In this document: piece by piece, positions 1 to 64,000 of the stretch | Position numbering within the stretch: the first letter of the stretch is position 1 | How the letters are laid out: every line of letters starts with the position of its first letter | Source of the DNA: Clostridia bacterium | GTDB lineage: Bacteria > Bacillota > Clostridia > Oscillospirales > CAG-272 | Assembly: GCA_017466445.1 (NCBI GenBank) | Contig: JAFTUC010000029.1 | Span: 248,001-312,000 of the forward strand | Direction of reading: 5' to 3' | Length of the DNA: 64,000 nt | Program-made: the position numbers and the translations under genes | Notes under the pieces: generated by a model | Databases searched by the model: none | What the model was told of the DNA's origin: nothing | The model's input: only the letters and a program-made list of their open reading frames with translations

Positions 1-2071
1 CTGCCGCCTTTTTCGGCTCATTAAGAACGGGAACGAGAAGGTGCGGAAGCTTATTATAGGTATTGAGCTCGACCTTTTTTGGGTCGATAAGGATAAGCTT
101 GACCTCATCCGGCTTTGCTCTGTAAAGAAGGCTGATAAGAAGGCTGTTTATACATACCGACTTACCCATACCCGTAGCACCTGCTATCAGAAGGTGAGGC
201 ATCTTCGCGATATCGAGAAGCACCGGCTCGCCCGCGACGTTAACACCGAGCGCGCAGGTGACCTTGCTCTTTGCAGTTCTGAACTGCTCGGTATCTATAA
301 GGCTCCTGAGAAAGACGGTATCTCTGCATCTGTTAGGCACCTCGATACCGATAGCGACCTTGCCCGGGATGGGCTCGATACGGACTCCGCTCGTCTTCAT
401 ATGAAGCGCGATATCGTCAACTCGCCCCGATATCGAATTTACTCTGACACCTGCCTTAGGTGCGACCTCGTATCTTGTGATAGTAGGACCGTGCGAGATA
501 TGGACGATCTCGACGTCTACCTTAAAGCTCTTAAGCACCTCTACAAGGCGTCTTGCGTTTGCCTCAAGCTCCTCGGGGGAATCACCGTCGGAGGAGCTTC
601 CGATGCTGAGAAGATCGATAGGAGGAAGCTCGTACGGCTTCGTATCGGGCGAGGAAACGTCCTCACTTATGCCCTCACGCTCGACCTCCATCACCTCCGG
701 CTCAAGCGAATCGAACTCGTTCGGCGTTATCGTGGGCTGTATTTTTTCGACTTTTGCATTGTTTTCCGTTTCGGTCGATCTAAGCTCATTTCCGTCTATA
801 TCGTATTCCTTTTCTCCCGCGGGAATGATCTCACCGGGCTTCAGGGGCTGCTCGGAGAATATCTCCTTGACGTCCGAATCGTTCACGTCACGTGAGCTTA
901 TAACGCTTGCTACGGCGCCCACGCCTCTTGACGATCCTGCGGGTGTGACTGTAGCAGGCGGGATAGTCGGAGCGGGATCGGGGACCTTTTTATAGTCGCT
1001 GACCTGCTTCATATCGACAGAAGAGATCTCCACGTCCTTTTTGGTTTCCGTTTTAGGCGTATCGGCAGACGTGCTCGGTCTGTCGTAATAGGAAATAGGT
1101 GCCGCACCGACAACGGTTGCAGGCTCGGCATTTTTTGGCCCTTTTTCCCTTTTCTCGCGCTCGGCGCGTTCCTTTTCGATCCTTTCACGCTCCGCATTTT
1201 CCTTTGCGCGTCTCTGCTCGTCCTCCTTAAGAGCGGCTATACGTGCCTCCTTAAGAGCCTCCTCGCGCGCCTCCTCCTCGGCATTCGCCTGTTCTCTTGC
1301 GATCCTGCGTCTTTCCGCTCTCTGTGCGGACGATGCCTTTATGCGGCTCACGAGCATTTTAAAGAGTCTGACTATAGTCCTCCAGAGTCTTGTGGGAGTT
1401 ATCTCAAACATAAACATAAGTGATGCGACAAAGAGCATACCGATAAGCACCATCGATATCGCCTTAAAGCCCGCGTAGAGCATTCCGCCGATAAATCCGC
1501 CGATCACTCCGCCACCGCCGCCGCTTTTCGTGAACGCTCCGTTCCAGAAGACCTCAAGGTTCCAGAATTTTACGCTTCTGCTAAAAAATCCGAAGGTAAG
1601 ACCGATGGTCTGTATAAGCGACGAAAGGGTGGAAAGGAGAAATACTCCGATAAAAAGCTTTGGGACAACGATGTCACGCGCAACGCTTCTCTTCCAAAGT
1701 GCGGCATGCACTCCGAAAACGACAGGAACGAGCCACGCCGAGTATCCGAAAAGCCCGTAAAGTCCCTTGCAGGTATAATATCCGATAGGTCCCGATATAG
1801 CGGCAGTTCCCTTTCTCAGATCGGTAAGCAGCAGGCAGAAGGCAAAAAACACCGCAAGCAGTACCATTACAAACATCATCGCCTGATTTCCGAGACTGTC
1901 GGGATTCGGTGCCTTCACGCTCCTGTGTCCTTCATCGCGCGAAGGCTCGGGAGAGCGCTTTTCCCTTCTCTGGATAAATGAATTTTCTCTTTTATTTCTT
2001 TCTCTTTTCGATTCTATAAGATCGTTTTCGCTTTTTTTAGTGCTTTTCTTATTTGCCACTGCTCGGGTCAT
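1..2071 (-). CDS. ftsK: FtsK/SpoIIIE-type DNA translocase, C-terminal part cut off by the window edge
   Basis: Membrane-anchored hexameric DNA pump that moves chromosomal DNA through the division or sporulation septum. Reading the minus strand from 2071 gives a basic N-terminus, several hydrophobic segments (about residues 60-190), a long charged and proline-rich linker (about 240-480, with an Ala/Glu/Arg-rich probable coiled coil), then the start of the motor. The Walker A motif GATGMGKS lies near residue 634 and is followed by LILIDPKKVEL, typical of the family. About 690 residues are visible; the rest of the ATPase and the gamma domain lie outside the window. ATG at 2071 has AAAGGG immediately before it; an in-frame GTG at 2059 is an alternative start. 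It follows uppP by 40 bases on the same strand, so the two are probably co-transcribed. FtsK and SpoIIIE cannot be told apart here. Confidence 0.93.
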   Translation of the reverse strand, partial: MTRAVANKKSTKKSENDLIESKRERNKRENSFIQRREKRSPEPSRDEGHRSVKAPNPDSLGNQAMMFVMVLLAVFFAFCLLLTDLRKGTAAISGPIGYYTCKGLYGLFGYSAWLVPVVFGVHAALWKRSVARDIVVPKLFIGVFLLSTLSSLIQTIGLTFGFFSRSVKFWNLEVFWNGAFTKSGGGGGVIGGFIGGMLYAGFKAISMVLIGMLFVASLMFMFEITPTRLWRTIVRLFKMLVSRIKASSAQRAERRRIAREQANAEEEAREEALKEARIAALKEDEQRRAKENAERERIEKERAEREKREKGPKNAEPATVVGAAPISYYDRPSTSADTPKTETKKDVEISSVDMKQVSDYKKVPDPAPTIPPATVTPAGSSRGVGAVASVISSRDVNDSDVKEIFSEQPLKPGEIIPAGEKEYDIDGNELRSTETENNAKVEKIQPTITPNEFDSLEPEVMEVEREGISEDVSSPDTKPYELPPIDLLSIGSSSDGDSPEELEANARRLVEVLKSFKVDVEIVHISHGPTITRYEVAPKAGVRVNSISGRVDDIALHMKTSGVRIEPIPGKVAIGIEVPNRCRDTVFLRSLIDTEQFRTAKSKVTCALGVNVAGEPVLLDIAKMPHLLIAGATGMGKSVCINSLLISLLYRAKPDEVKLILIDPKKVELNTYNKLPHLLVPVLNEPKKAA

Positions 2072-2111
2072 CCCTTTCTTTTCATTTATCTTTATCTTGA
2101 CTTACTTTAAT

Positions 2112-2954
2112 TTACTTTAATCTTGTGAATATATCCCACGCCACGGTAAGTGCGCCAACTGCGAAGCAGTAATAGGAAAATATTCTGAAATTTGATTTTT
2201 TCGATATGTATCCGAGGATCTTTATAGCGCATATTCCGACTATCGTCGAAGCTATCATTCCGACGATATATATCCCAAGAGTCTTTCCGTCGGGAACGTC
2301 CGCAAAGAAATCGGGAAGCTTCAGCACAGACGCGCCGAGAATAGCCGGAAGCGAGAGCAAGAACGAAAATCTTACCGCCTGCGTACGGTCAAGTCCGCTG
2401 AAAAGTCCGCCCGTGATTGTAGATCCCGAGCGCGAGATTCCGGGAAGCACCGCAAACATCTGGCACACGCCTATTAAAAGCGCATGCTTTGGCTTCATTT
2501 CGTCAAGCGTGCGGTTTCCTCTCGATATCTTATCCGATATCATAAGCACGAGTCCGTTAAATATAAGCAGAGCACCGACTATCGAAAGATAAGATGACAG
2601 CGCATCTATCTTATCGTCGACAAGTGCGGTCAGAACTATCGGCAGAGTCGCTATAACGAGAAAGATAATGAGTCTTTCATGCGTGGAATAGCTGCTCATT
2701 TTGAAATTTCCCTTGAATACCTTCTTAAGCAAGGTAAAAAACGCCTTTATAAGCTCTATAACGTCTTTAAAATAAACTATGACCACTGCAAGAAGAGTTC
2801 CAACGTGCAAAAGAACATTGAAGGCTACTATATCCATACCGGAACCGAAGCCGCTGAGATTTTGTGCGATGGCAAGGTGCCCTGAGCTCGAAATGGGCAG
2901 AAATTCGGCGATCCCCTGTATTATACCGTAAAAAACAGCCTCAAATATTGTCAT
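2112..2954 (-). CDS. uppP: Undecaprenyl-diphosphatase UppP (BacA)
   Basis: Integral membrane enzyme that dephosphorylates undecaprenyl pyrophosphate to recycle the lipid carrier of peptidoglycan synthesis; overexpression in other bacteria gives bacitracin resistance. The 280-residue product has the normal family length and both signature motifs: EFLPISSSGHL near residues 17-27 and PGISRSGST near residue 170, with multiple transmembrane helices throughout. The start is supported by GGAGG about 10 bases upstream. A TTGCTT-17-TAAAAT promoter lies just upstream, and ftsK follows 40 bases downstream, so this is probably the first gene of a uppP-ftsK unit. Confidence 0.97.
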   Translation of the reverse strand: MTIFEAVFYGIIQGIAEFLPISSSGHLAIAQNLSGFGSGMDIVAFNVLLHVGTLLAVVIVYFKDVIELIKAFFTLLKKVFKGNFKMSSYSTHERLIIFLVIATLPIVLTALVDDKIDALSSYLSIVGALLIFNGLVLMISDKISRGNRTLDEMKPKHALLIGVCQMFAVLPGISRSGSTITGGLFSGLDRTQAVRFSFLLSLPAILGASVLKLPDFFADVPDGKTLGIYIVGMIASTIVGICAIKILGYISKKSNFRIFSYYCFAVGALTVAWDIFTRLK

Positions 2955-3024
2955 TTACAAAGTACCTCCAAGCAAAATTCATCAACTGTTCCAAGCGTGC
3001 GACGATACATAGATATTCATTTTA

Positions 3025-3053
3025 ATTTTAACATATTACATATAAAAAAGCAA
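3025..3053 (-). promoter_or_regulatory. Probable promoter of uppP-ftsK
   Basis: On the minus strand, TTGCTT (3053-3048), a 17-base spacer and TAAAAT (3030-3025), in an AT-rich stretch about 70 bases upstream of the uppP start and just after the mltG terminator. Confidence 0.55.
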
Positions 3054-3117
3054 GTGGAAAAGGCAAAGAAATTCACCTCTTTTTATGACAAAGTATGCTT
3101 TTTTTCGATTTTTTCGC

Positions 3118-3152
3118 AAAAAGTCACCGCTTCCGAAGGAGCTCGGAAGCGG
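3118..3152 (-). terminator. Rho-independent terminator of mltG
   Basis: Ten-base-pair stem (3127-3136 with 3143-3152), six-base loop, followed on the minus strand by a run of T at 3122-3118. It lies 15 bases after the mltG stop codon. Confidence 0.85.
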
Positions 3153-3166
3153 CACCGTGATCGTTA

Positions 3167-4663
3167 TCAGATATTTTCATCGTACTCATCGTCACCGAAG
3201 AGCTTTTGGTCTACCTTAAGCAGCTCCTCAGGGGACATACTGCTATACATAACGTGTTCCTCGTAGGTCTTCGAATAGACGAGATATCCGTTCGACTTTG
3301 ATATAAAGTAATAGAAATTTTGATCTGCCGGATAGAGCGCCGCCTTTATCGCCGTAAGCGAAGGACTGCATATCGGTCCGGGCGTAAATCCGGGGTATTT
3401 TCTCGTATTATACTGAGAGTCGAGATCGAGATCCTCTTTTGTGATCTCGGCGTGCACCGCACCCTCTACGTGTCTGAAATAGTACTGAAGGGTAACGTCG
3501 CTCTCGAATTTGGGAAATTCGCTCTTTTTCTTAAGACGGTTATGGAAAACTGCCGAAACGAACTCAAAATCAGCGGCGTATTTTGCCTCTGCCTGTATCA
3601 TGGAGGCGAGGATCATCGCCTCGTCAACGGTTATTCCGAGCTCCTTGCACCGAGCTTCATATTCCCTTGCAAATTTCGCGTTAAAGTTTCTCAGTATCTT
3701 ATCAAGCACCGCCTTTTCGCTACTGTTCGTATAGAAGAGGTAGGTGTCCGGATAAAGATATCCGTCAAGTCTGTAGAAGCGCTCGTCGTGCATATTTTCA
3801 TTTGTGAGCGGCTTTAGGAACCAATAATCAAACTCGGCGTTTTCTATCGCGTCATAAAAGCCCTCCTTCGTGCCTATTCCCTTGGAAACGAAGAGCTCGA
3901 TAATATCGTCGGTCGTATATCCCTCGGGTATAGTGATCCATATCGTCTCTCTCGGAGGAACGGGATCAAGGAATGAAAGTATTACGTCGTAGTTGTTTGC
4001 CGCCGAAAACGTGTAGGTCCCCTTTTTAAGCCCGAATTCTCCGTCATTTTTAAGCTTCACGTAAAACTCAAAAAATTCGGGATACTTTATCGCTCCCGCC
4101 TCGTGAAGGAGCTTTGAAAGCTCGTCAAGCGACATATTCGGATTGTCGATAGTCACGGTGACCATCGTTTCCTCTGTCGGAGTTCCCTTAGGGAATTTCT
4201 GGAATCCGAACGCATCGTTTGCTCTCGTTATGAGATAAAACGCGAGCAAAAGGGCAAGGACGACAACGACCATCACGTATATTATCGTAAACGAGAAGCT
4301 TCTTACGGTAACGCCTCTTTCTTTTACGATCTTTTCCTTGACGATCTCCTTTACCTTTTCCTTTTCCTCGTTATCCGAATTGTCGCCACCTCTCACCTCA
4401 ATACCGAGAGAGGATTCATCCAAGGCATCCTGCGTATCGGACAAAATATCGTCATCCGCTCCGAAGGAAAGATTTCCTCCGAGCGTATCGCTACGCGCAA
4501 AAAGGTTCTTTTCCTCGACAGTGTCGGGAAGATCCGACTCAGGCGCAATATTCTCGTCAGGCGCTTTGCTCACGTCCTCGGTAATTTCAGAAGACGCATT
4601 CTCATCATCTTCCAAGATCTCGGAAACGGGATCTATTTCATTTATCTCATTTTTGTCCGACAT
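3167..4663 (-). CDS. mltG: Endolytic murein transglycosylase MltG (YceG-like)
   Basis: Membrane-bound lytic transglycosylase that cleaves nascent glycan strands and is thought to set their length. The 498-residue product has a long acidic cytoplasmic N-terminus (about 1-120), one transmembrane helix (about 125-147), then an extracytoplasmic YceG domain. The family motif LDGYLYPDTYLF and the segment ILASMIQAEA near residue 353, which carries the expected catalytic Glu, are both visible, as is PGPICSPSLTAIKAAL near the C-terminus. The acidic N-terminal extension is longer than in E. coli MltG but common in Clostridia. The start has GAAGGA a few bases upstream. A strong hairpin terminator follows the gene. 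Confidence 0.95.
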   Translation of the reverse strand: MSDKNEINEIDPVSEILEDDENASSEITEDVSKAPDENIAPESDLPDTVEEKNLFARSDTLGGNLSFGADDDILSDTQDALDESSLGIEVRGGDNSDNEEKEKVKEIVKEKIVKERGVTVRSFSFTIIYVMVVVVLALLLAFYLITRANDAFGFQKFPKGTPTEETMVTVTIDNPNMSLDELSKLLHEAGAIKYPEFFEFYVKLKNDGEFGLKKGTYTFSAANNYDVILSFLDPVPPRETIWITIPEGYTTDDIIELFVSKGIGTKEGFYDAIENAEFDYWFLKPLTNENMHDERFYRLDGYLYPDTYLFYTNSSEKAVLDKILRNFNAKFAREYEARCKELGITVDEAMILASMIQAEAKYAADFEFVSAVFHNRLKKKSEFPKFESDVTLQYYFRHVEGAVHAEITKEDLDLDSQYNTRKYPGFTPGPICSPSLTAIKAALYPADQNFYYFISKSNGYLVYSKTYEEHVMYSSMSPEELLKVDQKLFGDDEYDENI

Positions 4664-4748
4664 AGGATCCTTCCCCTTTCTCCGATATATCGGGATTTAA
4701 ACGTAGATATTTTTTGTCTCGCGCATATTTTTTATACGCAGACCGGCA

Positions 4749-5633
4749 TTATTTCGCCTGATTTTTGTAAAATTCTATCTTATCTACGACCGCTTTTGCG
4801 CTTTCGTAAAGATAGCGTGCCATTGCCGGTCTGAATTCCTTTTGCAGATCAAAGTAGGAATTATCCGCCTCAAGCGTAAATATACCGCTATAATCGATAT
4901 CGGCAAGCGCCTTTGCGACGCTGTCCCAATCGATCTTTCCGAATCCGATACCGAGGTGCTTATCCGCAACGTTATCGTTATCGTGGACGTGAAGAGCTCC
5001 AAGACGGTCATGTCCGAGAATACGGATGGCATCTGCGGCGGGCACTCCGAGAACTCCGCAGTGTCCGATATCAAGGCAGCAGGTAAACGTATCGCTGTCA
5101 AGGGTATCGAAATAATCTATAAATCCGCCGTCCCATCCGCAGACCGAGGGAATTATCTTCTTTTCGACATCGTCCCACTGGAACATATTCTCGAGACAGA
5201 TCCTCACACCGTATTTTTTAGCGACAGGCTCAAGGATTTTATAATATTCGAGATTTATCTCGCGAAGCTTTTCCTTGTTTTCACTATAAGGAATATGGTG
5301 TATCGGGTGGATAACAAGAGTATCGACTCCGAGGATAGAGGATATCTCTATCGTTCTTTCCATAAGCGGAACGATATCTCTTTTGTAATTATCGTGCTCG
5401 TCCTTACTGAAGCCGAATCTGGCATGCGCCTGATTATAGAACATACCGATAGATTCGGCATAGCTCTTCAAATCTCTTGCAAACTCTTCCCCACCGGGAG
5501 CGGTGATCTCATCAGCAATCGGTCCGAAAAAGCTGAAATCGGCGCAATCAAATCCCGCGTCTTTAATTATCTTAAGCGCTTCTTTGGGTCCATATTGTTT
5601 TGTAAGCACAGAAGTTTGCGTAGATATTAACAT
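4749..5633 (-). CDS. Sugar phosphate isomerase/epimerase, xylose-isomerase-like TIM barrel
   Basis: Member of the AP endonuclease 2 / xylose-isomerase-like TIM-barrel superfamily, whose members isomerise or epimerise sugars and inositols with a divalent metal. Family features visible in the 294-residue product are LGVDTLVIHP, VRICLENMF, CCLDIGHCGV (metal-ligand Asp and His), LGALHVHDND and FTLEADN. The ATG at 5633 is preferred over an upstream in-frame TTG at 5654, which would overlap the preceding stop; GAAAGGG lies about 12 bases upstream of the ATG. It sits 23 bases downstream of a second, sequence-divergent barrel protein, so the two are probably co-expressed. Substrate cannot be deduced. 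Confidence 0.85.
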   Translation of the reverse strand: MLISTQTSVLTKQYGPKEALKIIKDAGFDCADFSFFGPIADEITAPGGEEFARDLKSYAESIGMFYNQAHARFGFSKDEHDNYKRDIVPLMERTIEISSILGVDTLVIHPIHHIPYSENKEKLREINLEYYKILEPVAKKYGVRICLENMFQWDDVEKKIIPSVCGWDGGFIDYFDTLDSDTFTCCLDIGHCGVLGVPAADAIRILGHDRLGALHVHDNDNVADKHLGIGFGKIDWDSVAKALADIDYSGIFTLEADNSYFDLQKEFRPAMARYLYESAKAVVDKIEFYKNQAK

Positions 5634-5656
5634 ACTAAAAGTTCGCCCTTTCAAAA

Positions 5657-6379
5657 TTACTTTTCAAGTGTTCTGAGATACTTGATGCAGACTGCGATCT
5701 CTTCGGGTCCTGAAGGATCAAGATTTTCGCTCTCTACGACCATAACGAGTCCGAGCTCCTTAGCCTTCTCGTAAACAGCGGCAACGGGTGCGCCGCCCTG
5801 TCCGAGAGGTCTGCCCTGACCGCCCGGGAATCCGTCCTTGACGTGCACGCAAGACATTCTTCCCTTATATTTTTCAAGCACCTCGATAGGATCGAGATCC
5901 GCGTTATATACCCAGTAGGTATCGATCTCGAAGGCAATATTTGTGCGCTTTGCGATCTCGTCGTGGATTATCTTTCCGTAATCGGTCATGATAAATTCAT
6001 GGGAATGGTTGTGATAACCGAGCTCGATCCCTTCTTTTTCCATAATAGGCTGGATATAGTTGATAAAATCGATAAACGCATCAAGCTTTTCCTCCGTACT
6101 GAGATCGGCACCGGGGATTATGAATCGGGGATTTCCGATAGCCTTATGGAAGGCGAGCGTCTCCTCGAAATTGTCTCTGAGCGATTCCCATCCGGAATGC
6201 GTTCCCGAGATCTTAAGTCCGTGCTTTTTGAGCATTGCGTTGATATCGTCCGCACTGTGATTGAAGAAGCCTGCGAATTCAACGTAGGAGTAGCCTACTT
6301 CAGCGACCTTAGCAAGTGCAAGATCCATATCTGTTTTCGTTACGTCTCTAAGCGAGTACATCTGAACCGAATATTCCAT
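5657..6379 (-). CDS. Sugar phosphate isomerase/epimerase (IolE-like TIM barrel)
   Basis: A 240-residue TIM-barrel protein of the xylose-isomerase-like superfamily. It begins MEYSVQMYSLRDV, a start typical of IolE-like and YcjR-like proteins, and contains GYSYVEFAGF, LGYHNHSHEF, AFEIDTYWVY and MSCVHVKDG, which carry the expected metal-binding Glu, His and Asp residues. The ATG at 6379 has GAAAGGA nine bases upstream and is preferred over an in-frame GTG further up. It is followed closely by a second barrel gene and preceded by an acyl-CoA ligase. A role in sugar or inositol catabolism is an inference from family only. Confidence 0.85.
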   Translation of the reverse strand: MEYSVQMYSLRDVTKTDMDLALAKVAEVGYSYVEFAGFFNHSADDINAMLKKHGLKISGTHSGWESLRDNFEETLAFHKAIGNPRFIIPGADLSTEEKLDAFIDFINYIQPIMEKEGIELGYHNHSHEFIMTDYGKIIHDEIAKRTNIAFEIDTYWVYNADLDPIEVLEKYKGRMSCVHVKDGFPGGQGRPLGQGGAPVAAVYEKAKELGLVMVVESENLDPSGPEEIAVCIKYLRTLEK

Positions 6380-6414
6380 AATTTTTATTCCTTTCAATAT
6401 GATCACAAAACAGA

Positions 6415-8118
6415 TCAGCTCTGCTGTGACTTAATATATTTTTCCATATCTCTCATTCTTATCTCCGCACGGCGGACCTTTCCGCTGGTGGTCTTGGGAA
6501 GAGAGTCAACAAACTCGATAACTCTGGGATATTTATAAGGAGCCGTATTTTTCTTAACGTAATTCTGTAGTTCCTTTACAAGCTCAGGCGTTCCCTCGTA
6601 GCCCTTTTTAAGTACGATGGTAGCCTTGACGTTGAAGCCCCTTACGGGGTCTGGAACTCCGGTGACCGCAACCTCAAGCACCGAAGGATGCTCGATAAGC
6701 ACGCTCTCGATCTCAAACGGTCCGATACGGTATCCTGACGATTTTATGATATCGTCATTTCTTCCGACGTAGTGTATGTATCCGATCTCGTCCTTATATG
6801 CGGTGTCGCCCGTGTGGAAAAAGCCTCCGTAGTAGATAGTTTTTGTGTCTTCGACCTTTTTATTATAGCTATGACAAAGTCCTACTTGACGGGTAGCATA
6901 CTCCGTTTTTACGCATATTTCTCCAACCTGACCTACAGGACAGTCCTCGCCGTCAGCGTCAATAATATGTACGTCAATGTGTGGCGCAGATTTACCGATA
7001 GCCCCGAGCACAGGTTTCATATAAGGGTAGAATGTTCCGATAGCTATCGTAGTCTCGGTCTGTCCGAAGCCCTCATAAATATCGAGTCCTGTCTGCTCCT
7101 TCCATGTGTTATATATCTCGGGATTAAGCGCTTCGCCTGCCGTGCAGCAGTGAACGAGCGATGAAAGATCGTATTTTCTGACATCGTTTTGAAGAATAAA
7201 TCTGTACATAGTAGGCGGAACGCAGAAGGTCGTAACCTTGTATTTATCGAGCACTGCGAGGATATCCGCGCCGTTGAATTTGTCGAAATCATAGACCATC
7301 ACGGCACTTTCTCCAAACCATTGACCGTACATCTTACCCCAAAGCGATTTAAGCCATCCTGTATCAGACACGGTAAAATGAAGTCCGCCGTCGACAACTC
7401 TGTGCCAGAACACTCCGGTCATAATATGTCCGAGAGGATATCTGAAATCGTGCGCGACCATTTTGGGATAGCTTGTAGTTCCCGAAGAGAACGAAAGAAG
7501 CATAATATCGGTCGCCTTGATAGCATTTTCTCCCGTAGGTCGCTCCCATCCGTCCGAGCTTGTCGCTTCAAATTCAGCTTCAAAATCACGCCAACCCTCG
7601 CCCGCGTCCTTATGTCCGATAACGAGCTTATGCTGAACAGTGGTGCACTCAGATGCGCCCTCATCATAATATTTGGTGCAATCACCGTGATCGGTAATTA
7701 CTACCGCCTTTATTTCCGCTTTATTGCAGCGGTAAATATAGTCCTTCGCCATAAGCATATCGGTCGCCTGAACGGTTATCGCCCCGATCTTATGAAGACC
7801 CATTATACAGAACCAAAAAAGATAATGGCGGCGAAGAACAAGGAGCACGCTATCACCCTTTTTGATCCCGAGCGAGGTGAAATAGTTCGCCGCTCTGTCC
7901 GATTCTCTTGAAACATCGGCAAAGGTGAAGGTCTTTTCGCTTCCGTCCGCTCCGAGCCAAACGAGCGCCCTCTTATCGGGCTTTTCCTTTGCAAGAACGT
8001 CTATAACGTCGTAGGCAAAATTGAAGTCATCTCCGTAATTAAATTTAACATTGCGGAGCTCATCCATTGTTTTGAAATCGTCCCTGTGTTTTCCTATAAA
8101 TCTTTCGTATATTGGCAT
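6415..8118 (-). CDS. AMP-forming acyl-CoA synthetase (acetyl/medium-chain acyl-CoA ligase type)
   Basis: Adenylate-forming enzyme that activates a carboxylic acid with ATP and ligates it to CoA. The 567-residue product has the P-loop-like motif LSFSSGTTSYPK (near residue 210), the A5 motif EGFGQTET, the hinge region HTGDTAYKDEIGYIHYVGR and the C-terminal catalytic lysine motif PKTTSGKVRR. Length and motifs fit the ACSM / acetyl-CoA-synthetase-like subgroup; the natural acid is unknown. The ATG at 8118 has GAAAGGA ten bases upstream. The gene lies 39 bases after a regulator with an XRE helix-turn-helix and cupin domain on the same strand, a pairing that suggests that regulator senses the ligase substrate or product. 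Confidence 0.93.
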   Translation of the reverse strand: MPIYERFIGKHRDDFKTMDELRNVKFNYGDDFNFAYDVIDVLAKEKPDKRALVWLGADGSEKTFTFADVSRESDRAANYFTSLGIKKGDSVLLVLRRHYLFWFCIMGLHKIGAITVQATDMLMAKDYIYRCNKAEIKAVVITDHGDCTKYYDEGASECTTVQHKLVIGHKDAGEGWRDFEAEFEATSSDGWERPTGENAIKATDIMLLSFSSGTTSYPKMVAHDFRYPLGHIMTGVFWHRVVDGGLHFTVSDTGWLKSLWGKMYGQWFGESAVMVYDFDKFNGADILAVLDKYKVTTFCVPPTMYRFILQNDVRKYDLSSLVHCCTAGEALNPEIYNTWKEQTGLDIYEGFGQTETTIAIGTFYPYMKPVLGAIGKSAPHIDVHIIDADGEDCPVGQVGEICVKTEYATRQVGLCHSYNKKVEDTKTIYYGGFFHTGDTAYKDEIGYIHYVGRNDDIIKSSGYRIGPFEIESVLIEHPSVLEVAVTGVPDPVRGFNVKATIVLKKGYEGTPELVKELQNYVKKNTAPYKYPRVIEFVDSLPKTTSGKVRRAEIRMRDMEKYIKSQQS

Positions 8119-8157
8119 TTTTATCAAATCCTTTCGAGATCAAGACTGCACAGGACC

Positions 8158-8709
8158 TTATTTCATAACCACTGCGATAAAACGCGCGGGCTTTCCGTCA
8201 AGCGCTTTTTCGGCATGCGGAACTCCCGAATCGAAGTAAACGCTGTCACCCTCTTCAAGCTCATATGTGATCTCACCGATTTTGAAGAGCATCCTGCCTT
8301 CGATGATATAATTGAACTCCTGACCCTCGTGCGAGTTGAGAGGAGGAAGATCATCTCCGGGTTCGACGGTTACGAGAAAAGGTTCTGCTTTTTTATTTTT
8401 GAATGTGAAGGCAAGGTGCTTATAGTCGTACGCCTTATTACGCGTAACAGCGAATCCCTGCCCCTTTTTAACCATTGAGCAGATTGAAAGCTTTGGAGAC
8501 TCCCCACTCATAATATCGAGTACATCCACCCCGAGTATTTCTGCACAGTTGTACAGAAAACTGAATGAAAAATCTTTTTCTCCGTTCTCGTACGCAATAT
8601 ACTTTTCAACCGGAACTCCGAGCCGCTCTGCCATCGTGGCAGGCGTCATATCGCAAACCTCGCGAAGTGTCGCAAGTCGGAGACCGATTTCTTTGATTTG
8701 TTCAGTCAT
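8158..8709 (-). CDS. XRE-family transcriptional regulator with C-terminal cupin domain
   Basis: A 183-residue DNA-binding regulator. Residues about 8-65 form an XRE helix-turn-helix (LRLATLREVCDMTPATMAER, then a recognition-helix segment and ENGEKDFSFSFLYNCAEILG). Residues about 110-180 form a cupin_2 barrel with HEGQEFNYIIEG and LEEGDSVYFDSGVPHAE, including the usual His/Glu ligands. Such proteins (PuuR/SutR type) normally repress or activate a neighbouring catabolic gene in response to a small ligand. Here the neighbour is the acyl-CoA ligase 39 bases downstream, so autoregulation of this pair is likely. GGAAAGGA lies upstream of the ATG. Confidence 0.9.
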   Translation of the reverse strand: MTEQIKEIGLRLATLREVCDMTPATMAERLGVPVEKYIAYENGEKDFSFSFLYNCAEILGVDVLDIMSGESPKLSICSMVKKGQGFAVTRNKAYDYKHLAFTFKNKKAEPFLVTVEPGDDLPPLNSHEGQEFNYIIEGRMLFKIGEITYELEEGDSVYFDSGVPHAEKALDGKPARFIAVVMK

Positions 8710-8751
8710 ATCTGTATGGCCGTCCTTTCCGTTCCTATTTTCATTCTGAGC

Positions 8752-9438
8752 TTAAAGCTCACCGCCAAGAAACTTCACCGCGCGTTCGGGAGAATCCTTT
8801 GCATCTCCCCACGGCTCGTTCTCATAACGGTAGTCGTATTTTTTGCAGAACCAGCTTACGTCATCGCAAAGCTTTTCAAGCACCGCATCCATTTTTTCAT
8901 GCGTTATCTCGGCAAATTCCTTATAGACTTTTTTTGGCATCTCCTGCTTTGCGCACTCGATAAGACGGGCGCAGTGCGAGAGACAGAAATATTTTTGAGA
9001 GTCGAATTTATTTCTGAACTCCTCATCGGTCTCCCACATATAGACCATATTGGAAACGAGCCTTGTGAAATTGCCCTCCGTTCTGTCACACACGTAGCAG
9101 CTGAAGTTGAGAGCATCGATACGCTTTACCGCCTTTTCGGGAGACGCACGCCTTGATGATATCTCCGAGCGGAGCTCGTCAAGGTGACTTTCGAGCATGA
9201 GAGCGAGAGGAAGTCTTTTTCCGTTTGTGAGCATCTTATCGAAGTGACGGGAGCAAAATCCGAGTCGGTTGGTCTTTATTCTGACGTCGGGCTCCATCAT
9301 AGACGCTCCGAGAATGAGCGAAAGCTCATCATTTTCAAGCTTTTTGTAAAGATTACAGAGTGGGCAGCTTATCTCGTCGCTTGCCGCGCGAGCCTCAAGC
9401 TCCTCGTTTATCGGTATCGTATAGATAGTTTCTGCCAT
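8752..9438 (-). CDS. DUF6062 family protein, cysteine-rich, probably metal-binding
   Basis: A 228-residue soluble protein without membrane segments. It has two internal half-repeats with the same layout: CPLC followed by FCSRHF, and CYVC followed by FCLSHC. The paired CxxC and CxxxH units suggest two zinc or iron-sulfur sites. I recognise this as the DUF6062 family found in Clostridia; no biochemical function is established that I know of. It lies 42 bases downstream-oriented of the XRE-cupin gene on the same strand, with an intergenic hairpin of the local repeat family separating it from the sugar pyrophosphorylase upstream. Confidence 0.75.
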   Translation of the reverse strand: MAETIYTIPINEELEARAASDEISCPLCNLYKKLENDELSLILGASMMEPDVRIKTNRLGFCSRHFDKMLTNGKRLPLALMLESHLDELRSEISSRRASPEKAVKRIDALNFSCYVCDRTEGNFTRLVSNMVYMWETDEEFRNKFDSQKYFCLSHCARLIECAKQEMPKKVYKEFAEITHEKMDAVLEKLCDDVSWFCKKYDYRYENEPWGDAKDSPERAVKFLGGEL

Positions 9439-9451
9439 TTCGTTTTATTTT

Positions 9452-9476
9452 CGGGAGACCGCAAGAGGATCTCCCG
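9452..9476. repeat. Intergenic hairpin repeat (copy 1)
   Basis: CGGGAGACC and GGATCTCCCG form an imperfect stem at 9452-9460 and 9467-9476, next to CCCTTCAAAAATTTT. The flank resembles the intergenic hairpins at 46011, 49705 and 54073. It lacks a convincing T-tract on either strand, so it is probably not a simple terminator. Confidence 0.5.
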
Positions 9477-9496
9477 AACCCTTCAAAAATTTTAGA

Positions 9497-10723
9497 TCAA
9501 AGCTCGACGCCGTTGAGCTTAAGAAGCTCTCTTGCGCTTTCGACCGAGTCAACGCCCTCTTTGTTCTTGATAGGCGCAAATTCCTTCTGTCTGTCGACCT
9601 CGAAGGAGAGGCAGGAATCTACCATATGGACCATATCGAGAATAAGGGTCTCAAACTTATATCCGTTAGGCTTTTCGGGCTTTACGAGCTCTGCATTCTC
9701 ATCGATATAGGGGATCTTCTTCTCAACGATATGGAGAGGCATTCTCTTATTGAGATTCGATCTGAGCACCTCAATATTGAACATATAGTTGAGGATAACG
9801 CCGAAGCTGTAGAGAAGCTCGCCGCGCTCGTCGCGAAGATTGATCATATCGTCGGTGATCTCATAGTACTCAACGATCGAGGGCTTACCGTCCTCAAGGC
9901 AAAGAACGCCGATCTTTTCCATAGGCTCCGCCTTGCGTACGACCTTAGCGCCGCTCTGACGTCCGGAGGCGATGGTAGCTCCGACGAATGCAGGGGAGTT
10001 GATCCTCTGGAGAACGTTATCGACCGCAAAAATGGTGAGCCATTCTACACCCTTCTTTTCAAGCTTGTCAACGAGACCCGCCTTTTCGAGCGAGGAGAAC
10101 CATCCGCCGTTTCCGTTAGGCGAGAGCGAGAGCTTGTCCTTGCCCTCCATATAGATCTTTCCGTCGTAATCGACCGAGGGAGCCATATCCTGAACAAAGA
10201 AATCAACGTAGTCCTTGTTGTATCCGAAATAATTCTTCTCCTCGAAGAACTTTACCGTGTCCTCGTTATTCTTCTGGCTGGTCATGATGCAAAGGGGCAT
10301 CCACGCGCCCGTCTGCTTAACGACGTCCATCATGTTATTTATGAGGCACTCGAAGATGTAAAGATCGCGGGTGATACCGACGTTGTACATTCCCTTGGGC
10401 TTGTCGCTTCCGAGACGGGTTCCCTGTCCGCCTGCGAGAAGTACCGCACATACCTTGCCCGCCTTGATAGCCTCGATACCAACCTTTTCAAACTCGTCCT
10501 TACGAGCCTCTATCTCGTCGATCTCAAGAGCGCCGAGAGGAGCGAGCTCGCCTCTGTTTTCTATCTCGTCTCTGTTCTTAAGAATATCGAGAAGCTTCCA
10601 ATCGATATTTGCGATCTGGCTTGCGAGACTTTCTCTCGAATCATCGCTGAGCTCATCCCAATATTTGAGCAGATGAGTCTGTCCATGCTGCTGAAGAAGA
10701 TCATAAAGTTCGCTGTAAGTCAT
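9497..10723 (-). CDS. UDP-sugar pyrophosphorylase (UDPGP family; UTP-glucose-1-P or UDP-GlcNAc type)
   Basis: Nucleotidyltransferase that makes a UDP-sugar and pyrophosphate from UTP and a sugar 1-phosphate. The 408-residue product has the UDPGP signature AVLLAGGQGTRLGSDKPKG (near residue 96) and further family segments LCIMTSQKNNEDT, LSPNGNGGWFSSL and EWLTIFAVDNVL. It resembles eukaryotic-type UDP-GlcNAc pyrophosphorylase rather than GlmU or GalU. A GGAGG site precedes the ATG and a good TTTACA-17-TATACT promoter lies about 50 bases further upstream, so the gene starts its own transcript. The product may be UDP-glucose or UDP-GlcNAc for envelope polymers; the sequence alone does not decide. 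Confidence 0.88.
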   Translation of the reverse strand: MTYSELYDLLQQHGQTHLLKYWDELSDDSRESLASQIANIDWKLLDILKNRDEIENRGELAPLGALEIDEIEARKDEFEKVGIEAIKAGKVCAVLLAGGQGTRLGSDKPKGMYNVGITRDLYIFECLINNMMDVVKQTGAWMPLCIMTSQKNNEDTVKFFEEKNYFGYNKDYVDFFVQDMAPSVDYDGKIYMEGKDKLSLSPNGNGGWFSSLEKAGLVDKLEKKGVEWLTIFAVDNVLQRINSPAFVGATIASGRQSGAKVVRKAEPMEKIGVLCLEDGKPSIVEYYEITDDMINLRDERGELLYSFGVILNYMFNIEVLRSNLNKRMPLHIVEKKIPYIDENAELVKPEKPNGYKFETLILDMVHMVDSCLSFEVDRQKEFAPIKNKEGVDSVESARELLKLNGVEL

Positions 10724-10771
10724 TTTGTTAACCTCCGGTCTGACTGAAAAAATTATACTTTTGTACCTTAA

Positions 10772-10800
10772 AGTATATCACACTTTTTTCTCGTTGTAAA
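10772..10800 (-). promoter_or_regulatory. Promoter of the UDP-sugar pyrophosphorylase gene
   Basis: TTTACA (10800-10795), a 17-base spacer and TATACT (10777-10772), with a TG extended -10. The last 13 bases of the spacer before its final base, AGAAAAAAGTGTG, are identical to those of the promoter at 15122-15150. Confidence 0.8.
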
Positions 10801-10872
10801 GAGAAAATATGGAACAATATAAACTTTTTTACATTTATTTTTTGAATATTTTTCATAAAGAGGCAAAGGACG

Positions 10873-10917
10873 AAAAAAAGAAGACCCTCGACAGGGCTTA
10901 CCGAGCCGAGGATCTTC
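10873..10917 (-). terminator. Terminator downstream of the transglutaminase-like operon
   Basis: Stem GAAGACCCTCG (10880-10890) with CGAGGATCTTC (10907-10917), one mismatch. On the minus strand it is followed by seven T (10879-10873). The plus strand also has a T run after it, so it could act in both directions. Confidence 0.75.
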
Positions 10918-10922
10918 GTTTT

Positions 10923-11606
10923 TTATTCACCACCGAGAGCTCTTACGGTCGCATAGGAATAGCTGTAGCTGACCGTAACGTCCGCTCCGATAGAGTCGGT
11001 ATACAAAAGAGTCGCCTTAAGGAGATCTCCCGTTTCCTTATCGCATTCAAGCGTGCATACCGCCTCATACCCGACAACGCTCTCATCAAGAATCGCCTTA
11101 AGGATCACCACACCGTTTTTTTCGGTGAGCTCAGCGTTCTTAAGCGATCTTTTTTCAAGCTTTATCGGAGAAAAATCGATCGTCACGACCTCCTCGTTCC
11201 AGATAATGGAGCCATCCCTCATCTCACCGACCTTGGAATCCTTATCGGCGTAAAGCGTTCCCGATTCTGTTACGATAAAGCTATCGTCAACGCCCGCTTT
11301 TCCGAGTCTGTCATACTCGTATTCGAGCTTACCTCCGTTTTTTTCGGGATCTCCGAGAGTGAGCTTATATCTGCCGCGAAGAGTGACATCGCCTTTGACG
11401 TATTCAAGCTCGCAAAGATATATATCGGGATCCGAATCGGATATTTTTTTTAGTGTTTCCTCGATCTCATCGGTCTGATCGACCGACTTGCCGCCGTCCC
11501 CCTTTTTGCCTTCCTTTTGAAGAAGAACAACAAGCACGGAAACGAGCAGCACGGTCGCTGCAAGGCAGGATATGATCAGTGCAAGTATTTTCTTATTTTT
11601 AAGCAA
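10923..11606 (-). CDS. Membrane-anchored protein of unknown function
   Basis: A 227-residue protein with one hydrophobic N-terminal segment (about residues 7-30, no lipobox cysteine) followed by a hydrophilic domain rich in beta-strand-like stretches, probably exposed outside the membrane. I do not recognise a family. The start is TTG, chosen because GGGGGGTGAT sits five bases upstream and no ATG fits. It follows the transglutaminase-like surface protein by only 13 bases and is closed by a terminator, so the two form a unit. It may assist or anchor that protein, but this is inference from position only. Confidence 0.7.
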   Translation of the reverse strand: MLKNKKILALIISCLAATVLLVSVLVVLLQKEGKKGDGGKSVDQTDEIEETLKKISDSDPDIYLCELEYVKGDVTLRGRYKLTLGDPEKNGGKLEYEYDRLGKAGVDDSFIVTESGTLYADKDSKVGEMRDGSIIWNEEVVTIDFSPIKLEKRSLKNAELTEKNGVVILKAILDESVVGYEAVCTLECDKETGDLLKATLLYTDSIGADVTVSYSYSYATVRALGGE

Positions 11607-11619
11607 TCAGATCACCCCC

Positions 11620-14600
11620 CTATATTCCGAAAAGCCTTTTTATAACCGTCCAGATAAGGACAATGACGGTAAGATATCCGCCGGAGAAGGTATTGAGCAG
11701 GAGTGCGCTCTGATTTGCCTTCGCAAATCCGTCGTTTACCGACTTGATATCTGCGTTATATCTTGCGATCTCGCTTTCAAGGACATCGAGCGGTTCCCTT
11801 GCATCGGGATCCTCAAGATAGATCTTGTCTCTGATCTCGCAAGCCTCGCGTATGCATTCGAAGCGCTCGGAGAGCGTCTTGGCGCTCAAGATCGCATCTA
11901 CCGCGGCTTTAAGATCGGCGGCGGTCTTTTCGTGCTTCGGCTCGGCTATAAAGACAGCGGTATATTCAGCACTCCGAGTAACCGTATCGGGAAGCTCGGG
12001 AGTCCACGATTCGAAGAGATAATCGAACTGTCCGTCGCTCTCGCGCTCGGGGATATCGACGTACGGAATAGAATCCCCGTAATGGAGAGTCAGCGCGGAT
12101 ATCACGCTTCCGTCGTAGTTTTTAAATACTATCCTGTACTCGATGTAGGTCGACTTATAGGAGGGTCTTATTTCCGCGTTTGCGGTGACCTTCTTATATT
12201 TTCCGACCCATCCGTCAAAGGTATAGGAAAATTTATTGTCGCTTGCCTTTTCGGGTGCGGCGGGAGGAGTTGCGTTTTCGCCGTAGAAGACCTCTTCCAC
12301 CTTGATAACGTTTCCTTTTTCATCGTAGAAGGTGATCTTATATTTGGTGACTCCGTCGCTGAACATTGCGTGAACGGTAAGATCCGAGCCGATAAACTCG
12401 ATATCGTCACTCCATCCGACGAAGGTATATACTACTCCTTGCTCGGTCGCTCGTGTCGGTGCTTCTCCGACGTAGACAGCGGCTTTTCCGTATTCGACGT
12501 AGGTCTCGTAAAGCTTCGTGTTATCGTAATTTTCAAAAACGACCTTGTAAACTCTCGGCTTTTCCGAGAACACCGCCTCAAACTCCGCGTCGCCCTCGAC
12601 CGTAAGAGAATCGGAGTATCCCTTCCACTCAAGGAAGGTATATACCGTGCTCACCGACGGTGCCTTTTCGGGCAGTGTATCAGGGAGAACGATATCCTCC
12701 GCGCGTGTTGCCTCGTACGAGAAGAAGACCTCTCCGTCTACGGTAAAGCTTATCTTAAAGCGCGTCTTTCTGTAAATAACGCTCACGGTGATATCGCTCT
12801 CGGCTATTCCCGAAACGGTATCTACCGAGCTCTCGTAGCCGTCGATAACCGGCGACTTCACCGAGTAGCTTTCTCCGTATCCGATATCCGATTTCACGTA
12901 GGTCTCGTATGCCGTATCGCCGCTTTCGTACAGATAGATTATCACAAGAGTGTGTCTGTCAAGTGTATATGTGACAGTTATCTTTTCGTTTTCCTTCTTC
13001 AAAACGCCCGAGACTACCGATTTATCGGGAGTGTATCCTTGGATCTTCGGAGTGGTGATCTCATAAGAGCTTCCCCAGTCCATAACGCTTTCCTTCTTCT
13101 CGATAAGGTCTCCGTTCGAGTAGACGTATTCTACCGTGAGCTTGCAGCGTATGGGGGTATAAGTGACATTTATTTCGATATCCTTATCGACAGTCAGGGA
13201 AACCACGGTCTTGTCCGCTGTATATCCGCCTATTACGGGAGAATTTACGTTGATCTTGTCTCCGTATTCGAGATTTTCACGTATTACGGAGTCTCCCGCA
13301 CTCTGTCCGTTTGAGTAAACGTAGTTTATCTTGACCGTATACGTCGTATGCGAGTAGACTACGGTAATATTAACTCCGCTGTCTCCCATCACACCCTCGA
13401 CCTTAGCGATATCGGGATTGTATTTTGCGATGCTCGGAGATACCACAGAGTAGCTCTCGCCTATCTCGACGTAGTTATCTATATAGCTTTCATGCGCCTT
13501 TTCGCCGTTTTCGTAAACGTAGTCTATCCTGAGCGTTCTGTAGGCACCGTAGACGATCTCCTTATCGACTCCGCCAAGCGGTACCGTTCCCTCTATATCA
13601 TCGTAGGAGGAGGTGGTATAGCCCTCTATTTCGGGAACGGACACGGAAAATTCCTTGCCCCATCCGATCCTTGCATTATAAGTGGGCGCTATTTCACTTC
13701 CGAGGGTATTTGTAAATCTTACCTTGACGTTGAAAAGTATTTCCGAGAGATCGGTCTCAAAAAACAGAGATCCCTTATAATTGCTCGGATCGTCCGCGAC
13801 ACGGAGAGTCGCCACGCTTCCGTTTATGACCATTCCGTAGACATCGCCCTCGCTGTAAGAGCAGGAGGTAAGATATTCTATCGAATCGTGCGTCGGATTA
13901 TAAGCGTAGAGCGAATCCGCGGTGCTTATTACAAGCGAATCGTGATATCTTCCAAGACCGGCGTAGACCGAGGTATAGTAGCCCCCTTGAGACGCCATCC
14001 ATATACAGTCGAGGAACTCTATGCTCGTATAAGAATTGCTTTCAAAATCTATCCTTCCGAGATGGACCCCCATCGGCTTCGTTTTGGTTCCGACAAGAAT
14101 ATACCAATCCTCTCCGAGCGGAGAGATATCTATCTTCGTCTGAATATCGAAGCTCTTTACAAAGAGATGATCGTACGAATCCGAGAAGGTATATCCGGAC
14201 GACCAGCCGTAGTGACCGGTATTTTTTATCGCGTCATCTCCGCAAAGAAAATTATTATAGTAGACCTCGTCGAAGAAATCGGCTCCCGTACCCGACAGGA
14301 CAGGATCATCGTGAGTTATATCCATATGATACCACTCGCCGTCTATCTTGACGCAGTTCCAGACGTGATTCATCTCCGTGCTTGCGACCGAATCGCTTTC
14401 AACACCGAGACGCCCGAGAAGCTCGCTCGCAAGAAGAGTGTACGACTGACAGACTCCCGTTTTTTCAACAAGGAATTTGTAGGCATCGTATATCTCGTAG
14501 TTAACGTCGTAAACGAAATTCTTTACTATGTAGTCGTGAACAAAGAGCGTTTTTTCAAGATCGCTCCAAGAGTAACTCGCCTCGGCTATTATCTCGGACA

Positions 14601-15048
14601 CAAGCCTATCGTACTCGTTTTTTGCCTGAGTCAGAGCATCTCCTTTATAGAGATATTTCGGAAAGACGCATGACACCGCTCCGTTCTCGGAGGTGCTGTA
14701 GGAATAGGCTGCGTCAACGTAGAAAAACTCGGGCTCCGCATTGAGAAGGGATGATATTATGTAGTTTACCTCTTCCACGCCCGGCTTGTACGAGGTAAAA
14801 TCTATACGCTCCGCCTGCTCGGAATATCCGCTCTTCAAGGCATCGTAAACCTTTTTCTGATCGGCGCTGAGCATAGATGCTCCCCGCTCGATAGACACGG
14901 GCTCTGCGGCAGCTTGCGACATGAAGGGTGCGGCAACATCCTCCTGCACGCTCGCGTACGCGGGAAGTGCGGGAGTCACAAAGGCTACCAAAGCTAATAT
15001 AAATGCGAGTATTACCGATACAAACGGTACTGAGCGTGATCCTTTCAT
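11620..15048 (-). CDS. Secreted transglutaminase-like protein with MucBP-like and InlB-type repeats
   Basis: A 1142-residue surface protein. It has a signal peptide (residues 1-31, ending PALPAYA) and a transglutaminase-like cysteine protease domain with a complete-looking triad: Cys200 in TGVCQSYTLLASELLG, His228 in MNHVWN and Asp243 in HMDITHD. A beta-rich middle follows, then four MucBP-like repeats of about 70 residues (each with a YVY-x-NG or YLYESGD core), then three to four InlB B / Flg_new repeats (cores TFVGWSD, TFDGWVG, LFESWTP), and a C-terminal hydrophobic helix for membrane anchoring. No LPXTG motif is seen. ATG at 15048 has AGGAGGG eight bases upstream. Likely role: processing or crosslinking of cell-surface or mucin-associated proteins (inference). 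Confidence 0.85.
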   Translation of the reverse strand: MKGSRSVPFVSVILAFILALVAFVTPALPAYASVQEDVAAPFMSQAAAEPVSIERGASMLSADQKKVYDALKSGYSEQAERIDFTSYKPGVEEVNYIISSLLNAEPEFFYVDAAYSYSTSENGAVSCVFPKYLYKGDALTQAKNEYDRLVSEIIAEASYSWSDLEKTLFVHDYIVKNFVYDVNYEIYDAYKFLVEKTGVCQSYTLLASELLGRLGVESDSVASTEMNHVWNCVKIDGEWYHMDITHDDPVLSGTGADFFDEVYYNNFLCGDDAIKNTGHYGWSSGYTFSDSYDHLFVKSFDIQTKIDISPLGEDWYILVGTKTKPMGVHLGRIDFESNSYTSIEFLDCIWMASQGGYYTSVYAGLGRYHDSLVISTADSLYAYNPTHDSIEYLTSCSYSEGDVYGMVINGSVATLRVADDPSNYKGSLFFETDLSEILFNVKVRFTNTLGSEIAPTYNARIGWGKEFSVSVPEIEGYTTSSYDDIEGTVPLGGVDKEIVYGAYRTLRIDYVYENGEKAHESYIDNYVEIGESYSVVSPSIAKYNPDIAKVEGVMGDSGVNITVVYSHTTYTVKINYVYSNGQSAGDSVIRENLEYGDKINVNSPVIGGYTADKTVVSLTVDKDIEINVTYTPIRCKLTVEYVYSNGDLIEKKESVMDWGSSYEITTPKIQGYTPDKSVVSGVLKKENEKITVTYTLDRHTLVIIYLYESGDTAYETYVKSDIGYGESYSVKSPVIDGYESSVDTVSGIAESDITVSVIYRKTRFKISFTVDGEVFFSYEATRAEDIVLPDTLPEKAPSVSTVYTFLEWKGYSDSLTVEGDAEFEAVFSEKPRVYKVVFENYDNTKLYETYVEYGKAAVYVGEAPTRATEQGVVYTFVGWSDDIEFIGSDLTVHAMFSDGVTKYKITFYDEKGNVIKVEEVFYGENATPPAAPEKASDNKFSYTFDGWVGKYKKVTANAEIRPSYKSTYIEYRIVFKNYDGSVISALTLHYGDSIPYVDIPERESDGQFDYLFESWTPELPDTVTRSAEYTAVFIAEPKHEKTAADLKAAVDAILSAKTLSERFECIREACEIRDKIYLEDPDAREPLDVLESEIARYNADIKSVNDGFAKANQSALLLNTFSGGYLTVIVLIWTVIKRLFGI

Positions 15049-15121
15049 ACGCCTTACCCTCCTTTTCTCGAATTTTATTACATTACGGGCAATATCACCC
15101 GAGTACAACTATCCACCATTG

Positions 15122-15150
15122 AGTATAGCACACTTTTTTCTATCTGTCAA
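15122..15150 (-). promoter_or_regulatory. Promoter of the transglutaminase-like operon
   Basis: TTGACA (15150-15145), 17-base spacer, TATACT (15127-15122), with a TG extended -10. Its spacer shares AGAAAAAAGTGTG with the promoter at 10772-10800. Confidence 0.85.
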
Positions 15151-15170
15151 GCATCGCAGCGGTCATTATT

Positions 15171-15325
15171 TCGGTCGAAAAAGGAGCTGTTTCGGCGAAA
15201 AAAACGAGCGTTTGTCGACAGTTGCGATTTTTTCGTTTTTATAAACAATTATACGCGCGAAAGCCTGCTCTGTTTTTGTCAATTTTAAACAATAGTTTCG
15301 ACAAAAGTATCAAATTGTGTCGAAA
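15171..15325. promoter_or_regulatory. Cluster of Spo0A-box-like sites upstream of the glycogen operon
   Basis: Compared with the 0A-box consensus TTTGTCGAAA: a perfect match on the minus strand at 15305-15296, TTTGTCGACA at 15211-15220 (9/10), TGTGTCGAAA at 15316-15325 (9/10), and a weaker TCGGTCGAAA at 15171-15180 (8/10). All lie between the divergent promoters for the surface protein (15122) and glgB (15351). This suggests control by the sporulation/transition-state regulator Spo0A; the match is by eye. Confidence 0.5.
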
Positions 15326-15350
15326 AATGGTAAAAAGTGTAATAATACTA

Positions 15351-15379
15351 TTGCAATAATTTTCTAAATGTGTTATACT
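15351..15379 (+). promoter_or_regulatory. Promoter of the glycogen operon
   Basis: TTGCAA (15351-15356), 17-base spacer, TATACT (15374-15379) with TG extended -10. The implied leader of about 140 bases contains an inverted repeat (15463-15487, CGTGC/GCACG core flanked by ATAT on both sides) without a T-tract, which might be an operator or leader hairpin. Otherwise no gene is seen between 15151 and 15527. Confidence 0.75.
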
Positions 15380-15527
15380 TGAAATATATCCGTATCTTAT
15401 ATTATGTAAGGATGTGTGTCTGCGGTACATTTTGCAAATAAGATCACTTTTTTCTTACTGTAATATCCGTGCACGCGGCACGAATATACTCTTGTAAAGG
15501 AGCGCTTTTAACTTCAGGGTGACGTTT

Positions 15528-17489
15528 ATGAAAAACAGAAGCTGCAAAACAAATGACGTTGGCGATCTTGCGCAGTTCCTCTTTCATCAGGGAACGAACT
15601 TTCACGCACAGGATTATCTCGGCGTGCACAGGACCGATAGCGAATATATTTTCAGAACGTGGGCTCCCGGCGCAAACGGGATATTCGTAGTAGGCGATTT
15701 CAATTCATGGCAGAAGACAGATCCGATGACGCGCGTCTCGGACATGGGCGTATGGGAGGCAAGGATACGGACTAGTTCCTCCTTTGAAGGAATGCGCTAC
15801 AAGCTCGCGATAACATCGGACGCAGGCGAGCATTACAAGGCAGATCCGTACGCGACCTACAGCGAGACAGGTCTTAAGACCGCATCTATAGTACATACGT
15901 CATCCGATTTTCTCTGGGGGGATGCCGACTGGCTGAACTACAGACGAAGATCGATAGAAAACGGTTACTGGGACCTTCCTCTCAACATTTACGAGGTGCA
16001 TCTCGGATCATGGAAAAAGAAGGATCCCGATGCTGACGAGGATAGTGGCTGCTACTCTTACAGAGAGATTGCCGACCTGCTCGTTCCCTACGTCAAGGAG
16101 ATGGGATACACTCATATCGAGCTGCTTCCCATAACCGAGCATCCGTACTACGCATCGTGGGGATATCAGGTCACGGGATATTTTGCCCCGACCTCACGCT
16201 ACGGCACACCCGAGGATCTTAAATATCTTATAAACAAGCTGCACACCAACGGCATCGGTATCATTCTCGATTGGGTACCTGCTCATTTTCCGAAGGACGA
16301 GCATGGGCTCTGCGATTTTGACGGAACCCACCTTTACGAGTATCAGGGCAAGGACCGTATGGAGCACGTCGAATGGGGCACACGCTGCTTTGACGTTGGA
16401 CGTCCCGAGGTACAGTGCTTTTTGATATCGAGCGCTCTTTACTGGCTAAGAGAATTCCATGCGGACGGGCTCAGGGTGGATGCGGTAGCCTCTATGCTCT
16501 ATCTCGATTACGCGAGAAAGCCGGGCGAGTGGGTACCTAACGTTTACGGCACCAATTTGAATCTTGAGTCGCAGGCGTTTCTGCAAAAGCTCAACAAGGC
16601 GGTATTTGCCGATCTTCCCGACGTTCTTATGATCGCAGAGGAATCGACCGCCTTCGGCAAGGTGACCTCTCCCGTTCACGAGGGAGGACTCGGCTTCAAT
16701 TTTAAATGGAACATGGGATTCTCAAACGATCTTTTCTCGTACGTGAAATGTGACCCACTCTTCAGAAAGGATCTTCACAATTCCCTGACCTTTTCGATAA
16801 CCTACGCCTTTTCCGAAAATTACATCCTTACCGTCTCTCACGACGAGGTCGTACACGGAAAATGTTCGCTCATCGGAAAAATGTTCGGAGATTATGATCA
16901 AAAATTCGCGGGAATGAGACTCTTTCTCGCTTATTTGATGGCACATCCGGGAAAAAAGATGCTCTTTATGGGCTGCGAGTACGGGCAGTTCCGTGAATGG
17001 GACTACGCGCATTCGCTCGAATGGTTCATGCTCGATTACGAAAAGCACGCCACTTTAAAGAAATACACGGCGGCGCTGAACGCCTTCTATCTGAGAACGC
17101 CTCAGCTTTGGGAGATCGACTTTTCCTACGACGGCTTCAAGTGGATCTATGCCGATATGAAGGACGAGAATATATTCTGCTTCAGGCGCTTTGACAAATC
17201 GGGAAACGAGCTTATCGCCGTTATGAATTTTTCGGGAAGCCTTGTAAAGGATCTCAGGATCCCGACAGACCTCGAAGGATATCTCGTCGCCTTTTCAAGC
17301 GATGATACGGAATTCGGAGGAGACGGAATATCAAGCGGTGGGATCATTCGGTCATTTACGGACAAAAGTAACGAAACGAAGTACATAAATGTCGATCTCG
17401 CTCCCCTTTCGGGAATGATGCTCACTCCGATAAACAGCATACAAGCAGAAGACAGGCAAAAAATCACCGAGGAGGTATTTAATAAATGA
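15528..17489 (+). CDS. glgB: 1,4-alpha-glucan branching enzyme GlgB
   Basis: Cuts alpha-1,4 glucan chains and re-attaches them by alpha-1,6 bonds, creating glycogen branches. The product (about 653 residues) has an N-terminal CBM48 domain ([20 protein letters not shown]) and a GH13 catalytic barrel with nucleophile Asp318 in LRVDAVASM, acid/base Glu371 in IAEEST and transition-state Asp439 in [10 protein letters not shown], then an all-beta C-terminal domain. ATG at 15528 is preferred, with AGGGTGA just upstream; a GTG three codons earlier is possible. Its stop overlaps the glgC start by four bases (ATGA), indicating translational coupling. Confidence 0.97.
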
Positions 17490-18715
17490 GTACGTACAAA
17501 AACAAAGAATGCGTGGCAATGCTCCTTGCGGGCGGTCAGGGAAGCCGTCTTTACACGCTTACCGAGAAAACGGCAAAGCCTGCCGTCCTTTTCGGCGGAA
17601 AATACCGTATAATCGACTTCCCCCTTTCAAACTGTGTAAATTCTGGTATAGATACCGTCGGAGTTCTCACGCAGTACCAGCCTCTCGTTTTAAACGAGTA
17701 TATAGGCAACGGTCAGCCGTGGGATCTTGACAGATCGTACGGAGGAGTCATGGTGCTCCCTCCGTATCAGGGAAACAAATCGGCAGACTGGTACAAGGGC
17801 ACCGCGAACGCGATCTATCAGAACCTCAATTTCCTTGACAGATATAGCCCCAAGTACGTTCTTATCCTGTCGGGCGACCACATCTACAAGATGGATTACA
17901 GCGCAATGCTGAATTTCCACAAGGAAAAGGGCGCCGACTGCACGATAGCCGTTCTTGACGTTCCGATCGAGGAGGCTTCCCGATTCGGAATAATGAACAC
18001 GAGAGAAAACGGCGAGATCTTCGAGTTCGAGGAAAAGCCGAAGCATCCCAAGAGCACGAACGCGTCGATGGGAATCTACATCTTCACCTACGAGAAGCTG
18101 AGAAAGCATCTTGTGGATGACGAGGCAAATCCCGAATCGGAAAACGATTTCGGAAAGAACATCATTCCTTCAATGCTCGCAGGCGGAGAAAAGCTCTTCG
18201 CATACCCCTTTGAAGGATACTGGAAGGATGTCGGAACGATCTCCTCTCTTTGGGAAGCGAACATGGATCTTCTCGGAAATCCCCCGAACTTCAATATCCA
18301 CGACAAGAGCTGGCGAATCTATTCGAGAACTCCCGCTCAGCCCGCTCAGTACATAGGAAAGGGAGCCACTCTCTCGTCCTCACTGATAACCGAGGGATGC
18401 GAGATATACGGAAACGTCGAAAATTCGATCATATTCAGCGGAGTACATATCGCTCCCGGCGCGAGCGTCCGTGACAGCGTCATAATGCGCGACGTCGAGA
18501 TCGGCGAGGGCGCAAGGATCGAATACTCGATAATAGACAGTGACGTTAAGGTAGGAAAGAACGCGGTCATCGGTGCTCCGAAAAGTGAGGCGGACGGCAT
18601 CACGGTCATCGGAGGAGGACTCGATATCCCCGACAACGCCGAAATACAAAGCGGACTTATGGTAAACGAGTCGAAGCTCGCCGAGCTTTTATCCGCAGAA
18701 AAGGAGGAAAAGTAA
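17486..18715 (+). CDS. glgC: Glucose-1-phosphate adenylyltransferase GlgC
   Basis: Makes ADP-glucose, the donor for glycogen synthesis, from ATP and glucose 1-phosphate; usually the rate-limiting, allosterically controlled step. The 409-residue product has the nucleotide-binding signature [30 protein letters not shown], the ADP-glucose motif [12 protein letters not shown], and [10 protein letters not shown], followed by a C-terminal left-handed beta-helix with hexapeptide-like repeats. GAGGAGG lies ten bases before the ATG, which overlaps the glgB stop. It is directly followed by glgD, as in other Bacillota where GlgC and GlgD form a heterotetramer. Confidence 0.97.
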
Positions 18716-18716
18716 C

Positions 18717-19850
18717 ATGTCTGTATCAGGAATCATATTCGCAAATCTTCACGACCAGTACATCCCCCAACTGACCACGACGCGTACGCTCGCCTCCGTT
18801 CCCTTCGGATGCAGATACCGTCTTATAGACTTCCCTCTTTCGAGCTTCGCAAACTCGGGCATCTCGGACGTACACGTCATCACCCAGACGAATTATCACT
18901 CTCTTATGGATCACCTCGGCTCGGGTAAGGACTGGGATCTTGCGAGACGTGTCGGCGGTCTCAAGCTCTATCCGCCCTTCATAACCGCGTACTCCTCAAA
19001 CGAGGCACAGATATATTCAACCCGTCTTAGTGCACTTAAAAATCTCTCGATGCTGATAAACCGCTCGACAGACGATTACATAGTTCTTGCCGACTGCGAC
19101 GGAATATGCAACGTCGATATAAACGATCTCGTGAGCGATCACATAAAGAACGGTGCCGACATCACCTTCGCCATAAAGAGAGTCTCCCTGACTCCCGAAA
19201 AGGCAAAGCACAGCTCTATAGTGGTATCGAGTCCCGACGGCGAGCTTATCGATATGATGCGCGATCCTAAATTCATTTCGGGCGAGGTCGATGTGGACAT
19301 CCACATTTGGGTAGCGACAAGAAGCTACCTGAACCGTGTGATAACCGAGGCGATAAGACACGATTACGACAATTTTGTCAAGGATATCGTAACGAGAAAC
19401 GTAGGAAAGCACAACTACAGAGTTTACAGGTTTGACGGATACTACGCGAAAATCACCTCTATTGAGGACTATTTTGCCTGCAATATGAGCCTTCTCAGCG
19501 ACAAATCGGTCCGTGACGCCCTCTTTAACGTTCACGGCAGACCGATCGTCACCAAGGTAAGAAACAGTACGCCCACCGAATATCTCCCCGGCTCCTCGGT
19601 CGAAAACTCGATGATCGCTGACGGATGCGTCATTGAAGGAAGAGTCGAGAACTCGATAATCTTCCGCGGCGTAAAGATCGGCAAGGGTACTGTCGTAAAA
19701 AATTCCATCCTTTTCCAGGACACTCAAACGGGCAGAGGCGCGAGCCTTAACTGTGTCATCACCGACAAGAGCGTATTCATCCGCGACGGTGTTCATCTCT
19801 CCGGGCATCCGTCTATTCCCTTCTGCATAGCGAAGGAAAAGGTTCTCTGA
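18717..19850 (+). CDS. glgD: GlgD, regulatory paralogue of glucose-1-phosphate adenylyltransferase
   Basis: A 377-residue homologue of GlgC. It keeps the fold (FGCRYRLIDFPLSSFANSGI, then a beta-helix with VENSIIFRGVKIGKGTVVKN) but lacks the glycine-rich catalytic loop: the GlgC segment [10 protein letters not shown] is replaced by IFANLHDQYIPQLTT. This is characteristic of GlgD, which in characterised Bacillota has little activity alone and modulates GlgC in a mixed complex. It starts one base after the glgC stop, with an AAGGAGG site inside the end of glgC, so the two are made together. Confidence 0.95.
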   Translation: MSVSGIIFANLHDQYIPQLTTTRTLASVPFGCRYRLIDFPLSSFANSGISDVHVITQTNYHSLMDHLGSGKDWDLARRVGGLKLYPPFITAYSSNEAQIYSTRLSALKNLSMLINRSTDDYIVLADCDGICNVDINDLVSDHIKNGADITFAIKRVSLTPEKAKHSSIVVSSPDGELIDMMRDPKFISGEVDVDIHIWVATRSYLNRVITEAIRHDYDNFVKDIVTRNVGKHNYRVYRFDGYYAKITSIEDYFACNMSLLSDKSVRDALFNVHGRPIVTKVRNSTPTEYLPGSSVENSMIADGCVIEGRVENSIIFRGVKIGKGTVVKNSILFQDTQTGRGASLNCVITDKSVFIRDGVHLSGHPSIPFCIAKEKVL

Positions 19851-19877
19851 TTATCTGAAAAGGACGGTCTAAAACAA

Positions 19878-21302
19878 GTGGAAAACAAAACCAAGATTCT
19901 TATAGTCGGAGCGGAGGCGCTTCCCTTTGCCGCAACGGGCGGTCTCGGAGACGTTCTCGGATCGCTCCCCGCCGCGCTCGTAAGAGAGGCGAGCGACGTT
20001 GACGTTCGTGTAGTTATGCCCCTTTATTCAAGGGTAGGAGAAAATTTTCGTGCCCTGATGGAAAAGGTTACAGAAATAAACGTCCCCCTTGCATGGAGAA
20101 ATCAGTACTGCGGAATATATTCTCTTAAAAAGGACGGCGTAATCTACTATTTCATCGACAACGAATACTACTTCAAAAGAGACGGACTTTACGGCTTTTT
20201 CGACGACGGAGAAAGATATGCCTTCTTCTCGCGCGCCGTTATGGATATGATCCCCGCGATAGATTTCTATCCCGACGTTCTGCACGCCAACGACTGGCAG
20301 AGCGCTCTCACAGTCATATATAACAAGCTCTATTACAAATATCCCGGAATGAAAACGGTCTACACGATACACAATATCGAGTATCAGGGAAAATACGACA
20401 AATTCATCCTCGGAGACGTATTTGATATAAAAAATGAGGATATGTCGATAGTAGAGTACGATTCCTGCATAAACCTCACAAAGGGCGCTATCGTATGCTG
20501 CGACAGGCTGACCACCGTCAGCGAAAGATATTCCGAGGAGATAAAGGATCCCTTCTTTGCGCACGGGCTTGACGGGATAATCCGTGCCAATGCGGGAAAG
20601 CTTTCGGGAATAGTCAACGGAATCGACTACGATTATTACAATCCGATGAGCCTTGAAAACAAATTCAGTGCATCCTATCATCTGTTTGCGGGCAAGAGCA
20701 AAAGCAAGAACGCTTTGAGAGAGCAGCTCTCTCTTCCTGCGGACAAGGATGCTCCGATAATGTCGATGATCTCGCGTCTTGCCTCCCACAAGGGATTTGA
20801 TCTCGTAAAATGCGTCCTTAATGAGGCTCTTGCCGAGTCGGATATGCAGTTCGTCCTTCTCGGAACGGGAGAAAAGGAATACGAGTACTATTTCTGCGAG
20901 CTCGCTTCCGCGTATCCGGACAGAGTACGGGTCCTGTTTGAGTTCAACAAGGAGCTCTCAAAGAAGATCTACGCAGGCTCCGATCTCTTCCTTATGCCAT
21001 CAAAGAGCGAGCCGTGCGGTCTTTCGCAGATGATAGCATCGAGATATGCAACGGTCCCGATCGTCAGAGAGACCGGCGGTCTTTACGACACGATAAAGCC
21101 GTTTAATCCCGAAACGCTTGAAGGAAACGGAATAACCTTCGCCTCCTACAATGCGCACGATATGCTCGATGCGATAAGACGTGCGCTCGGCATCTTCAAA
21201 AACGTCGAGCTTCGCAAAAGGCTCGTAAAAAATGCCGCAACGATGGACTTTTCGTGGAACGCATCGGCAAGAATGTATTTGAACATGTACGCATCCCTTT
21301 AA
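19878..21302 (+). CDS. glgA: Glycogen synthase GlgA (GT5)
   Basis: Transfers glucose from ADP-glucose to the growing alpha-1,4 glucan chain. The 474-residue product shows the GT5 N-terminal motif as PFAATGGLGDVLGSLP and the C-terminal donor-site region DLFLMPSKSEPCGLSQMIA followed by a glycine-rich RETGGLYDT. The classical KTGGL lysine of E. coli GlgA is Ala here; to my recollection AATGGL or AASGGL variants occur in clostridial enzymes, so I do not regard it as inactivating. The start is GTG at 19878, with AAAAGGA upstream. It sits 27 bases after glgD. Confidence 0.95.
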   Translation: MENKTKILIVGAEALPFAATGGLGDVLGSLPAALVREASDVDVRVVMPLYSRVGENFRALMEKVTEINVPLAWRNQYCGIYSLKKDGVIYYFIDNEYYFKRDGLYGFFDDGERYAFFSRAVMDMIPAIDFYPDVLHANDWQSALTVIYNKLYYKYPGMKTVYTIHNIEYQGKYDKFILGDVFDIKNEDMSIVEYDSCINLTKGAIVCCDRLTTVSERYSEEIKDPFFAHGLDGIIRANAGKLSGIVNGIDYDYYNPMSLENKFSASYHLFAGKSKSKNALREQLSLPADKDAPIMSMISRLASHKGFDLVKCVLNEALAESDMQFVLLGTGEKEYEYYFCELASAYPDRVRVLFEFNKELSKKIYAGSDLFLMPSKSEPCGLSQMIASRYATVPIVRETGGLYDTIKPFNPETLEGNGITFASYNAHDMLDAIRRALGIFKNVELRKRLVKNAATMDFSWNASARMYLNMYASL

Positions 21303-21310
21303 AAACCACC

Positions 21311-21344
21311 GACCCGGGAAACGGCAGACGCAAGCTCCCGGGTC
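21311..21344. other. Strong hairpin between glgA and glgP
   Basis: Perfect nine-base-pair stem GACCCGGGA (21311-21319) with TCCCGGGTC (21336-21344) eight bases after the glgA stop. It is followed by AGTAAAAATTTTA rather than a run of T, so it is more likely an mRNA-stabilising, processing or partial-attenuation element than a full terminator. Confidence 0.55.
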
Positions 21345-21395
21345 AGTAAAAATTTTACCCATAAAAATAAGTTACATACAGGAAAGAACATCTAA

Positions 21396-23858
21396 ATGAA
21401 CAGAATCGAAAACACAGCACATCTCACAAAATCGGACGTTTCCGCGCTCATCGGCGACAAGCTCTCAAGAGTATTCGGAACCATCCCCGCAGAGGCTACC
21501 GCCGATCAGATTTACAAAGCTACACTCATCTCGATAAGAGACACTCTCGCGCAAAAGCGTACCGAATTCAAGAAAAACGTGACCGCTCAGAAGGGAAAGA
21601 AGCTCTACTACATCTGTATGGAGTTTCTCATCGGAAAGAGCCTCAAAAACAATCTTTGCAATCTCGGACTTGAAAATGAGTACCGCGAGGTACTCTCCGA
21701 GCTCGGATACGATCTCGAATGGCTCTACGCACACGAGACGGACGCCGCCCTCGGAAACGGCGGCCTCGGACGTCTTGCCGCCTGCTTTATGGACGCGCTC
21801 ACGACCCTTGACTATTCGGCGACCGGATTTTCCCTTCTCTACGAATACGGTCTTTTCAGACAGAAAATACTTGACGGAGAGCAGATAGAGCTTCCCGACA
21901 CCTGGATGCCCACGGGAGAGTCCTGGCTCGTTCCCCGTACCGACAAGGCTTGCACCGTGCGCTTCGGCGGAAAGATCTCCGAATCCTGGGTAAACGGCAA
22001 GTGCGACATAATCCACACCGACTACACCGAGGTACGCGCAATCCCCTACGATCTTATGATCTCGGGTGCGGACAGCGAGGCTGTCAACAGTCTCCGCCTT
22101 TGGAAGGCTACCTCTGCAAGCGGTCAGTTCAATATGAATCTCTTCTCGCAGGGCGACTATATAAAGGCTATGGCCGAAAACACGCAGGCGGAGATCATTT
22201 CAAAGGTGCTCTACCCCTCGGATAATCACGACGAGGGCAAGCTCCTTCGACTCAGTCAACAGTATTTCCTCGTATGCGCCTCCCTGCAGAGCATAATCGC
22301 CGATCACCTGCGTACCTACGGAAATCTTGCAAACTTTGCCGACAAGGTATCCATACACATAAACGACACTCACCCCGCGCTCGTCGTTCCCGAGCTTATG
22401 AGAATACTGCTCGACACCTATTCCTATTCGTGGGAGGATGCCTGGAGCACGGTCACACGTACTGTAAGCTACACTAACCATACCGTCCTTCCCGAGGCGC
22501 TCGAGACCTGGAACGAGGATCTCTTCAAATACAAGCTCCCGAGAATACACATGATAGTAAGCGAGATCAACAGACGCTTCTGTGCCGATCTCTGGAACGC
22601 TTATCCGGGCGACTGGAATCGGATCACCGATATGTCCATCCTTTCTCACGGCAGAGTCAAGATGGCAAATCTCAGCGTTATCGGCTCGCACACCGTAAAC
22701 GGAGTATCGAAGCTTCATTCGGACATTCTGACCGACACTATATTCTCAAGCTTCTATAACTATACTCCCGAAAAATTCACGAACGTAACTAACGGAGTCG
22801 CTCACAGAAGATGGCTGTGCGCCTCAAATCCCGGACTCGCCTCCCTGCTTTCCGAGACTATCGGAGACTCTTACCGCAAGGAACCCGAAAGGATCGCAGA
22901 TCTTGCGAAATTCGCAAACGACAGCTCGGTACTTGAGCGCATAGGAAAAATAAAGTACGAAAACAAGGCGCGCTTTGCAGAGCACATCAAGGCGAGAAAC
23001 GGTGTATCTCTCGATCCCGACACTCTTTTTGACGTCCAGATCAAGCGCATGCACGAATACAAGCGTCAGCTCCTGAACACGCTTCGCATAATCGAGCTCT
23101 ATTCCGAGCTTCTCGAGGATCCAAACAAGGACGTTCTTCCGCAGACCTTTATATTCGGAGCGAAGGCGGCTCCCGGATACCATATGGCAAAGGAGCTTAT
23201 AAAGCTGATATGCTCGCTTTCGGCAGACATCGAAAAGCATCCGAGAATCAGGGAAAAGATCCGCGTGCTCTTTGCGGAGGACTACAACGTATCTCTTGCC
23301 GAGATCCTTATTCCGTCGGCGGAGGTCTCCGAACAGATCTCGCTTGCGGGCAAGGAAGCCTCGGGCACGGGCAACATGAAGCTCATGTACAACGGCGCTC
23401 TCACTATTGGAACGCTTGACGGCGCAAACGTTGAGATAAACGAGGCACTTCACGGCGAGAACGTATATATTTTCGGTCTTACAACTCCCGAGGTAGACGA
23501 TCTCTGGAAGAGAGGCTACCGCTCATACGAATATTATATAGCAAGCGACAGGATAAAGCGCGCCGTGGATATGCTCAAGCACGGTTTTAACGGAAATGAC
23601 TTTACGATGATATTCAATTATCTTCTCACAGGTCCGGGCATTCCCGATCCTTATATGTGTCTTGCCGATTTCGACAGCTATTTTAACACTCACGAGAAGC
23701 TCTGCCGCGACTACGCGGACAAGACCCTTTGGAACCGTATGTCGCTTATGAACACGGCAAGCGCGGGAATATTCTCCGCAGACCGCTCGATACGTGACTA
23801 CGCGGAAAACATCTGGAAGATAAAGCCCATAAAAAAGGCTGACAATCCGAAAAACTGA
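21396..23858 (+). CDS. glgP: Glycogen phosphorylase GlgP (GT35)
   Basis: Releases glucose 1-phosphate from glycogen ends by phosphorolysis. The 820-residue product has the full family length. The pyridoxal-phosphate motif EASGTGNMKLMYNGA is intact with Lys662, and the N-terminal part has YICMEFLIGKSL and ALGNGGLGRLAACFMDAL. AGGAAAG precedes the ATG. It lies 93 bases after glgA, with a hairpin between them. Its presence in the same operon as the synthesis genes implies that turnover is controlled mainly at the enzyme level. Confidence 0.97.
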   Translation: MNRIENTAHLTKSDVSALIGDKLSRVFGTIPAEATADQIYKATLISIRDTLAQKRTEFKKNVTAQKGKKLYYICMEFLIGKSLKNNLCNLGLENEYREVLSELGYDLEWLYAHETDAALGNGGLGRLAACFMDALTTLDYSATGFSLLYEYGLFRQKILDGEQIELPDTWMPTGESWLVPRTDKACTVRFGGKISESWVNGKCDIIHTDYTEVRAIPYDLMISGADSEAVNSLRLWKATSASGQFNMNLFSQGDYIKAMAENTQAEIISKVLYPSDNHDEGKLLRLSQQYFLVCASLQSIIADHLRTYGNLANFADKVSIHINDTHPALVVPELMRILLDTYSYSWEDAWSTVTRTVSYTNHTVLPEALETWNEDLFKYKLPRIHMIVSEINRRFCADLWNAYPGDWNRITDMSILSHGRVKMANLSVIGSHTVNGVSKLHSDILTDTIFSSFYNYTPEKFTNVTNGVAHRRWLCASNPGLASLLSETIGDSYRKEPERIADLAKFANDSSVLERIGKIKYENKARFAEHIKARNGVSLDPDTLFDVQIKRMHEYKRQLLNTLRIIELYSELLEDPNKDVLPQTFIFGAKAAPGYHMAKELIKLICSLSADIEKHPRIREKIRVLFAEDYNVSLAEILIPSAEVSEQISLAGKEASGTGNMKLMYNGALTIGTLDGANVEINEALHGENVYIFGLTTPEVDDLWKRGYRSYEYYIASDRIKRAVDMLKHGFNGNDFTMIFNYLLTGPGIPDPYMCLADFDSYFNTHEKLCRDYADKTLWNRMSLMNTASAGIFSADRSIRDYAENIWKIKPIKKADNPKN

Positions 23859-23875
23859 CGATCGGACTCTTTACA

Positions 23876-25804
23876 ATGATACCTGAAGGATTAACAAAAT
23901 CTATAATACTTACAAAAAGATCCAAAAAGACCAAAAGTGCCGAGCTTCTCGGCGCTTTTGGCGAGGATGACGTTATAACCGTCTCGCTTTTTGCTCCACG
24001 CGCGCTCGGTCTTTCGTCTCCGCATATCGAGATATACGATGACGACAGACAGAAAAAGACCTACTACCCACTTTTGTGGACAGATCTCAAAGGCGACTGC
24101 GAAACGTACGAAATAAAGCTCTGTCTTTCAAGGCTCTGCGAGGACAAGCACAGCGGTCTCTTTTTCTGGACGGTCGTCTCGGACAGCGCTTACGGCAAAA
24201 TAAGGATATCCTGCGACGTATATTCGTACAGACCGAAGGTCCTTTACGAAAACGAATCTCACGATTCGTTCGTTCTTACGGTATATGAAAAGGGATTCCG
24301 TACGCCCGACTGGATAAAGGGCGGGATAATGTATCACATCTTCGTTGACAGATTTGCAAAGGGCGGACAGTATCCCGTGCGATCGGATGCCGTTATGAAC
24401 GAAGACTGGGACAGATATATGCCTCAGTATGCGGAAATTCCGGGCGGAGAGGTCGAAAACAATATGTTTTTCGGAGGAACGCTTACCGGCATCTGCGAAA
24501 AGCTCGACTACATCGCCTCTCTCGGTATAAGCTGCATCTATCTTTCTCCGATCTTTGAGGCGTATTCAAATCACAAGTACGACACGGGAGACTACGAAAA
24601 GGTAGACGAAATGTTCGGTGGTAACGCCGCACTCGACAGGCTGATCGGCGAGGCGTCAAAGCGCGACATAAGGATAATTCTCGACGGAGTATTCAATCAC
24701 ACGGGAGACGACAGTAAATATTTCAACAAAAGAGGACGCTATAAAGGCATCGGCGCGTGTGACTCGCCCGACTCGCCCTATTTCAAATGGTATGACTTCA
24801 AAAGCTATCCCGACACCTACCGATGCTGGTGGGATATAAAGATCCTGCCCGCGGTAAATACGAAGGATCCCGACTACAACGCTTACATAAACGGGGATGA
24901 CGGCATCGTCCCGAGATACATAAAAAAGGGCACGTCCGGTTGGCGCCTCGACGTTGCGGACGAGCTTTACGAGCCCTTTTTATGCGATCTTCGAGGCGCG
25001 GCAAAAAAGGCCGATCCCGAATCGCTCATAATCGGTGAGGTCTGGGAGGACGCCTCGATAAAGATAGCCTACACAGACCGCAGAAAATATTTCAGAGGCC
25101 GCGAGCTCGACTCGGTAATGAATTATCCTCTTCGGACCGGAATAATACGCTTTATCGAAACGGGAGACAAAAAAGAGCTTTTCTTTGCGTCGGCGTGTCT
25201 CTACTCGAGATACCCGAAGCAGGTCAGCGACTGCCTTATGAATTTTCTCGGAACGCACGATACCGAGCGCATCCTGACCGTTCTCGGAGTCGGAAACCTC
25301 GATATGACCATGAAGGAAAAATCACTGTTTAAAATGAACGGCGATCAAAGGGCAAGAGCTCTCACGCTCATCCGTCTTGCGTACACTATCCTCGCCTTCA
25401 TGCCGGGAATTCCGTGCATATTCTACGGTGATGAGGCAGGTGTCGAGGGACTTGGAGATCCGTTCAACCGCTCCACCTATCCGTGGGGACGGGAGGACAA
25501 GGAGCTTCTCTTCTTCTACCGCGAGCTCGGACGCATCCGCCGCTCAAAGCGTATCCTGCGCGGAGGATATCTGCGCGTTATCGAGGATACTCCAAGCGGA
25601 ATATTCGCCTTTGAGCGCTTCGATCTTAAGGGAAATCTCCTGCTCGTAGCAGTGAACCGCTCCGAAAACGCCTATGATACGGGAGCAAGGGGAGAAAATC
25701 TCATTTCTCATCTTTTCGGATGTGAAAAAAGCTCTTCTGTCATCCCTCCGCTTTCGGCGGGGCTTTGGCAGATAAAAGCAGCAAAAATTGAAATTCCAAA
25801 ATAA
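23876..25804 (+). CDS. GH13 alpha-glucan hydrolase (neopullulanase / cyclomaltodextrinase-like)
   Basis: A 642-residue alpha-amylase-family enzyme with no signal peptide, so probably cytoplasmic. An N-terminal beta domain (about 1-145) is followed by a catalytic barrel starting GGIMYHIFVDRF. Conserved regions are visible with nucleophile Asp359 (SGWRLDVADEL), acid/base Glu388 (IIGEVWED), Asp462 (GTHDTER), and DGVFNHTGDD for region I. The beta domain plus barrel layout is that of neopullulanase/CDase-type enzymes. It follows glgP by 17 bases. No glgX-type isoamylase or malQ lies here, so this enzyme may trim the limit dextrins left by GlgP (inference). Confidence 0.9.
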   Translation: MIPEGLTKSIILTKRSKKTKSAELLGAFGEDDVITVSLFAPRALGLSSPHIEIYDDDRQKKTYYPLLWTDLKGDCETYEIKLCLSRLCEDKHSGLFFWTVVSDSAYGKIRISCDVYSYRPKVLYENESHDSFVLTVYEKGFRTPDWIKGGIMYHIFVDRFAKGGQYPVRSDAVMNEDWDRYMPQYAEIPGGEVENNMFFGGTLTGICEKLDYIASLGISCIYLSPIFEAYSNHKYDTGDYEKVDEMFGGNAALDRLIGEASKRDIRIILDGVFNHTGDDSKYFNKRGRYKGIGACDSPDSPYFKWYDFKSYPDTYRCWWDIKILPAVNTKDPDYNAYINGDDGIVPRYIKKGTSGWRLDVADELYEPFLCDLRGAAKKADPESLIIGEVWEDASIKIAYTDRRKYFRGRELDSVMNYPLRTGIIRFIETGDKKELFFASACLYSRYPKQVSDCLMNFLGTHDTERILTVLGVGNLDMTMKEKSLFKMNGDQRARALTLIRLAYTILAFMPGIPCIFYGDEAGVEGLGDPFNRSTYPWGREDKELLFFYRELGRIRRSKRILRGGYLRVIEDTPSGIFAFERFDLKGNLLLVAVNRSENAYDTGARGENLISHLFGCEKSSSVIPPLSAGLWQIKAAKIEIPK

Positions 25805-25821
25805 ATCACAGGAAGATCTCT

Positions 25822-26703
25822 ATGTTTTTTGATATCCATTCTCACATGTACAAATACCCATATCCTACGGGCGACGGACGTTTTCTGATGTCTACTCCCG
25901 AGCAGGTAGGAAAAAGATACGCGGAGCTGAACATCACGGGCGCCGCCATCCTTCCGATACTCGGTCCCGAGCTTTACGTTCCTCAGTCGGTCGGAGAGGT
26001 CATCGATATGGCAAATACGTCAAACGGAAAATACGTCGCGTTTTGCAACGTCGATCCACGCGCTCTTACAAACTCGTCCGACGCTCCGCTCCTCACTCTT
26101 TTCGAGCACTACAAGGCGCTCGGATGCAAGGGCATCGGAGAGGTCATGCCTCAGCTTGAGTGGAACGATCCTCTTGTACAGAATCTTCTTAAATGCACCG
26201 AAAGATCGGGACTTCCCCTGCTTTTCGACGTGACGGCCTGCCGTAACAGCGGATACGGGCTCTATGACGACAAGGGAATGCCTCAGCTTGAAAGAGCGCT
26301 CGATCGCTATCCCGATCTTGTGTTTATAGGTCACGGACCTGCGTTCTGGGCAGAGATATCCGAGCTGCGAGAGGAAAGCGACCGCTTCGGATATCCCGAT
26401 TATCCTGTCATAAAGGAAGGAAGAGTAGCAGCTCTTATGCGTAAATATCCGAACCTGTGGGTCGATCTTTCGGCGGGAAGCGGAGCTAACGCAATGCTCA
26501 GAGATATGAGCTATGCGGGAAGCTTCATGAGAGAATTCAGCGAAAGAATAATGTTCGGAACCGATATCTGCTATCACGATCAAGTAATAAAGCAGCCGCA
26601 GATACTTTTCGATCTGTTCGGCAGCGGCGCCATCACTCAGGATATGTTCGACGCTATTGCGAGAAAAAACGCTTACCGCTTACTTTCGATCGACGGAGAC
26701 TGA
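25822..26703 (+). CDS. Amidohydrolase-family metal-dependent hydrolase
   Basis: A 293-residue TIM-barrel hydrolase of the amidohydrolase_2 / TatD-like type. Metal-ligand motifs visible are FFDIHSHMY at the N-terminus, KGIGEVMP, LVFIGHGPAFW and MFGTDICYHD near the C-terminus. The substrate is unknown. It sits 17 bases after the GH13 gene with an AGGAAG ribosome binding site, and is the last gene before a strong terminator, so it is transcribed with the glycogen genes; a link to glycogen metabolism is not established. Confidence 0.8.
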   Translation: MFFDIHSHMYKYPYPTGDGRFLMSTPEQVGKRYAELNITGAAILPILGPELYVPQSVGEVIDMANTSNGKYVAFCNVDPRALTNSSDAPLLTLFEHYKALGCKGIGEVMPQLEWNDPLVQNLLKCTERSGLPLLFDVTACRNSGYGLYDDKGMPQLERALDRYPDLVFIGHGPAFWAEISELREESDRFGYPDYPVIKEGRVAALMRKYPNLWVDLSAGSGANAMLRDMSYAGSFMREFSERIMFGTDICYHDQVIKQPQILFDLFGSGAITQDMFDAIARKNAYRLLSIDGD

Positions 26704-26720
26704 CCCTACTCTAAACAAAT

Positions 26721-26751
26721 AACAGACCGAGGCAGATCGCCTCGGTCTGTT
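26721..26751. terminator. Terminator at the end of the glycogen operon
   Basis: Perfect 13-base-pair stem AACAGACCGAGGC (26721-26733) with GCCTCGGTCTGTT (26739-26751), five-base loop. It lies between the converging amidohydrolase and pcrA genes and probably serves both strands; T-rich stretches follow on each side. Confidence 0.88.
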
Positions 26752-26798
26752 CTCTTTATAACTGCGGTAAAGGTCGCTATGTTGTCTTAAATGCGCTC

Positions 26799-29285
26799 TC
26801 AAACGTCTCCATCGTCACGTCTGAGCTTTGCGAACGTAGCCATAAGCTTCTTGGTACCCTCGGTATCAAAGGCGACCTCGTAAAGGATATCCGCGCCCAT
26901 TTTCGTTGCGGAAAGCACGATGCCCCGTCCGAATTTCGCGTGAATGACGCTATCACCCGCCATAAACTGCTCGGATGCCTGCCTTATCTGTGCCTGAGGC
27001 TTTTTGGTCGTTCGGTCGAAGGTCCTTCTCGCCTCCGTATTAAAACGCTCCTCGACACGCGACATTTTCTCGCTCGCAGTCATTCTCTTCTCAGTGAGAT
27101 GCTCGGGGATCTCCTTTACAAACTGCGATTCGGGAGAAAACTGCGTGCGTCCGAAAAGCATACGGCATTTCGTATAGGTTATATAGAGCTTTTGCTTTGC
27201 TCTCGTTATGGCAACGTAAGCGAGGCGCCTTTCCTCCTCAAGCTCGGACATATCCGCCTGCGCGCGGTGTCCGGGAAAAATGCTCTCCTCCATTCCGGTA
27301 AGGAAGACTATCGGAAATTCAAGTCCCTTCGCGCTATGCACGGTCATAAGGACTACCGCCTGTGCGTTATCGTCGAACCTGTCGACGTCCGAAACGAGCG
27401 CGACGTCCTCGAGAAATCCGGGCAAGAGCTCGGATGCCCTCGTCGTCTCTGCCTCATTTGACGCAAACACAACACCCTGAGCTGTCGGATCGTCCGCGAG
27501 CGGATCGTGATCGATCTCGCCGGCAAAGACCTCGTTTGCGTATTCGAGAGCGTTCGAAATAAGCTCTCTTGCGTTATCGCATCTCTCCTGCTCCGCCTCG
27601 CCTGCGTCCTTAAGCATCTGCATATATCCGGTAGACTCTATTACGTATTCGACGAAATCGGGAAGATTTCTTTCGGCTGACACCTTTATAAGGTCTTCTA
27701 TAAGAGTCGCAAATGAGGCAAGCGGCTTTATGACCTTGGAAAGCGCAAGGTATTTATCCGCGTTCTTTATGACCTCGAACATCGAGCATCCCTCGGCCTC
27801 GGCGATCTGAGAAAGAGCATCGACTGTCGCGTCGCCTATCTTACGCTTCGGAACGTTGATGATACGCATAAGTCTTATATTATCGTTGGGATTAGCCACG
27901 AGCTGGAGATAGGCAAGGATGTCCTTTATCTCTTTTCTGTCGTAAAATCTCGTGTCGCCCACGATGTAGTATTTGACTCCCGCCTTCACGAGCGCCTTTT
28001 CAAGCGCATTCGACTGCGCGCGCGTTCTGTAAAGAACGGCGAAATCTCCGAAGGTCCTTCCGTTTTCACGGCAGATATCGTTTATAGTATCTGCGACGTA
28101 CTGTCCCTCCTCGTTCTGATCGTCGAGCTTTGCAAGAGTTATCTTATCTCCTCCCTTTTTATCGGTCCAGAGCTCCTTGTCCTTACGGTTCGTGTTGTTT
28201 TTTATGACCGCGTTTGCGGCGTCGAGTATGACACTCGTCGAGCGGTAATTCTGCTCAAGCTTTATAACGCGCGCATCCGAATAGGTCTTATCGAAATTAA
28301 GGATATTTTCGATAGTCGCACCTCTGAAGCGATAGATGCTCTGATCGTCGTCTCCGACGACCATAAGATTTCTTCTCTTACCCGCGATAAGTGAGGCAAG
28401 CATAAACTGAGCGTAGTTCGTATCCTGATACTCGTCTATAAGAACGTACCTAAATCTTGAGCCGAGGAAATCCCGCACGTCATCGCTCTTGTCAAGAAGC
28501 TCGACGGTGCGCATTATTATATCGTCGAAATCGACCGCGTTTGCCGACTCGAGCCTTTTCGCGTACTCGGTATAGAGCTCGGAGATACGGCGCATCGAAA
28601 AATCGCGGCTCGCAGATGCCTGAGAAGCGAACTGCTGCGGAGTCACGAGTCTGTCCTTAAGCCTTCCGATGCTCGAAAGCACGCTCTTTACCGAGACCGT
28701 ATTTTCGTCCATATTCTTTTCTTTTATGATCGTATTCATGAGCTTTTGAGCGTCACTCTCATCGTATATCGTGAAATTACGGTCAAGACCGATATTTTCA
28801 CCGAATCGCCTTAAGATCCTCACGCAGACCGAGTGAAAGGTTCCCGCCCATACGTCGGATGCCTCGCTTCCGAGCATTTTTTCAAGACGCTCCTTCATCT
28901 CGCCCGCCGCTTTTTTTGTAAAGGTGATCGACAGGACTCCCCACGCAGGGCATCTTGAAACGGCGCACGATTCAAGAAGAGCGGCGATCTCCTGCTTCGG
29001 AAGATCTATAGCGCTCTCAAGCCTTGATATATCGAAGTCGCTTATCTCGCTTGCGGGCGTTTCGTGCTCGTACGCGTTTCCGTACCTTATTATGTATCCT
29101 ATCCTCTCGACAAGGACGGTAGTCTTTCCGCTTCCCGCTCCTGCGAGCACGAGAAGAGGTCCGTTTACGGCAAAGACCGCCTCTCTCTGCTTCTGATTGA
29201 GATTTGAGTAAAGCTTATTAAAAAGAGCTCTTTTCGCCGCATTGTATCTGCGTTCACGCTCGAGCTCGTAGATCGTGTTTCCCAC
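26799..29285 (-). CDS. pcrA: UvrD/PcrA-type superfamily 1 DNA helicase
   Basis: ATP-dependent 3'-5' helicase acting in DNA repair and in removing obstacles from DNA. The product (about 828 residues) has all SF1A motifs: Walker A GAGSGKT (residues 49-55), ITFTKKAAGEM, the DEYQDTN Walker B, GDDDQSIYRFRGA, EQNYRST, and a VMTVHSAKGLEFPIVF motif near the C-terminal third. A segment of about 40 residues between Walker A and motif Ia is longer than in B. subtilis PcrA. The GTG at 29285 is the best start, with AGGGGA six bases upstream; a distant upstream ATG would place the promoter inside the gene. Confidence 0.95.
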   Translation of the reverse strand: MGNTIYELERERRYNAAKRALFNKLYSNLNQKQREAVFAVNGPLLVLAGAGSGKTTVLVERIGYIIRYGNAYEHETPASEISDFDISRLESAIDLPKQEIAALLESCAVSRCPAWGVLSITFTKKAAGEMKERLEKMLGSEASDVWAGTFHSVCVRILRRFGENIGLDRNFTIYDESDAQKLMNTIIKEKNMDENTVSVKSVLSSIGRLKDRLVTPQQFASQASASRDFSMRRISELYTEYAKRLESANAVDFDDIIMRTVELLDKSDDVRDFLGSRFRYVLIDEYQDTNYAQFMLASLIAGKRRNLMVVGDDDQSIYRFRGATIENILNFDKTYSDARVIKLEQNYRSTSVILDAANAVIKNNTNRKDKELWTDKKGGDKITLAKLDDQNEEGQYVADTINDICRENGRTFGDFAVLYRTRAQSNALEKALVKAGVKYYIVGDTRFYDRKEIKDILAYLQLVANPNDNIRLMRIINVPKRKIGDATVDALSQIAEAEGCSMFEVIKNADKYLALSKVIKPLASFATLIEDLIKVSAERNLPDFVEYVIESTGYMQMLKDAGEAEQERCDNARELISNALEYANEVFAGEIDHDPLADDPTAQGVVFASNEAETTRASELLPGFLEDVALVSDVDRFDDNAQAVVLMTVHSAKGLEFPIVFLTGMEESIFPGHRAQADMSELEEERRLAYVAITRAKQKLYITYTKCRMLFGRTQFSPESQFVKEIPEHLTEKRMTASEKMSRVEERFNTEARRTFDRTTKKPQAQIRQASEQFMAGDSVIHAKFGRGIVLSATKMGADILYEVAFDTEGTKKLMATFAKLRRDDGDV

Positions 29286-29325
29286 GTTATTTCCCCTATC
29301 CTGATTTGTTATTTTAATATACTTA

Positions 29326-29354
29326 ATTATACCAACAAGACACGGCTTTGTCAA
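29326..29354 (-). promoter_or_regulatory. Promoter of pcrA
   Basis: Consensus TTGACA (29354-29349), 17-base spacer, TATAAT (29331-29326) with TGG extended -10, about 40 bases upstream of the GTG start. Confidence 0.85.
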
Positions 29355-29370
29355 GGAAATGCAGGTCTTT

Positions 29371-29412
29371 TTTAAAAAAGATCCTTCGACCGAGTACCTG
29401 CCGAAGGACCTT
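29371..29412 (-). terminator. Terminator of the EamA transporter gene
   Basis: Seven-base-pair stem CGAAGGA (29402-29408) with TCCTTCG (29382-29388), extended by a few pairs. On the minus strand it is followed by CTTTTTTAAA. It lies 15 bases after the transporter stop codon. Confidence 0.75.
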
Positions 29413-29427
29413 CTTTTATGAATAATT

Positions 29428-30285
29428 TTACAGCTTCAAAAGAACGACCGCGCAAACTCCAAGAGCAAATGCTATCAAACGGGTCGGACTCTGCTTTTCC
29501 TTAAAAACGAATTTTCCGAAAACGACCGAGGCGATTATCGTTCCTGCAGATATTACAGGATAGAGCACGGATGCGTTTTCCCTGCCTGCAAGCGAGAGGG
29601 TAAAAAATCCCGCAAGTCCGTTGAGCACGCCCGAAAGAAGAGCATATCTTTTTCCTCCGATCATTTTCAAGTTGGAGGGCGCTATAGCCTTGATTTTCGG
29701 AACAAGGAAGACGACCGCACACACTACCATCGCAACAAAGGTAAATTCCTTTGTATATCTTCCGGGAAAGATGCGCTGATGCTCCTTCTGGATTATTGCG
29801 AATATTCCGTTTGAAAAGAAGGTCGCAAAGACGAGCGCAAGCCATTTTCCTCTGTTTTTGATACTGTCAGATGGATTCTTTTTTCCGAATTTTACGCTTG
29901 CGAGCACGAGCGCGGCAAAAAGAAGCACAAGTCCGACTGCTTTTACAAGAGTCACCCTCTCGTTTCGGAATATTATTCCGTACGTGCTCGGCACTATGAG
30001 CGAAAAGGATACTATAAGACTGGTCAGCGACATAGGTCCCATGCAAAGCGCGGCGCATCCGGCGTGCATAGATATGCTTGAAAATATCCCATAGAATATA
30101 CCGTAAACGACCGTCGTAAGATTAAAGGTACATCCTCCTATAAGTATAAGGGCAAATACCACGAGCGCAGAGAAGGATTTTAATTTGTTGAAGACAAGTA
30201 CGTCACTGCTGTAACGGTTATAAAATTTTGTGCAAGCGGATTGCACGCACGAAAAAAGTATTATTAAAAGATAAAAAAGATCCAT
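29428..30285 (-). CDS. EamA/DMT-superfamily membrane transporter
   Basis: A 285-residue integral membrane protein with about ten hydrophobic helices arranged as two EamA-like halves; the second half contains LLSGVLNGLAGFFTLSLAG and ends GKFVFKEKQSPTRLIAF, typical of the drug/metabolite transporter superfamily. Substrate unknown. The ATG at 30285 is preferred (GAGGATG shortly upstream, product starts MDLFYLLIILF); an upstream in-frame ATG at 30324 would add a non-conserved tail and lies at the -10 element. Confidence 0.85.
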   Translation of the reverse strand: MDLFYLLIILFSCVQSACTKFYNRYSSDVLVFNKLKSFSALVVFALILIGGCTFNLTTVVYGIFYGIFSSISMHAGCAALCMGPMSLTSLIVSFSLIVPSTYGIIFRNERVTLVKAVGLVLLFAALVLASVKFGKKNPSDSIKNRGKWLALVFATFFSNGIFAIIQKEHQRIFPGRYTKEFTFVAMVVCAVVFLVPKIKAIAPSNLKMIGGKRYALLSGVLNGLAGFFTLSLAGRENASVLYPVISAGTIIASVVFGKFVFKEKQSPTRLIAFALGVCAVVLLKL

Positions 30286-30326
30286 ACAAGCATCCTCTGT
30301 AATCAAACTTATATACCGACTCATAA

Positions 30327-30354
30327 ATTATACTACATAATTTTGATTTTTCAA
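30327..30354 (-). promoter_or_regulatory. Promoter of the EamA transporter gene
   Basis: TTGAAA (30354-30349), 16-base spacer, TATAAT (30332-30327), about 40 bases upstream of the ATG at 30285. Confidence 0.7.
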
Positions 30355-30471
30355 CCTACTTTTCACATCAAAAGGTGGATTTTTCGGTACTGCACAAATT
30401 TTACATTATTTCTCCTTAATGAACAAAAACTCCCTCGATTTATTAAATTTTTCCATTATGTCTCCGTGCGG

Positions 30472-30500
30472 TTGACAAAAGCCGACATCGGTGGTACAAT
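30472..30500 (+). promoter_or_regulatory. Promoter of the large SGNH surface-protein gene
   Basis: TTGACA (30472-30477), 17-base spacer, TACAAT (30495-30500), 63 bases upstream of the ATG. The 280 bases between the two divergent genes hold only these two promoters. Confidence 0.82.
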
Positions 30501-30562
30501 ACATAATGTAATATTATACTCTTAATTATTATGTACATAAATTTTTTGAAGGAGATCGACAT

Positions 30563-33500
30563 ATGTCGGCTACAAAACGTTTTCCAAAAATAATATCGGC
30601 ACCGTTAAGGATCGCTGCCGTATCCGCTCTGCTTATTTCAATGCTTATCTGCTTTGCGTTTGTTACCCACGCAGACTCGGAAGCAAAGGCAAGCTCGGAT
30701 ATCGACATTGAAATGAGCTTTGATAAGGAGGTCTACTCCAAGGGGGACACCGTCATTATAATGCTCGCGGTAACTAACAACACGGGCAAAAAGATCGAAA
30801 ATGTCTCGGCAAGATATTATCTTCCCTCCTGCCTTGAGGTAAGCACTCCCACTACTCTCGATCTCGGGATCATGAATTCAAGGCAGACGGTAAGAACGCA
30901 GATACAGGCAAAGGCCCTCTCTGACATCAGCCGAGATATGATCGAAAACGAGGACGAAAAGGAAAGCAATACCCTCTACATAACTCTGCTCATCATAAGC
31001 GCGGCAGTATTCCTTGTAGCGGTAGTTATCCTTATCTTCCGTGAAAGAAGCAGAAGAAAGGTCGCGGCGGCAATATCTATCTGTCTTGCTATCGTTTTTA
31101 TGATAGCACCTATGGCAAACAGATCGTCCGCGTCGGACACGGTCGTAGCCGACTCGATAGCGTTTTCCGAATGTCAGGACCTTTTTGAGACGCTTGCTCC
31201 CGACACGGTCGACGATCTTCAGAAATATATTACGCACAGCGGAGATCTGACGAGAGAAAAGGCCGCTTTTCTTCTCAGTGTGATGACTCTCGGCGCAAAC
31301 GAGCTCCCGAAGGTGACCTCCGATCCATACACAGACGTCAGTGCGGACTCTGCTTATGCTCCGTTTATCGCCTACAGCGTTGAAAAGGGACTTATCCCGA
31401 GCATTTCGGCAACAAAATTCTATCCCGCAAACAAGGTATCGGGATACGATTTTCTCACCTACACCCTCCGTGCGATCGGTCTTGGCGCAAACGGTGAATA
31501 TCTCGGTCAGAACGGGCGCGCAAACGTGATATACGATGCGCTCAGACTCCCCTTTGCCGAGGCAAGCGAGCTTCTTGAGATCGGAGAAGGCTTCGTAAGC
31601 TGCTCCCGCGCTCTGTCCATTGCAGTAAAGGCGATGACAATTCCATGCGCGGAGCTTTCGCAGACCGGCACCTACACGCTCTCATCTCCCTCGCTTATCA
31701 CGTCGTACGGCAATATAGCTTCAAAAAAAGCGCTCGCAATTGACAAAAACACCCTACTTTGCGACGGCGGAGAGCTTTTAAAGATCTCCTATCGCACGCT
31801 TGACCACCTGTCGTACAACGTATTCTCCTCAGAGAGTCTTGACGATATCATTTCCGGATCCTCTGAAACGGTCGCATCGGCATTTACAAAGCTTTACGTA
31901 AACGGAGAGGAGACCTTTGTCGGTGTCGGAATCCAGCCCTCCGTCTCCTCGCTTTCGGACGCTTACTCGATGAGGATCGGTAATTACAATGAGGACACCC
32001 TTGTTCTGACGTCGGACAACATACATTTCAGAATAGGTCAGGGCGCCCTGAAGGATTGTAAGTATATGCTCGACTCGAGAACTGTCGACGTCTCCGAGAT
32101 CGATTACGAGAAGCCTATAACCGTTATAATAAGATCCTCGGATGAGCTTGTCTCCTTTGAGATAAACGAGATCCTTTACGTATATCAGCTAAGCTCGAAC
32201 GATCCCGCGTCCTACGACGCATACAACGCCGCGCTTCAGTCGGCAAAGGCTATAAAGAACGAGGACTCAAAGATATATCTTCCCTCCGCTTACGATGAAT
32301 TCCTTTCCACTATAGAGGACATTGACGCCTCACTCAGCAAGACTCTTACGGACACGGAGGAGAGCAGAAAGCTCATATCCGACGCAGAGCACGAGATACT
32401 GAACGCTATAGCAAAGCTTTCCGAAAACAAGCTCGTATCCTACGACGCACTTGATGCCGAGATAAAGCTCGCCGAGCCTTACGTTTCAAAGGACGGAAGC
32501 TACACTCCCGAAAGCTTTGAGGTATTCATGCTGGCTTACGAGGAGGCGACCTCGCTTTCAAGAGAGCTTATAATATCGGAGGAAAACGAGGCGCTCGTTT
32601 CCTCGACGGCAGAAAAGCTTAAAAAGGCGGTAGAGGAGCTCGTATTCAGCGACTACTGCGACTATTCTGAGTATCAGGCAGCTCTTGACAGCGCTCTTGC
32701 GATAAAGAACGACAACGGAAAATTCACTGACAAGAACTTCAAAAAGTTCACCGATGCCGTAAACGCAGTCAAGAAGGATCTTGCCACCGACCTTCCGAGA
32801 AACGAAGAGAATCAGAAAAAGGTCGATGATGCCGCAAAGAAGATAAAGGACGCGATAGCAGATCTCAACGCCACTCTTCCCTGCGACTATTCCGCACTTG
32901 ACAGTGCTCTTGCGCAGGCAAGCAATATAAACAACGATAATTTCCAGTGGACCTCCGGAAGCTTTGCCGAATTCACCGAGGCTCTCACCGCCGCAAAGGC
33001 GATAAAGAGGAATATGACCGTCGGATACGGAAGCACCAATCAGTCGCAGATAAACAGTGCCGCATCCTTCCTGCGCTCGGCAATATCCACTCTTACCCAA
33101 AATTCTCTTTGCGATTACAAGGAGTTTAACAAGGCGCTCGAGGCTGCCAGGGCTGTTACAAATAACGAAGGCACGTATGATGCAGCGGCATTCGGTGCAT
33201 ATCTTGAAACTGTTGATTATATAGACGAAAATCTTGACAAAGCACTGTTCAAGGCATCGGTAAACGAAGCGAAGATCACGCAGGCGATCAAGGATCTTGA
33301 AGCGGCAAAGGCAAGGCTTGAAGAAACGGACGAGTCTGTTCTCATGTGCGATATGAACGCGCTTCTTGAGATCCTCGCAAGCGCAGATTCCCTTTCGGAC
33401 GAGGATCTTATGAAGTTCTCGGCAAGGACAGTGGACGCGTTCAAGAAGGCAAAATCTGCCGCAAACGCGCTTGTTGAAGGCGGACTTCTCGCAAACGACA

Positions 33501-35383
33501 TTTTCGGCTTCAACCAGAAGAAGATCGACGACACTGCGAAGGCTCTTAAGGATGCTATGGACTCACTCGCAGTAGAGGAGATATTTACAACTCAGGTAGT
33601 TGATATACTTAAAGAAAGCAAGGACGGCGACGAAAAGACCTATAAAATCACACTTCTCTATCGCGCACAGGGAGAGGATGCAAGCAAGGCGACCGAGTTT
33701 ACGGTCTCCGAGGATATTGCCAAGGCTCTCGCAAGCGCAAAGATCGGAGACGTTCTGTACGTGACTACCGAGGACGGTATGATCGTCTCCGCAAGCATAA
33801 TAATCCCCGAGGTCAAGACTCTTACACAGGACACCGATCTCAGCGGATATGCAACGAGCTACTTCCTTTCATATGAGGAATACATTCCCGAGATCGGTGG
33901 ACTTGCCGTCTTCTTTATAAGCCCCGACGGCGAGATCCTCTTTGTGACCGAGCCGAGGACAGAAGCGTTTGAGGTCACCGTCAAGGACGGTGTTTACACC
34001 GTAAACGGCGAGGATCTCATTCTCGCAGACGACTCTGTCTTTGACGGGATCGAGGACGGTACTCCCTGCGAGCTGACATTCGGAGGAATATATCTGTGCA
34101 GGGTCGAGGCGCTGACCGCACTTGAAGAAGACGTCTCGCTCGACACAAACGAAAACGCAGTTTACAAAAAGGACGGGGAGCCGACCGTGATCGAGCCGTC
34201 TGCCCTTGATTTCACAAAGGCAAACGAAAGCGAGCTTATCATTATGAGCGAGCTTATCTCCGCACTTAAAAAGAACGATGCGCCGTATGCGTACACCGCT
34301 ACTCTCTGGCTTGACTCGAAGGGCGCTCTCGTAGCCTGCAAGCTTCTCGGTCCGGTCGAGGACGACGGCAGCGATGCGGAGATCGTTGATCAGACCTATT
34401 ATTTTTCAAACGACAGCGACGTCGATAATTTCAAAATACACGGAAGGACCACTCCGCTTGCGGAGGGTATCGCCTGCGACACCTCCGCGTCGGGCGTCGA
34501 GTTCAACGCTTATATTGAGGGCGAGCTCAAGATCCGGCTTTCCGTATCCCAAAATTGCTATTTTACCCTTTACATTGACGGTGAAAGAGTCGAGGAGCGC
34601 ATAAACAGACTTCCCGCAGACAACGGCAAGGAATTCGTTCTTGCCTCCTTCAGTGACAAGAAGGTACACAACATAAGGCTCCTCAAGCAGACCGAGGCGC
34701 AGTGCGCTCTCAGCGTTTTACAAAGCATCTCCTTTAAGGGATATTTCGAGGCACCCCCGGAAGACAAGGAGCTCCTTATCGAGGTCCTCGGTGACAGTAT
34801 TACGGTAGGATTTGGAAATCTTTGCGAGCGCGACACTCCAGATTCGGGCTCCGCTCCCTATCAGGACGCGACACAGACCTACGGATTCCTCGCCGCTGAA
34901 AAGCTGAACGCTGACGTTTCGCTCGTTTGCTACAGCGGAATCGGTGTTTCGATCGGTTGGCCGACCTTCCTTATGGAGGAGTATTTCAAGGCGGACTCTT
35001 ACTTAAGAGACAAAAACACCGAGTTTGTCGCGACGAGAACTCCCGACGTAGTAGTCATCAACCTCGGAACGAACGATCAGATGAAGGGAATCGACATCCA
35101 GAAGCTCAAGACCAAGGTCAAGGCTCTTGTCGATCTCGTTCGTGAGACCTACAAAACGAAGATCCCGATCGTCTGGATGCACGGAATGATGGAAAAGGCA
35201 AGCCTTGACAAGTTTAACACCGTATTTAACGAGCTTTACAAGGATGCCGATCAAAGTCTCGTTTACTTTTTCCAGGTCGCGCAGGAAAATCAGGGCGGCG
35301 GCGGACATCCCAGCCTTGACGCGCACTACGACGTAGGTGAAGAGCTCGCCACCTATCTTGAGGAAAATATTCTTAACAAATGA
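30563..35383 (+). CDS. Large multidomain surface protein with FIVAR-like repeats and a C-terminal SGNH esterase
   Basis: A 1606-residue envelope protein. In order: signal-peptide-like helix (about 15-37); a CARDB/DUF11-like beta domain (45-125); two closely spaced transmembrane helices (about 139-163 and 167-186) split by RERSRRK; SLH-like segments (205-385, for example DPYTDVSADSAYAPFIAYSV); about five FIVAR-like three-helix repeats (540-880; repeated pattern YxAL-D-ALA then NDN-x-F); beta-rich region; jelly roll like the CE2 N-terminal domain (about 1290-1400); and an SGNH hydrolase with GDSIT near 1410, NLGTND near 1502 and GHPSLDAH near 1580. The triad looks intact, so it probably deacetylates a polysaccharide. 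AAGGAG precedes the ATG. Single gene between its own promoter and terminator. Confidence 0.85.
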   Translation: MSATKRFPKIISAPLRIAAVSALLISMLICFAFVTHADSEAKASSDIDIEMSFDKEVYSKGDTVIIMLAVTNNTGKKIENVSARYYLPSCLEVSTPTTLDLGIMNSRQTVRTQIQAKALSDISRDMIENEDEKESNTLYITLLIISAAVFLVAVVILIFRERSRRKVAAAISICLAIVFMIAPMANRSSASDTVVADSIAFSECQDLFETLAPDTVDDLQKYITHSGDLTREKAAFLLSVMTLGANELPKVTSDPYTDVSADSAYAPFIAYSVEKGLIPSISATKFYPANKVSGYDFLTYTLRAIGLGANGEYLGQNGRANVIYDALRLPFAEASELLEIGEGFVSCSRALSIAVKAMTIPCAELSQTGTYTLSSPSLITSYGNIASKKALAIDKNTLLCDGGELLKISYRTLDHLSYNVFSSESLDDIISGSSETVASAFTKLYVNGEETFVGVGIQPSVSSLSDAYSMRIGNYNEDTLVLTSDNIHFRIGQGALKDCKYMLDSRTVDVSEIDYEKPITVIIRSSDELVSFEINEILYVYQLSSNDPASYDAYNAALQSAKAIKNEDSKIYLPSAYDEFLSTIEDIDASLSKTLTDTEESRKLISDAEHEILNAIAKLSENKLVSYDALDAEIKLAEPYVSKDGSYTPESFEVFMLAYEEATSLSRELIISEENEALVSSTAEKLKKAVEELVFSDYCDYSEYQAALDSALAIKNDNGKFTDKNFKKFTDAVNAVKKDLATDLPRNEENQKKVDDAAKKIKDAIADLNATLPCDYSALDSALAQASNINNDNFQWTSGSFAEFTEALTAAKAIKRNMTVGYGSTNQSQINSAASFLRSAISTLTQNSLCDYKEFNKALEAARAVTNNEGTYDAAAFGAYLETVDYIDENLDKALFKASVNEAKITQAIKDLEAAKARLEETDESVLMCDMNALLEILASADSLSDEDLMKFSARTVDAFKKAKSAANALVEGGLLANDIFGFNQKKIDDTAKALKDAMDSLAVEEIFTTQVVDILKESKDGDEKTYKITLLYRAQGEDASKATEFTVSEDIAKALASAKIGDVLYVTTEDGMIVSASIIIPEVKTLTQDTDLSGYATSYFLSYEEYIPEIGGLAVFFISPDGEILFVTEPRTEAFEVTVKDGVYTVNGEDLILADDSVFDGIEDGTPCELTFGGIYLCRVEALTALEEDVSLDTNENAVYKKDGEPTVIEPSALDFTKANESELIIMSELISALKKNDAPYAYTATLWLDSKGALVACKLLGPVEDDGSDAEIVDQTYYFSNDSDVDNFKIHGRTTPLAEGIACDTSASGVEFNAYIEGELKIRLSVSQNCYFTLYIDGERVEERINRLPADNGKEFVLASFSDKKVHNIRLLKQTEAQCALSVLQSISFKGYFEAPPEDKELLIEVLGDSITVGFGNLCERDTPDSGSAPYQDATQTYGFLAAEKLNADVSLVCYSGIGVSIGWPTFLMEEYFKADSYLRDKNTEFVATRTPDVVVINLGTNDQMKGIDIQKLKTKVKALVDLVRETYKTKIPIVWMHGMMEKASLDKFNTVFNELYKDADQSLVYFFQVAQENQGGGGHPSLDAHYDVGEELATYLEENILNK

Positions 35384-35403
35384 TCGCAAATTGATAATAA
35401 AAG

Positions 35404-35434
35404 AGACGGAGAATCAAAATTCTCCGTCTTTTTT
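35404..35434 (+). terminator. Rho-independent terminator of the SGNH surface-protein gene
   Basis: Eleven-base-pair stem AGACGGAGAAT (35404-35414) with ATTCTCCGTCT (35419-35429), four-base loop, then TTTTTT. The minus side is A-rich, so it may also end the converging gene. Confidence 0.92.
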
Positions 35435-35447
35435 ACTTTTATATACC

Positions 35448-36293
35448 TTATACTCGACGTCCGATAAGAGACTCGATAACGGGAAGCTCGTAATTCGGAA
35501 TACAGATTCCGTAAAGCTCATCGTCACTTGTAAACTCAACGATATAATATCTCTTCGTAACAACGAGTCCTATCTTGTCTTCTCTGAGTCGGTACTCTCT
35601 GTATTTTTCACTCTTTATAGGCTCCTCCTTGTTCCACGATGCTAAATAGACTGTCCCGTCCACAGGAGTTATCGCGGTGAATTTATCGAGATCGATAGCG
35701 TATTTGCTCTCGGTATCGGCAAGAACGAGACGTCCGCCCTCGGTATAGAGCGAAAATTCAAAATTTATGAAAAGATCGTCCTTTATTTTGATATCACCGT
35801 TTTTTATTCTGTACGAGCAGGAAAGTATATCGACCTTGACAGCGTTTTCGGGAATGTCGAGCTCCTCTTTTATCATATCAAGGACCGTACCGACATTTTC
35901 CTCGGCGCTCTTTATCTCCTCGCTCCTCATGACCTCTGCCTTTTTCTTGTATCCGTAGATAAATATCACAAGCCACGTTGCAAGACAAGCGGCAGCTATC
36001 CAAAACAGAAGAGGCGCTTTATTATATGCGTGAGCGAGCGTGACCGCCTCCTCTCCCGAAAGCGCATCCATAAGACCTCCCACGAGAGATATTCCGACCA
36101 AAAACGCAAGCCACTCGATAGCAACGAGCCATTTCGGAAGCCCTGCCTTGAGAATGATATTCTCTGCCTTTTCGCTCGCCTTCATGAGATTTTCAGTGCT
36201 TTCGGAGGAAACCGTCTCGATTATGAATTCGTTTCCGCCGAGCTCATCATTCGCCCTGTTGTCCGTTATATTGCTTGATAAAAAAAGCTTCAT
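35448..36293 (-). CDS. Membrane protein of unknown function
   Basis: A 281-residue protein with two transmembrane helices (about 57-77 and 95-115) separated by a short loop, an N-terminal cytoplasmic segment, and a C-terminal soluble domain of about 160 residues predicted to be on the same side as the N-terminus. The C-terminal domain is beta-rich and ends near GICIPNYELPVIESLIG. I do not recognise a family. It is the last gene of a minus-strand series that includes a folding-factor lipoprotein and an inactive-looking P-type ATPase homologue, 17 bases after the former. Confidence 0.7.
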   Translation of the reverse strand: MKLFLSSNITDNRANDELGGNEFIIETVSSESTENLMKASEKAENIILKAGLPKWLVAIEWLAFLVGISLVGGLMDALSGEEAVTLAHAYNKAPLLFWIAAACLATWLVIFIYGYKKKAEVMRSEEIKSAEENVGTVLDMIKEELDIPENAVKVDILSCSYRIKNGDIKIKDDLFINFEFSLYTEGGRLVLADTESKYAIDLDKFTAITPVDGTVYLASWNKEEPIKSEKYREYRLREDKIGLVVTKRYYIVEFTSDDELYGICIPNYELPVIESLIGRRV

Positions 36294-36310
36294 TTTCTGA
36301 TCCTCCGTGT

Positions 36311-37525
36311 TTATTTGAGCGCGACCTTATCGGCGAGCTTTTCATAGAGCTTTGTAAGCTTAAGCTGTCGCTCGAGCGATTCTATGTCGATACGCTCGGT
36401 GAACTCCTCGATGTCGTTTATGCCGTAGTAATATTTATAGTACCAGCTATTAGTCTCCCAATCGGCGGCGATAGCGTCAGAGACCTCTTTTTCGGTAACG
36501 CTTACCTCGCACAGACCGAAAATATAGTTATCCTTGATATAGGAATACGCCGAGCTCACCGCCTGAGGATAAAGAAGGTCGTGCATACTGCTTTTTATCT
36601 CGGAATAAGCCTTATTATAATCTTCCTTGCTGAGCGACGAGCCGTTTTGAGAAAGCACATGACTATGAATAAGTCGGTCGAGATAGATATCAACAAGCTC
36701 CTTGCATGGCTCTTTTTCCTTGGTATCGACAACGAACATCGAATAGGCAAACGAGCCTACGCAAATATTCTCAAGATAGGTCCTGAACTCGTCGAGAGTT
36801 TTATACTTTCCATCGGTATATTTATCGCACTGCTCGTCGGTAGGAACAAAGCTGTCGGTCTTCGGTCTTGAGATCGATATAAGCTTTACCGTGAAATCGA
36901 CCTCGATGCCGCACAGCTCCTCGGTAGTATAAAGATCGGGGAAGGTGACTCTTATAACCCTTTCGTCTCCAACGCTCATTCCGATAAGCTGATCCTCGAA
37001 GCCCTCGTTATATCGGTCCTCGTGCTTTCCCTTATATGCACCTATAAAGGATCCCGACCCGATAACGAGATCGACACCGTCCTTCTGATATTCGCTCGAC
37101 ATTCCCGCAATAGTCTCCTCGGAAAGCTCGATATTCTCATCAGCGGGAAGACCCTTGTAGGATATACGCGCGGTATCGTAAAGCGAAAGAGTCGCGCTTC
37201 CCTTTTCGGTATAAGATGTATTTTCAGCTCCGCTCATTACCGCCTTTGCGAGCTCGTACGAAACGCTGACGTTAACATCGCTCTTATTTATCACGATCTC
37301 ACTGAGTGCGGGTGGATCTATATGATCAAGAGGGTCGTAGACAACGTCCGAAAGACTTCCGAATATCTTTTCAAAGGTCTTGTCCTCTTCTTTATTGCCA
37401 TTTCCGTTTTCCTTCTCGCTCTCCTTCCTTTTACCGTTTCCCGAGCATGCGGCAAGCGTGCCGAGCAAAAGGGCAAGCATCGAAAGGATCGCAACAGATC
37501 TTACTAAAACACTTCTAAACTTCAT
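36311..37525 (-). CDS. Lipoprotein with trigger-factor-like FKBP peptidyl-prolyl isomerase domain
   Basis: A 404-residue lipoprotein: signal peptide with lipobox LAAC and lipidated Cys27, then a Lys/Glu/Asn-rich linker. Residues about 110-225 match the FKBP-type domain of trigger factor (GFEDQLIGMSVGDERVIRVT, then FPDLYTTEELCGIEVDFTV). The rest is helical, like the trigger factor C-terminal chaperone region. There is no ribosome-binding N-domain. It is probably an extracytoplasmic folding factor on the outer face of the membrane, analogous in place to PrsA but built from a trigger-factor core. GGAG lies five bases before the ATG. It lies 24 bases downstream of the P-type ATPase homologue. Confidence 0.85.
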   Translation of the reverse strand: MKFRSVLVRSVAILSMLALLLGTLAACSGNGKRKESEKENGNGNKEEDKTFEKIFGSLSDVVYDPLDHIDPPALSEIVINKSDVNVSVSYELAKAVMSGAENTSYTEKGSATLSLYDTARISYKGLPADENIELSEETIAGMSSEYQKDGVDLVIGSGSFIGAYKGKHEDRYNEGFEDQLIGMSVGDERVIRVTFPDLYTTEELCGIEVDFTVKLISISRPKTDSFVPTDEQCDKYTDGKYKTLDEFRTYLENICVGSFAYSMFVVDTKEKEPCKELVDIYLDRLIHSHVLSQNGSSLSKEDYNKAYSEIKSSMHDLLYPQAVSSAYSYIKDNYIFGLCEVSVTEKEVSDAIAADWETNSWYYKYYYGINDIEEFTERIDIESLERQLKLTKLYEKLADKVALK

Positions 37526-37549
37526 ATTATCTCCGATTATTTTTATATT

Positions 37550-40324
37550 TTATATATCTTTGTTCTGACCTTTTTTATGTTTTCCTCTTTTTTTGAAAAA
37601 TCCGAGCGCTCTCGCAAGCACCGAGGACAAAAGAAGAGAAAGTATTGGGCTCAGAATTACCGGCACGAGCATTTTTGGGGAGATCGCAGAAGAGGGATCC
37701 TCCGTCAGCACCGATGTGAATCTTCCCATCACGCACGAAAGTATTACGAATACGGCGACCCCCACTAAATAGAGAAGCTGTATTCTGTTCACCTTCAGCT
37801 CTGCTCCCGCTTGTTTTCCGCTGAATATACTGTGAAGCATCACCGATGCGGAAAGCACAGCAAAGGAGAGAAAGACGCACGATGAGAGAGAGCTCGGGTC
37901 AGTAAGACCGATCAGCTCAAGGACTACGCAGAAAAGAGGAACGAGCACACCGCAAAAGGCTCCTTTTTCTATGCATTTTACCGATGTCTTTATTATTCCC
38001 GATTCAGAGACGTCTCTCTGCTTCTCGATATGTATCCTCGTACTCGGATGCCTGAACGCCATTATGAGGGCTGCGACAAAATCAAACACGAGTCCGAGAA
38101 CGAGTATCGACATCGGACTCAGAAGAAATCTTCCGAGCAAAAGGAAGAGCATCACCGCACTTAGACGGGCGCTCTGCACCGTCATAAGATATTCGAGCAT
38201 CCTGATTATATTTCCGTTTATATTTTTCGCATTTCCGATGGCTCCGAGCACCGCGTTAAGACCGCCCGAAGGAGTATCGTCCACCATTGTAACCACCGCA
38301 TCCGAAACGAACCTGAGTGCCTCGCAGCCGTCGTACTGTGTTTTTTCTCTGTCAGAGCCTGTAAGACTAAGGCATTCGGTCATGCCGATATCAGCCTCTC
38401 TGAGAAGCGGAAGCTCGCGGAGCTTGTTTCCGAGAAAGGCGACCTTACGTCCGCTCTTTTGGAGCGTCTTTATCGCGATCTCCCTATCCGAAACGCTCAT
38501 TCCCTCGAGCATAGAGATCCCCTTCAGTCTTTCCTCAAGCGCCGTGCCGTCTGCCGACGCGAGCTCACGGATCTCTTTTCCTTTTATGACCTCGTCACGC
38601 GAGAGCACCATTCCGATCGCTCTCGCTATCTGATAATTCTTTTCGCTTATCTCGTCGCACGCAAGGATTATCTTTATCCCCGCGGCACGCGCTCTTGCGA
38701 TATTTTGCGCCACCTCGGGCAGTATTGGCTCATTGAGGACTATAAAGCCCTCGAAGATGAGCTCATTCTGACTATCCCTCAGCTTTGTAAGAGTATTGAA
38801 GCGTGAATGCTTGGAGGCAATCGCTATTACTCTGTACGCCTGACGCATAAGCTGCTTTGCCGCGACGTCTATCTTACTGCGCTCTACCGGTCCCAGGCGC
38901 AGAACTCTGCCGTTTTCATAATAGTGCGTGCAGCACTCAAGTATCTCATCCGCCTCGCCTCGCAAAATAACCGTGTTATCTCCGTTAAAGCGAACGAGTG
39001 CCGTATCAAACCTGTTTATCTCGCTCCGTCTTTTGAAATCGACGAGAGGATATTCCTCTTCAAGCGATGAGTTATAAATTCCGCAGTCGAGCGATGCCTT
39101 AAGGATAGCATCCTCCTCAAAGGTATAGAAATCCCCCGAGTCCTGTCCGACCGCGCCGAGCTTATTTTGCCCGTAAAGACCTGTCGTTACTATTGCGTAT
39201 CTTAAAAGCCGCAAGCAGTTATCAGCGAACCCCTTTTCGCTGATGTCGTAAAGCTTTCCCGAAACGTACGCGCGCTCAAGCGACATACGGCGCTTTGAGC
39301 ATATGGCCTCGGGCGGGACGATGACCGTATCGATATTTTCAAGAGTATCCAGCCTGTCCGCGTTTTTGATAAGCGCACCTTTTTTATTTCTGCGCTTTCG
39401 GCTGAGCGAATCGAAAAGTCCGCACGCCACTATGACGTATCCGAGCAGCATAAAAAACTCGGAAAGTCCCGCAACTCCGATCGAAAGAGATATGAGAAGC
39501 GTATTTAGCGGATCTCCTCCGCTGAAGATGGGAAGCAGTCCGACAAACGAGATCACAAATGCCGACGCAAGATAAAAGAGACTTATCCTTCTGCCGATCC
39601 GCTTCAGCGTATCGAACACGGCAAGCTTATGGTATTCGGCGGCAGGCTTATTCTTGTTCGTGCGACAAACGAGCGTATTTTTGCCCAGCTCGCACGCAAT
39701 CGCGAGCCCGCTTCCCTTTGTGACGATGGTAGACGCCCACGCCATATTAAAGCACATGTGCGGAGGAACGTTTCTGTATTCCACAAAATCGCTCGTCTTT
39801 TTTATACTTCCAACTCCGTCGGTTATTCCCGTTTCAAGTATGTAAAGTCCTTTATCACTGACAATACGGGCATCGCACGGAACGATATCACCCTCGGACA
39901 GCAGGATAAGATCGCCGAACACGATCTCGTCCTGCTTTACGTTATAAACACGTCCGCCTCTTATGACCTTTATATTAGGAAGAGAGCTCCGCGCCGCGTG
40001 TTCAAGAAGAAGACGCGCACTGCAGTAGGTGATAAACATTACGGCGTAGCTGAGGGCTATAAGCGACGCGGAAACGATCGCCGTAACGTAGTGTCCAAAG
40101 AAAAGGGCGACGAGTGACGTAAGCATGAGAAGTATTCCGAGTCCGTTAGTCGAAAAATCGGAGATACAGTCCCTTACCGATCTGTGTTCTATAGGAAAAA
40201 CGTCGTTTTTTCCGTTTTTTTCAAGTCTCTCGCGCGCAAGAGCCTTTTCGAGACCGAGCTCCGAGCTGCTTTTTGTAAGCTCCTCAACCTCAGAGACGGT
40301 TTTATCATGCCAACGCTCCGCCAT
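37550..40324 (-). CDS. P-type ATPase homologue lacking all catalytic motifs (pseudoenzyme)
   Basis: A 924-residue protein with the domain plan and length of P2-type cation ATPases: cation-ATPase N-terminal segment, two helices, actuator domain, two helices, P- and N-domains, six C-terminal helices. The motifs that define activity are missing. TGES is replaced by TGITDG (165-170); PEGL in helix 4 by SEFF (288-291); the DKTGT phosphorylation site by PPEAICS (337-343), with no Asp; DPPR by NEPI; TGD by ACDE; and GDGxND by LGNKLRE (631-637). The fold markers around them remain (KGAxE-like LRGEADEILECC, LREADIGM). The reading frame is uninterrupted, so this is not ordinary decay. It cannot transport by the known mechanism; a regulatory, scaffold or scramblase-like role is possible. 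Confidence 0.88.
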   Translation of the reverse strand: MAERWHDKTVSEVEELTKSSSELGLEKALARERLEKNGKNDVFPIEHRSVRDCISDFSTNGLGILLMLTSLVALFFGHYVTAIVSASLIALSYAVMFITYCSARLLLEHAARSSLPNIKVIRGGRVYNVKQDEIVFGDLILLSEGDIVPCDARIVSDKGLYILETGITDGVGSIKKTSDFVEYRNVPPHMCFNMAWASTIVTKGSGLAIACELGKNTLVCRTNKNKPAAEYHKLAVFDTLKRIGRRISLFYLASAFVISFVGLLPIFSGGDPLNTLLISLSIGVAGLSEFFMLLGYVIVACGLFDSLSRKRRNKKGALIKNADRLDTLENIDTVIVPPEAICSKRRMSLERAYVSGKLYDISEKGFADNCLRLLRYAIVTTGLYGQNKLGAVGQDSGDFYTFEEDAILKASLDCGIYNSSLEEEYPLVDFKRRSEINRFDTALVRFNGDNTVILRGEADEILECCTHYYENGRVLRLGPVERSKIDVAAKQLMRQAYRVIAIASKHSRFNTLTKLRDSQNELIFEGFIVLNEPILPEVAQNIARARAAGIKIILACDEISEKNYQIARAIGMVLSRDEVIKGKEIRELASADGTALEERLKGISMLEGMSVSDREIAIKTLQKSGRKVAFLGNKLRELPLLREADIGMTECLSLTGSDREKTQYDGCEALRFVSDAVVTMVDDTPSGGLNAVLGAIGNAKNINGNIIRMLEYLMTVQSARLSAVMLFLLLGRFLLSPMSILVLGLVFDFVAALIMAFRHPSTRIHIEKQRDVSESGIIKTSVKCIEKGAFCGVLVPLFCVVLELIGLTDPSSLSSCVFLSFAVLSASVMLHSIFSGKQAGAELKVNRIQLLYLVGVAVFVILSCVMGRFTSVLTEDPSSAISPKMLVPVILSPILSLLLSSVLARALGFFKKRGKHKKGQNKDI

Positions 40325-40365
40325 ATACAGATCATTCCCCTTTCCTTGATTTTTTCAGATTTTCA

Positions 40366-42654
40366 TCAATTGCACATAATAATGAGATCGTCGTCCCTTG
40401 CATCCATGCTGATCACCGATATATTTCTGTCGTAATCGCCTATCAGCTTGCTTGCAAGAACGTCCTCCACCTCGCGCTGTATGGTACGTCTCAGATTTCT
40501 CGCACCGTACTTACGGGAGAAGGATCTCCTTGCGATCGTTCTCACTGCCGCTTCGGTGTAACCGAGCTTTATCTCCTTTTCGGAGAGAGTTTTTACGAGA
40601 TCTCCGAGCATTATCTTTGCGATCTCGACGAAATCGTCCTCGTCAAGTGATCTGAAGGTGATTATTTCGTCGACTCTGTTTATAAACTCGGGTCTCAGGA
40701 ACTGAGACAGCGCCTTTTCGGTCTTTCCCTCGGACGTCGCCCTGCCCTCGTCGGAAAATCCGAGAGGAGCATCGACTCCGACCGCTCCCGCGTTCGTTGT
40801 CATGACTATGACCGTATTTTCAAAATTGACCTTTTTGCCTCTCGCGTCGGTGATATACCCGTCATCGAGTATCTGAAGGAGGATATTCATAACGTCGGGA
40901 TGCGCCTTCTCGATCTCGTCGAAAAGTATGACCGAATAGGGCTTACGGCGGATCTTCTCGGTAAGCTGACCCGCATCGTCGTATCCGACGTATCCGGGAG
41001 GCGCTCCGATGATCCTCGACACCGCATGCTTTTCCATAAACTCGGACATATCGAGGCGTATAAGAGTTTCGGGCGAATCGAAAAGATCGGACGCGAGCAG
41101 CTTGACGAGCTCGGTCTTACCGACTCCCGTAGGTCCTGCGAATATAAAGGATACCGGCTTGCGCTTATACGCTATTCCGGCGCGGTTACGCTTGATCGCT
41201 CTCGCAACGGCATCGACCGCCTCGTCCTGACCTATGAGCCTCTCCTTAAGTCTGTCGGCAAGCTTGTCGACACGTCTGAACTCGTTTTCGGTAATATTAC
41301 TTGCCGGAATACCCGTCCAGAGCTCTACCACGCTCGCAAGCTGAGAGGTGGTAAGAACGACCGAGCTTCTTGCGAGCTCAGCCTCCTGCGCTTCCCTTTC
41401 AGCGGAGATGAGAGCGGTCTTGATTTCTGCCACTCTGCGGTATTTTTCGTTTATCTCCTCTTCCGGAACCTCTTTAGCCTCCTCGAGCTCCGCTTCCTTT
41501 TTAAGTCGCTCAAGCTCTGCGCTTGCCTTTTCGGCGCGCGCTATCTCGGGTGAGTGGAGTGCGAGATAGGAGGATGCCTCATCAAGAAGGTCTATCGCCT
41601 TATCGGGAAGGAATCTGTCGGTTATATATCTCTCGGAGAGCATTACCGTACGCTCTATGACTATATCGGGAATAGTTATGCCGTGGAAGCTTTCGTAATA
41701 TCCCTTTATACCTCTCAGTATCTCGATACTGTCGGCGATAGAGGGCTCCTCTACGATTATAGGCTGGAAGCGGCGTTCAAGAGCCGAATCCTTTTCTATA
41801 TACTTTCTGTACTCCGCAAGAGTGGTGGCTCCGATGACCTGAACGTCACCTCTGGAAAGCGCAGGCTTCAGAATGTTTGCCGCACTCATGCTTCCCTCGG
41901 AATCTCCCGCTCCGACGATACTGTGTACCTCGTCGATAACGAGTATGACGTTGCCCTTTGCCTTGACCTCCTCAATAAGTCCCTTTATTCTCGACTCAAA
42001 CTGTCCCCTGAACTGCGTACCCGCGACAAGTGCGGTAAGGTCAACGACCCTTACCTCCTTGTCTGCAAGCTTTCCGGGCGCCTTTCCGTCGGCAATAAGC
42101 TGCGCGAGCGCCTCGGCTATCGCCGTCTTGCCGACTCCGGGCTCACCTATAAGGCAGGGATTGTTCTTCTGTCTGCGGCAAAGTATCTGCATCATTCGCT
42201 CCATTTCGTCGTCTCTTCCGACGACTCTGTCGAGCTTTCCTTCTCTTGCCTTTGCGGTTATATCGGTACAGTAGGTATCAAGAAACTGAGTTGAGCTCTT
42301 TGCGCCCTTGCTCTTTTTCTGTTTTCCGTCGCCGCCGCGATCCTTGTTGTCGCTTTTTTCTCCGGAGGCACCGATAGCCCCGAAAAGCTTTGAAAAGTTG
42401 ATGGGAGGAGTTTTTCCCATATCGTCGTCCGATTCATCGTCCGCCTGAGCCTGGATTATCCCCTCCATCTCCATATCCATGCGGTCTATATCCTCATCGG
42501 TTATTCCCATATTTCCGAGAATATTATTGATAGGACCTATTCCGAGCTCCTTTGCACACTTTATACAGATCCCCTCGTTGGTCGTCTTATCTCCCTCCAT
42601 ACGGGATATGAATATTACCGCTACTCTTTTTTTGCATCTTGCACACATTTCCAT
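40366..42654 (-). CDS. ClpE/ClpC-like AAA+ unfoldase with N-terminal zinc finger
   Basis: A 762-residue Hsp100 protein with two AAA+ modules, which unfolds proteins for ClpP or disaggregates them. Instead of the Clp_N repeat domain it starts with a four-cysteine zinc finger (Cys4, Cys7, Cys30, Cys33), as in ClpE, followed by a linker. AAA1 has Walker A GEPGVGKT (170-177) and VILVIDEVHSIVGAG; AAA2 has FAGPTGVGKTELVKLLA and SVILFDEIEKAHPDV. A middle coiled coil separates them. It precedes the P-type ATPase homologue by 42 bases on the same strand. The ribosome binding site is weak; in-frame codon 3 (ATG) is an alternative start. Confidence 0.93.
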   Translation of the reverse strand: MEMCARCKKRVAVIFISRMEGDKTTNEGICIKCAKELGIGPINNILGNMGITDEDIDRMDMEMEGIIQAQADDESDDDMGKTPPINFSKLFGAIGASGEKSDNKDRGGDGKQKKSKGAKSSTQFLDTYCTDITAKAREGKLDRVVGRDDEMERMMQILCRRQKNNPCLIGEPGVGKTAIAEALAQLIADGKAPGKLADKEVRVVDLTALVAGTQFRGQFESRIKGLIEEVKAKGNVILVIDEVHSIVGAGDSEGSMSAANILKPALSRGDVQVIGATTLAEYRKYIEKDSALERRFQPIIVEEPSIADSIEILRGIKGYYESFHGITIPDIVIERTVMLSERYITDRFLPDKAIDLLDEASSYLALHSPEIARAEKASAELERLKKEAELEEAKEVPEEEINEKYRRVAEIKTALISAEREAQEAELARSSVVLTTSQLASVVELWTGIPASNITENEFRRVDKLADRLKERLIGQDEAVDAVARAIKRNRAGIAYKRKPVSFIFAGPTGVGKTELVKLLASDLFDSPETLIRLDMSEFMEKHAVSRIIGAPPGYVGYDDAGQLTEKIRRKPYSVILFDEIEKAHPDVMNILLQILDDGYITDARGKKVNFENTVIVMTTNAGAVGVDAPLGFSDEGRATSEGKTEKALSQFLRPEFINRVDEIITFRSLDEDDFVEIAKIMLGDLVKTLSEKEIKLGYTEAAVRTIARRSFSRKYGARNLRRTIQREVEDVLASKLIGDYDRNISVISMDARDDDLIIMCN

Positions 42655-42728
42655 ATTTAAAAAACCACACTTTCGAGTTTAAACTATGCTAAAAACACAC
42701 TTTTCTATGCCAAACGGCACCGATCTTA

Positions 42729-43247
42729 TCAGAGCCCGAAGATTCCGAGTCCGTAGAACCATCTTGTGACGGTCATGGATTCCGCTATAGAACCGATCTG
42801 AGGAGCAATAGCAGACAGTACGGTAAGAATCAGGCAGATAACTACAGAGAGAACGTATGCCCACGCAAGTCCGAGAAGAAGACCGATGACCGCGCCGAGT
42901 ATCTTGTCAAGCTTATCGGCTACGGGGATCTTTATGTTCTTGAGAAGCTTCTTTACGATACCTACAACGATCGACATTACAAGGAAGATGAGCACGAAAG
43001 CGATCATTCTTGCCGCCTTGCCCGAAACAACGAGGTCATAAACGAAGCCCGATCCGCCTGAGGGAAGCATTTCCGCTATCGACTTTCCGATCGTTCTTCC
43101 GAGAACGGGGGAGAGTATCCAAGAAAAGATGACTGCCACAAGGAAGCCCGCGATATCGAGCACTGCGCCGGTAAGTCCTTTTCTGAGGTACCTCACAACG
43201 TTCAAAACTATAATTACAAGTATTATGATGTCAAATATAAATCCCAT
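42729..43247 (-). CDS. CvpA family membrane protein (tandem copy 2)
   Basis: A 172-residue protein with four hydrophobic helices, of the colicin V production protein (CvpA) family. It begins MGFIFDIIILVIIVLNVVRY and ends SMTVTRWFYGLGIFGL. The last 16 residues are identical to those of the neighbouring paralogue at 43301, and the N-termini are nearly so, which marks a tandem duplication. Function of CvpA proteins in Clostridia is not settled; in Proteobacteria they affect envelope homeostasis and colicin export. It lies 53 bases downstream of its paralogue and 74 bases upstream of the ClpE-like gene. Confidence 0.85.
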   Translation of the reverse strand: MGFIFDIIILVIIVLNVVRYLRKGLTGAVLDIAGFLVAVIFSWILSPVLGRTIGKSIAEMLPSGGSGFVYDLVVSGKAARMIAFVLIFLVMSIVVGIVKKLLKNIKIPVADKLDKILGAVIGLLLGLAWAYVLSVVICLILTVLSAIAPQIGSIAESMTVTRWFYGLGIFGL

Positions 43248-43300
43248 TTCTTTTCCTTTACCTTTCTTTTTTGGTTAAAATATTTATGTGCAGTGTGCAA

Positions 43301-43780
43301 TTAGAGTCCAAAGATTCCGAGTCCGTAGAACCATCTTGTAACGGTCATAGAATCGGTAAGAGATCTGAGCTGAGGAACCACGGCTGATATAATTGTAAGC
43401 AGTACGAAAATAAGTACCGAAGCAACGTACGCCCACGCAAATCCGAGAAGAAGTCCGAAAGCTCCTCCGAGTATCTTATCCACTTTTGAGATTATAGGTA
43501 GCTTTATGCTTTTTGCAAGCCTCTTTATACCCGAAACCACAAAGGTCATCGCAACAAAAATTATGATAAACGCGATTATCCTCATAATATCGTCCGAGCC
43601 GTCAGAGCGTAGGATCTTGCCTATAAGCTTACCGAGATATGGAGAAAATACCCACGCGGATATAACCGAAAGCAAAAATCCCGCGATATCAAGCACGACG
43701 CTCATCAGACCTCTTTTGGCATATTTCAGAACGTTCAGTACTATGATCAGTAAAACGATTATATCAAATATAAATCCCAT
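43301..43780 (-). CDS. CvpA family membrane protein (tandem copy 1)
   Basis: A 159-residue four-helix membrane protein of the CvpA family, paralogous to the gene at 42729. It is shorter in the middle loop: the paralogue has an additional segment (LPSGGSGFVYDLVVSGKA) where this copy has RSDGSDDI. Both keep the LDKILG or VDKILG core and the identical C-terminal 16 residues. It follows the DUF5711 gene by 41 bases. Confidence 0.85.
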   Translation of the reverse strand: MGFIFDIIVLLIIVLNVLKYAKRGLMSVVLDIAGFLLSVISAWVFSPYLGKLIGKILRSDGSDDIMRIIAFIIIFVAMTFVVSGIKRLAKSIKLPIISKVDKILGGAFGLLLGFAWAYVASVLIFVLLTIISAVVPQLRSLTDSMTVTRWFYGLGIFGL

Positions 43781-43821
43781 TTTCCATTCCCCCTTTCATA
43801 ACGTCAAGAATATAAATCAGG

Positions 43822-45177
43822 TCATTTCATCTCTGTTTTTTTGATAGAAGTAGCAAAGCAAGCGTAGGTCTCATCCGACATTTCAATAAAATACTTGAGC
43901 TTTTCAGACGAATTATAGACCTTTTTATCCTTTCCGCTACTCATATTCACAGAGACCGCAGAGCTCTCGGTAATAATATACGCCGTCTCCTTCGATATAT
44001 TCAAGCCCACGAGTCCTCCGTCGACAGAAAGATCGAAGCTTTTTACGCTATTTTCGCTCATCAGCACCGTATGCACCGAAAATCTTTCCGAATTATCGAC
44101 AATTCTTTTCGCATAGACGAGCGCGCCCGTATCAGAAAGCTTATACATATGCATATCGCCGCAGTCGAGCGCACGGCTTGAAACGGTCTTTCCGTTTGCA
44201 TCAACAAGAGTCAGAAAGTCCTCAAAAAGGATCACTATATTGCCGTTATCGAGATATCTGCACTCTATAGGAAATCCTTCTTCAAGGTTTATTATCTTTT
44301 TCGGAGCGTCACTTTCGGTATCAAGTATCATAAGCTCGCTCTCGACCCTTCCGTCATATGTGACCGAATAGGTGAGCAGAGCGATTTCTCCCGTTTTTCC
44401 GTTCATATCCATAGACGCGACTCGGTTATTCTTTTTTATGAGATTACGCACCTTCATATCGGGTGTGTACACCTTTATTTCGCTGGTATAATCGTTTCCG
44501 TGTCTCGCCACCGCAAAGCTTCCGCTATCCGAGACGGTAGCAGAGTATATCGCATTTCCTTCCTTTTCGGTATACTTCACACCGAGGCTATCGTAGACAC
44601 CGAATGAATTTCCCGCGCGATCGTAAATGATCGCATAATCTCCCGAGGTTTCGAGCTTCGGAAGTGAATATATCGATTCATCCGAATACTGATGCGTTCC
44701 GTCGGGCGCAAAGATCACCACTCTGTCGCTTCCCGCAATTATCGGAGTGCCTGAAAGCGAGCCGAACGAAGCGTTCTCATTTATGCTGAAGTAGTACTCC
44801 GAGACTCCGTTTTGGGTCTCGCCGCGACCGAGCATATCGCGAAACGCGCGCTGCATACTTATCGTTGTTATTTTATCTCCGAAAAAGGTAAGAAAGAGCA
44901 CGACGAACAAAGTAAGAGCTACCCAGAGTACGCTTGATACCGTTCCGAAGCGATCAGACTGTTTTTTCGCATATGCATCAACTATCGGTCGGTCGTCGGT
45001 ATTTTCCTGTCGCTCGTTTTTCTTCGTTCCCTTAAAAAGAAGCTTGAAAACGCTCTGCTTTTTTTCATTTTCCTCCGAGTCTGCGATCTTTTTTATATCT
45101 ATAAATCCGTCGCTCTCGGGCTCGTGCATATTCAGCTTCTTATCGTCGAACGAATATTTTTTTCTTTTATTACTCAA
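43822..45177 (-). CDS. DUF5711 family membrane-anchored beta-propeller-like protein
   Basis: A product of about 451 residues: basic/acidic cytoplasmic N-terminus (about 1-100), one transmembrane helix (SSVLWVALTLFVVLFLTFFG, about 105-125), then an extracytoplasmic domain with repeated short beta blades (for example VVIFAPDGTHQYSDESIYSL, NSFGVYDSLGVKY, SGSFAVARHGNDY), as in WD40-like propellers. I recognise it as DUF5711. The start is uncertain: TTG at 45177 overlaps the truA stop (TTGAGTAA), with AGGAGG about 13 bases upstream; an in-frame ATG at 45129 lacks a clear site. Context with cvpA and clp genes suggests an envelope role. Confidence 0.75.
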   Translation of the reverse strand: MSNKRKKYSFDDKKLNMHEPESDGFIDIKKIADSEENEKKQSVFKLLFKGTKKNERQENTDDRPIVDAYAKKQSDRFGTVSSVLWVALTLFVVLFLTFFGDKITTISMQRAFRDMLGRGETQNGVSEYYFSINENASFGSLSGTPIIAGSDRVVIFAPDGTHQYSDESIYSLPKLETSGDYAIIYDRAGNSFGVYDSLGVKYTEKEGNAIYSATVSDSGSFAVARHGNDYTSEIKVYTPDMKVRNLIKKNNRVASMDMNGKTGEIALLTYSVTYDGRVESELMILDTESDAPKKIINLEEGFPIECRYLDNGNIVILFEDFLTLVDANGKTVSSRALDCGDMHMYKLSDTGALVYAKRIVDNSERFSVHTVLMSENSVKSFDLSVDGGLVGLNISKETAYIITESSAVSVNMSSGKDKKVYNSSEKLKYFIEMSDETYACFATSIKKTEMK

Positions 45178-45976
45178 GGTCGGAGTCGCACCTCCTCTCG
45201 CATCCGACGTAGTCGGGCGAAAATACCCTTTCGGGATAGACGACCCTCGTAAGACAAAGCCCGTCGGGCGGAAGCGTAGCACCTGCTCTGCTTCTGTCTC
45301 GTGACTCTATAATGGTTGCTATCTCATCTTCCTTTATTCGTCCCTCTGAAAGCGCGATGAGCGTTCCGCACAGGATCCTTACCATATTATAGAGGAAGCC
45401 GTCTGCCGCGACCCTCATGATAACAAGATCTCCCTTTCGACGAACGTCGAAGTACTTTACAGTTCGCACCGTGCTTGTGACCGACGATCCCTGTGCCATA
45501 AACGATGCAAAATCATGCGTCCCGACAAATCCTTTTGCCGCCCTATCCATAGCCTCAACGTCGAGCGCCTTCGGATAATGATAAGCCTTACCGAAAAGGA
45601 AGGGATCGGAAAGCCTCGTATTCAAAACAGTATATTCGTATTCCTTATAGTCTACGTCATATCTTGGATGAAACGCATCGCCAACGTATCTGGCACTCCT
45701 TACAGAGATATCTCCCGGCAGAAATGCCGCCGCCGCGATCGGGATCTTATCCTCGGGAACGCTTCTTTCGCTGACATCATCCGCCGTGCAAAAGAACTGT
45801 CTTGCGTGTACTCCCGCGTCTGTACGGCTACATCCGCTGAGGCGGTATCTTTCTCCGAAAAGCTTTTCAAGAGACTCCTGAAGCGTTCCCTGGACCGTGC
45901 GGATATCTCTTCCGCTTTGTATCTGATATCCGTGATACGCCGTACCTACGTACGATATCTCAAAAAGTATCTTCAT
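45170..45976 (-). CDS. truA: tRNA pseudouridine(38-40) synthase TruA
   Basis: Converts uridines 38-40 of the tRNA anticodon stem-loop into pseudouridine. The 268-residue product has the catalytic Asp in GCSRTDAGVHARQF and family segments YVGTAYHGYQIQ and FLYNMVRILCGTLIALSEGR. It lies downstream of ecfT in the order ecfA1-ecfA2-ecfT-truA that is common in Bacillota, separated here by a 175-base intergenic region filled with local repeats. Confidence 0.96.
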   Translation of the reverse strand: MKILFEISYVGTAYHGYQIQSGRDIRTVQGTLQESLEKLFGERYRLSGCSRTDAGVHARQFFCTADDVSERSVPEDKIPIAAAAFLPGDISVRSARYVGDAFHPRYDVDYKEYEYTVLNTRLSDPFLFGKAYHYPKALDVEAMDRAAKGFVGTHDFASFMAQGSSVTSTVRTVKYFDVRRKGDLVIMRVAADGFLYNMVRILCGTLIALSEGRIKEDEIATIIESRDRSRAGATLPPDGLCLTRVVYPERVFSPDYVGCERRCDSDLE

Positions 45977-46010
45977 ATTGAACGCTCCTTTCTTTTTTGG
46001 TGGAAATTTT

Positions 46011-46060
46011 TTCTTGGGAAACCATTTGCAAAAATGGTTTTACCCCTTTCAAAACTTTTA
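46011..46060. repeat. Intergenic hairpin repeat (copy 2)
   Basis: Block TTCTTGGGAAACC...CCCCTTTCAAAACTTTTA. A nine-base-pair stem AAACCATTT (46019-46027) / AAATGGTTT (46032-46040) lies in its middle. Its ends match the repeat at 49705-49758 closely. It lies between ecfT and truA. Confidence 0.6.
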
Positions 46061-46102
46061 TTACGTTTTTGTTACCTGCACCTATCGTTACAAAGTTTTT
46101 GG

Positions 46103-46134
46103 AAAGGTCTCTGAAAACGTAAAGGTCTCTGAAA
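46103..46134. repeat. Short direct repeat in the ecfT-truA gap
   Basis: AAAGGTCTCTGAAA occurs at 46103-46116 and again at 46121-46134 (period 18). A related GGTCTC...GATCTCC stretch follows the hairpin at 54073. Confidence 0.6.
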
Positions 46135-46151
46135 GCGGCTTCCACAAAAAA

Positions 46152-46976
46152 TCAAAACGAATAACCGCCCGTATATTTGCTGATAAAGAAAATTCCGACA
46201 GCAAGCGCCAGGGAAAAAACAAGAGCAAGTATATCGCGCGCTTTGTATTTCAGGGTATTCATTGACGTACGCCCATTGTCGCCCGTATAACAGCGACATT
46301 CCATAGCGACCGCAAGCTCGTCCGCTCTTCTTATAAGCGAGGCGAAAAGCGGTATGAAGACAGGTACCAGAGCCTTTGCGCGCTTTACGAGCGATCCGTT
46401 AGAGAAATCGGCACCGCGCGAGCGCTGTGCGCTCATTATCTTGTCGGTCTCTTCGATAAGCGTAGGGATAAATCTAAGCGCTATCGTCATTATCATAGAG
46501 AAGGTATGAACCGGCACCTTTATCTTCTTAAGAGGAGAAAGAAGCTGCTCAAGACCGTCCGTAAGTGCTATCGGGGAGGTAGTATAGGAAAGAAGCACGT
46601 TCGTTCCGAGAACGAGCACGATTATCCTGACAGCGACGAGCAGGGCGTAGATTATGCCCTCCTTATATATTTTTATCTTCCAGAAGGAGAGCAGCGGCTT
46701 ACCCTCGCCCGTTTTCCAAAAAACGCTTATAACTGCGGTAAAGATTATAACGAAGATTATCGGCTTCAGCGCCTTGAAGACGACCTTCGGACTCAGTTTC
46801 GAGATAAAAACGAGAGCAAGCGAGAGAAGCGCCATCGTAAGAAGCGCCCAAAGATTCTGCGCAAGAAACACCGATACGATGAAGATGACCGTAAGGATCA
46901 GCTTCATTCGCGGATCTATTTTGTGAAGCAGGGTATCGCCCGGGAGATACTGCCCGAGAGTTACGTCCTTAAGCAT
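46152..46976 (-). CDS. ecfT: Energy-coupling factor transporter transmembrane protein EcfT
   Basis: Membrane scaffold of a group II ECF vitamin/metal importer; couples the two ATPases to interchangeable substrate-binding S proteins. The 274-residue product starts MLKDVTLGQYLPGDTLLHKI, typical of EcfT, and has about five to six transmembrane helices with the conserved cytoplasmic Arg-rich motifs MSAQRSRGADF and AVAMECRCYTG (ARG-type coupling motifs). ATG at 46976 overlaps the ecfA2 stop and has GGGAGGTGG upstream; a start at 47069 would extend into ecfA2. Confidence 0.93.
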   Translation of the reverse strand: MLKDVTLGQYLPGDTLLHKIDPRMKLILTVIFIVSVFLAQNLWALLTMALLSLALVFISKLSPKVVFKALKPIIFVIIFTAVISVFWKTGEGKPLLSFWKIKIYKEGIIYALLVAVRIIVLVLGTNVLLSYTTSPIALTDGLEQLLSPLKKIKVPVHTFSMIMTIALRFIPTLIEETDKIMSAQRSRGADFSNGSLVKRAKALVPVFIPLFASLIRRADELAVAMECRCYTGDNGRTSMNTLKYKARDILALVFSLALAVGIFFISKYTGGYSF

Positions 46977-47838
46977 CGGATCCACCTCCCGAGGCAGATC
47001 TGAGGATAGCGTCAAGCGCATCCTCGACAGTATATATGTCTCTGGGAAGGTCAAGTCCCTTTTTCGCAAGAAGGCGTGCGAGTCTCGTCATTCTCGGAAG
47101 CTCGAGTCCCACGCTTCGAAGCTCGTCCTCTCTTTCAAAGACCTCCTGCTTGCTTCCCTGCATCATGACCTTGCCGTTTTCAAACACCACGAGATCGTCG
47201 GCGTATTTTGCCATATCCTCCATAGAATGGCTGACTACGACGATCGTAGTTCCCGTCTCTTTTTTGTAGGCATCGAGACCGCCGAATATTTCGCGCCTCC
47301 CGATCGGGTCAAGACCGGATGCAGGCTCGTCGAGAACGAGTATTTCGGGGCGCATCGCGAGTATTCCGGCTATAGCGACCCTTCTCTTCTGCCCACCCGA
47401 GAGATCGAAGGGAGATTTTTCAAGTATCTCCTCATCTATGCCGACAAATTTTGACGCATAGAGAACTCTTTTTTCGACCTCCTCATCGGAAAGTCCCATA
47501 TTTTTCGGTCCGAAGGCGATATCCCTTCGAACGGTATCCTCAAAAAGCTGATATTCGGGATACTGAAAAACGAGTCCGACTCTGAAGCAGGCAGTGCTTC
47601 TCAGCTTTTTCGAGGAATATATATCATCGTCTCCGATAAATATCTTGCCGCCATGCGGCTTTACGAGTCCGTTCAGCATTTGAAGAAGAGTGGATTTTCC
47701 CGAGCCCGTATGCCCGATTATCCCCGTAAATCTCCCTTGACGAACGGAGAGCGAAACGTTATCGAGTGCCACCACCCTAAAGGGCGTGCCCTCGCCGTAG
47801 ATATAAGAGACCTTTTCTGCAGTAACTATATCCTTCAT
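46969..47838 (-). CDS. ecfA2: ECF transporter ATP-binding protein EcfA2
   Basis: ABC ATPase of the energy-coupling factor module. The 289-residue product has Walker A GHTGSGKST, the Q-loop region GLVFQYPEYQLFEDTV, signature LSGGQKRRVAIAG, and Walker B EILVLDEPASGLD. The VSYIYGEGTPF start and C-terminal extension are typical of EcfA2. The ATG at 47838 is chosen because the family begins here; a TTG at 47883 inside ecfA1 would add 15 non-conserved residues. The gene order ecfA1-ecfA2-ecfT is standard. Confidence 0.93.
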   Translation of the reverse strand: MKDIVTAEKVSYIYGEGTPFRVVALDNVSLSVRQGRFTGIIGHTGSGKSTLLQMLNGLVKPHGGKIFIGDDDIYSSKKLRSTACFRVGLVFQYPEYQLFEDTVRRDIAFGPKNMGLSDEEVEKRVLYASKFVGIDEEILEKSPFDLSGGQKRRVAIAGILAMRPEILVLDEPASGLDPIGRREIFGGLDAYKKETGTTIVVVSHSMEDMAKYADDLVVFENGKVMMQGSKQEVFEREDELRSVGLELPRMTRLARLLAKKGLDLPRDIYTVEDALDAILRSASGGGSDA

Positions 47839-47872
47839 TATTTTACCGTTTTCTTTCGATTTTGCTTTATCA

Positions 47873-48721
47873 TTATCTTCCAAGCGCCGCGATTATCTCA
47901 TCGGCACACCTTTCAACTCCGGTTATTCCCTTCGGGATATCAAATCCTCTTTCCGTGAGCATAGCGCAAAGCTGTGTCTCCTGCGGAGCCTCAAGTCCGA
48001 GCTCGGCTATGGTCCTAACGTCAGAGAAGACCTCCTCGGGCGTTCCCTGAAGGCGTATACCGACCTCGTCAAGCACTATTACGCGATCGGCGATCTCGGC
48101 CTCGTCCATATTGTGAGTTATATGAATGACCGTCTTTCCCTTTTCCTTATTGAGCCTTTGCATGACCTCGGTTATATCGGCTCTTCCCTGCGGATCGAGC
48201 ATCGAGGTCGACTCGTCGAATATTATGCATTCTCCGTCCATTGCGAGCACCCCTGCTATCGCGACCCTCTGCTTCTGACCGCCCGAGAGCTTATGCGGAG
48301 CGTGTCGCGCGTACTCGGACATTCCGACCGCGCAAAGCGCTTCATCGACCCGCCTTCTTATCTCGGAGCTCTCGACTCCGAGGTTTTCGGGACCGAAAGC
48401 AACGTCCTCCTCGACGATAGTCGCAAAGATCTGGTTATCGGGATTTTGAAACACCATACCGATCTTTTTTCTCACTTCAAGAAGAAGCGTATCGTCAACC
48501 TCTCCCGTTATATTTATTCCGTCTATAAATATCTCGCCGCTGTTTGGCGTGAGTATCATATTAAGAAGCTTTGCCAGAGTGGATTTTCCCGAGCCGTTAC
48601 GCCCGAGAATTGCAACGAATTCCCCTTTTTCGATATTAAGGCTGACGTTATCGAGAACTCTTTTCTGTTCCCCGTCCTCCTCATACGCAAAGCTTACGTT
48701 TTTTACTTCGATATATGACAT
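47873..48721 (-). CDS. ecfA1: ECF transporter ATP-binding protein EcfA1
   Basis: First ATPase of the ECF module, pairing with EcfA2. The 282-residue product has Walker A GRNGSGKST, MVFQNPDNQIFATIVEEDVA, signature LSGGQKQRVAIAG and Walker B CIIFDESTSMLD (Ser-Thr in place of the Pro-Thr/Ala found in EcfA2, as usual for EcfA1). AAAGG lies seven bases before the ATG. No S-component gene is seen in the window, so this is likely a shared group II module. Confidence 0.95.
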   Translation of the reverse strand: MSYIEVKNVSFAYEEDGEQKRVLDNVSLNIEKGEFVAILGRNGSGKSTLAKLLNMILTPNSGEIFIDGINITGEVDDTLLLEVRKKIGMVFQNPDNQIFATIVEEDVAFGPENLGVESSEIRRRVDEALCAVGMSEYARHAPHKLSGGQKQRVAIAGVLAMDGECIIFDESTSMLDPQGRADITEVMQRLNKEKGKTVIHITHNMDEAEIADRVIVLDEVGIRLQGTPEEVFSDVRTIAELGLEAPQETQLCAMLTERGFDIPKGITGVERCADEIIAALGR

Positions 48722-48821
48722 AAAACTACCTTTTAAAGACTTTTACAAAATTATATCGCGCCGTTTTCCAAGGCGGAAATCAAAGCAGGATAAAAAAGCG
48801 AAGCCCGACCGAATTTACGTA

Positions 48822-49697
48822 TTATTTGGACGCTATCCAACGCGCCGCCGCTCCGCAAGGAAGCGATACACCGAGCGCACTAACCGGAAGTCCGACCTCG
48901 TCCGCCTCGACAAATCCGCCGAATCGCTTTTGCACCGCAAGAGAAAGCACGCTTCCCATAGTCGATGCGGAAAGTCCGGTCGTATACGAGTTAACGAGCA
49001 CGAAAAGAGGCTTATCCGAAATAAGCTCGGAGCAGAGCTCGACAAATTCGTATATATTATCCTCAAGCTTCCAAAGCTCGCCGCTCGGTCCTCTTCCGTA
49101 AGAAGGAGGGTCCATTATTATCGCGTCATATTTATTTCCGCGTCGTATCTCACGCTCTACGAATTTACGGCAATCGTCGACGATATATCTGATAGGAGCG
49201 TCCGCGAGTCCCGAAAGAGCCGCGTTTTCCTTTGCCTGCTCGACCATTCCGCGCGAAGCGTCAACGTGACAGACAGACGCACCTGCCGCCGCCGCGGCAA
49301 CGGTCGCTCCTCCCGTATAAGCAAACAGATTGAGAAGCTTTATCCTCCGACCGCTGTTTTTTATAAGATCGTAGCTCCATTCCCAGTTGACCGCCTGCTC
49401 GGGAAAGATTCCCGTGTGCTTGAAACCGGTGGGTCGCACGACGAACTTAAGACCGAGCGAGTGATATTCGATCTGCCATTTCTCGGGCATTTTTGCGCCT
49501 TCATCCCACGCTCCGCCACCGCTTTTTGAACGGGTGTACCTTGCGTCTGATCTTTTCCAGAGCTTTTCGGAGGCGCAGCCCTTCCATATTACCTGAGGAT
49601 CGGGACGCACAAGACTGTATTTTCCCCATCTTTCGAGCCGTTTTCCGCTATCCGCATCAACGAGCTCGTAATCTTTCCATTTATCTGCTACAAACAT
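48822..49697 (-). CDS. Class I SAM-dependent methyltransferase (RlmI/RlmK-like 23S rRNA cytosine methyltransferase family)
   Basis: A 291-residue enzyme with the SAM-binding motif I LLNLFAYTGGATVAAAAAG, motif II CHVDASRG, and the catalytic motif DAIIMDPPSYGRGPSGELW, as in the RlmI/YccW group that methylates cytosine in 23S rRNA. It lacks the N-terminal PUA domain of E. coli RlmI. ATG at 49697 is used because the 17 codons upstream in frame lie in an intergenic repeat element. Substrate is an inference from family. Confidence 0.85.
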   Translation of the reverse strand: MFVADKWKDYELVDADSGKRLERWGKYSLVRPDPQVIWKGCASEKLWKRSDARYTRSKSGGGAWDEGAKMPEKWQIEYHSLGLKFVVRPTGFKHTGIFPEQAVNWEWSYDLIKNSGRRIKLLNLFAYTGGATVAAAAAGASVCHVDASRGMVEQAKENAALSGLADAPIRYIVDDCRKFVEREIRRGNKYDAIIMDPPSYGRGPSGELWKLEDNIYEFVELCSELISDKPLFVLVNSYTTGLSASTMGSVLSLAVQKRFGGFVEADEVGLPVSALGVSLPCGAAARWIASK

Positions 49698-49704
49698 TTT
49701 TCTT

Positions 49705-49765
49705 TTCTTGGGAAAACACTTAGAAAAGGCTTTCCCGAACCCTTTCAAAACTTTTTATCTCGGAG
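49705..49765. repeat. Intergenic hairpin repeat (copy 3)
   Basis: TTCTTGGGAAAA...CTTTCCCGAACCCTTTCAAAACTTTTTAT, matching the ends of the repeat at 46011-46060. GGGAAA (49711-49716) can pair with TTTCCC (49731-49736). A further degenerate inverted segment (AGAAGATTTTTGG...CTTCTCC) follows up to about 49815, ending close to ruvB. Confidence 0.6.
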
Positions 49766-49844
49766 AAGATTTTTGGAAAAAGCTTCTCCAAACCTCTTCA
49801 AAAGCTTCTTTATCTTAGGTAAGCTTTTTGAATCAGGGAAAAGA

Positions 49845-50906
49845 TCAGATCAAAGACGTCTGATTATCATTACCTCCGAAGGGTATACCGAGATGATCGT
49901 AAGCGAGGCTCGTTGCGCACCGACCTCTCGGCGTACGGCTGAGGAACCCGATCTGCATAAGATAAGGCTCGTAAACGTCCTCTATAGTGACCGCCTCCTC
50001 ACCGACGGTAGCGGCAAGTGTATCGAGTCCGACAGGACCTCCCCTGTAGACCTTTATGATCGTTTCAAGCATACGTCTGTCGACGTTGTCGAGACCGAGA
50101 TGATCGATCTCAAGAGCGTCGAGCGTTATCCTTGCTATCTTATCGCTTATTATACCGTCTCCCTTGATCTGAGCAAAATCGCGGGTCCTCTTAAGCAGTC
50201 TGTTTGCGATTCTCGGAGTTCCTCTCGAACAGGATGCTATCCTATACGCACCGCCTTTGTCTATCTCGTATCCGAGTATAGACGCGCTTCGAGATACTAT
50301 CGAGGAAAGCTCATCGGGAGTATAGAGCTCAAGCTTGAAGAGCACACCGAATCGGTCTCTCAGCGGAGTCGAGAGTTGACCCGCACGGGTCGTAGCTCCT
50401 ATAAGAGTGAAATGAGGAAGCTTCATTCTCATCGAGCGTGCGGACGGACCCTTTCCGAGCACGATATCGATCTCATAATCCTCCATTGCGGGATAGAGTA
50501 TCTCCTCTACCGATCTCTGAAGGCGGTGGATCTCATCGATAAAAAGAATATCGTTCTCACCGAGGTTTGTCAGCATAGCAACAAGATCGCCCGGCTTTTC
50601 GATTGCAGGACCCGAGGTCACGCGAATATTTACGTTCATCTCACTTGCAATTATTCCCGCAAGCGTGGTCTTTCCGAGTCCGGGAGGACCGTAAAGCAGG
50701 ACGTGATCGAGCATTTCCTTTCTTTCACGGGCTGCCGCGATATAGATCTTGAGATTTTCCTTGACCTTATCCTGACCGATATAATCATCGAGTCTTTTCG
50801 GTCTCAGCGATATCTCGGTATCGGCATCGTTTTCCGAATACTCTGCGTCGAGCATTCTGTTTTCAACTTCAAATTCCTCATCGGAATATTCGTAATCTAT
50901 AGCCAT
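49845..50906 (-). CDS. ruvB: Holliday junction branch migration ATPase RuvB
   Basis: Hexameric AAA+ motor that drives branch migration of Holliday junctions with RuvA. The 353-residue product has Walker [13 protein letters not shown], Walker [11 protein letters not shown], sensor motif LIGATTRAG and the winged-helix region [15 protein letters not shown]. An acidic N-terminal extension of about 25 residues precedes the [11 protein letters not shown] start of the domain. ATG at 50906 has GAAGGGAG upstream. Order ruvC-ruvA-ruvB on one transcript. Confidence 0.96.
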
Positions 50907-50926
50907 ATTATTTTCTCCCTTCAAGA

Positions 50927-51532
50927 TCATTTCATAAGATTTCGCAGAGCGAGTCTTATAATATCCTCAGCATCAAGGCTCTTGTCGACCTTCTTGAGTG
51001 CATAGGATATTTCCGCCTTGGAATATCCGAGCACGGTAAGCGCCGATTCGACGTCGGCAAGCTTTGATCCGGGAATATTCGAGGATACATCGGAGATATC
51101 GGTCACCGCGCCGTCATCTCCCGAGATAGAAGCGACCTTATCCTTAAGCTCAAGCACTATTCTTGCCGCAGTCTTCGCTCCGACTCCCTGCGCCTTGGAT
51201 ATCTCCTTGGCGTTTTCCGATGATATTGCGGCGGCAAGTCTTTCGGGAGTCATTACCGAAAGTATCGCAAGCGCCGCTTTAGGACCGACACCGGAGACTC
51301 CGATAAGCATAGTGAAGGCGTGATGCTCCTCCTCGGTATAAAAGCCGAAGAGCTCCTGCGCGTCCTCGCGCACCGAAAAATAAGTATAGAGCTTGACCCT
51401 TGTACCGTCCTTACCGGCAAGCCTTGAAAGAGTATTTGCACTGACCGTAAGCTTATATCCGACACCCGCGCAGTCGATGACCGCAAAGGTCGGAGTGCAG
51501 AGCGCGAGCGCTCCCGAAACATAATAAAACAT
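50927..51532 (-). CDS. ruvA: Holliday junction DNA-binding protein RuvA
   Basis: Tetrameric protein that holds the four-way junction and recruits RuvB. The 201-residue product has the OB-fold N-domain ([17 protein letters not shown]), two helix-hairpin-helix motifs ([16 protein letters not shown] and [16 protein letters not shown]) and a C-terminal UBA-like domain that contacts RuvB. GGAG precedes the ATG. It lies 18 bases after ruvC. Confidence 0.96.
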
Positions 51533-51550
51533 AGCTTATCTCCGATGAAT

Positions 51551-52051
51551 TTATTTTACGTTAAAGAAATCCCGTATTCCCGAGGCACTCGTGTGCGCGT
51601 GACAGATAGCGGCGGCAAGCGCATCGTTCGTATCGTCAAGCTTTGGCGATTTTTTAAGACCGAGTATAGTCTGCACCATCATAATGACCTGCTTTTTCTC
51701 GGCTCTGCCGTATCCTACGACCGCCTGCTTGATCTGCAAAGGGGTATATTCGTTGACCCTCAGCGAGTGCTCTGCGGCAGTAAGAAGGATCACTCCGCGC
51801 GCCTCCGCGACCGCTATCGCGGTAGTCGTGTTACTGTTGAAAAAGAGCTCTTCGACCGATATCTCGTCGGGAGAGAATTTTTCTATTATCTCGGAAAGGC
51901 TCTTGTGGATCGTTTTGAGGCGTTGCTCGACCGGTGTGTGTGCCGGAGTGGTTATAGCTCCGTAGGCAACCGTACGGAAGCGCGAATTTTTATATTCGAT
52001 AACTCCGTATCCGACGATAGCGATGCCCGGATCTATGCCGAGTATTATCAA
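51551..52051 (-). CDS. ruvC: Holliday junction resolvase RuvC
   Basis: Dimeric endonuclease that cuts Holliday junctions symmetrically. The 166-residue product has the metal-binding acidic residues in ILGIDPG (Asp), ISVEELFF (Glu) and DDTNDALAAAICHAH (Asp pair), plus the QIKQAVVGYGRAEK segment. The start is TTG at 52051, fixed by an AAAGGAGG site seven bases upstream. It is the first gene of the ruvCAB unit, under a consensus promoter. Confidence 0.95.
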   Translation of the reverse strand: MIILGIDPGIAIVGYGVIEYKNSRFRTVAYGAITTPAHTPVEQRLKTIHKSLSEIIEKFSPDEISVEELFFNSNTTTAIAVAEARGVILLTAAEHSLRVNEYTPLQIKQAVVGYGRAEKKQVIMMVQTILGLKKSPKLDDTNDALAAAICHAHTSASGIRDFFNVK

Positions 52052-52125
52052 AGCGGCGCCTCCTTTTTGTGTCTGTTTGCGGGCGTTTTATAATAAAAAG
52101 AATAAAACTCCACATTAATCGTTTT

Positions 52126-52154
52126 ATTATAGCACAACACAGTGCATATGTCAA
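52126..52154 (-). promoter_or_regulatory. Promoter of ruvCAB
   Basis: TTGACA (52154-52149), 17-base spacer, TATAAT (52131-52126), with TG extended -10, about 75 bases upstream of the ruvC start. Confidence 0.88.
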
Positions 52155-52226
52155 AGGTTTTTTGTAAATTTTTACTTTACGGTAACAATCGCGCCCTGCT
52201 ATTCTCAATATTTTTCCGCAAAGCTA

Positions 52227-52255
52227 TTGACAAAATACGCTCCGAGAGATATAAT
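52227..52255 (+). promoter_or_regulatory. Consensus promoter with no obvious gene directly downstream
   Basis: TTGACA (52227-52232), 17-base spacer, TATAAT (52250-52255). It points rightward into the region 52262-52375 and then antisense into the RNHCP gene. The first plus-strand gene is 540 bases away, beyond a terminator-like hairpin. Confidence 0.75.
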
Positions 52256-52261
52256 GTATGG

Positions 52262-52375
52262 TAATAAATTATGCCCTTAAGAGGACATGCTACGAAAAAT
52301 CGGGACATCGGGTAGAAAAGCAAAGCATCCCGAAAGAGTTCTTTGACATTTTCGGGATGCGTAGCCTTTCTTTTT
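52262..52375 (+). ncRNA. Putative small RNA (promoter plus terminator, no good reading frame)
   Basis: A consensus promoter predicts a start near 52262, and an 11-base-pair hairpin (52325-52335 with 52350-52360) followed by CCTTTCTTTTT would end the transcript near 52375, giving an RNA of about 110 bases. Inside, GCTAC (52291-52295) and GTAG can form a further stem. It does not match SRP RNA, 6S, tmRNA or a riboswitch class that I can recognise. An 18-codon frame starting ATG after AGAGGAC is possible but its spacing is poor. The hairpin could instead serve only the RNHCP gene on the other strand. Confidence 0.35.
52325..52360. terminator. Bidirectional terminator-like hairpin
   Basis: GCATCCCGAAA (52325-52335) pairs with TTTCGGGATGC (52350-52360). 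T-rich tracts follow on both strands (CCTTTCTTTTT on plus, TTTGCTTTT on minus). On the minus strand it lies 15 bases after the RNHCP stop codon. Confidence 0.8.
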
Positions 52376-52701
52376 CAGTGCATAGCGGTGAGTGCTATCA
52401 GCTTTTTTATGCTATCAGGCTGGATCTCGGCATCGTGCGCCGCTCTGTTTCTGTGGATCTCGCCGCATTTTTGGCAGCGATAGATTATTATATAGCCCTT
52501 TCTCGGATCGGTAACGGCAGATATCGGCTCCATAGGACCGCGGCACTCGTTGGCTCTGTCGCCCGGATTTATATCGACGTGTATCGACCAAAGGCAAAAC
52601 GGACAATGATCCCTCGAGCTCTTTTTGAGGGGCTCTACCTCTCTGCCGCAGTGCAGGCAGATAAATCCGCTGTCATTTTTCGAAAATCTTTTTACTTCCA
52701 T
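52375..52701 (-). CDS. RNHCP domain zinc-binding protein
   Basis: A 108-residue soluble protein of the RNHCP family. The family core is visible as DHCPFCLWSIHVD followed by PGDRANECRGPMEPI; further cysteine pairs are CLHC (N-terminal) and CQKCG (about residues 77-81), so two zinc ribbons are likely. Function is unknown in the family; nucleic-acid binding is plausible from the zinc ribbons. It has its own promoter (52734-52762), AAAGGA before the ATG and a hairpin terminator, so it is a single-gene transcript. Confidence 0.88.
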   Translation of the reverse strand: MEVKRFSKNDSGFICLHCGREVEPLKKSSRDHCPFCLWSIHVDINPGDRANECRGPMEPISAVTDPRKGYIIIYRCQKCGEIHRNRAAHDAEIQPDSIKKLIALTAMH

Positions 52702-52733
52702 AGTACGTTTCCTTTATATTTTCGTATAAGGGC

Positions 52734-52762
52734 ATTATACCATACAAAAACGCAAATTACAA
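52734..52762 (-). promoter_or_regulatory. Promoter of the RNHCP gene
   Basis: TTGTAA (52762-52757), 17-base spacer, TATAAT (52739-52734) with TGG extended -10, about 35 bases upstream of the ATG. Confidence 0.75.
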
Positions 52763-52794
52763 CAACTTTTTTAACAAACGATCGGAGACAAAGA

Positions 52795-54063
52795 ATGAAA
52801 TATCTTGAAATGTCCAAAGCCGAGCTTGAAACTGAGCTCGCAAGGGAAAAAGCGATATACGATAGCTTTCTCGCAAGAAAGCTGAAGTTAAATATGGCAA
52901 GAGGAAAGCCCGACGAGGATCAGCTCGACATATCCGTAAATATGTACTCGGGTGTTCCCTCCCCCATTTCCGAGGATGGGACCGACTGCCGTAACTACGG
53001 TCTTCTTGACGGTATCACCGAAGCAAAGAAGCTTTTTGCGGACATTCTCGAGGCTCCCGCCGAAAACGTTATCGTTTGCGGAAACTCAAGCTTAAATCTC
53101 ATGTTCGACACGGTCGCACGCTCGATGATATTCGGCTCCTACAAGGGCGCCACTCCCTGGATGAAGCAGGAAAGGATCAAGTTCCTCTGCCCTGTTCCCG
53201 GATACGACCGCCATTTCGCGATCACCGAGACCTTCGGCATCGAAATGATAAATATCCCCATGACTCCGGAGGGACCCGATATGGATCTCGTTGAAAGATA
53301 CGTTGAGAGCGATCCCGCCGTCAAGGGTATCTGGTGCGTTCCGAAATATTCGAATCCCGATGGATACACCTATTCGGACGAGACCGTCCGCCGCTTTGCA
53401 AGGCTCAGACCCGCCGCTGACGATTTCAGGATCTTCTGGGATAACGCCTACGTCGTTCACGATCTTTACGACGATGCAGACAAGCTTCTCAGCATCTATG
53501 ACGAGGCAAAGGCGGTCGGAAACGAAAACATCTTCATAATGTTCGCGTCGACCTCAAAGATAACCTTCCCCGGCTCGGGAATTTCTGCCATCGTTTCGGG
53601 TAAGGAGAACATTGATTTTATAAAATCGATCATGACCGTTCAGACGATCGGATACGACAAGATGAACATGCTCCGTCACGTGAACTTCCTCAGAAACATC
53701 GACGGCGTAAGAGCGCACATGAAGCGTCACGCCGATATACTGCGTCCCAAGTTTGAGACCGTTCTTACTGCATTCGAAAACGAGCTTTCCGATCTTCCCA
53801 ACACGAGCTGGACAAATCCGAAGGGCGGATATTTTATCACCCTTTACCTTGACAGCTTCTGCGCATCGCGCACCTTTGAGCTGTGCAAGAGTGCGGGAGT
53901 TACGCTCACAAACGCAGGTGCCACCTTCCCTTACGGAAAGGATCCCGAGGACAGAGTCCTTCGCATAGCGCCCACCTTCCCTCCCGTAGACGAGCTGAAG
54001 CTCGCGGTGTCCGTTCTCGTTTGCAGCGCCAAGATCGCAACTATAGAAAAGCTTCTTAAATAA
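52795..54063 (+). CDS. PLP-dependent aminotransferase (class I fold, aspartate aminotransferase-like)
   Basis: A 422-residue fold-type I aminotransferase. Conserved parts: NMARGKPDEDQLDIS near the N-terminus, GNSSLNLMFDT, CPVPGYDRHFAITE, WDNAYVVHDL (cofactor-ring Asp), the Schiff-base lysine in FASTSKITFPGSG, and the C-terminal RIAPTFPP with the substrate carboxylate-binding Arg. This is the group often named aspartate or putative aminotransferase in Clostridia (related to PF12897). The ATG at 52795 has GGAG seven bases upstream; a much longer upstream frame overlaps the RNHCP gene antisense and is not used. Exact amino donor unknown. Confidence 0.9.
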   Translation: MKYLEMSKAELETELAREKAIYDSFLARKLKLNMARGKPDEDQLDISVNMYSGVPSPISEDGTDCRNYGLLDGITEAKKLFADILEAPAENVIVCGNSSLNLMFDTVARSMIFGSYKGATPWMKQERIKFLCPVPGYDRHFAITETFGIEMINIPMTPEGPDMDLVERYVESDPAVKGIWCVPKYSNPDGYTYSDETVRRFARLRPAADDFRIFWDNAYVVHDLYDDADKLLSIYDEAKAVGNENIFIMFASTSKITFPGSGISAIVSGKENIDFIKSIMTVQTIGYDKMNMLRHVNFLRNIDGVRAHMKRHADILRPKFETVLTAFENELSDLPNTSWTNPKGGYFITLYLDSFCASRTFELCKSAGVTLTNAGATFPYGKDPEDRVLRIAPTFPPVDELKLAVSVLVCSAKIATIEKLLK

Positions 54064-54072
54064 AACGCTTAC

Positions 54073-54095
54073 GGGGAACTTTTTGAAAGTTCCCC
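54073..54095. repeat. Intergenic hairpin repeat (copy 4)
   Basis: GGGGAACT (54073-54080) pairs with AGTTCCCC (54088-54095) around TTTTGAA, nine bases after the aminotransferase stop. A-rich sequence follows, then GAGGTTTAGGTCTC and GATCTCC. It is related in content to the other intergenic hairpins. It is not a terminator on the plus strand, where A residues follow. Confidence 0.55.
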
Positions 54096-54155
54096 AAAAA
54101 AATAAAATTTTTCACGAGGTTTAGGTCTCTTTTATAGAAGATCTCCAAAAAATCA

Positions 54156-56060
54156 ATGATAACTTACAAAGCAGGAAGGGCGGATGTCGCGGTCATCGGA
54201 GCGGGGCACGCCGGTGTAGAAGCATCTCTTGCCGCAGCACGTCTCGGAATGAGCGTGCTCCTATTTACGATAAATCTCGATGCCGTCGGAAATATGCCCT
54301 GCAATCCGTCGATCGGAGGCACGGGCAAAGGGCATCTTGTCTACGAGATCGACGCTCTCGGCGGAGAGATGGGTCGCGCGGCAGACGAGGTAACTCTTCA
54401 GAGCAGAACCCTGAACCTCGGCAAGGGTGCCGCAGTACACTCCAAGAGAGTGCAAGCCGACCGCATTCTTTATCGCTCAAAGATCAAAAAAACGCTTGAA
54501 AATACAAAAAATCTCTCGCTTATTCAGGCGGAGATAGTTTCAATAGAAACAGGCGCAGCGGAAAACGGCGAGGTCTCTGTCAGATCGGTAACGACCTCGA
54601 TGGGTGCCGTCTGGGAGGTCTCCGCCGCCATAATCTGCAGTGGAACCTTTCTCGACTCACGGACGATAACAGGCGAAGCTATCTGCAGATCGGGACCTGA
54701 TGGACTGCTTCCGTCCATAGGACTCTCCGACTGTCTGCGCTCGCTCGGAATAACTCTCATGCGATTCAAGACGGGAACTCCTCCGAGGATCCATGCGGAC
54801 AGCATCGATTTCAGCGTCCTCGAGATACAAAACGGAGAATCGGGCGACGAATGCATTCCCTTCTCGGTCTACACCGATCCCGACGCATACGCAAATATGA
54901 AGCAGATCCCCTGCCATATCGCCTACACAAACGAAGAAACGCACGCGATAATCCGCGCGAATCTTTCGAGATCACCGCTTTATTCGGGAGTCATCGAGGG
55001 AACGGGACCGCGCTACTGTCCGAGCATTGAGGACAAGGTAGTGCGATTTGCCGACAAGACGAGGCACCAGCTCTTCGTCGAGCCGTGCGGAGCGGACACC
55101 AAGGAGATATATTTGCAGGGATTTTCCTCTTCTCTTCCCGAAGAGGTTCAGATGCAGATGCTCCACAGCATAAAGGGATTTGAAAACGCTCGGGTAATGC
55201 GTACCGCATACGCGATCGAGTACGACTGCATCGATCCCACTCAGCTCTACGCTACTCTCAGATTCAAGAATATCAAGGGGCTTTACGGAGCGGGTCAGTT
55301 CAACGGAAGCTCGGGGTACGAGGAGGCGGCCGCTCAGGGACTTATTGCCGGAATAAACGCAACGCTCGAGATCAAGGGCGAAAAGCCGCTCGTTCTTTCA
55401 AGAGATTCCTCTTATATAGGAACGCTTATCGACGATCTCGTCACAAAGGGAACGAACGAGCCGTACAGAATGATGACGTCGAGAAGCGAATATCGGCTTC
55501 TTCTCCGTCAGGACAACGCCGACGAGCGTCTGACTCCCGAGGGATACCGCATCGGACTTATAGACGATGAAAGATACGCACGCTTTACAAAAAAGAGAAA
55601 GACTGTCGAGGATGAGATATACAGACTCGAGCACACCTTCCTCTCGCCCGAAAAGGTAAATCCCTTTCTCAGCGAAAATTCGCTTTCGAACGCGGCGTCC
55701 GGCATATCGCTTGCCGAGCTGATCAGACGTCCTCAGCTGACCTACGCATCTGTTGCGGTGCTCGATCCCGACCGACCGAAGGATATCAGCCGCGCGGAGA
55801 TACTCAGCATACAGACCGCCGTCAAGTACGAGGGGTACATCAAAAAGCAGCTTGCGGAGGTCGCGCGCAAGGCAAAGCTCGAATCTCTCGCCCTTCCCGA
55901 GGATATCGACTACTCCGCGGTTTCGGGAATACGCATCGAGGCAAGACAAAAGCTCGAAAAATTCAGACCGCTAACCATAGGTCAGGCGTCAAGGATTTCC
56001 GGAATATCGCCTGCCGATATCTCGGTGCTTCTTATATATCTTTCCGCAAAACAAAAATAA
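54156..56060 (+). CDS. mnmG: tRNA uridine 5-carboxymethylaminomethyl modification enzyme MnmG (GidA)
   Basis: FAD-dependent enzyme that, with MnmE, modifies the wobble uridine (U34) of several tRNAs. The 634-residue product has the dinucleotide-binding motif VAVIGAGHAGVEASLAAARLG at the start, NMPCNPSIGGTGKGHL, the PPRIHADSIDF segment, and the family C-terminal part (GAGQFNGSSGYEEAAAQGL; MMTSRSEYRLLLRQDNADER). The usual partners (mnmE, rsmG) are not adjacent here. The ribosome binding site is weak. Confidence 0.96.
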   Translation: MITYKAGRADVAVIGAGHAGVEASLAAARLGMSVLLFTINLDAVGNMPCNPSIGGTGKGHLVYEIDALGGEMGRAADEVTLQSRTLNLGKGAAVHSKRVQADRILYRSKIKKTLENTKNLSLIQAEIVSIETGAAENGEVSVRSVTTSMGAVWEVSAAIICSGTFLDSRTITGEAICRSGPDGLLPSIGLSDCLRSLGITLMRFKTGTPPRIHADSIDFSVLEIQNGESGDECIPFSVYTDPDAYANMKQIPCHIAYTNEETHAIIRANLSRSPLYSGVIEGTGPRYCPSIEDKVVRFADKTRHQLFVEPCGADTKEIYLQGFSSSLPEEVQMQMLHSIKGFENARVMRTAYAIEYDCIDPTQLYATLRFKNIKGLYGAGQFNGSSGYEEAAAQGLIAGINATLEIKGEKPLVLSRDSSYIGTLIDDLVTKGTNEPYRMMTSRSEYRLLLRQDNADERLTPEGYRIGLIDDERYARFTKKRKTVEDEIYRLEHTFLSPEKVNPFLSENSLSNAASGISLAELIRRPQLTYASVAVLDPDRPKDISRAEILSIQTAVKYEGYIKKQLAEVARKAKLESLALPEDIDYSAVSGIRIEARQKLEKFRPLTIGQASRISGISPADISVLLIYLSAKQK

Positions 56061-56082
56061 AACTGACAAAAGGAGAAAAATT

Positions 56083-56541
56083 ATGATTTTTGATACTCTT
56101 GAACGCTCCGCGCTTTACAGTAACACGCATCCGCTCTTTGAAAAAGCTTTCGACTTTGCCAAAAGGCTCGCAAGCGAAAAGGTCGAAAACGGAAAATACG
56201 AGCTTTCGGACGGAATATATGCATCGGTCTCCGAATATTTCACAAACGTGACCGACTCTCCCGTATTTGAGGATCACAGACTTTATATCGACATACAGAT
56301 CCTGCTTGACGGCAAGGAAAGGATACTCGTCTGCGCTCGAGACAGCGCAAAACTCAAGACCGAGTACAAGCCCGATGCAGAATTTTATTCGGACGCTTCC
56401 GATTATCAGACGCTTAATATGGCAGAAGGTCGCTTCGCCCTTCTTTTCCCCGGAGATCTTCATGCCCCCGGTCTTGCGGCAAAGACGGAATCTGAAAAGG
56501 TAAAAAAGATCGTTATCAAGGTTCCCGTAGATCACAAATAA
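56083..56541 (+). CDS. YhcH/YjgK/YiaL family protein
   Basis: A 152-residue cupin-fold protein of the YhcH/YjgK/YiaL (DUF386) family, linked in some bacteria to sialic-acid or sugar metabolism. The family segments are HRLYIDIQILLDGKERI, MAEGRFALLFPGDLHAPGL (with its metal-binding His) and VKKIVIKVPV at the end. AAAGGAG precedes the ATG. It lies 22 bases after mnmG and before a strong terminator, so it is carried on the mnmG transcript. The precise sugar is unknown. Confidence 0.88.
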   Translation: MIFDTLERSALYSNTHPLFEKAFDFAKRLASEKVENGKYELSDGIYASVSEYFTNVTDSPVFEDHRLYIDIQILLDGKERILVCARDSAKLKTEYKPDAEFYSDASDYQTLNMAEGRFALLFPGDLHAPGLAAKTESEKVKKIVIKVPVDHK

Positions 56542-56558
56542 CGCATATGCAAAAAAAC

Positions 56559-56588
56559 ATCCGAGATCCACTTTTGTGGATCTCGGAT
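56559..56588. terminator. Bidirectional terminator between converging genes
   Basis: Perfect 13-base-pair stem ATCCGAGATCCAC (56559-56571) / GTGGATCTCGGAT (56576-56588) with a TTTT loop. It is followed by ATTATTTTA on plus and TTTTTTTGC on minus. Confidence 0.9.
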
Positions 56589-56605
56589 ATTATTTTACCA
56601 TCTTG

Positions 56606-57670
56606 TCAAAACTCGGTGACCTCATAAGGCTTTTCGTTTGAATTTTCGACCGCCTTTTTGACGATTTTTTCACAGATCTCGATATAATACATATCGCTGG
56701 GACCAACGTAATCGACATCATCACAGGAACCGCCTGTGAGGGTTACAAACCAACTCATTGCCGCGGTATATCTTCCAACGTCGAGCGAAAGATGATATCC
56801 GTCTCTTGTAAGAGTATCACCAAGCGAGGAGGTACGAAGATTCTGTATCGCGGTTCCGCTCGGTATAACTCCGTCGATGAGTGAGTCCTCAAGCACCTTG
56901 TTCTTCGTTGCTTCCACGATCTTTTGATACATCTGTATTTGAGATTTTCCGTATTTCGAAAAATCCGAATGATTGGAATCCTGCTGATACGCCCAAGTCA
57001 TATGAAAGTAGAACTCTGTTGTGTCCTTGGGCTTATTTTCCTCGAGATATTCAAGGATAGTGTGCATGCTTCCGTAAGTGCTACCAAGTCCGCTTAGTCC
57101 ACTTACCTGCTGGATCGTAATAAAATCCCAATCTGTATATTTAATGCCCTGTTCAACGGTATATTTATAATTATGCTTCCACGTTCCGTCTGTATTGAGC
57201 TGAAAATCATAGACCGCGGAACCGTTTTGAATATTGCTTCTGTGAGCATCGAGCGAGCAACCTCCGATAAAGAGATTTCCAAGAACGATCTCCTCTATTC
57301 CGGCGCTTTTACAGATGCCGTACAGATGAGCCATAGCATCTTCACTGAAACTGTTTCCGATAGCGAGAACCTTAAGGGATTTCGTTGCGGGAACAGTATC
57401 AGCGTAAGAATCTCCGCACTTCTCACACTTGTATGCGTTCTTGCCTTCCAAAAGCGCTTTTGCTTTAATTGAATTTTCTGCATCGTCTACGTAGGAATGC
57501 TCGCAAGCCACATTCTCGCTGTCTCCACCCGGATCATTCTCCTTACCATTCTTGTCTACCTCACTGCCGGTACTGTCTGTAGCGTGGGTACAAGAAATCA
57601 TTTGGACAGTTATAGTTAATATAAGCAATAAAAAAATTAAAAGCTTGGTTTTTTTATGAAAGTAAGTCAT
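56606..57670 (-). CDS. DUF4886 (SGNH-like) lipoprotein
   Basis: A 354-residue lipoprotein: signal peptide with Cys27 in MISC, an acidic low-complexity linker, then a small Cys segment (CEH then CEKCGDSYADTVPAT), a motif seen in clostridial surface proteins. The DUF4886 domain follows: LAIGNSFSEDA (nucleophile-type Ser), LFIGGCSLDAHRSN, ITIQQVSG, and RDGYHLSLDVGRY near the end with the Asp/His pair. DUF4886 is SGNH-like, so an esterase or deacetylase activity on a glycan is plausible. It has its own TTGATT-17-TAAAAT promoter. Confidence 0.85.
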   Translation of the reverse strand: MTYFHKKTKLLIFLLLILTITVQMISCTHATDSTGSEVDKNGKENDPGGDSENVACEHSYVDDAENSIKAKALLEGKNAYKCEKCGDSYADTVPATKSLKVLAIGNSFSEDAMAHLYGICKSAGIEEIVLGNLFIGGCSLDAHRSNIQNGSAVYDFQLNTDGTWKHNYKYTVEQGIKYTDWDFITIQQVSGLSGLGSTYGSMHTILEYLEENKPKDTTEFYFHMTWAYQQDSNHSDFSKYGKSQIQMYQKIVEATKNKVLEDSLIDGVIPSGTAIQNLRTSSLGDTLTRDGYHLSLDVGRYTAAMSWFVTLTGGSCDDVDYVGPSDMYYIEICEKIVKKAVENSNEKPYEVTEF

Positions 57671-57699
57671 ACCGCTTGTCCTTTCTAAGATCTGACCTG

Positions 57700-57728
57700 A
57701 TTTTATAACAAAGCAATGATATAATCAA
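57700..57728 (-). promoter_or_regulatory. Promoter of the DUF4886 lipoprotein gene
   Basis: TTGATT (57728-57723), 17-base spacer, TAAAAT (57705-57700), 30 bases upstream of the ATG. The remaining gap to 57848 is AT-rich with no further gene. Confidence 0.6.
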
Positions 57729-57848
57729 TGTATAAATCATATAAAAATTTGTGTAAAATAAAGACAGGAAGAAAAAATAAACTCGCAGAAATCAATCCGA
57801 ACATAAGATATGCAAGATACCTAACACTCAATAAAACTTCCTGTTATT

Positions 57849-59111
57849 TTATATAGTCATTTTTTCAGACAATTCATGATCTCGAACAACAAGCTCAATA
57901 AATGTAGCTCTGTGATTTTCGGTTTCAGTCACTATAATAGAAAAACCCATATAATCAAACCTATCTCCTACATCGGGGATCTTGCCCAGCTGCTCGGCTA
58001 TCCATCCGCCAAGTGAAACGGTCTCGGTCTCGACCTCGATATCAAATTTCTCGCAGAATCCGTCGATATCCACAGAGCAATCGACACTGTAGACATTTTC
58101 TCCGATCTTTTTATAATCCTCGCTGCTTTCGACCTCGTCATGCTCGTCCCAGATATCTCCGACGAGCTCCTCGAGGATGTCCTCCATGGTAACGAGTCCG
58201 TAGGTGCCGCCGTATTCGTCAAGGACCACCGCAACGTGTGTCTTGTTTTTCTGAAGAAGTCTCAAAAGCTCGTCGATCTTCTTTGACGGAAGCACGAATA
58301 TCGGAGCGGTCATTATTTCCCTAACGCTCTTATCGGTAATACCGCAGCCCGTGTAAAAATCCTTCTGATGTATGATTCCGACTATATTGTCGATGCTCTC
58401 CTCGTAAACGAGAAGGCGTGAGAATTTCGAAGCGGAAAATACGCGCGCGATCTCGGATTTATCGTCATCCACCGATACCGCCTCAAGGTCGGTTCTGTGA
58501 GTGAGTATGTCCTCTGCCTTGAGATCGGAAAATTCGATGGCGTTCTGCACGAGAAGGCTCTCTTCGCTGTTGAGAGTTCCCTCCTGATGCACCTCCTCCA
58601 CCATCATTATAAGCTCCTCCTGCGAGGTCTTTTCCTCTTTGTTAACCTTAAAGAGCTTGGAAAGCAGCTTTTTGAGCTGTGCAAAAAAGAAATTTATCGG
58701 TGAGAACACCCAGATAAAGACGAAGATTATAGGGGCGGAAAAGACCGCAAACGCTTCGGGCATATCCTTTGCCAAACTTTTTGGGCAGACCTCTCCGAAG
58801 ATCAGAACGACAACCGTTATTACGACAGTCGAGACAGTTGCACCAAGTCCTTCGCCACACAGATATATAAAAAGCACCGTACCGAGCGAGGACAGAGCAA
58901 TGTTAACTATATTGTTTCCGATAAGTATGGTTGATATAAGATTGTCATAATTTTCCGAAAGCTTATACGCAAGCGCCGCCTTCTTGCTCTTTTCGCTCAT
59001 CACCTTGAGCCTTGTTTTGTTGAGTGAGGAAAATGCGGTTTCGGTTGCGGAAAAATATGCGGACATAAGTAAAAGTGCGACCATTATCGCCACAAAAAGC
59101 GGTATATTCAT
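57849..59111 (-). CDS. CNNM/CorC-type membrane protein (hemolysin family, DUF21-CBS-CorC_HlyC)
   Basis: A 420-residue membrane protein with the standard architecture: DUF21/CNNM domain with about four helices (1-180; ends with GEVCPKSLA motif region), a pair of CBS domains (about 200-325; MTAPIFVLPSKKIDELLRLL, then LDEYGGTYGLVTMEDILEEL), and a C-terminal CorC_HlyC transporter-associated domain (from about 340, with VSLGGWIAEQLGKIPDVGD). Such proteins are linked to magnesium or cobalt efflux and, historically, to hemolysin names. A 32-codon reading frame lies 64 bases upstream, downstream of the same promoter. Confidence 0.92.
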   Translation of the reverse strand: MNIPLFVAIMVALLLMSAYFSATETAFSSLNKTRLKVMSEKSKKAALAYKLSENYDNLISTILIGNNIVNIALSSLGTVLFIYLCGEGLGATVSTVVITVVVLIFGEVCPKSLAKDMPEAFAVFSAPIIFVFIWVFSPINFFFAQLKKLLSKLFKVNKEEKTSQEELIMMVEEVHQEGTLNSEESLLVQNAIEFSDLKAEDILTHRTDLEAVSVDDDKSEIARVFSASKFSRLLVYEESIDNIVGIIHQKDFYTGCGITDKSVREIMTAPIFVLPSKKIDELLRLLQKNKTHVAVVLDEYGGTYGLVTMEDILEELVGDIWDEHDEVESSEDYKKIGENVYSVDCSVDIDGFCEKFDIEVETETVSLGGWIAEQLGKIPDVGDRFDYMGFSIIVTETENHRATFIELVVRDHELSEKMTI

Positions 59112-59175
59112 AAATTTATAAGATAGTTCTCCTGAATTTTTTGTGTTTATCGTTTTAGGCGTAAAAACAGTGGTA

Positions 59176-59274
59176 TCAATTCGGATAGACTACTTTATAA
59201 AAGGTCATACAATTAACGCGTGCAGCGTATTTAAAATCTATACAGTTACAGTCGCCGGTACTGTCGCCATCCAT
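59176..59274 (-). CDS. Putative 32-residue peptide
   Basis: A reading frame of 32 codons and a stop, too short for most annotations. It is supported by AGGAGG eight bases before its ATG and by a TTGATT-17-TATAAT promoter at 59306-59334. The peptide has three cysteines, two in CNC, and ends FYKVVYPN. No family recognised. It could be a small regulatory or leader peptide for the CNNM/CorC-type gene 64 bases downstream. Coding status is not proven. Confidence 0.5.
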   Translation of the reverse strand: MDGDSTGDCNCIDFKYAARVNCMTFYKVVYPN

Positions 59275-59305
59275 TAAAAGATCCTCCTGAAGACTATTTT
59301 TAGTC

Positions 59306-59334
59306 ATTATATATCAAATCCGGGATAAAATCAA
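59306..59334 (-). promoter_or_regulatory. Promoter for the small reading frame and the CNNM/CorC-type gene
   Basis: TTGATT (59334-59329), 17-base spacer, TATAAT (59311-59306), in an AT-rich region about 30 bases upstream of the 59274 start. Confidence 0.75.
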
Positions 59335-59394
59335 TAGTTTTTCAAAAATATATTTATTTTATCCTGATTTTGAGATATTTTTTTCCGACGCTTG

Positions 59395-59423
59395 TTGACA
59401 TGGGCGTTTTTTTGTGATATAAT
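59395..59423 (+). promoter_or_regulatory. Promoter of the tRNA-Pro locus
   Basis: TTGACA (59395-59400), 17-base spacer, TATAAT (59418-59423) with a TGA extended -10. It lies 76 bases upstream of the truncated tRNA-Pro and would also transcribe the intact tRNA-Pro at 59751. Confidence 0.85.
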
Positions 59424-59498
59424 TCATGTCGTGCCTTTGCGTAGTTTTCGGAAGGGCTCCTTCAATGTGTCTTGTTTTTTCTTAATCAACTTATACTT

Positions 59499-59541
59499 CG
59501 GGATGTAGCGCAGTTGGTAGCGCGCCTGCTTTGGGAGCAGG
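59499..59541 (+). pseudogene. tRNA-Pro(TGG) fragment, 3' half missing
   Basis: The acceptor 5' strand CGGGATG, a normal D arm and a perfect anticodon arm CCTGC-TTTGGGA-GCAGG (anticodon TGG at 59532-59534) are present. After 59541 the expected variable loop, T arm (GGTTCGAAT-type) and CATCCCG-ACCA are absent. Instead there is a GC-rich hairpin (GCGGGG 59548-59553 / CCCCGC 59558-59563) and unrelated sequence. This cannot fold into a working tRNA. It probably marks an integration or recombination point at the anticodon arm. Confidence 0.8.
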
Positions 59542-59606
59542 ACACCGGCGGGGACGCCCCCGCGGTCAAAAGAGCGCTTCGCGCTAAAAAGCAAAACCTT
59601 GAAAGT

Positions 59607-59710
59607 CCTTGCAAACATTGAAGAAAAGCCCTTGTAAACACTGACTTTTTCGGCACTCGGCTCTCTCTCGAAATCGCTGTAAAAAGCGGTTTGACCACAT
59701 GTTTGACCAC
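59607..59710. repeat. Direct repeats between the broken and intact tRNA-Pro (possible recombinase arm sites)
   Basis: CCTTGCAAACATTGA (59607-59621) and CCTTGTAAACACTGA (59630-59644) match at 13 of 15 positions, 23 bases apart. GTTTGACCAC occurs at 59689-59698 and 59701-59710. Repeats of this kind next to an attachment site are typical of integrase arm-binding sites, but no binding data exist here. Confidence 0.5.
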
Positions 59711-59750
59711 TTACGGAAATTGACCTAAAAATCGAATATTTTTCACACTT

Positions 59751-59826
59751 CGGGGTGTGGCGCAGTTGGTAGCGCGCGACGTTTGGGACGTCGATGCCGC
59801 AGGTTCGAATCCTGTCACTCCGACCA
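59751..59826 (+). tRNA. tRNA-Pro(TGG)
   Basis: Complete cloverleaf of 76 bases with encoded CCA. The acceptor stem is CGGGGTG/CACTCCG (one G-T pair). The anticodon stem GACGT/ACGTC has loop TTTGGGA and anticodon TGG at 59784-59786. The T arm is GCAGG-TTCGAAT-CCTGT. The anticodon stem differs from that of the truncated copy at 59499, so the two are not simple duplicates. Confidence 0.97.
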
Positions 59827-59832
59827 TTTTAT

Positions 59833-59863
59833 GAGCCCGAACCTTTTGTTTGGGCTCGTTTTT
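59833..59863 (+). terminator. Terminator after tRNA-Pro
   Basis: GAGCCCGAAC (59833-59842) pairs with GTTTGGGCTC (59848-59857), with one mismatch, followed by GTTTTTG. It lies seven bases after the CCA. Confidence 0.85.
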
Positions 59864-59944
59864 GTGATATTTTAAACTTTTAACTGCTTATATCTATAAC
59901 CCTCACAATTTATTAAATATTATTTATAGCAAGAAGGTGGATTT

Positions 59945-61213
59945 ATGAAAAAGCGCATAAACTGTATTTTGCTTCTCATCACTATCATATGTTTGGTAAT
60001 TGCAATAAGGCTTTCGTCAATGCCTATATTTACGTTTCTGCCTGATTATATAAAGTCAATTTTTATCACTTCATCGAGCATAAAAGAACAATATAGTTTT
60101 GTTTATGATGTTTCAATGGGTATCATACTAAGTGCATTGTTTTATTTTATCGTTGATGTTATACCAGAGAAGATAAAAATACATAAGGCTAAAAAAATAT
60201 TAAGTTTTCAAATCAATAGGCTGTTGGAATATATGGAACAAATTATATCTCTGATAGTATCGGTATATGAGCGTAATCCTAAATTAAATGAATTGGCAGA
60301 CAAGGATTTCTTAATCCTCAACGGTGAAACCCAACTACCAAATAGCGAAATATCGTATCTAACTACCACCTATTGTAAGAACGGAAAGAAAAAAACGGCT
60401 GTCCACAGTTATGGTACACTCAATAGTATTGTAAAAAATAATATAAGCAAAATAATAGATTGCTTGGAACAAATTAAAAAGTTTGAATATTTTTATTCTG
60501 ATCACACTGAACTTATTGAATATATCAGAATGCTCGAATGCAATGATGTTTTAAATTGGTACAAGAAAAAAGATAAAAATGATACTAATTGTTTTTTACT
60601 TTATGGTACAAACAAAAAAGTTGCAGAATTTATCTCTCTATATGTGAAAATTAAAAAGTTGAAATTTAATAGCGAATACACAGTAACAACTTTAGATGCA
60701 AAATCTGAAACAGATAAATATAAACAAGAGCGTGATGATGGAACACTACTAAAACATGTATTTGATTGTCAACAAAGACGGCAAAACTTAGCAAATAGTA
60801 ATCCAACATTGGTTATAGGAAGTCAGAAATATACAACAAAAATACTGACTGAGCAACTTTCTAAAAGTTTTGAAGCTACTTACACTCTTAATGAACATGT
60901 GGATTTCGATAGGATCTCTAATTACAAATTTGTAGTTGTTATTGTCGACTCAATATCCAAAAAAACGTTAACTTGTCTGCAATCAAACATAAAAACACCA
61001 ACAAATATCATCTTGCTAACAGAAAAACGGCTCTTTTTAAGAAAATACACGAGACTTTTTAAATCGGAAAATATTACTATCATCGATGAGTTGTTTTTTA
61101 AAAGTGCTTGGAAACTTTTTGCATTATCAATAAGCAAGGAAGAGCCATCAGAAAAAAGTATCTCCGATATAACTTCAAAGTTAAGGCAATTATGTTTTAA
61201 TGAAAAAGAATAA
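59945..61213 (+). CDS. Two-TM membrane protein of unknown function (element cargo)
   Basis: A 422-residue protein with two N-terminal transmembrane helices (about 7-27 and 55-75) and a large Lys/Asn/Ile-rich cytoplasmic region. Within it, FLLYGTNKKVAEFISLYVKI (about 218-238) and TLVIGSQKYTTKILTEQLSK (about 280-300) have a similar nucleotide-binding-like beta-helix pattern, suggesting two Rossmann-type lobes as in TrkA-N/RCK-like proteins. The nucleotide composition is far more AT-rich than its neighbours, consistent with horizontal transfer. AAGGTGG precedes the ATG. It lies between tRNA-Pro and two recombinases; defence or element maintenance is possible, but no known family is recognised. 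Confidence 0.75.
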   Translation: MKKRINCILLLITIICLVIAIRLSSMPIFTFLPDYIKSIFITSSSIKEQYSFVYDVSMGIILSALFYFIVDVIPEKIKIHKAKKILSFQINRLLEYMEQIISLIVSVYERNPKLNELADKDFLILNGETQLPNSEISYLTTTYCKNGKKKTAVHSYGTLNSIVKNNISKIIDCLEQIKKFEYFYSDHTELIEYIRMLECNDVLNWYKKKDKNDTNCFLLYGTNKKVAEFISLYVKIKKLKFNSEYTVTTLDAKSETDKYKQERDDGTLLKHVFDCQQRRQNLANSNPTLVIGSQKYTTKILTEQLSKSFEATYTLNEHVDFDRISNYKFVVVIVDSISKKTLTCLQSNIKTPTNIILLTEKRLFLRKYTRLFKSENITIIDELFFKSAWKLFALSISKEEPSEKSISDITSKLRQLCFNEKE

Positions 61214-61310
61214 TTCTTTGTTACAATATTTTTGTTACATAGACAGTTCATATTACACAATATTGCCCAAGGTGATTTTTTTATTCTTTGCCTACTGCAC
61301 CGCAAATTTT

Positions 61311-61341
61311 GAGGGCTGACGATTATTTTTCGTCAGCCCTC
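61311..61341. terminator. Terminator between the cargo gene and the recombinase genes
   Basis: Perfect 12-base-pair stem GAGGGCTGACGA (61311-61322) / TCGTCAGCCCTC (61330-61341) with loop TTATTTT. It sits directly after the recombinase stop codon at 61347 on the minus strand and also faces the converging cargo gene. Confidence 0.88.
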
Positions 61342-61346
61342 TTTCG

Positions 61347-62789
61347 TTATGCGTTCTTCGCTTGTTTTTTCATCTCTGCGATTTCGGCTTTCATGGTTTT
61401 AATCAACTCTGCAAGCTTTTCCTCGCATTCCTCGCGCGTCTTGGCGTAGACATTCTTGGAGATGCGTTTACCGTTGACTCTCGGTGTGAACCGCCCTTCG
61501 TAGAGGTGGTCGTTTATCATCGTCACGCAACCCGTACCACTCTTTCTTATCTTCGGTCTGTACGGCTCAAAAACCGTTTCTGTTGCGTTTTCGTAGGTTG
61601 GCTCGGCACTTACCTTGGGAGGCGGCGGTTCGGGCATTTCTGCGTTTGTACCGCCGATCTCTCGGTCGATACGAACCGCTGCCTGTTGTTGCATGGTGTC
61701 GGTGATGTGGCTGTAGATGTTCAAGGTAGTTTCTGAGCTAATGTGACCTATCATTGCTGAAAGCGTTTTAATATCCATTCCGTTTTCAAGCGCCATGGTT
61801 GCGAAGGTATGGCGTAGGTCGTGGAAGCGTATCTTCTTGCAGTGAGAGCGTTCAAGGATCACTTGGAATCGGTGATACACCGCCGTGGGATTTCTCGGTT
61901 CTCCCTCTTTCACGGGTGATGGGAACATCCATTCGCCTTTGGTCTGCTTTTTCAGCTCTGCGAGAAGTTCTACCATATCGGGCGGAAGTAGGATAGTGCG
62001 TACCGAGGATTTTGTCTTGGGCACGGATATTTCCTTTGATGAGCCTGTCTTTACGACCTGCCGTGTGATGCGAAGCTCACCTGTTTGCAGATTGAGGTCA
62101 CGCCATTTGAGTCCGAGTATCTCCCCTCGGCGCATTCCCGTGGTCAGCTCGAGGAGGAACATTTCGTAGTAGCCTTCCTCTTTCGCTCGTGTAAGGAAGC
62201 GTAGGATCTCTGCCTGAGTCAGTACCTGCATTTCCTTTGCTTTCTTCGGTGGGAGCTTACAGCCTATCGCAGGGTTGGTTGTGATCAGCCCTTCCACCAC
62301 CGCCTTTTCAAGAGCGGTTCGGCAGGTGGTGTGGCATGAGCGTACCATTCTGTCGGATAAGCCCTCGCCGTACTGCTCCACAAACCTCTTTCGACCGCCT
62401 TTCTTCAGCCTTGCATAGAACTGTTGCAGGTCGTTCTGTGAGAGCTTGCAGAGCGGTATCTTACCGATTTCGGAGATAATGTGCGTATAGATTCTTCCTT
62501 CGTAGCTGAGTTGTGTGGTCAGCCGTATTTTAGGCTTTGAGAAATTCTGATACCAGAAGTCTATCCAATCACCGAACGGCATATCGGGCTTTAATTTATC
62601 GCTCGTTCTTCCGCATTGCTCTTTGAGTGCATCGAGCTTTTCAAGGCACTCAGTCTTGGTTTTCGCCAAGACACTTTTCGTCCGTGGGTTGCCATTGTCG
62701 GCATAACCGACAACGATTCGTCCTTCCCACCGTCCGTCTTTTCGAAAGCGTACCGTGCCTTCTCCGTTTTTGCGTTTTTTGTTTGCCAT
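61347..62789 (-). CDS. Tyrosine recombinase (phage-type integrase) with an additional C-terminal AP2-like domain
   Basis: A 480-residue site-specific recombinase. Order: AP2-like arm-binding domain (9-50), SAM-like core-binding domain (about 70-165) and the catalytic domain with Arg220 (TTGMRRGE), His323-x-x-Arg326 (HDLRHTF), His349 and nucleophile Tyr359 (LNIYSHI), all intact. Residues about 417-465 form a second AP2-like unit (GTGCVTMINDHLYEGRFTPR), resembling the N-terminal one (GEGTVRFRKDGRWEGRIVVG). Normal integrases stop near residue 385, so this tail of about 95 residues is unusual. GGAG precedes the ATG, which follows the other recombinase by three bases. Confidence 0.93.
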   Translation of the reverse strand: MANKKRKNGEGTVRFRKDGRWEGRIVVGYADNGNPRTKSVLAKTKTECLEKLDALKEQCGRTSDKLKPDMPFGDWIDFWYQNFSKPKIRLTTQLSYEGRIYTHIISEIGKIPLCKLSQNDLQQFYARLKKGGRKRFVEQYGEGLSDRMVRSCHTTCRTALEKAVVEGLITTNPAIGCKLPPKKAKEMQVLTQAEILRFLTRAKEEGYYEMFLLELTTGMRRGEILGLKWRDLNLQTGELRITRQVVKTGSSKEISVPKTKSSVRTILLPPDMVELLAELKKQTKGEWMFPSPVKEGEPRNPTAVYHRFQVILERSHCKKIRFHDLRHTFATMALENGMDIKTLSAMIGHISSETTLNIYSHITDTMQQQAAVRIDREIGGTNAEMPEPPPPKVSAEPTYENATETVFEPYRPKIRKSGTGCVTMINDHLYEGRFTPRVNGKRISKNVYAKTREECEEKLAELIKTMKAEIAEMKKQAKNA

Positions 62790-62792
62790 TTC

Positions 62793-63956
62793 TTACTCCT
62801 TTATCATTATTTTTTGCATCATATTGCCTACGACGGCGGATGCGTTCTTCTGCATATCGCTTGTTACGTGGGTATAGGTGTCAAGCGTGAACGAGGCGTT
62901 CGTGTGACCGAGGATTCCCGAGAGTGTTTTTGGATCGACACCGCCCTTCATTGCGTGGGTTGCGAAGGTGTGGCGTAGGTCGTGGAAGCGTATCAGCGGT
63001 AGCTCTGCGTGTTTGAGTATTACCTTGAGTTTTCGATAGGCTGCTTCGGGGTGTATCGGCTGTTCGGGATTCAAGAATGCCGGAAACACCCATTCGGGGA
63101 TTGCCGTTTGTTTACGGTTTTGCAGTACCTCTCTGACACTCGGCGGCATAGTGATAATTCGAGTACCCGTGTTCGTTTTGGTTTCTCCGATATTTAAGCC
63201 ACCGCCTTTCTTTGCTGACACCGACCTTTGCACTCGGAGCTTGTTGGCATCGAAGTCGATGTCACTCCATTTGAGTCCGCAGATCTCACCACGGCGTAAG
63301 CCTGTCATCACCTCTACATAGAAGAAGTCACACCAATATTCCTCTGTCTTGATTTCTTCGAGGAATCGTTCGAGCTGTTCGTTGCCGAGGACTTGCTTCT
63401 CGGCATAATTTGTTTTCGGTATTGTTGTACCGTTTGTCGGATTCTTTGCGATAAGGCGTTCTCTGACCGCCGTATCCAAGGCTTCGTGGAGCATCATGTG
63501 GATCTTTCGCACTATGCTGTCGGCAAGCTCGTAGGAGCCATCTCTGTTCGGCTTGACTCTACCTTCTTTTTTGATCTTGTTATAAAATTTTTGAAGCTCG
63601 GCGGTTGTGAGGGAGGACAGTTGTTTCTCTCCTATAAACCGCTTCACTTGGTTCTCGGCAAGGCATCGGTAGCTGTCAAGTGTACTTTCTCTGACGGTGA
63701 ATATCATATACTCGTCGAGCCACTTGTCCATCCACTCGCCGAGTGTCATTCGGCATTCTTCGGTGAGGTCAACGTCACGGTATAGTTCAAGAAGCTGATG
63801 GAGCTGCTTGAGGGCACTCTTTTGCGTCTTTGCGAATGCCGACTTATACATGGGTGAGCCGTCGTTCTTGTGTCCGATAATGATACGGGCTTCCCACCGT
63901 CCGTCAGAGCGTTTGCGGATTGTTCCATCTCCTTGAGGTCTGCGCTTATTTGCCAT
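62793..63956 (-). CDS. Tyrosine recombinase (phage-type integrase)
   Basis: A 387-residue site-specific recombinase. It has an AP2-like N-terminal domain (9-50), SAM-like core-binding domain (70-165) and an intact catalytic set: Arg221 (MTGLRRGE), His325 and Arg328 (HDLRHTF), His351 and Tyr361 (LDTYTHV). It resembles the downstream recombinase in plan and in the MANKxR...GxGT start, but is divergent in sequence, so they are paralogues of some age. GAAAGGAC precedes the ATG. It is translated just ahead of the other recombinase (three-base gap), so the two are co-expressed. Confidence 0.93.
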   Translation of the reverse strand: MANKRRPQGDGTIRKRSDGRWEARIIIGHKNDGSPMYKSAFAKTQKSALKQLHQLLELYRDVDLTEECRMTLGEWMDKWLDEYMIFTVRESTLDSYRCLAENQVKRFIGEKQLSSLTTAELQKFYNKIKKEGRVKPNRDGSYELADSIVRKIHMMLHEALDTAVRERLIAKNPTNGTTIPKTNYAEKQVLGNEQLERFLEEIKTEEYWCDFFYVEVMTGLRRGEICGLKWSDIDFDANKLRVQRSVSAKKGGGLNIGETKTNTGTRIITMPPSVREVLQNRKQTAIPEWVFPAFLNPEQPIHPEAAYRKLKVILKHAELPLIRFHDLRHTFATHAMKGGVDPKTLSGILGHTNASFTLDTYTHVTSDMQKNASAVVGNMMQKIMIKE

Positions 63957-64000
63957 ATTTTTTCGTCCTTTCTTCAGATTTTTGTTCGTACCACAACGAT

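Follow-up and report, generated by a model that had tools for sequence, protein, structure and literature searches.

A conserved P-type pseudo-ATPase encoded directly downstream of a ClpE-like unfoldase gene in three clostridial families

The window analyzed here, a 64,000-nucleotide stretch from the genome of a Clostridia bacterium (GCA_017466445.1, contig JAFTUC010000029.1), carries on its minus strand an open reading frame that begins with an ATG at 40324 and whose stop codon ends at 37550. This intact frame (37550..40324) encodes 924 amino acids with zero internal stops, and a AAGGAAAGGGG stretch lies about 12 nt 5′ of the ATG. We refer to the product as a P-type pseudo-ATPase or pseudo-pump. 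Directly upstream, and also on the minus strand, lies the gene of a ClpE/ClpC-like AAA+ unfoldase of 762 aa (40366..42654) that possesses an N-terminal Cys4 motif, both Walker A motifs, and an LGF loop; its Gly-Phe loop is presumably the ClpP docking loop, and the Phe is kept in 81/83 loci with a pseudo-pump and 58/60 without. Further upstream on the same strand are a CvpA-like membrane protein (42729..43247; PF02674), a second CvpA-like protein (43301..43780) whose BLASTP matches fall in the same relatives as those of the first, a DUF5711 protein (43822..45282; PF18975), and a TruA-like tRNA pseudouridine synthase (45170..45976; PF01416). The order of the whole block is ABC ATPase, ABC ATPase, CbiQ, truA, DUF5711, cvpA, clp, pseudo-pump, the first three genes being ecfA-ecfA-ecfT by context. 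A ParB-like identity of the upstream genes was rejected, as the Pfam matches were to ABC ATPases, CbiQ, and TruA. On the downstream side, the minus-strand neighbor (36311..37525) encodes a lipoprotein with a trigger-factor/FKBP-type domain (TIGR00115, 7.6e-16; lipobox identified by eye). An earlier note on this DNA had placed the gene between a ClpE-like unfoldase and a folding-factor lipoprotein. The unfoldase was confirmed and is a conserved neighbor, but the lipoprotein directly follows the pseudo-pump in just 2/4 same-genus genomes, and a conserved partnership with it is unsupported.

The Pfam E1-E2_ATPase domain (PF00122) was detected in the window protein at 3.5e-16 (59.7 bits, gathering cut-off 28.1), which assigns the protein by homology to the P-type ATPase fold superfamily, and Cation_ATPase_N was matched above its gathering cut-off (6.2e-6). 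PF00122 was also found at E ≤ 0.01 in 53/53 members of the pseudo-pump family that were scanned. The best PDB match was the Listeria Ca2+-ATPase LMCA1 (6zhf; 1.8e-35, residues 19–833), and the top curated family was the PMR1-type Ca2+-ATPase TIGR01522. Like these P2A Ca2+-ATPases, the protein has the P-type domain order, the A-domain scaffold, ten hydrophobic segments with P-type spacing in the hydropathy profile, an acid in M4, and an Asp in M6. Unlike them, it lacks DKTGT, TGES, KGA, DPPR, TGD, and GDGxND, and its TIGR01522 score (173.2 bits) is below the cut-off of 798.3 bits. The full-length 924-codon frame with P-type layout reported in the earlier note was thus confirmed by the frame itself, by Pfam, by the LMCA1 match, and by the ten segments.

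A phospho-Asp defines the P-type ATPases, which are textbook enzymes, and the roles of the TGES, PEGL, DKTGT, KGA, DPPR, TGD, and GDGxND motifs are standard knowledge. These motifs hold in 18/18 catalytic pumps of these bacteria used for comparison. In the window protein, the A-domain TGES site (39812..39823, minus strand) reads TDGV (residues 168–171), the DKTGT phospho-acceptor site (39296..39316, minus strand) reads PPEAICS (residues 337–343, with PPEAI at 337–341), and the GDGxND site (38414..38431, minus strand) reads GNKLRE (residues 632–637). According to the alignment, the PEGL site in M4 is SEFF (residues 288–291), KGA is RGE (455–457), DPPR is EPIL (532–535), and TGD is CDE (556–558). 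The reading of PPEAICS in place of the phospho-accepting motif was therefore exactly as had been claimed. The broader claim that every catalytic motif is lost stands for the catalytic motifs, which are all replaced, but three motif or pocket acids remain: Glu289 of M4, Asp748 of M6, and Asp645, the Asp of ADIG. The protein fails to qualify as a P-type enzyme by the acceptor Asp in DKTGT, the TGE(S) loop, and the GDGxND hinge, and as a P2A Ca2+-ATPase by the Pro-Glu-Gly-Leu of M4 and the curated family cut-off. The source genome also encodes three other P-type ATPases, in which DKTGT and GDGxND are intact.

A first homolog search covered 59 genomes, namely the window's own and 58 relatives. Orthologs 63–65% identical to the window protein were found in 3/3 other genomes of the genus, with weaker matches in other members of the family. 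The DKTGT and GDGxND losses are common to all three same-genus orthologs, which are also listed under named records (Oscillospiraceae MAGs for two, a Clostridia MAG for the third). When 29 relatives were aligned with the window protein, DKTGT was absent in 17 and kept in 12. The ClpE-like gene was then used as a locus marker independent of the pseudo-pump. It was matched at 1e-100 in 114/118 genomes of the family, and the DNA downstream of clp was read for 80 of these 114; the other 34 comprised 20 already covered and 14 left out, which had contig edges or partial or weaker Clp matches. In the 80 loci picked by Clp alone, the pseudo-pump lies directly 3′ of clp in 53.

With the window and 22 loci chosen by a match to P0001, these 80 loci make up a set of 103. 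Five of the 27 P0001-chosen loci were excluded: L059, L060, L062, and L063, which encode catalytic pumps distant from clp, and L054, whose pseudo-pump runs off a contig end, with clp out of view. Calling a protein P-type-like when it scored more than 50 bits against a 16-sequence profile, we found a P-type-like protein next after clp in 76 of the 103 loci, another ORF in 22, and none in 5. Three of these five loci reach a contig end, and two have DNA present with no ORF of at least 150 aa. One of the 22 loci with another ORF, L136, in fact encodes a member that is much reduced (7.1e-22 in a comparison with 22 sequences, filters off).

The family of proteins extends beyond the window's own bacterial family. 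A copy is present in 27/41 genomes of a second family from the order, and none of these copies has DKTGT or GDGxND; clp lies directly upstream of 26 of the 27 copies, the last being near a contig start. Of 40 clp loci taken from the order outside the first family, seven have a pseudo-pump (3/4 in the second family and 4/5 in a third). The count was 0/31 in the remaining families, where four loci (L149, L155, L160, and L179) have less than 2 kb of DNA after clp. DKTGT was absent from every protein read after clp in the second-, third-, and other-family sets. Both the placement after clp and the losses are thus common to the three families. De-duplication left 106 proteins, 75 from the first family, 27 from the second, and 4 from the third. 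Ranking by profile score was useless for finding further families, as catalytic pumps score like distant pseudo-pumps. When 291 genomes from the class were searched with P0001, 33 matches at E ≤ 1e-52 were found besides the window's own, all in other orders, and the nine that were read all keep DKTGT and GDGxND. A third-family query of the 291 genomes at 1e-60, a search made without a positive control, gave no matches.

Neither DKTGT nor GDGxND occurs in any of the 106 members (three rows, L058, L095, and L210, are cut by contig ends, and their motifs are partly unreadable), while the invariant letters of GDGxND are kept in 18/18 pumps. The column of the TGES Glu holds Glu in 9/106 members, and the sole TGES string among them, in L053, lies near residue 547, away from the A-domain site. 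The Pro of the M4 PEGL motif is present in 18/18 pumps vs 3/106 members. An Asp occupies the acceptor column in 8/106 members and is followed by Lys in five, all from one genus of the second family, one of them reading Asp-Lys-Thr. In these five rows both the TGES Glu and the leading Asp of GDGxND are missing, and the acceptor Asp never coexists with that leading Asp in any of the 106. When seven key catalytic letters were counted, 0, 1, 2, 3, and 4 were kept in 18, 32, 32, 23, and 1 member rows, respectively, compared with all seven in the 18 pumps. Mean identity over 71 first-family rows falls most steeply relative to pumps at the DKTGT segment (0.23 vs 0.72).

Motif loss, with nothing beyond it, is what would speak for a decaying pseudogene or a sequencing artifact. 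This explanation was ruled out by the open-frame orthologs, the low dN/dS, and the catalytic pumps in the same genome, and we treat it as refuted. Long open frames are found in the 106 members (three contig-end-cut), and identical losses occur in separate assemblies. Of 49 close pairs compared by the Nei-Gojobori method, 12 were saturated; the 37 with a finite dS, which was below 1.3 in 15 of them, gave dN/dS values of 0.061–0.276. Pairs including the window protein gave 0.106–0.145, rough values near saturation. Selection was also seen regionally, with dN/dS of 0.03–0.12 in the former P domain (10 pairs) and 0.09–0.21 in M5–M10. A pseudoenzyme is expected to lack its catalytic residues across orthologs, beyond a single copy, and to be under purifying selection, and both were observed here. 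The earlier note had argued for a selected non-catalytic protein rather than decay, and had named close relatives with DKTGT and GDGxND, or a dN/dS near 1, as evidence that would overturn it. Its argument is supported by the shared losses (in 3/3 same-genus orthologs, with neither motif in any of the 106 members) and by dN/dS values of 0.06–0.28 in the 37 computable pairs.

In a tree that combined 101 pseudo-pumps with 18 catalytic pumps, a single branch separated the two (100% SH-aLRT). The split was repeated in a second tree (40 pseudo and 27 catalytic proteins) built under a mixture model with the motif columns removed. It should be noted that both trees were quick searches with some long branches, and that unsampled pump types could alter the picture. 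On the pseudo-pump tree, each of the three families groups by itself, as fits vertical descent. Mapped on a Clp tree, presence and absence of the pseudo-pump required 17 changes vs 46 in shuffles, a pattern that fits, without proving, an old gene lost many times. Taken together, these proteins almost certainly form a conserved P-type pseudo-pump family, maintained by selection without the residues of the P-type cycle. Without an acceptor Asp, a Glu for dephosphorylation, or the hinge/Mg-site motif, the phosphorylation cycle should be impossible, and a protein that has lost the pump cycle would be unable to pump.

In the former ion pocket, Glu289 of M4, the retained ion-site acid (39458..39460, minus strand), is Glu or Asp in 89/106 members. 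Arg720 (38165..38167, minus strand) occupies the M5 ion-site position, where 68/106 members have a basic residue (Arg 63, Lys 5) and 27 catalytic pumps have Glu (22), Gly or Ala (5), and no Arg. Asp748 of M6 (38081..38083, minus strand) accompanies the basic M5 residue in 68/68 members and is found in 0/35 others with letters at the site. Basic M5 and M6 Asp occur together in 68/73 first-family rows with letters and in 0/30 such rows of the second and third families, where the M5 residue is never basic and the M6 residue is mostly Asn. A Glu-Arg-Asp triad was seen in the first 76 rows and considered as a family-wide feature; the wider set confined it to the first family. On the tree, the M5 and M6 traits each change four times, and 4/4 independent pairs agree (sign test p = 0.125), a number of pairs that cannot reach significance. 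This co-occurrence suggests that, in the window's family, M5 Arg/Lys and M6 Asp may form a buried salt bridge that closes the old ion pocket. Plant and fungal P3A proton pumps, which keep their catalytic motifs, presumably have Arg and Asp at the same M5/M6 pocket positions (AHA2 R655/D684).

The retained acids could also point to a sensor of ions, protons, or voltage that lacks catalysis, or to a passive ion path, in which the M4 acid and M6 Asp would bind an ion or proton and the A domain would relay shape changes to a partner. Both acids persist (M4 in 89/106 and M6 in 68/106 members) despite the vanished catalytic motifs, and the A domain is the best-kept part of the protein (mean identity 0.357 over 71 first-family rows). 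Cations would, however, be repelled by the Arg or Lys at the M5 ion site in the same 68 rows. Moreover, the M6 Asn of column 744, present in all 18 pumps, is Gly in 93/106 members, the M6 Asp is Asn in 26/106, and the M4 acid changes eight times on the tree. We consider a sensor or passive path unlikely.

A second alternative is that the protein regulates a catalytic P2 pump of its own cell, for instance as an inhibitory or stabilizing pseudo-subunit. This is compatible with the catalytic P-type ATPases of the same genome and with locus L042, where a catalytic P2 pump is convergent with and adjoins the pseudo-pump. L042 is, however, the only locus with an adjoining pump among those laid out gene by gene, and the constant neighbor is Clp; a pump-regulating subunit seems improbable.

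The linkage to clp is constant wherever the pseudo-pump occurs, the contig-end copies L054 and L204 being uninformative. The median gap between clp and the pseudo-pump is 25 bp, and the reading frames overlap in 7/76 loci. Given this one constant close neighbor and the tightly packed coding sequences, the most plausible partner is the unfoldase. Selection may keep the remaining helices and the soluble domains as a membrane scaffold, and the pseudo-pump might dock or regulate its ClpE-like neighbor at the membrane, perhaps by presenting membrane or membrane-bound clients to Clp/ClpP. We tentatively favor a conserved non-catalytic P2-type pseudo-pump that may serve the Clp unfoldase as a scaffold or adaptor in the membrane, though we put this at somewhat under an even chance; the adaptor mechanism itself, drawn entirely from gene order, deserves at most the same guarded credence. 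The more elaborate version, in which a P2 pump became a membrane-embedded Clp adaptor, Arg-Asp-locked at its pocket in one family, and serves as a platform for docking that couples membrane state to regulated unfolding or proteolysis, is doubtful.

Several observations count against a Clp partnership. The clp gene also occurs without the pseudo-pump, both at the 22 loci of the 103 with another ORF, one of which (L136) has the reduced relative, and at the two with DNA but no ORF of at least 150 aa. At 20 clp loci without a pseudo-pump (10 from its family and 10 from other families), TruA, a DUF5711 match, and a CvpA match were each found upstream in 17, so the truA-DUF5711-cvpA-clp block stands without it. 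No Clp residue tracks the pseudo-pump sharply in a residue scan (best difference 0.65 vs 0.19, in 75 vs 27 loci). The stability of this block would suit an independent membrane structural or lipid-organizing protein, next to clp merely through an old stable block, and so would the separate grouping of the three families on the tree, as in vertical descent. On the other hand, the position immediately after clp is kept in all three families, with the frame overlaps noted above, and the genes after the pseudo-pump, by contrast, vary between loci (as judged by eye). We regard an independent role as rather unlikely and retain the Clp scaffold or adaptor as our working reading.

Enzyme folds kept under selection without catalytic residues are familiar from pseudokinases and iRhoms, and the pseudo-pump is a comparable case. 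We know of no P-type pseudoenzyme in bacteria, and none was found in an open-access full-text library, which is a weak negative because most subscription papers lie outside it. The nearest printed precedent found is the degenerate P4-ATPase domain of Plasmodium PfGC-beta, which resembles the pseudo-pump in having a P-type layout with most signature residues reported as not identifiable (PMC6592433). The PfGC-beta domain is eukaryotic, of P4 type, and located within a guanylate cyclase, whereas the pseudo-pump is free-standing, bacterial, P2-like, and part of a Clp block. The P4-ATPase domain of PfGC-alpha resembles the pseudo-pump in having a P-type layout beside another activity but differs in keeping the acceptor Asp, and the authors regard it as catalytically active (PMC7858053). 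Given the PfGC-beta case, P-type pseudo-domains are not entirely without precedent in print. The suggestion that such a protein is undescribed fits the search results for bacteria in the open-access library but needs qualifying in view of PfGC-beta. Pseudoenzymes are already known; new here is a bacterial P-type example that stands alone and is linked to clp. A selected bacterial family without catalytic motifs offers a testable case of a pump body acting alone. Domain-only annotation could label the family as cation-transporting ATPases and place false pumps in models of these bacteria. If the stable pairing with the ClpE-like protein is physical, it would represent a new route bringing an AAA+ unfoldase to the membrane.

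Individual members also vary in architecture. The long C-terminal tails of ten members were inspected, and a scan detected no informative domain in those of L043, L052, L066, L067, L074, L084, and L130; L074 has a weak match to a lipoteichoic-acid factor (3.2e-6, 26 bits vs a cut-off of 300 bits). The L118 protein stops soon after M6. In the reduced member L136, the A-domain match is absent and the frame overlaps the end of clp. The nucleotide-binding (N) domain is absent in four rows, some of them on long branches, which corresponds to three changes on the tree. Selection also acts on one N-domain-less pair (L108/L109), where dN/dS was 0.146 overall and, at 0.51, higher in the few remaining codons of that region.

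Asp-Lys at the acceptor site is retained by five copies of the pseudo-pump, the P2-type ATPase homologue without catalytic motifs, in a second family of the same order (loci L200, L201, L202, L203, and L206), and the other catalytic sites are gone in these copies. They represent four g172 genomes and one more fitting the same pattern. The Asp-Lys residues are perhaps relics of the ancestral motif.

Other variations were also seen after clp, the ClpE-like unfoldase gene that usually lies directly upstream of the pseudo-pump. Locus L136 encodes a strongly reduced relative of 701 aa (2316-4418, +), whose frame still overlaps the end of clp and for which neither an A-domain match nor a Pfam match was found. 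In genome G122, a repetitive ORF of 945 aa with repeated internal blocks (L093:2446-5283, +) follows clp and occupies the slot held by the pseudo-pump in relatives. Two same-genus pseudo-pumps (L084:2466-6158 and L130:669-4463) carry C-terminal tails of more than 300 residues, which look low-complexity by eye and contain no clear Pfam domain.

In genome G010, the genes for the pseudo-pump and for a catalytic P2 pump carrying both DKTGT and GDGxND adjoin each other in convergent orientation (the pair L042:5384-8170, +, and L042:8319-11114, -). Genome G015 has a second Clp-like AAA+ gene (L044:198-2444, -), separated from the pseudo-pump by approximately 3 kb on its downstream side.

Elsewhere in the window, a 1606-aa protein (30563-35383, +) ends in a GDSL esterase domain at its C-terminus and also has a CE2_N domain and a weak S-layer-like match. 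Homologues of this protein are encoded close by in the three same-genus genomes, and two of these homologues are cut by the edge of the fetched DNA. Upstream of the pseudo-pump, the window has two CvpA-like genes side by side (42729-43780, -), whereas the same-genus loci L037 and L039 show one.
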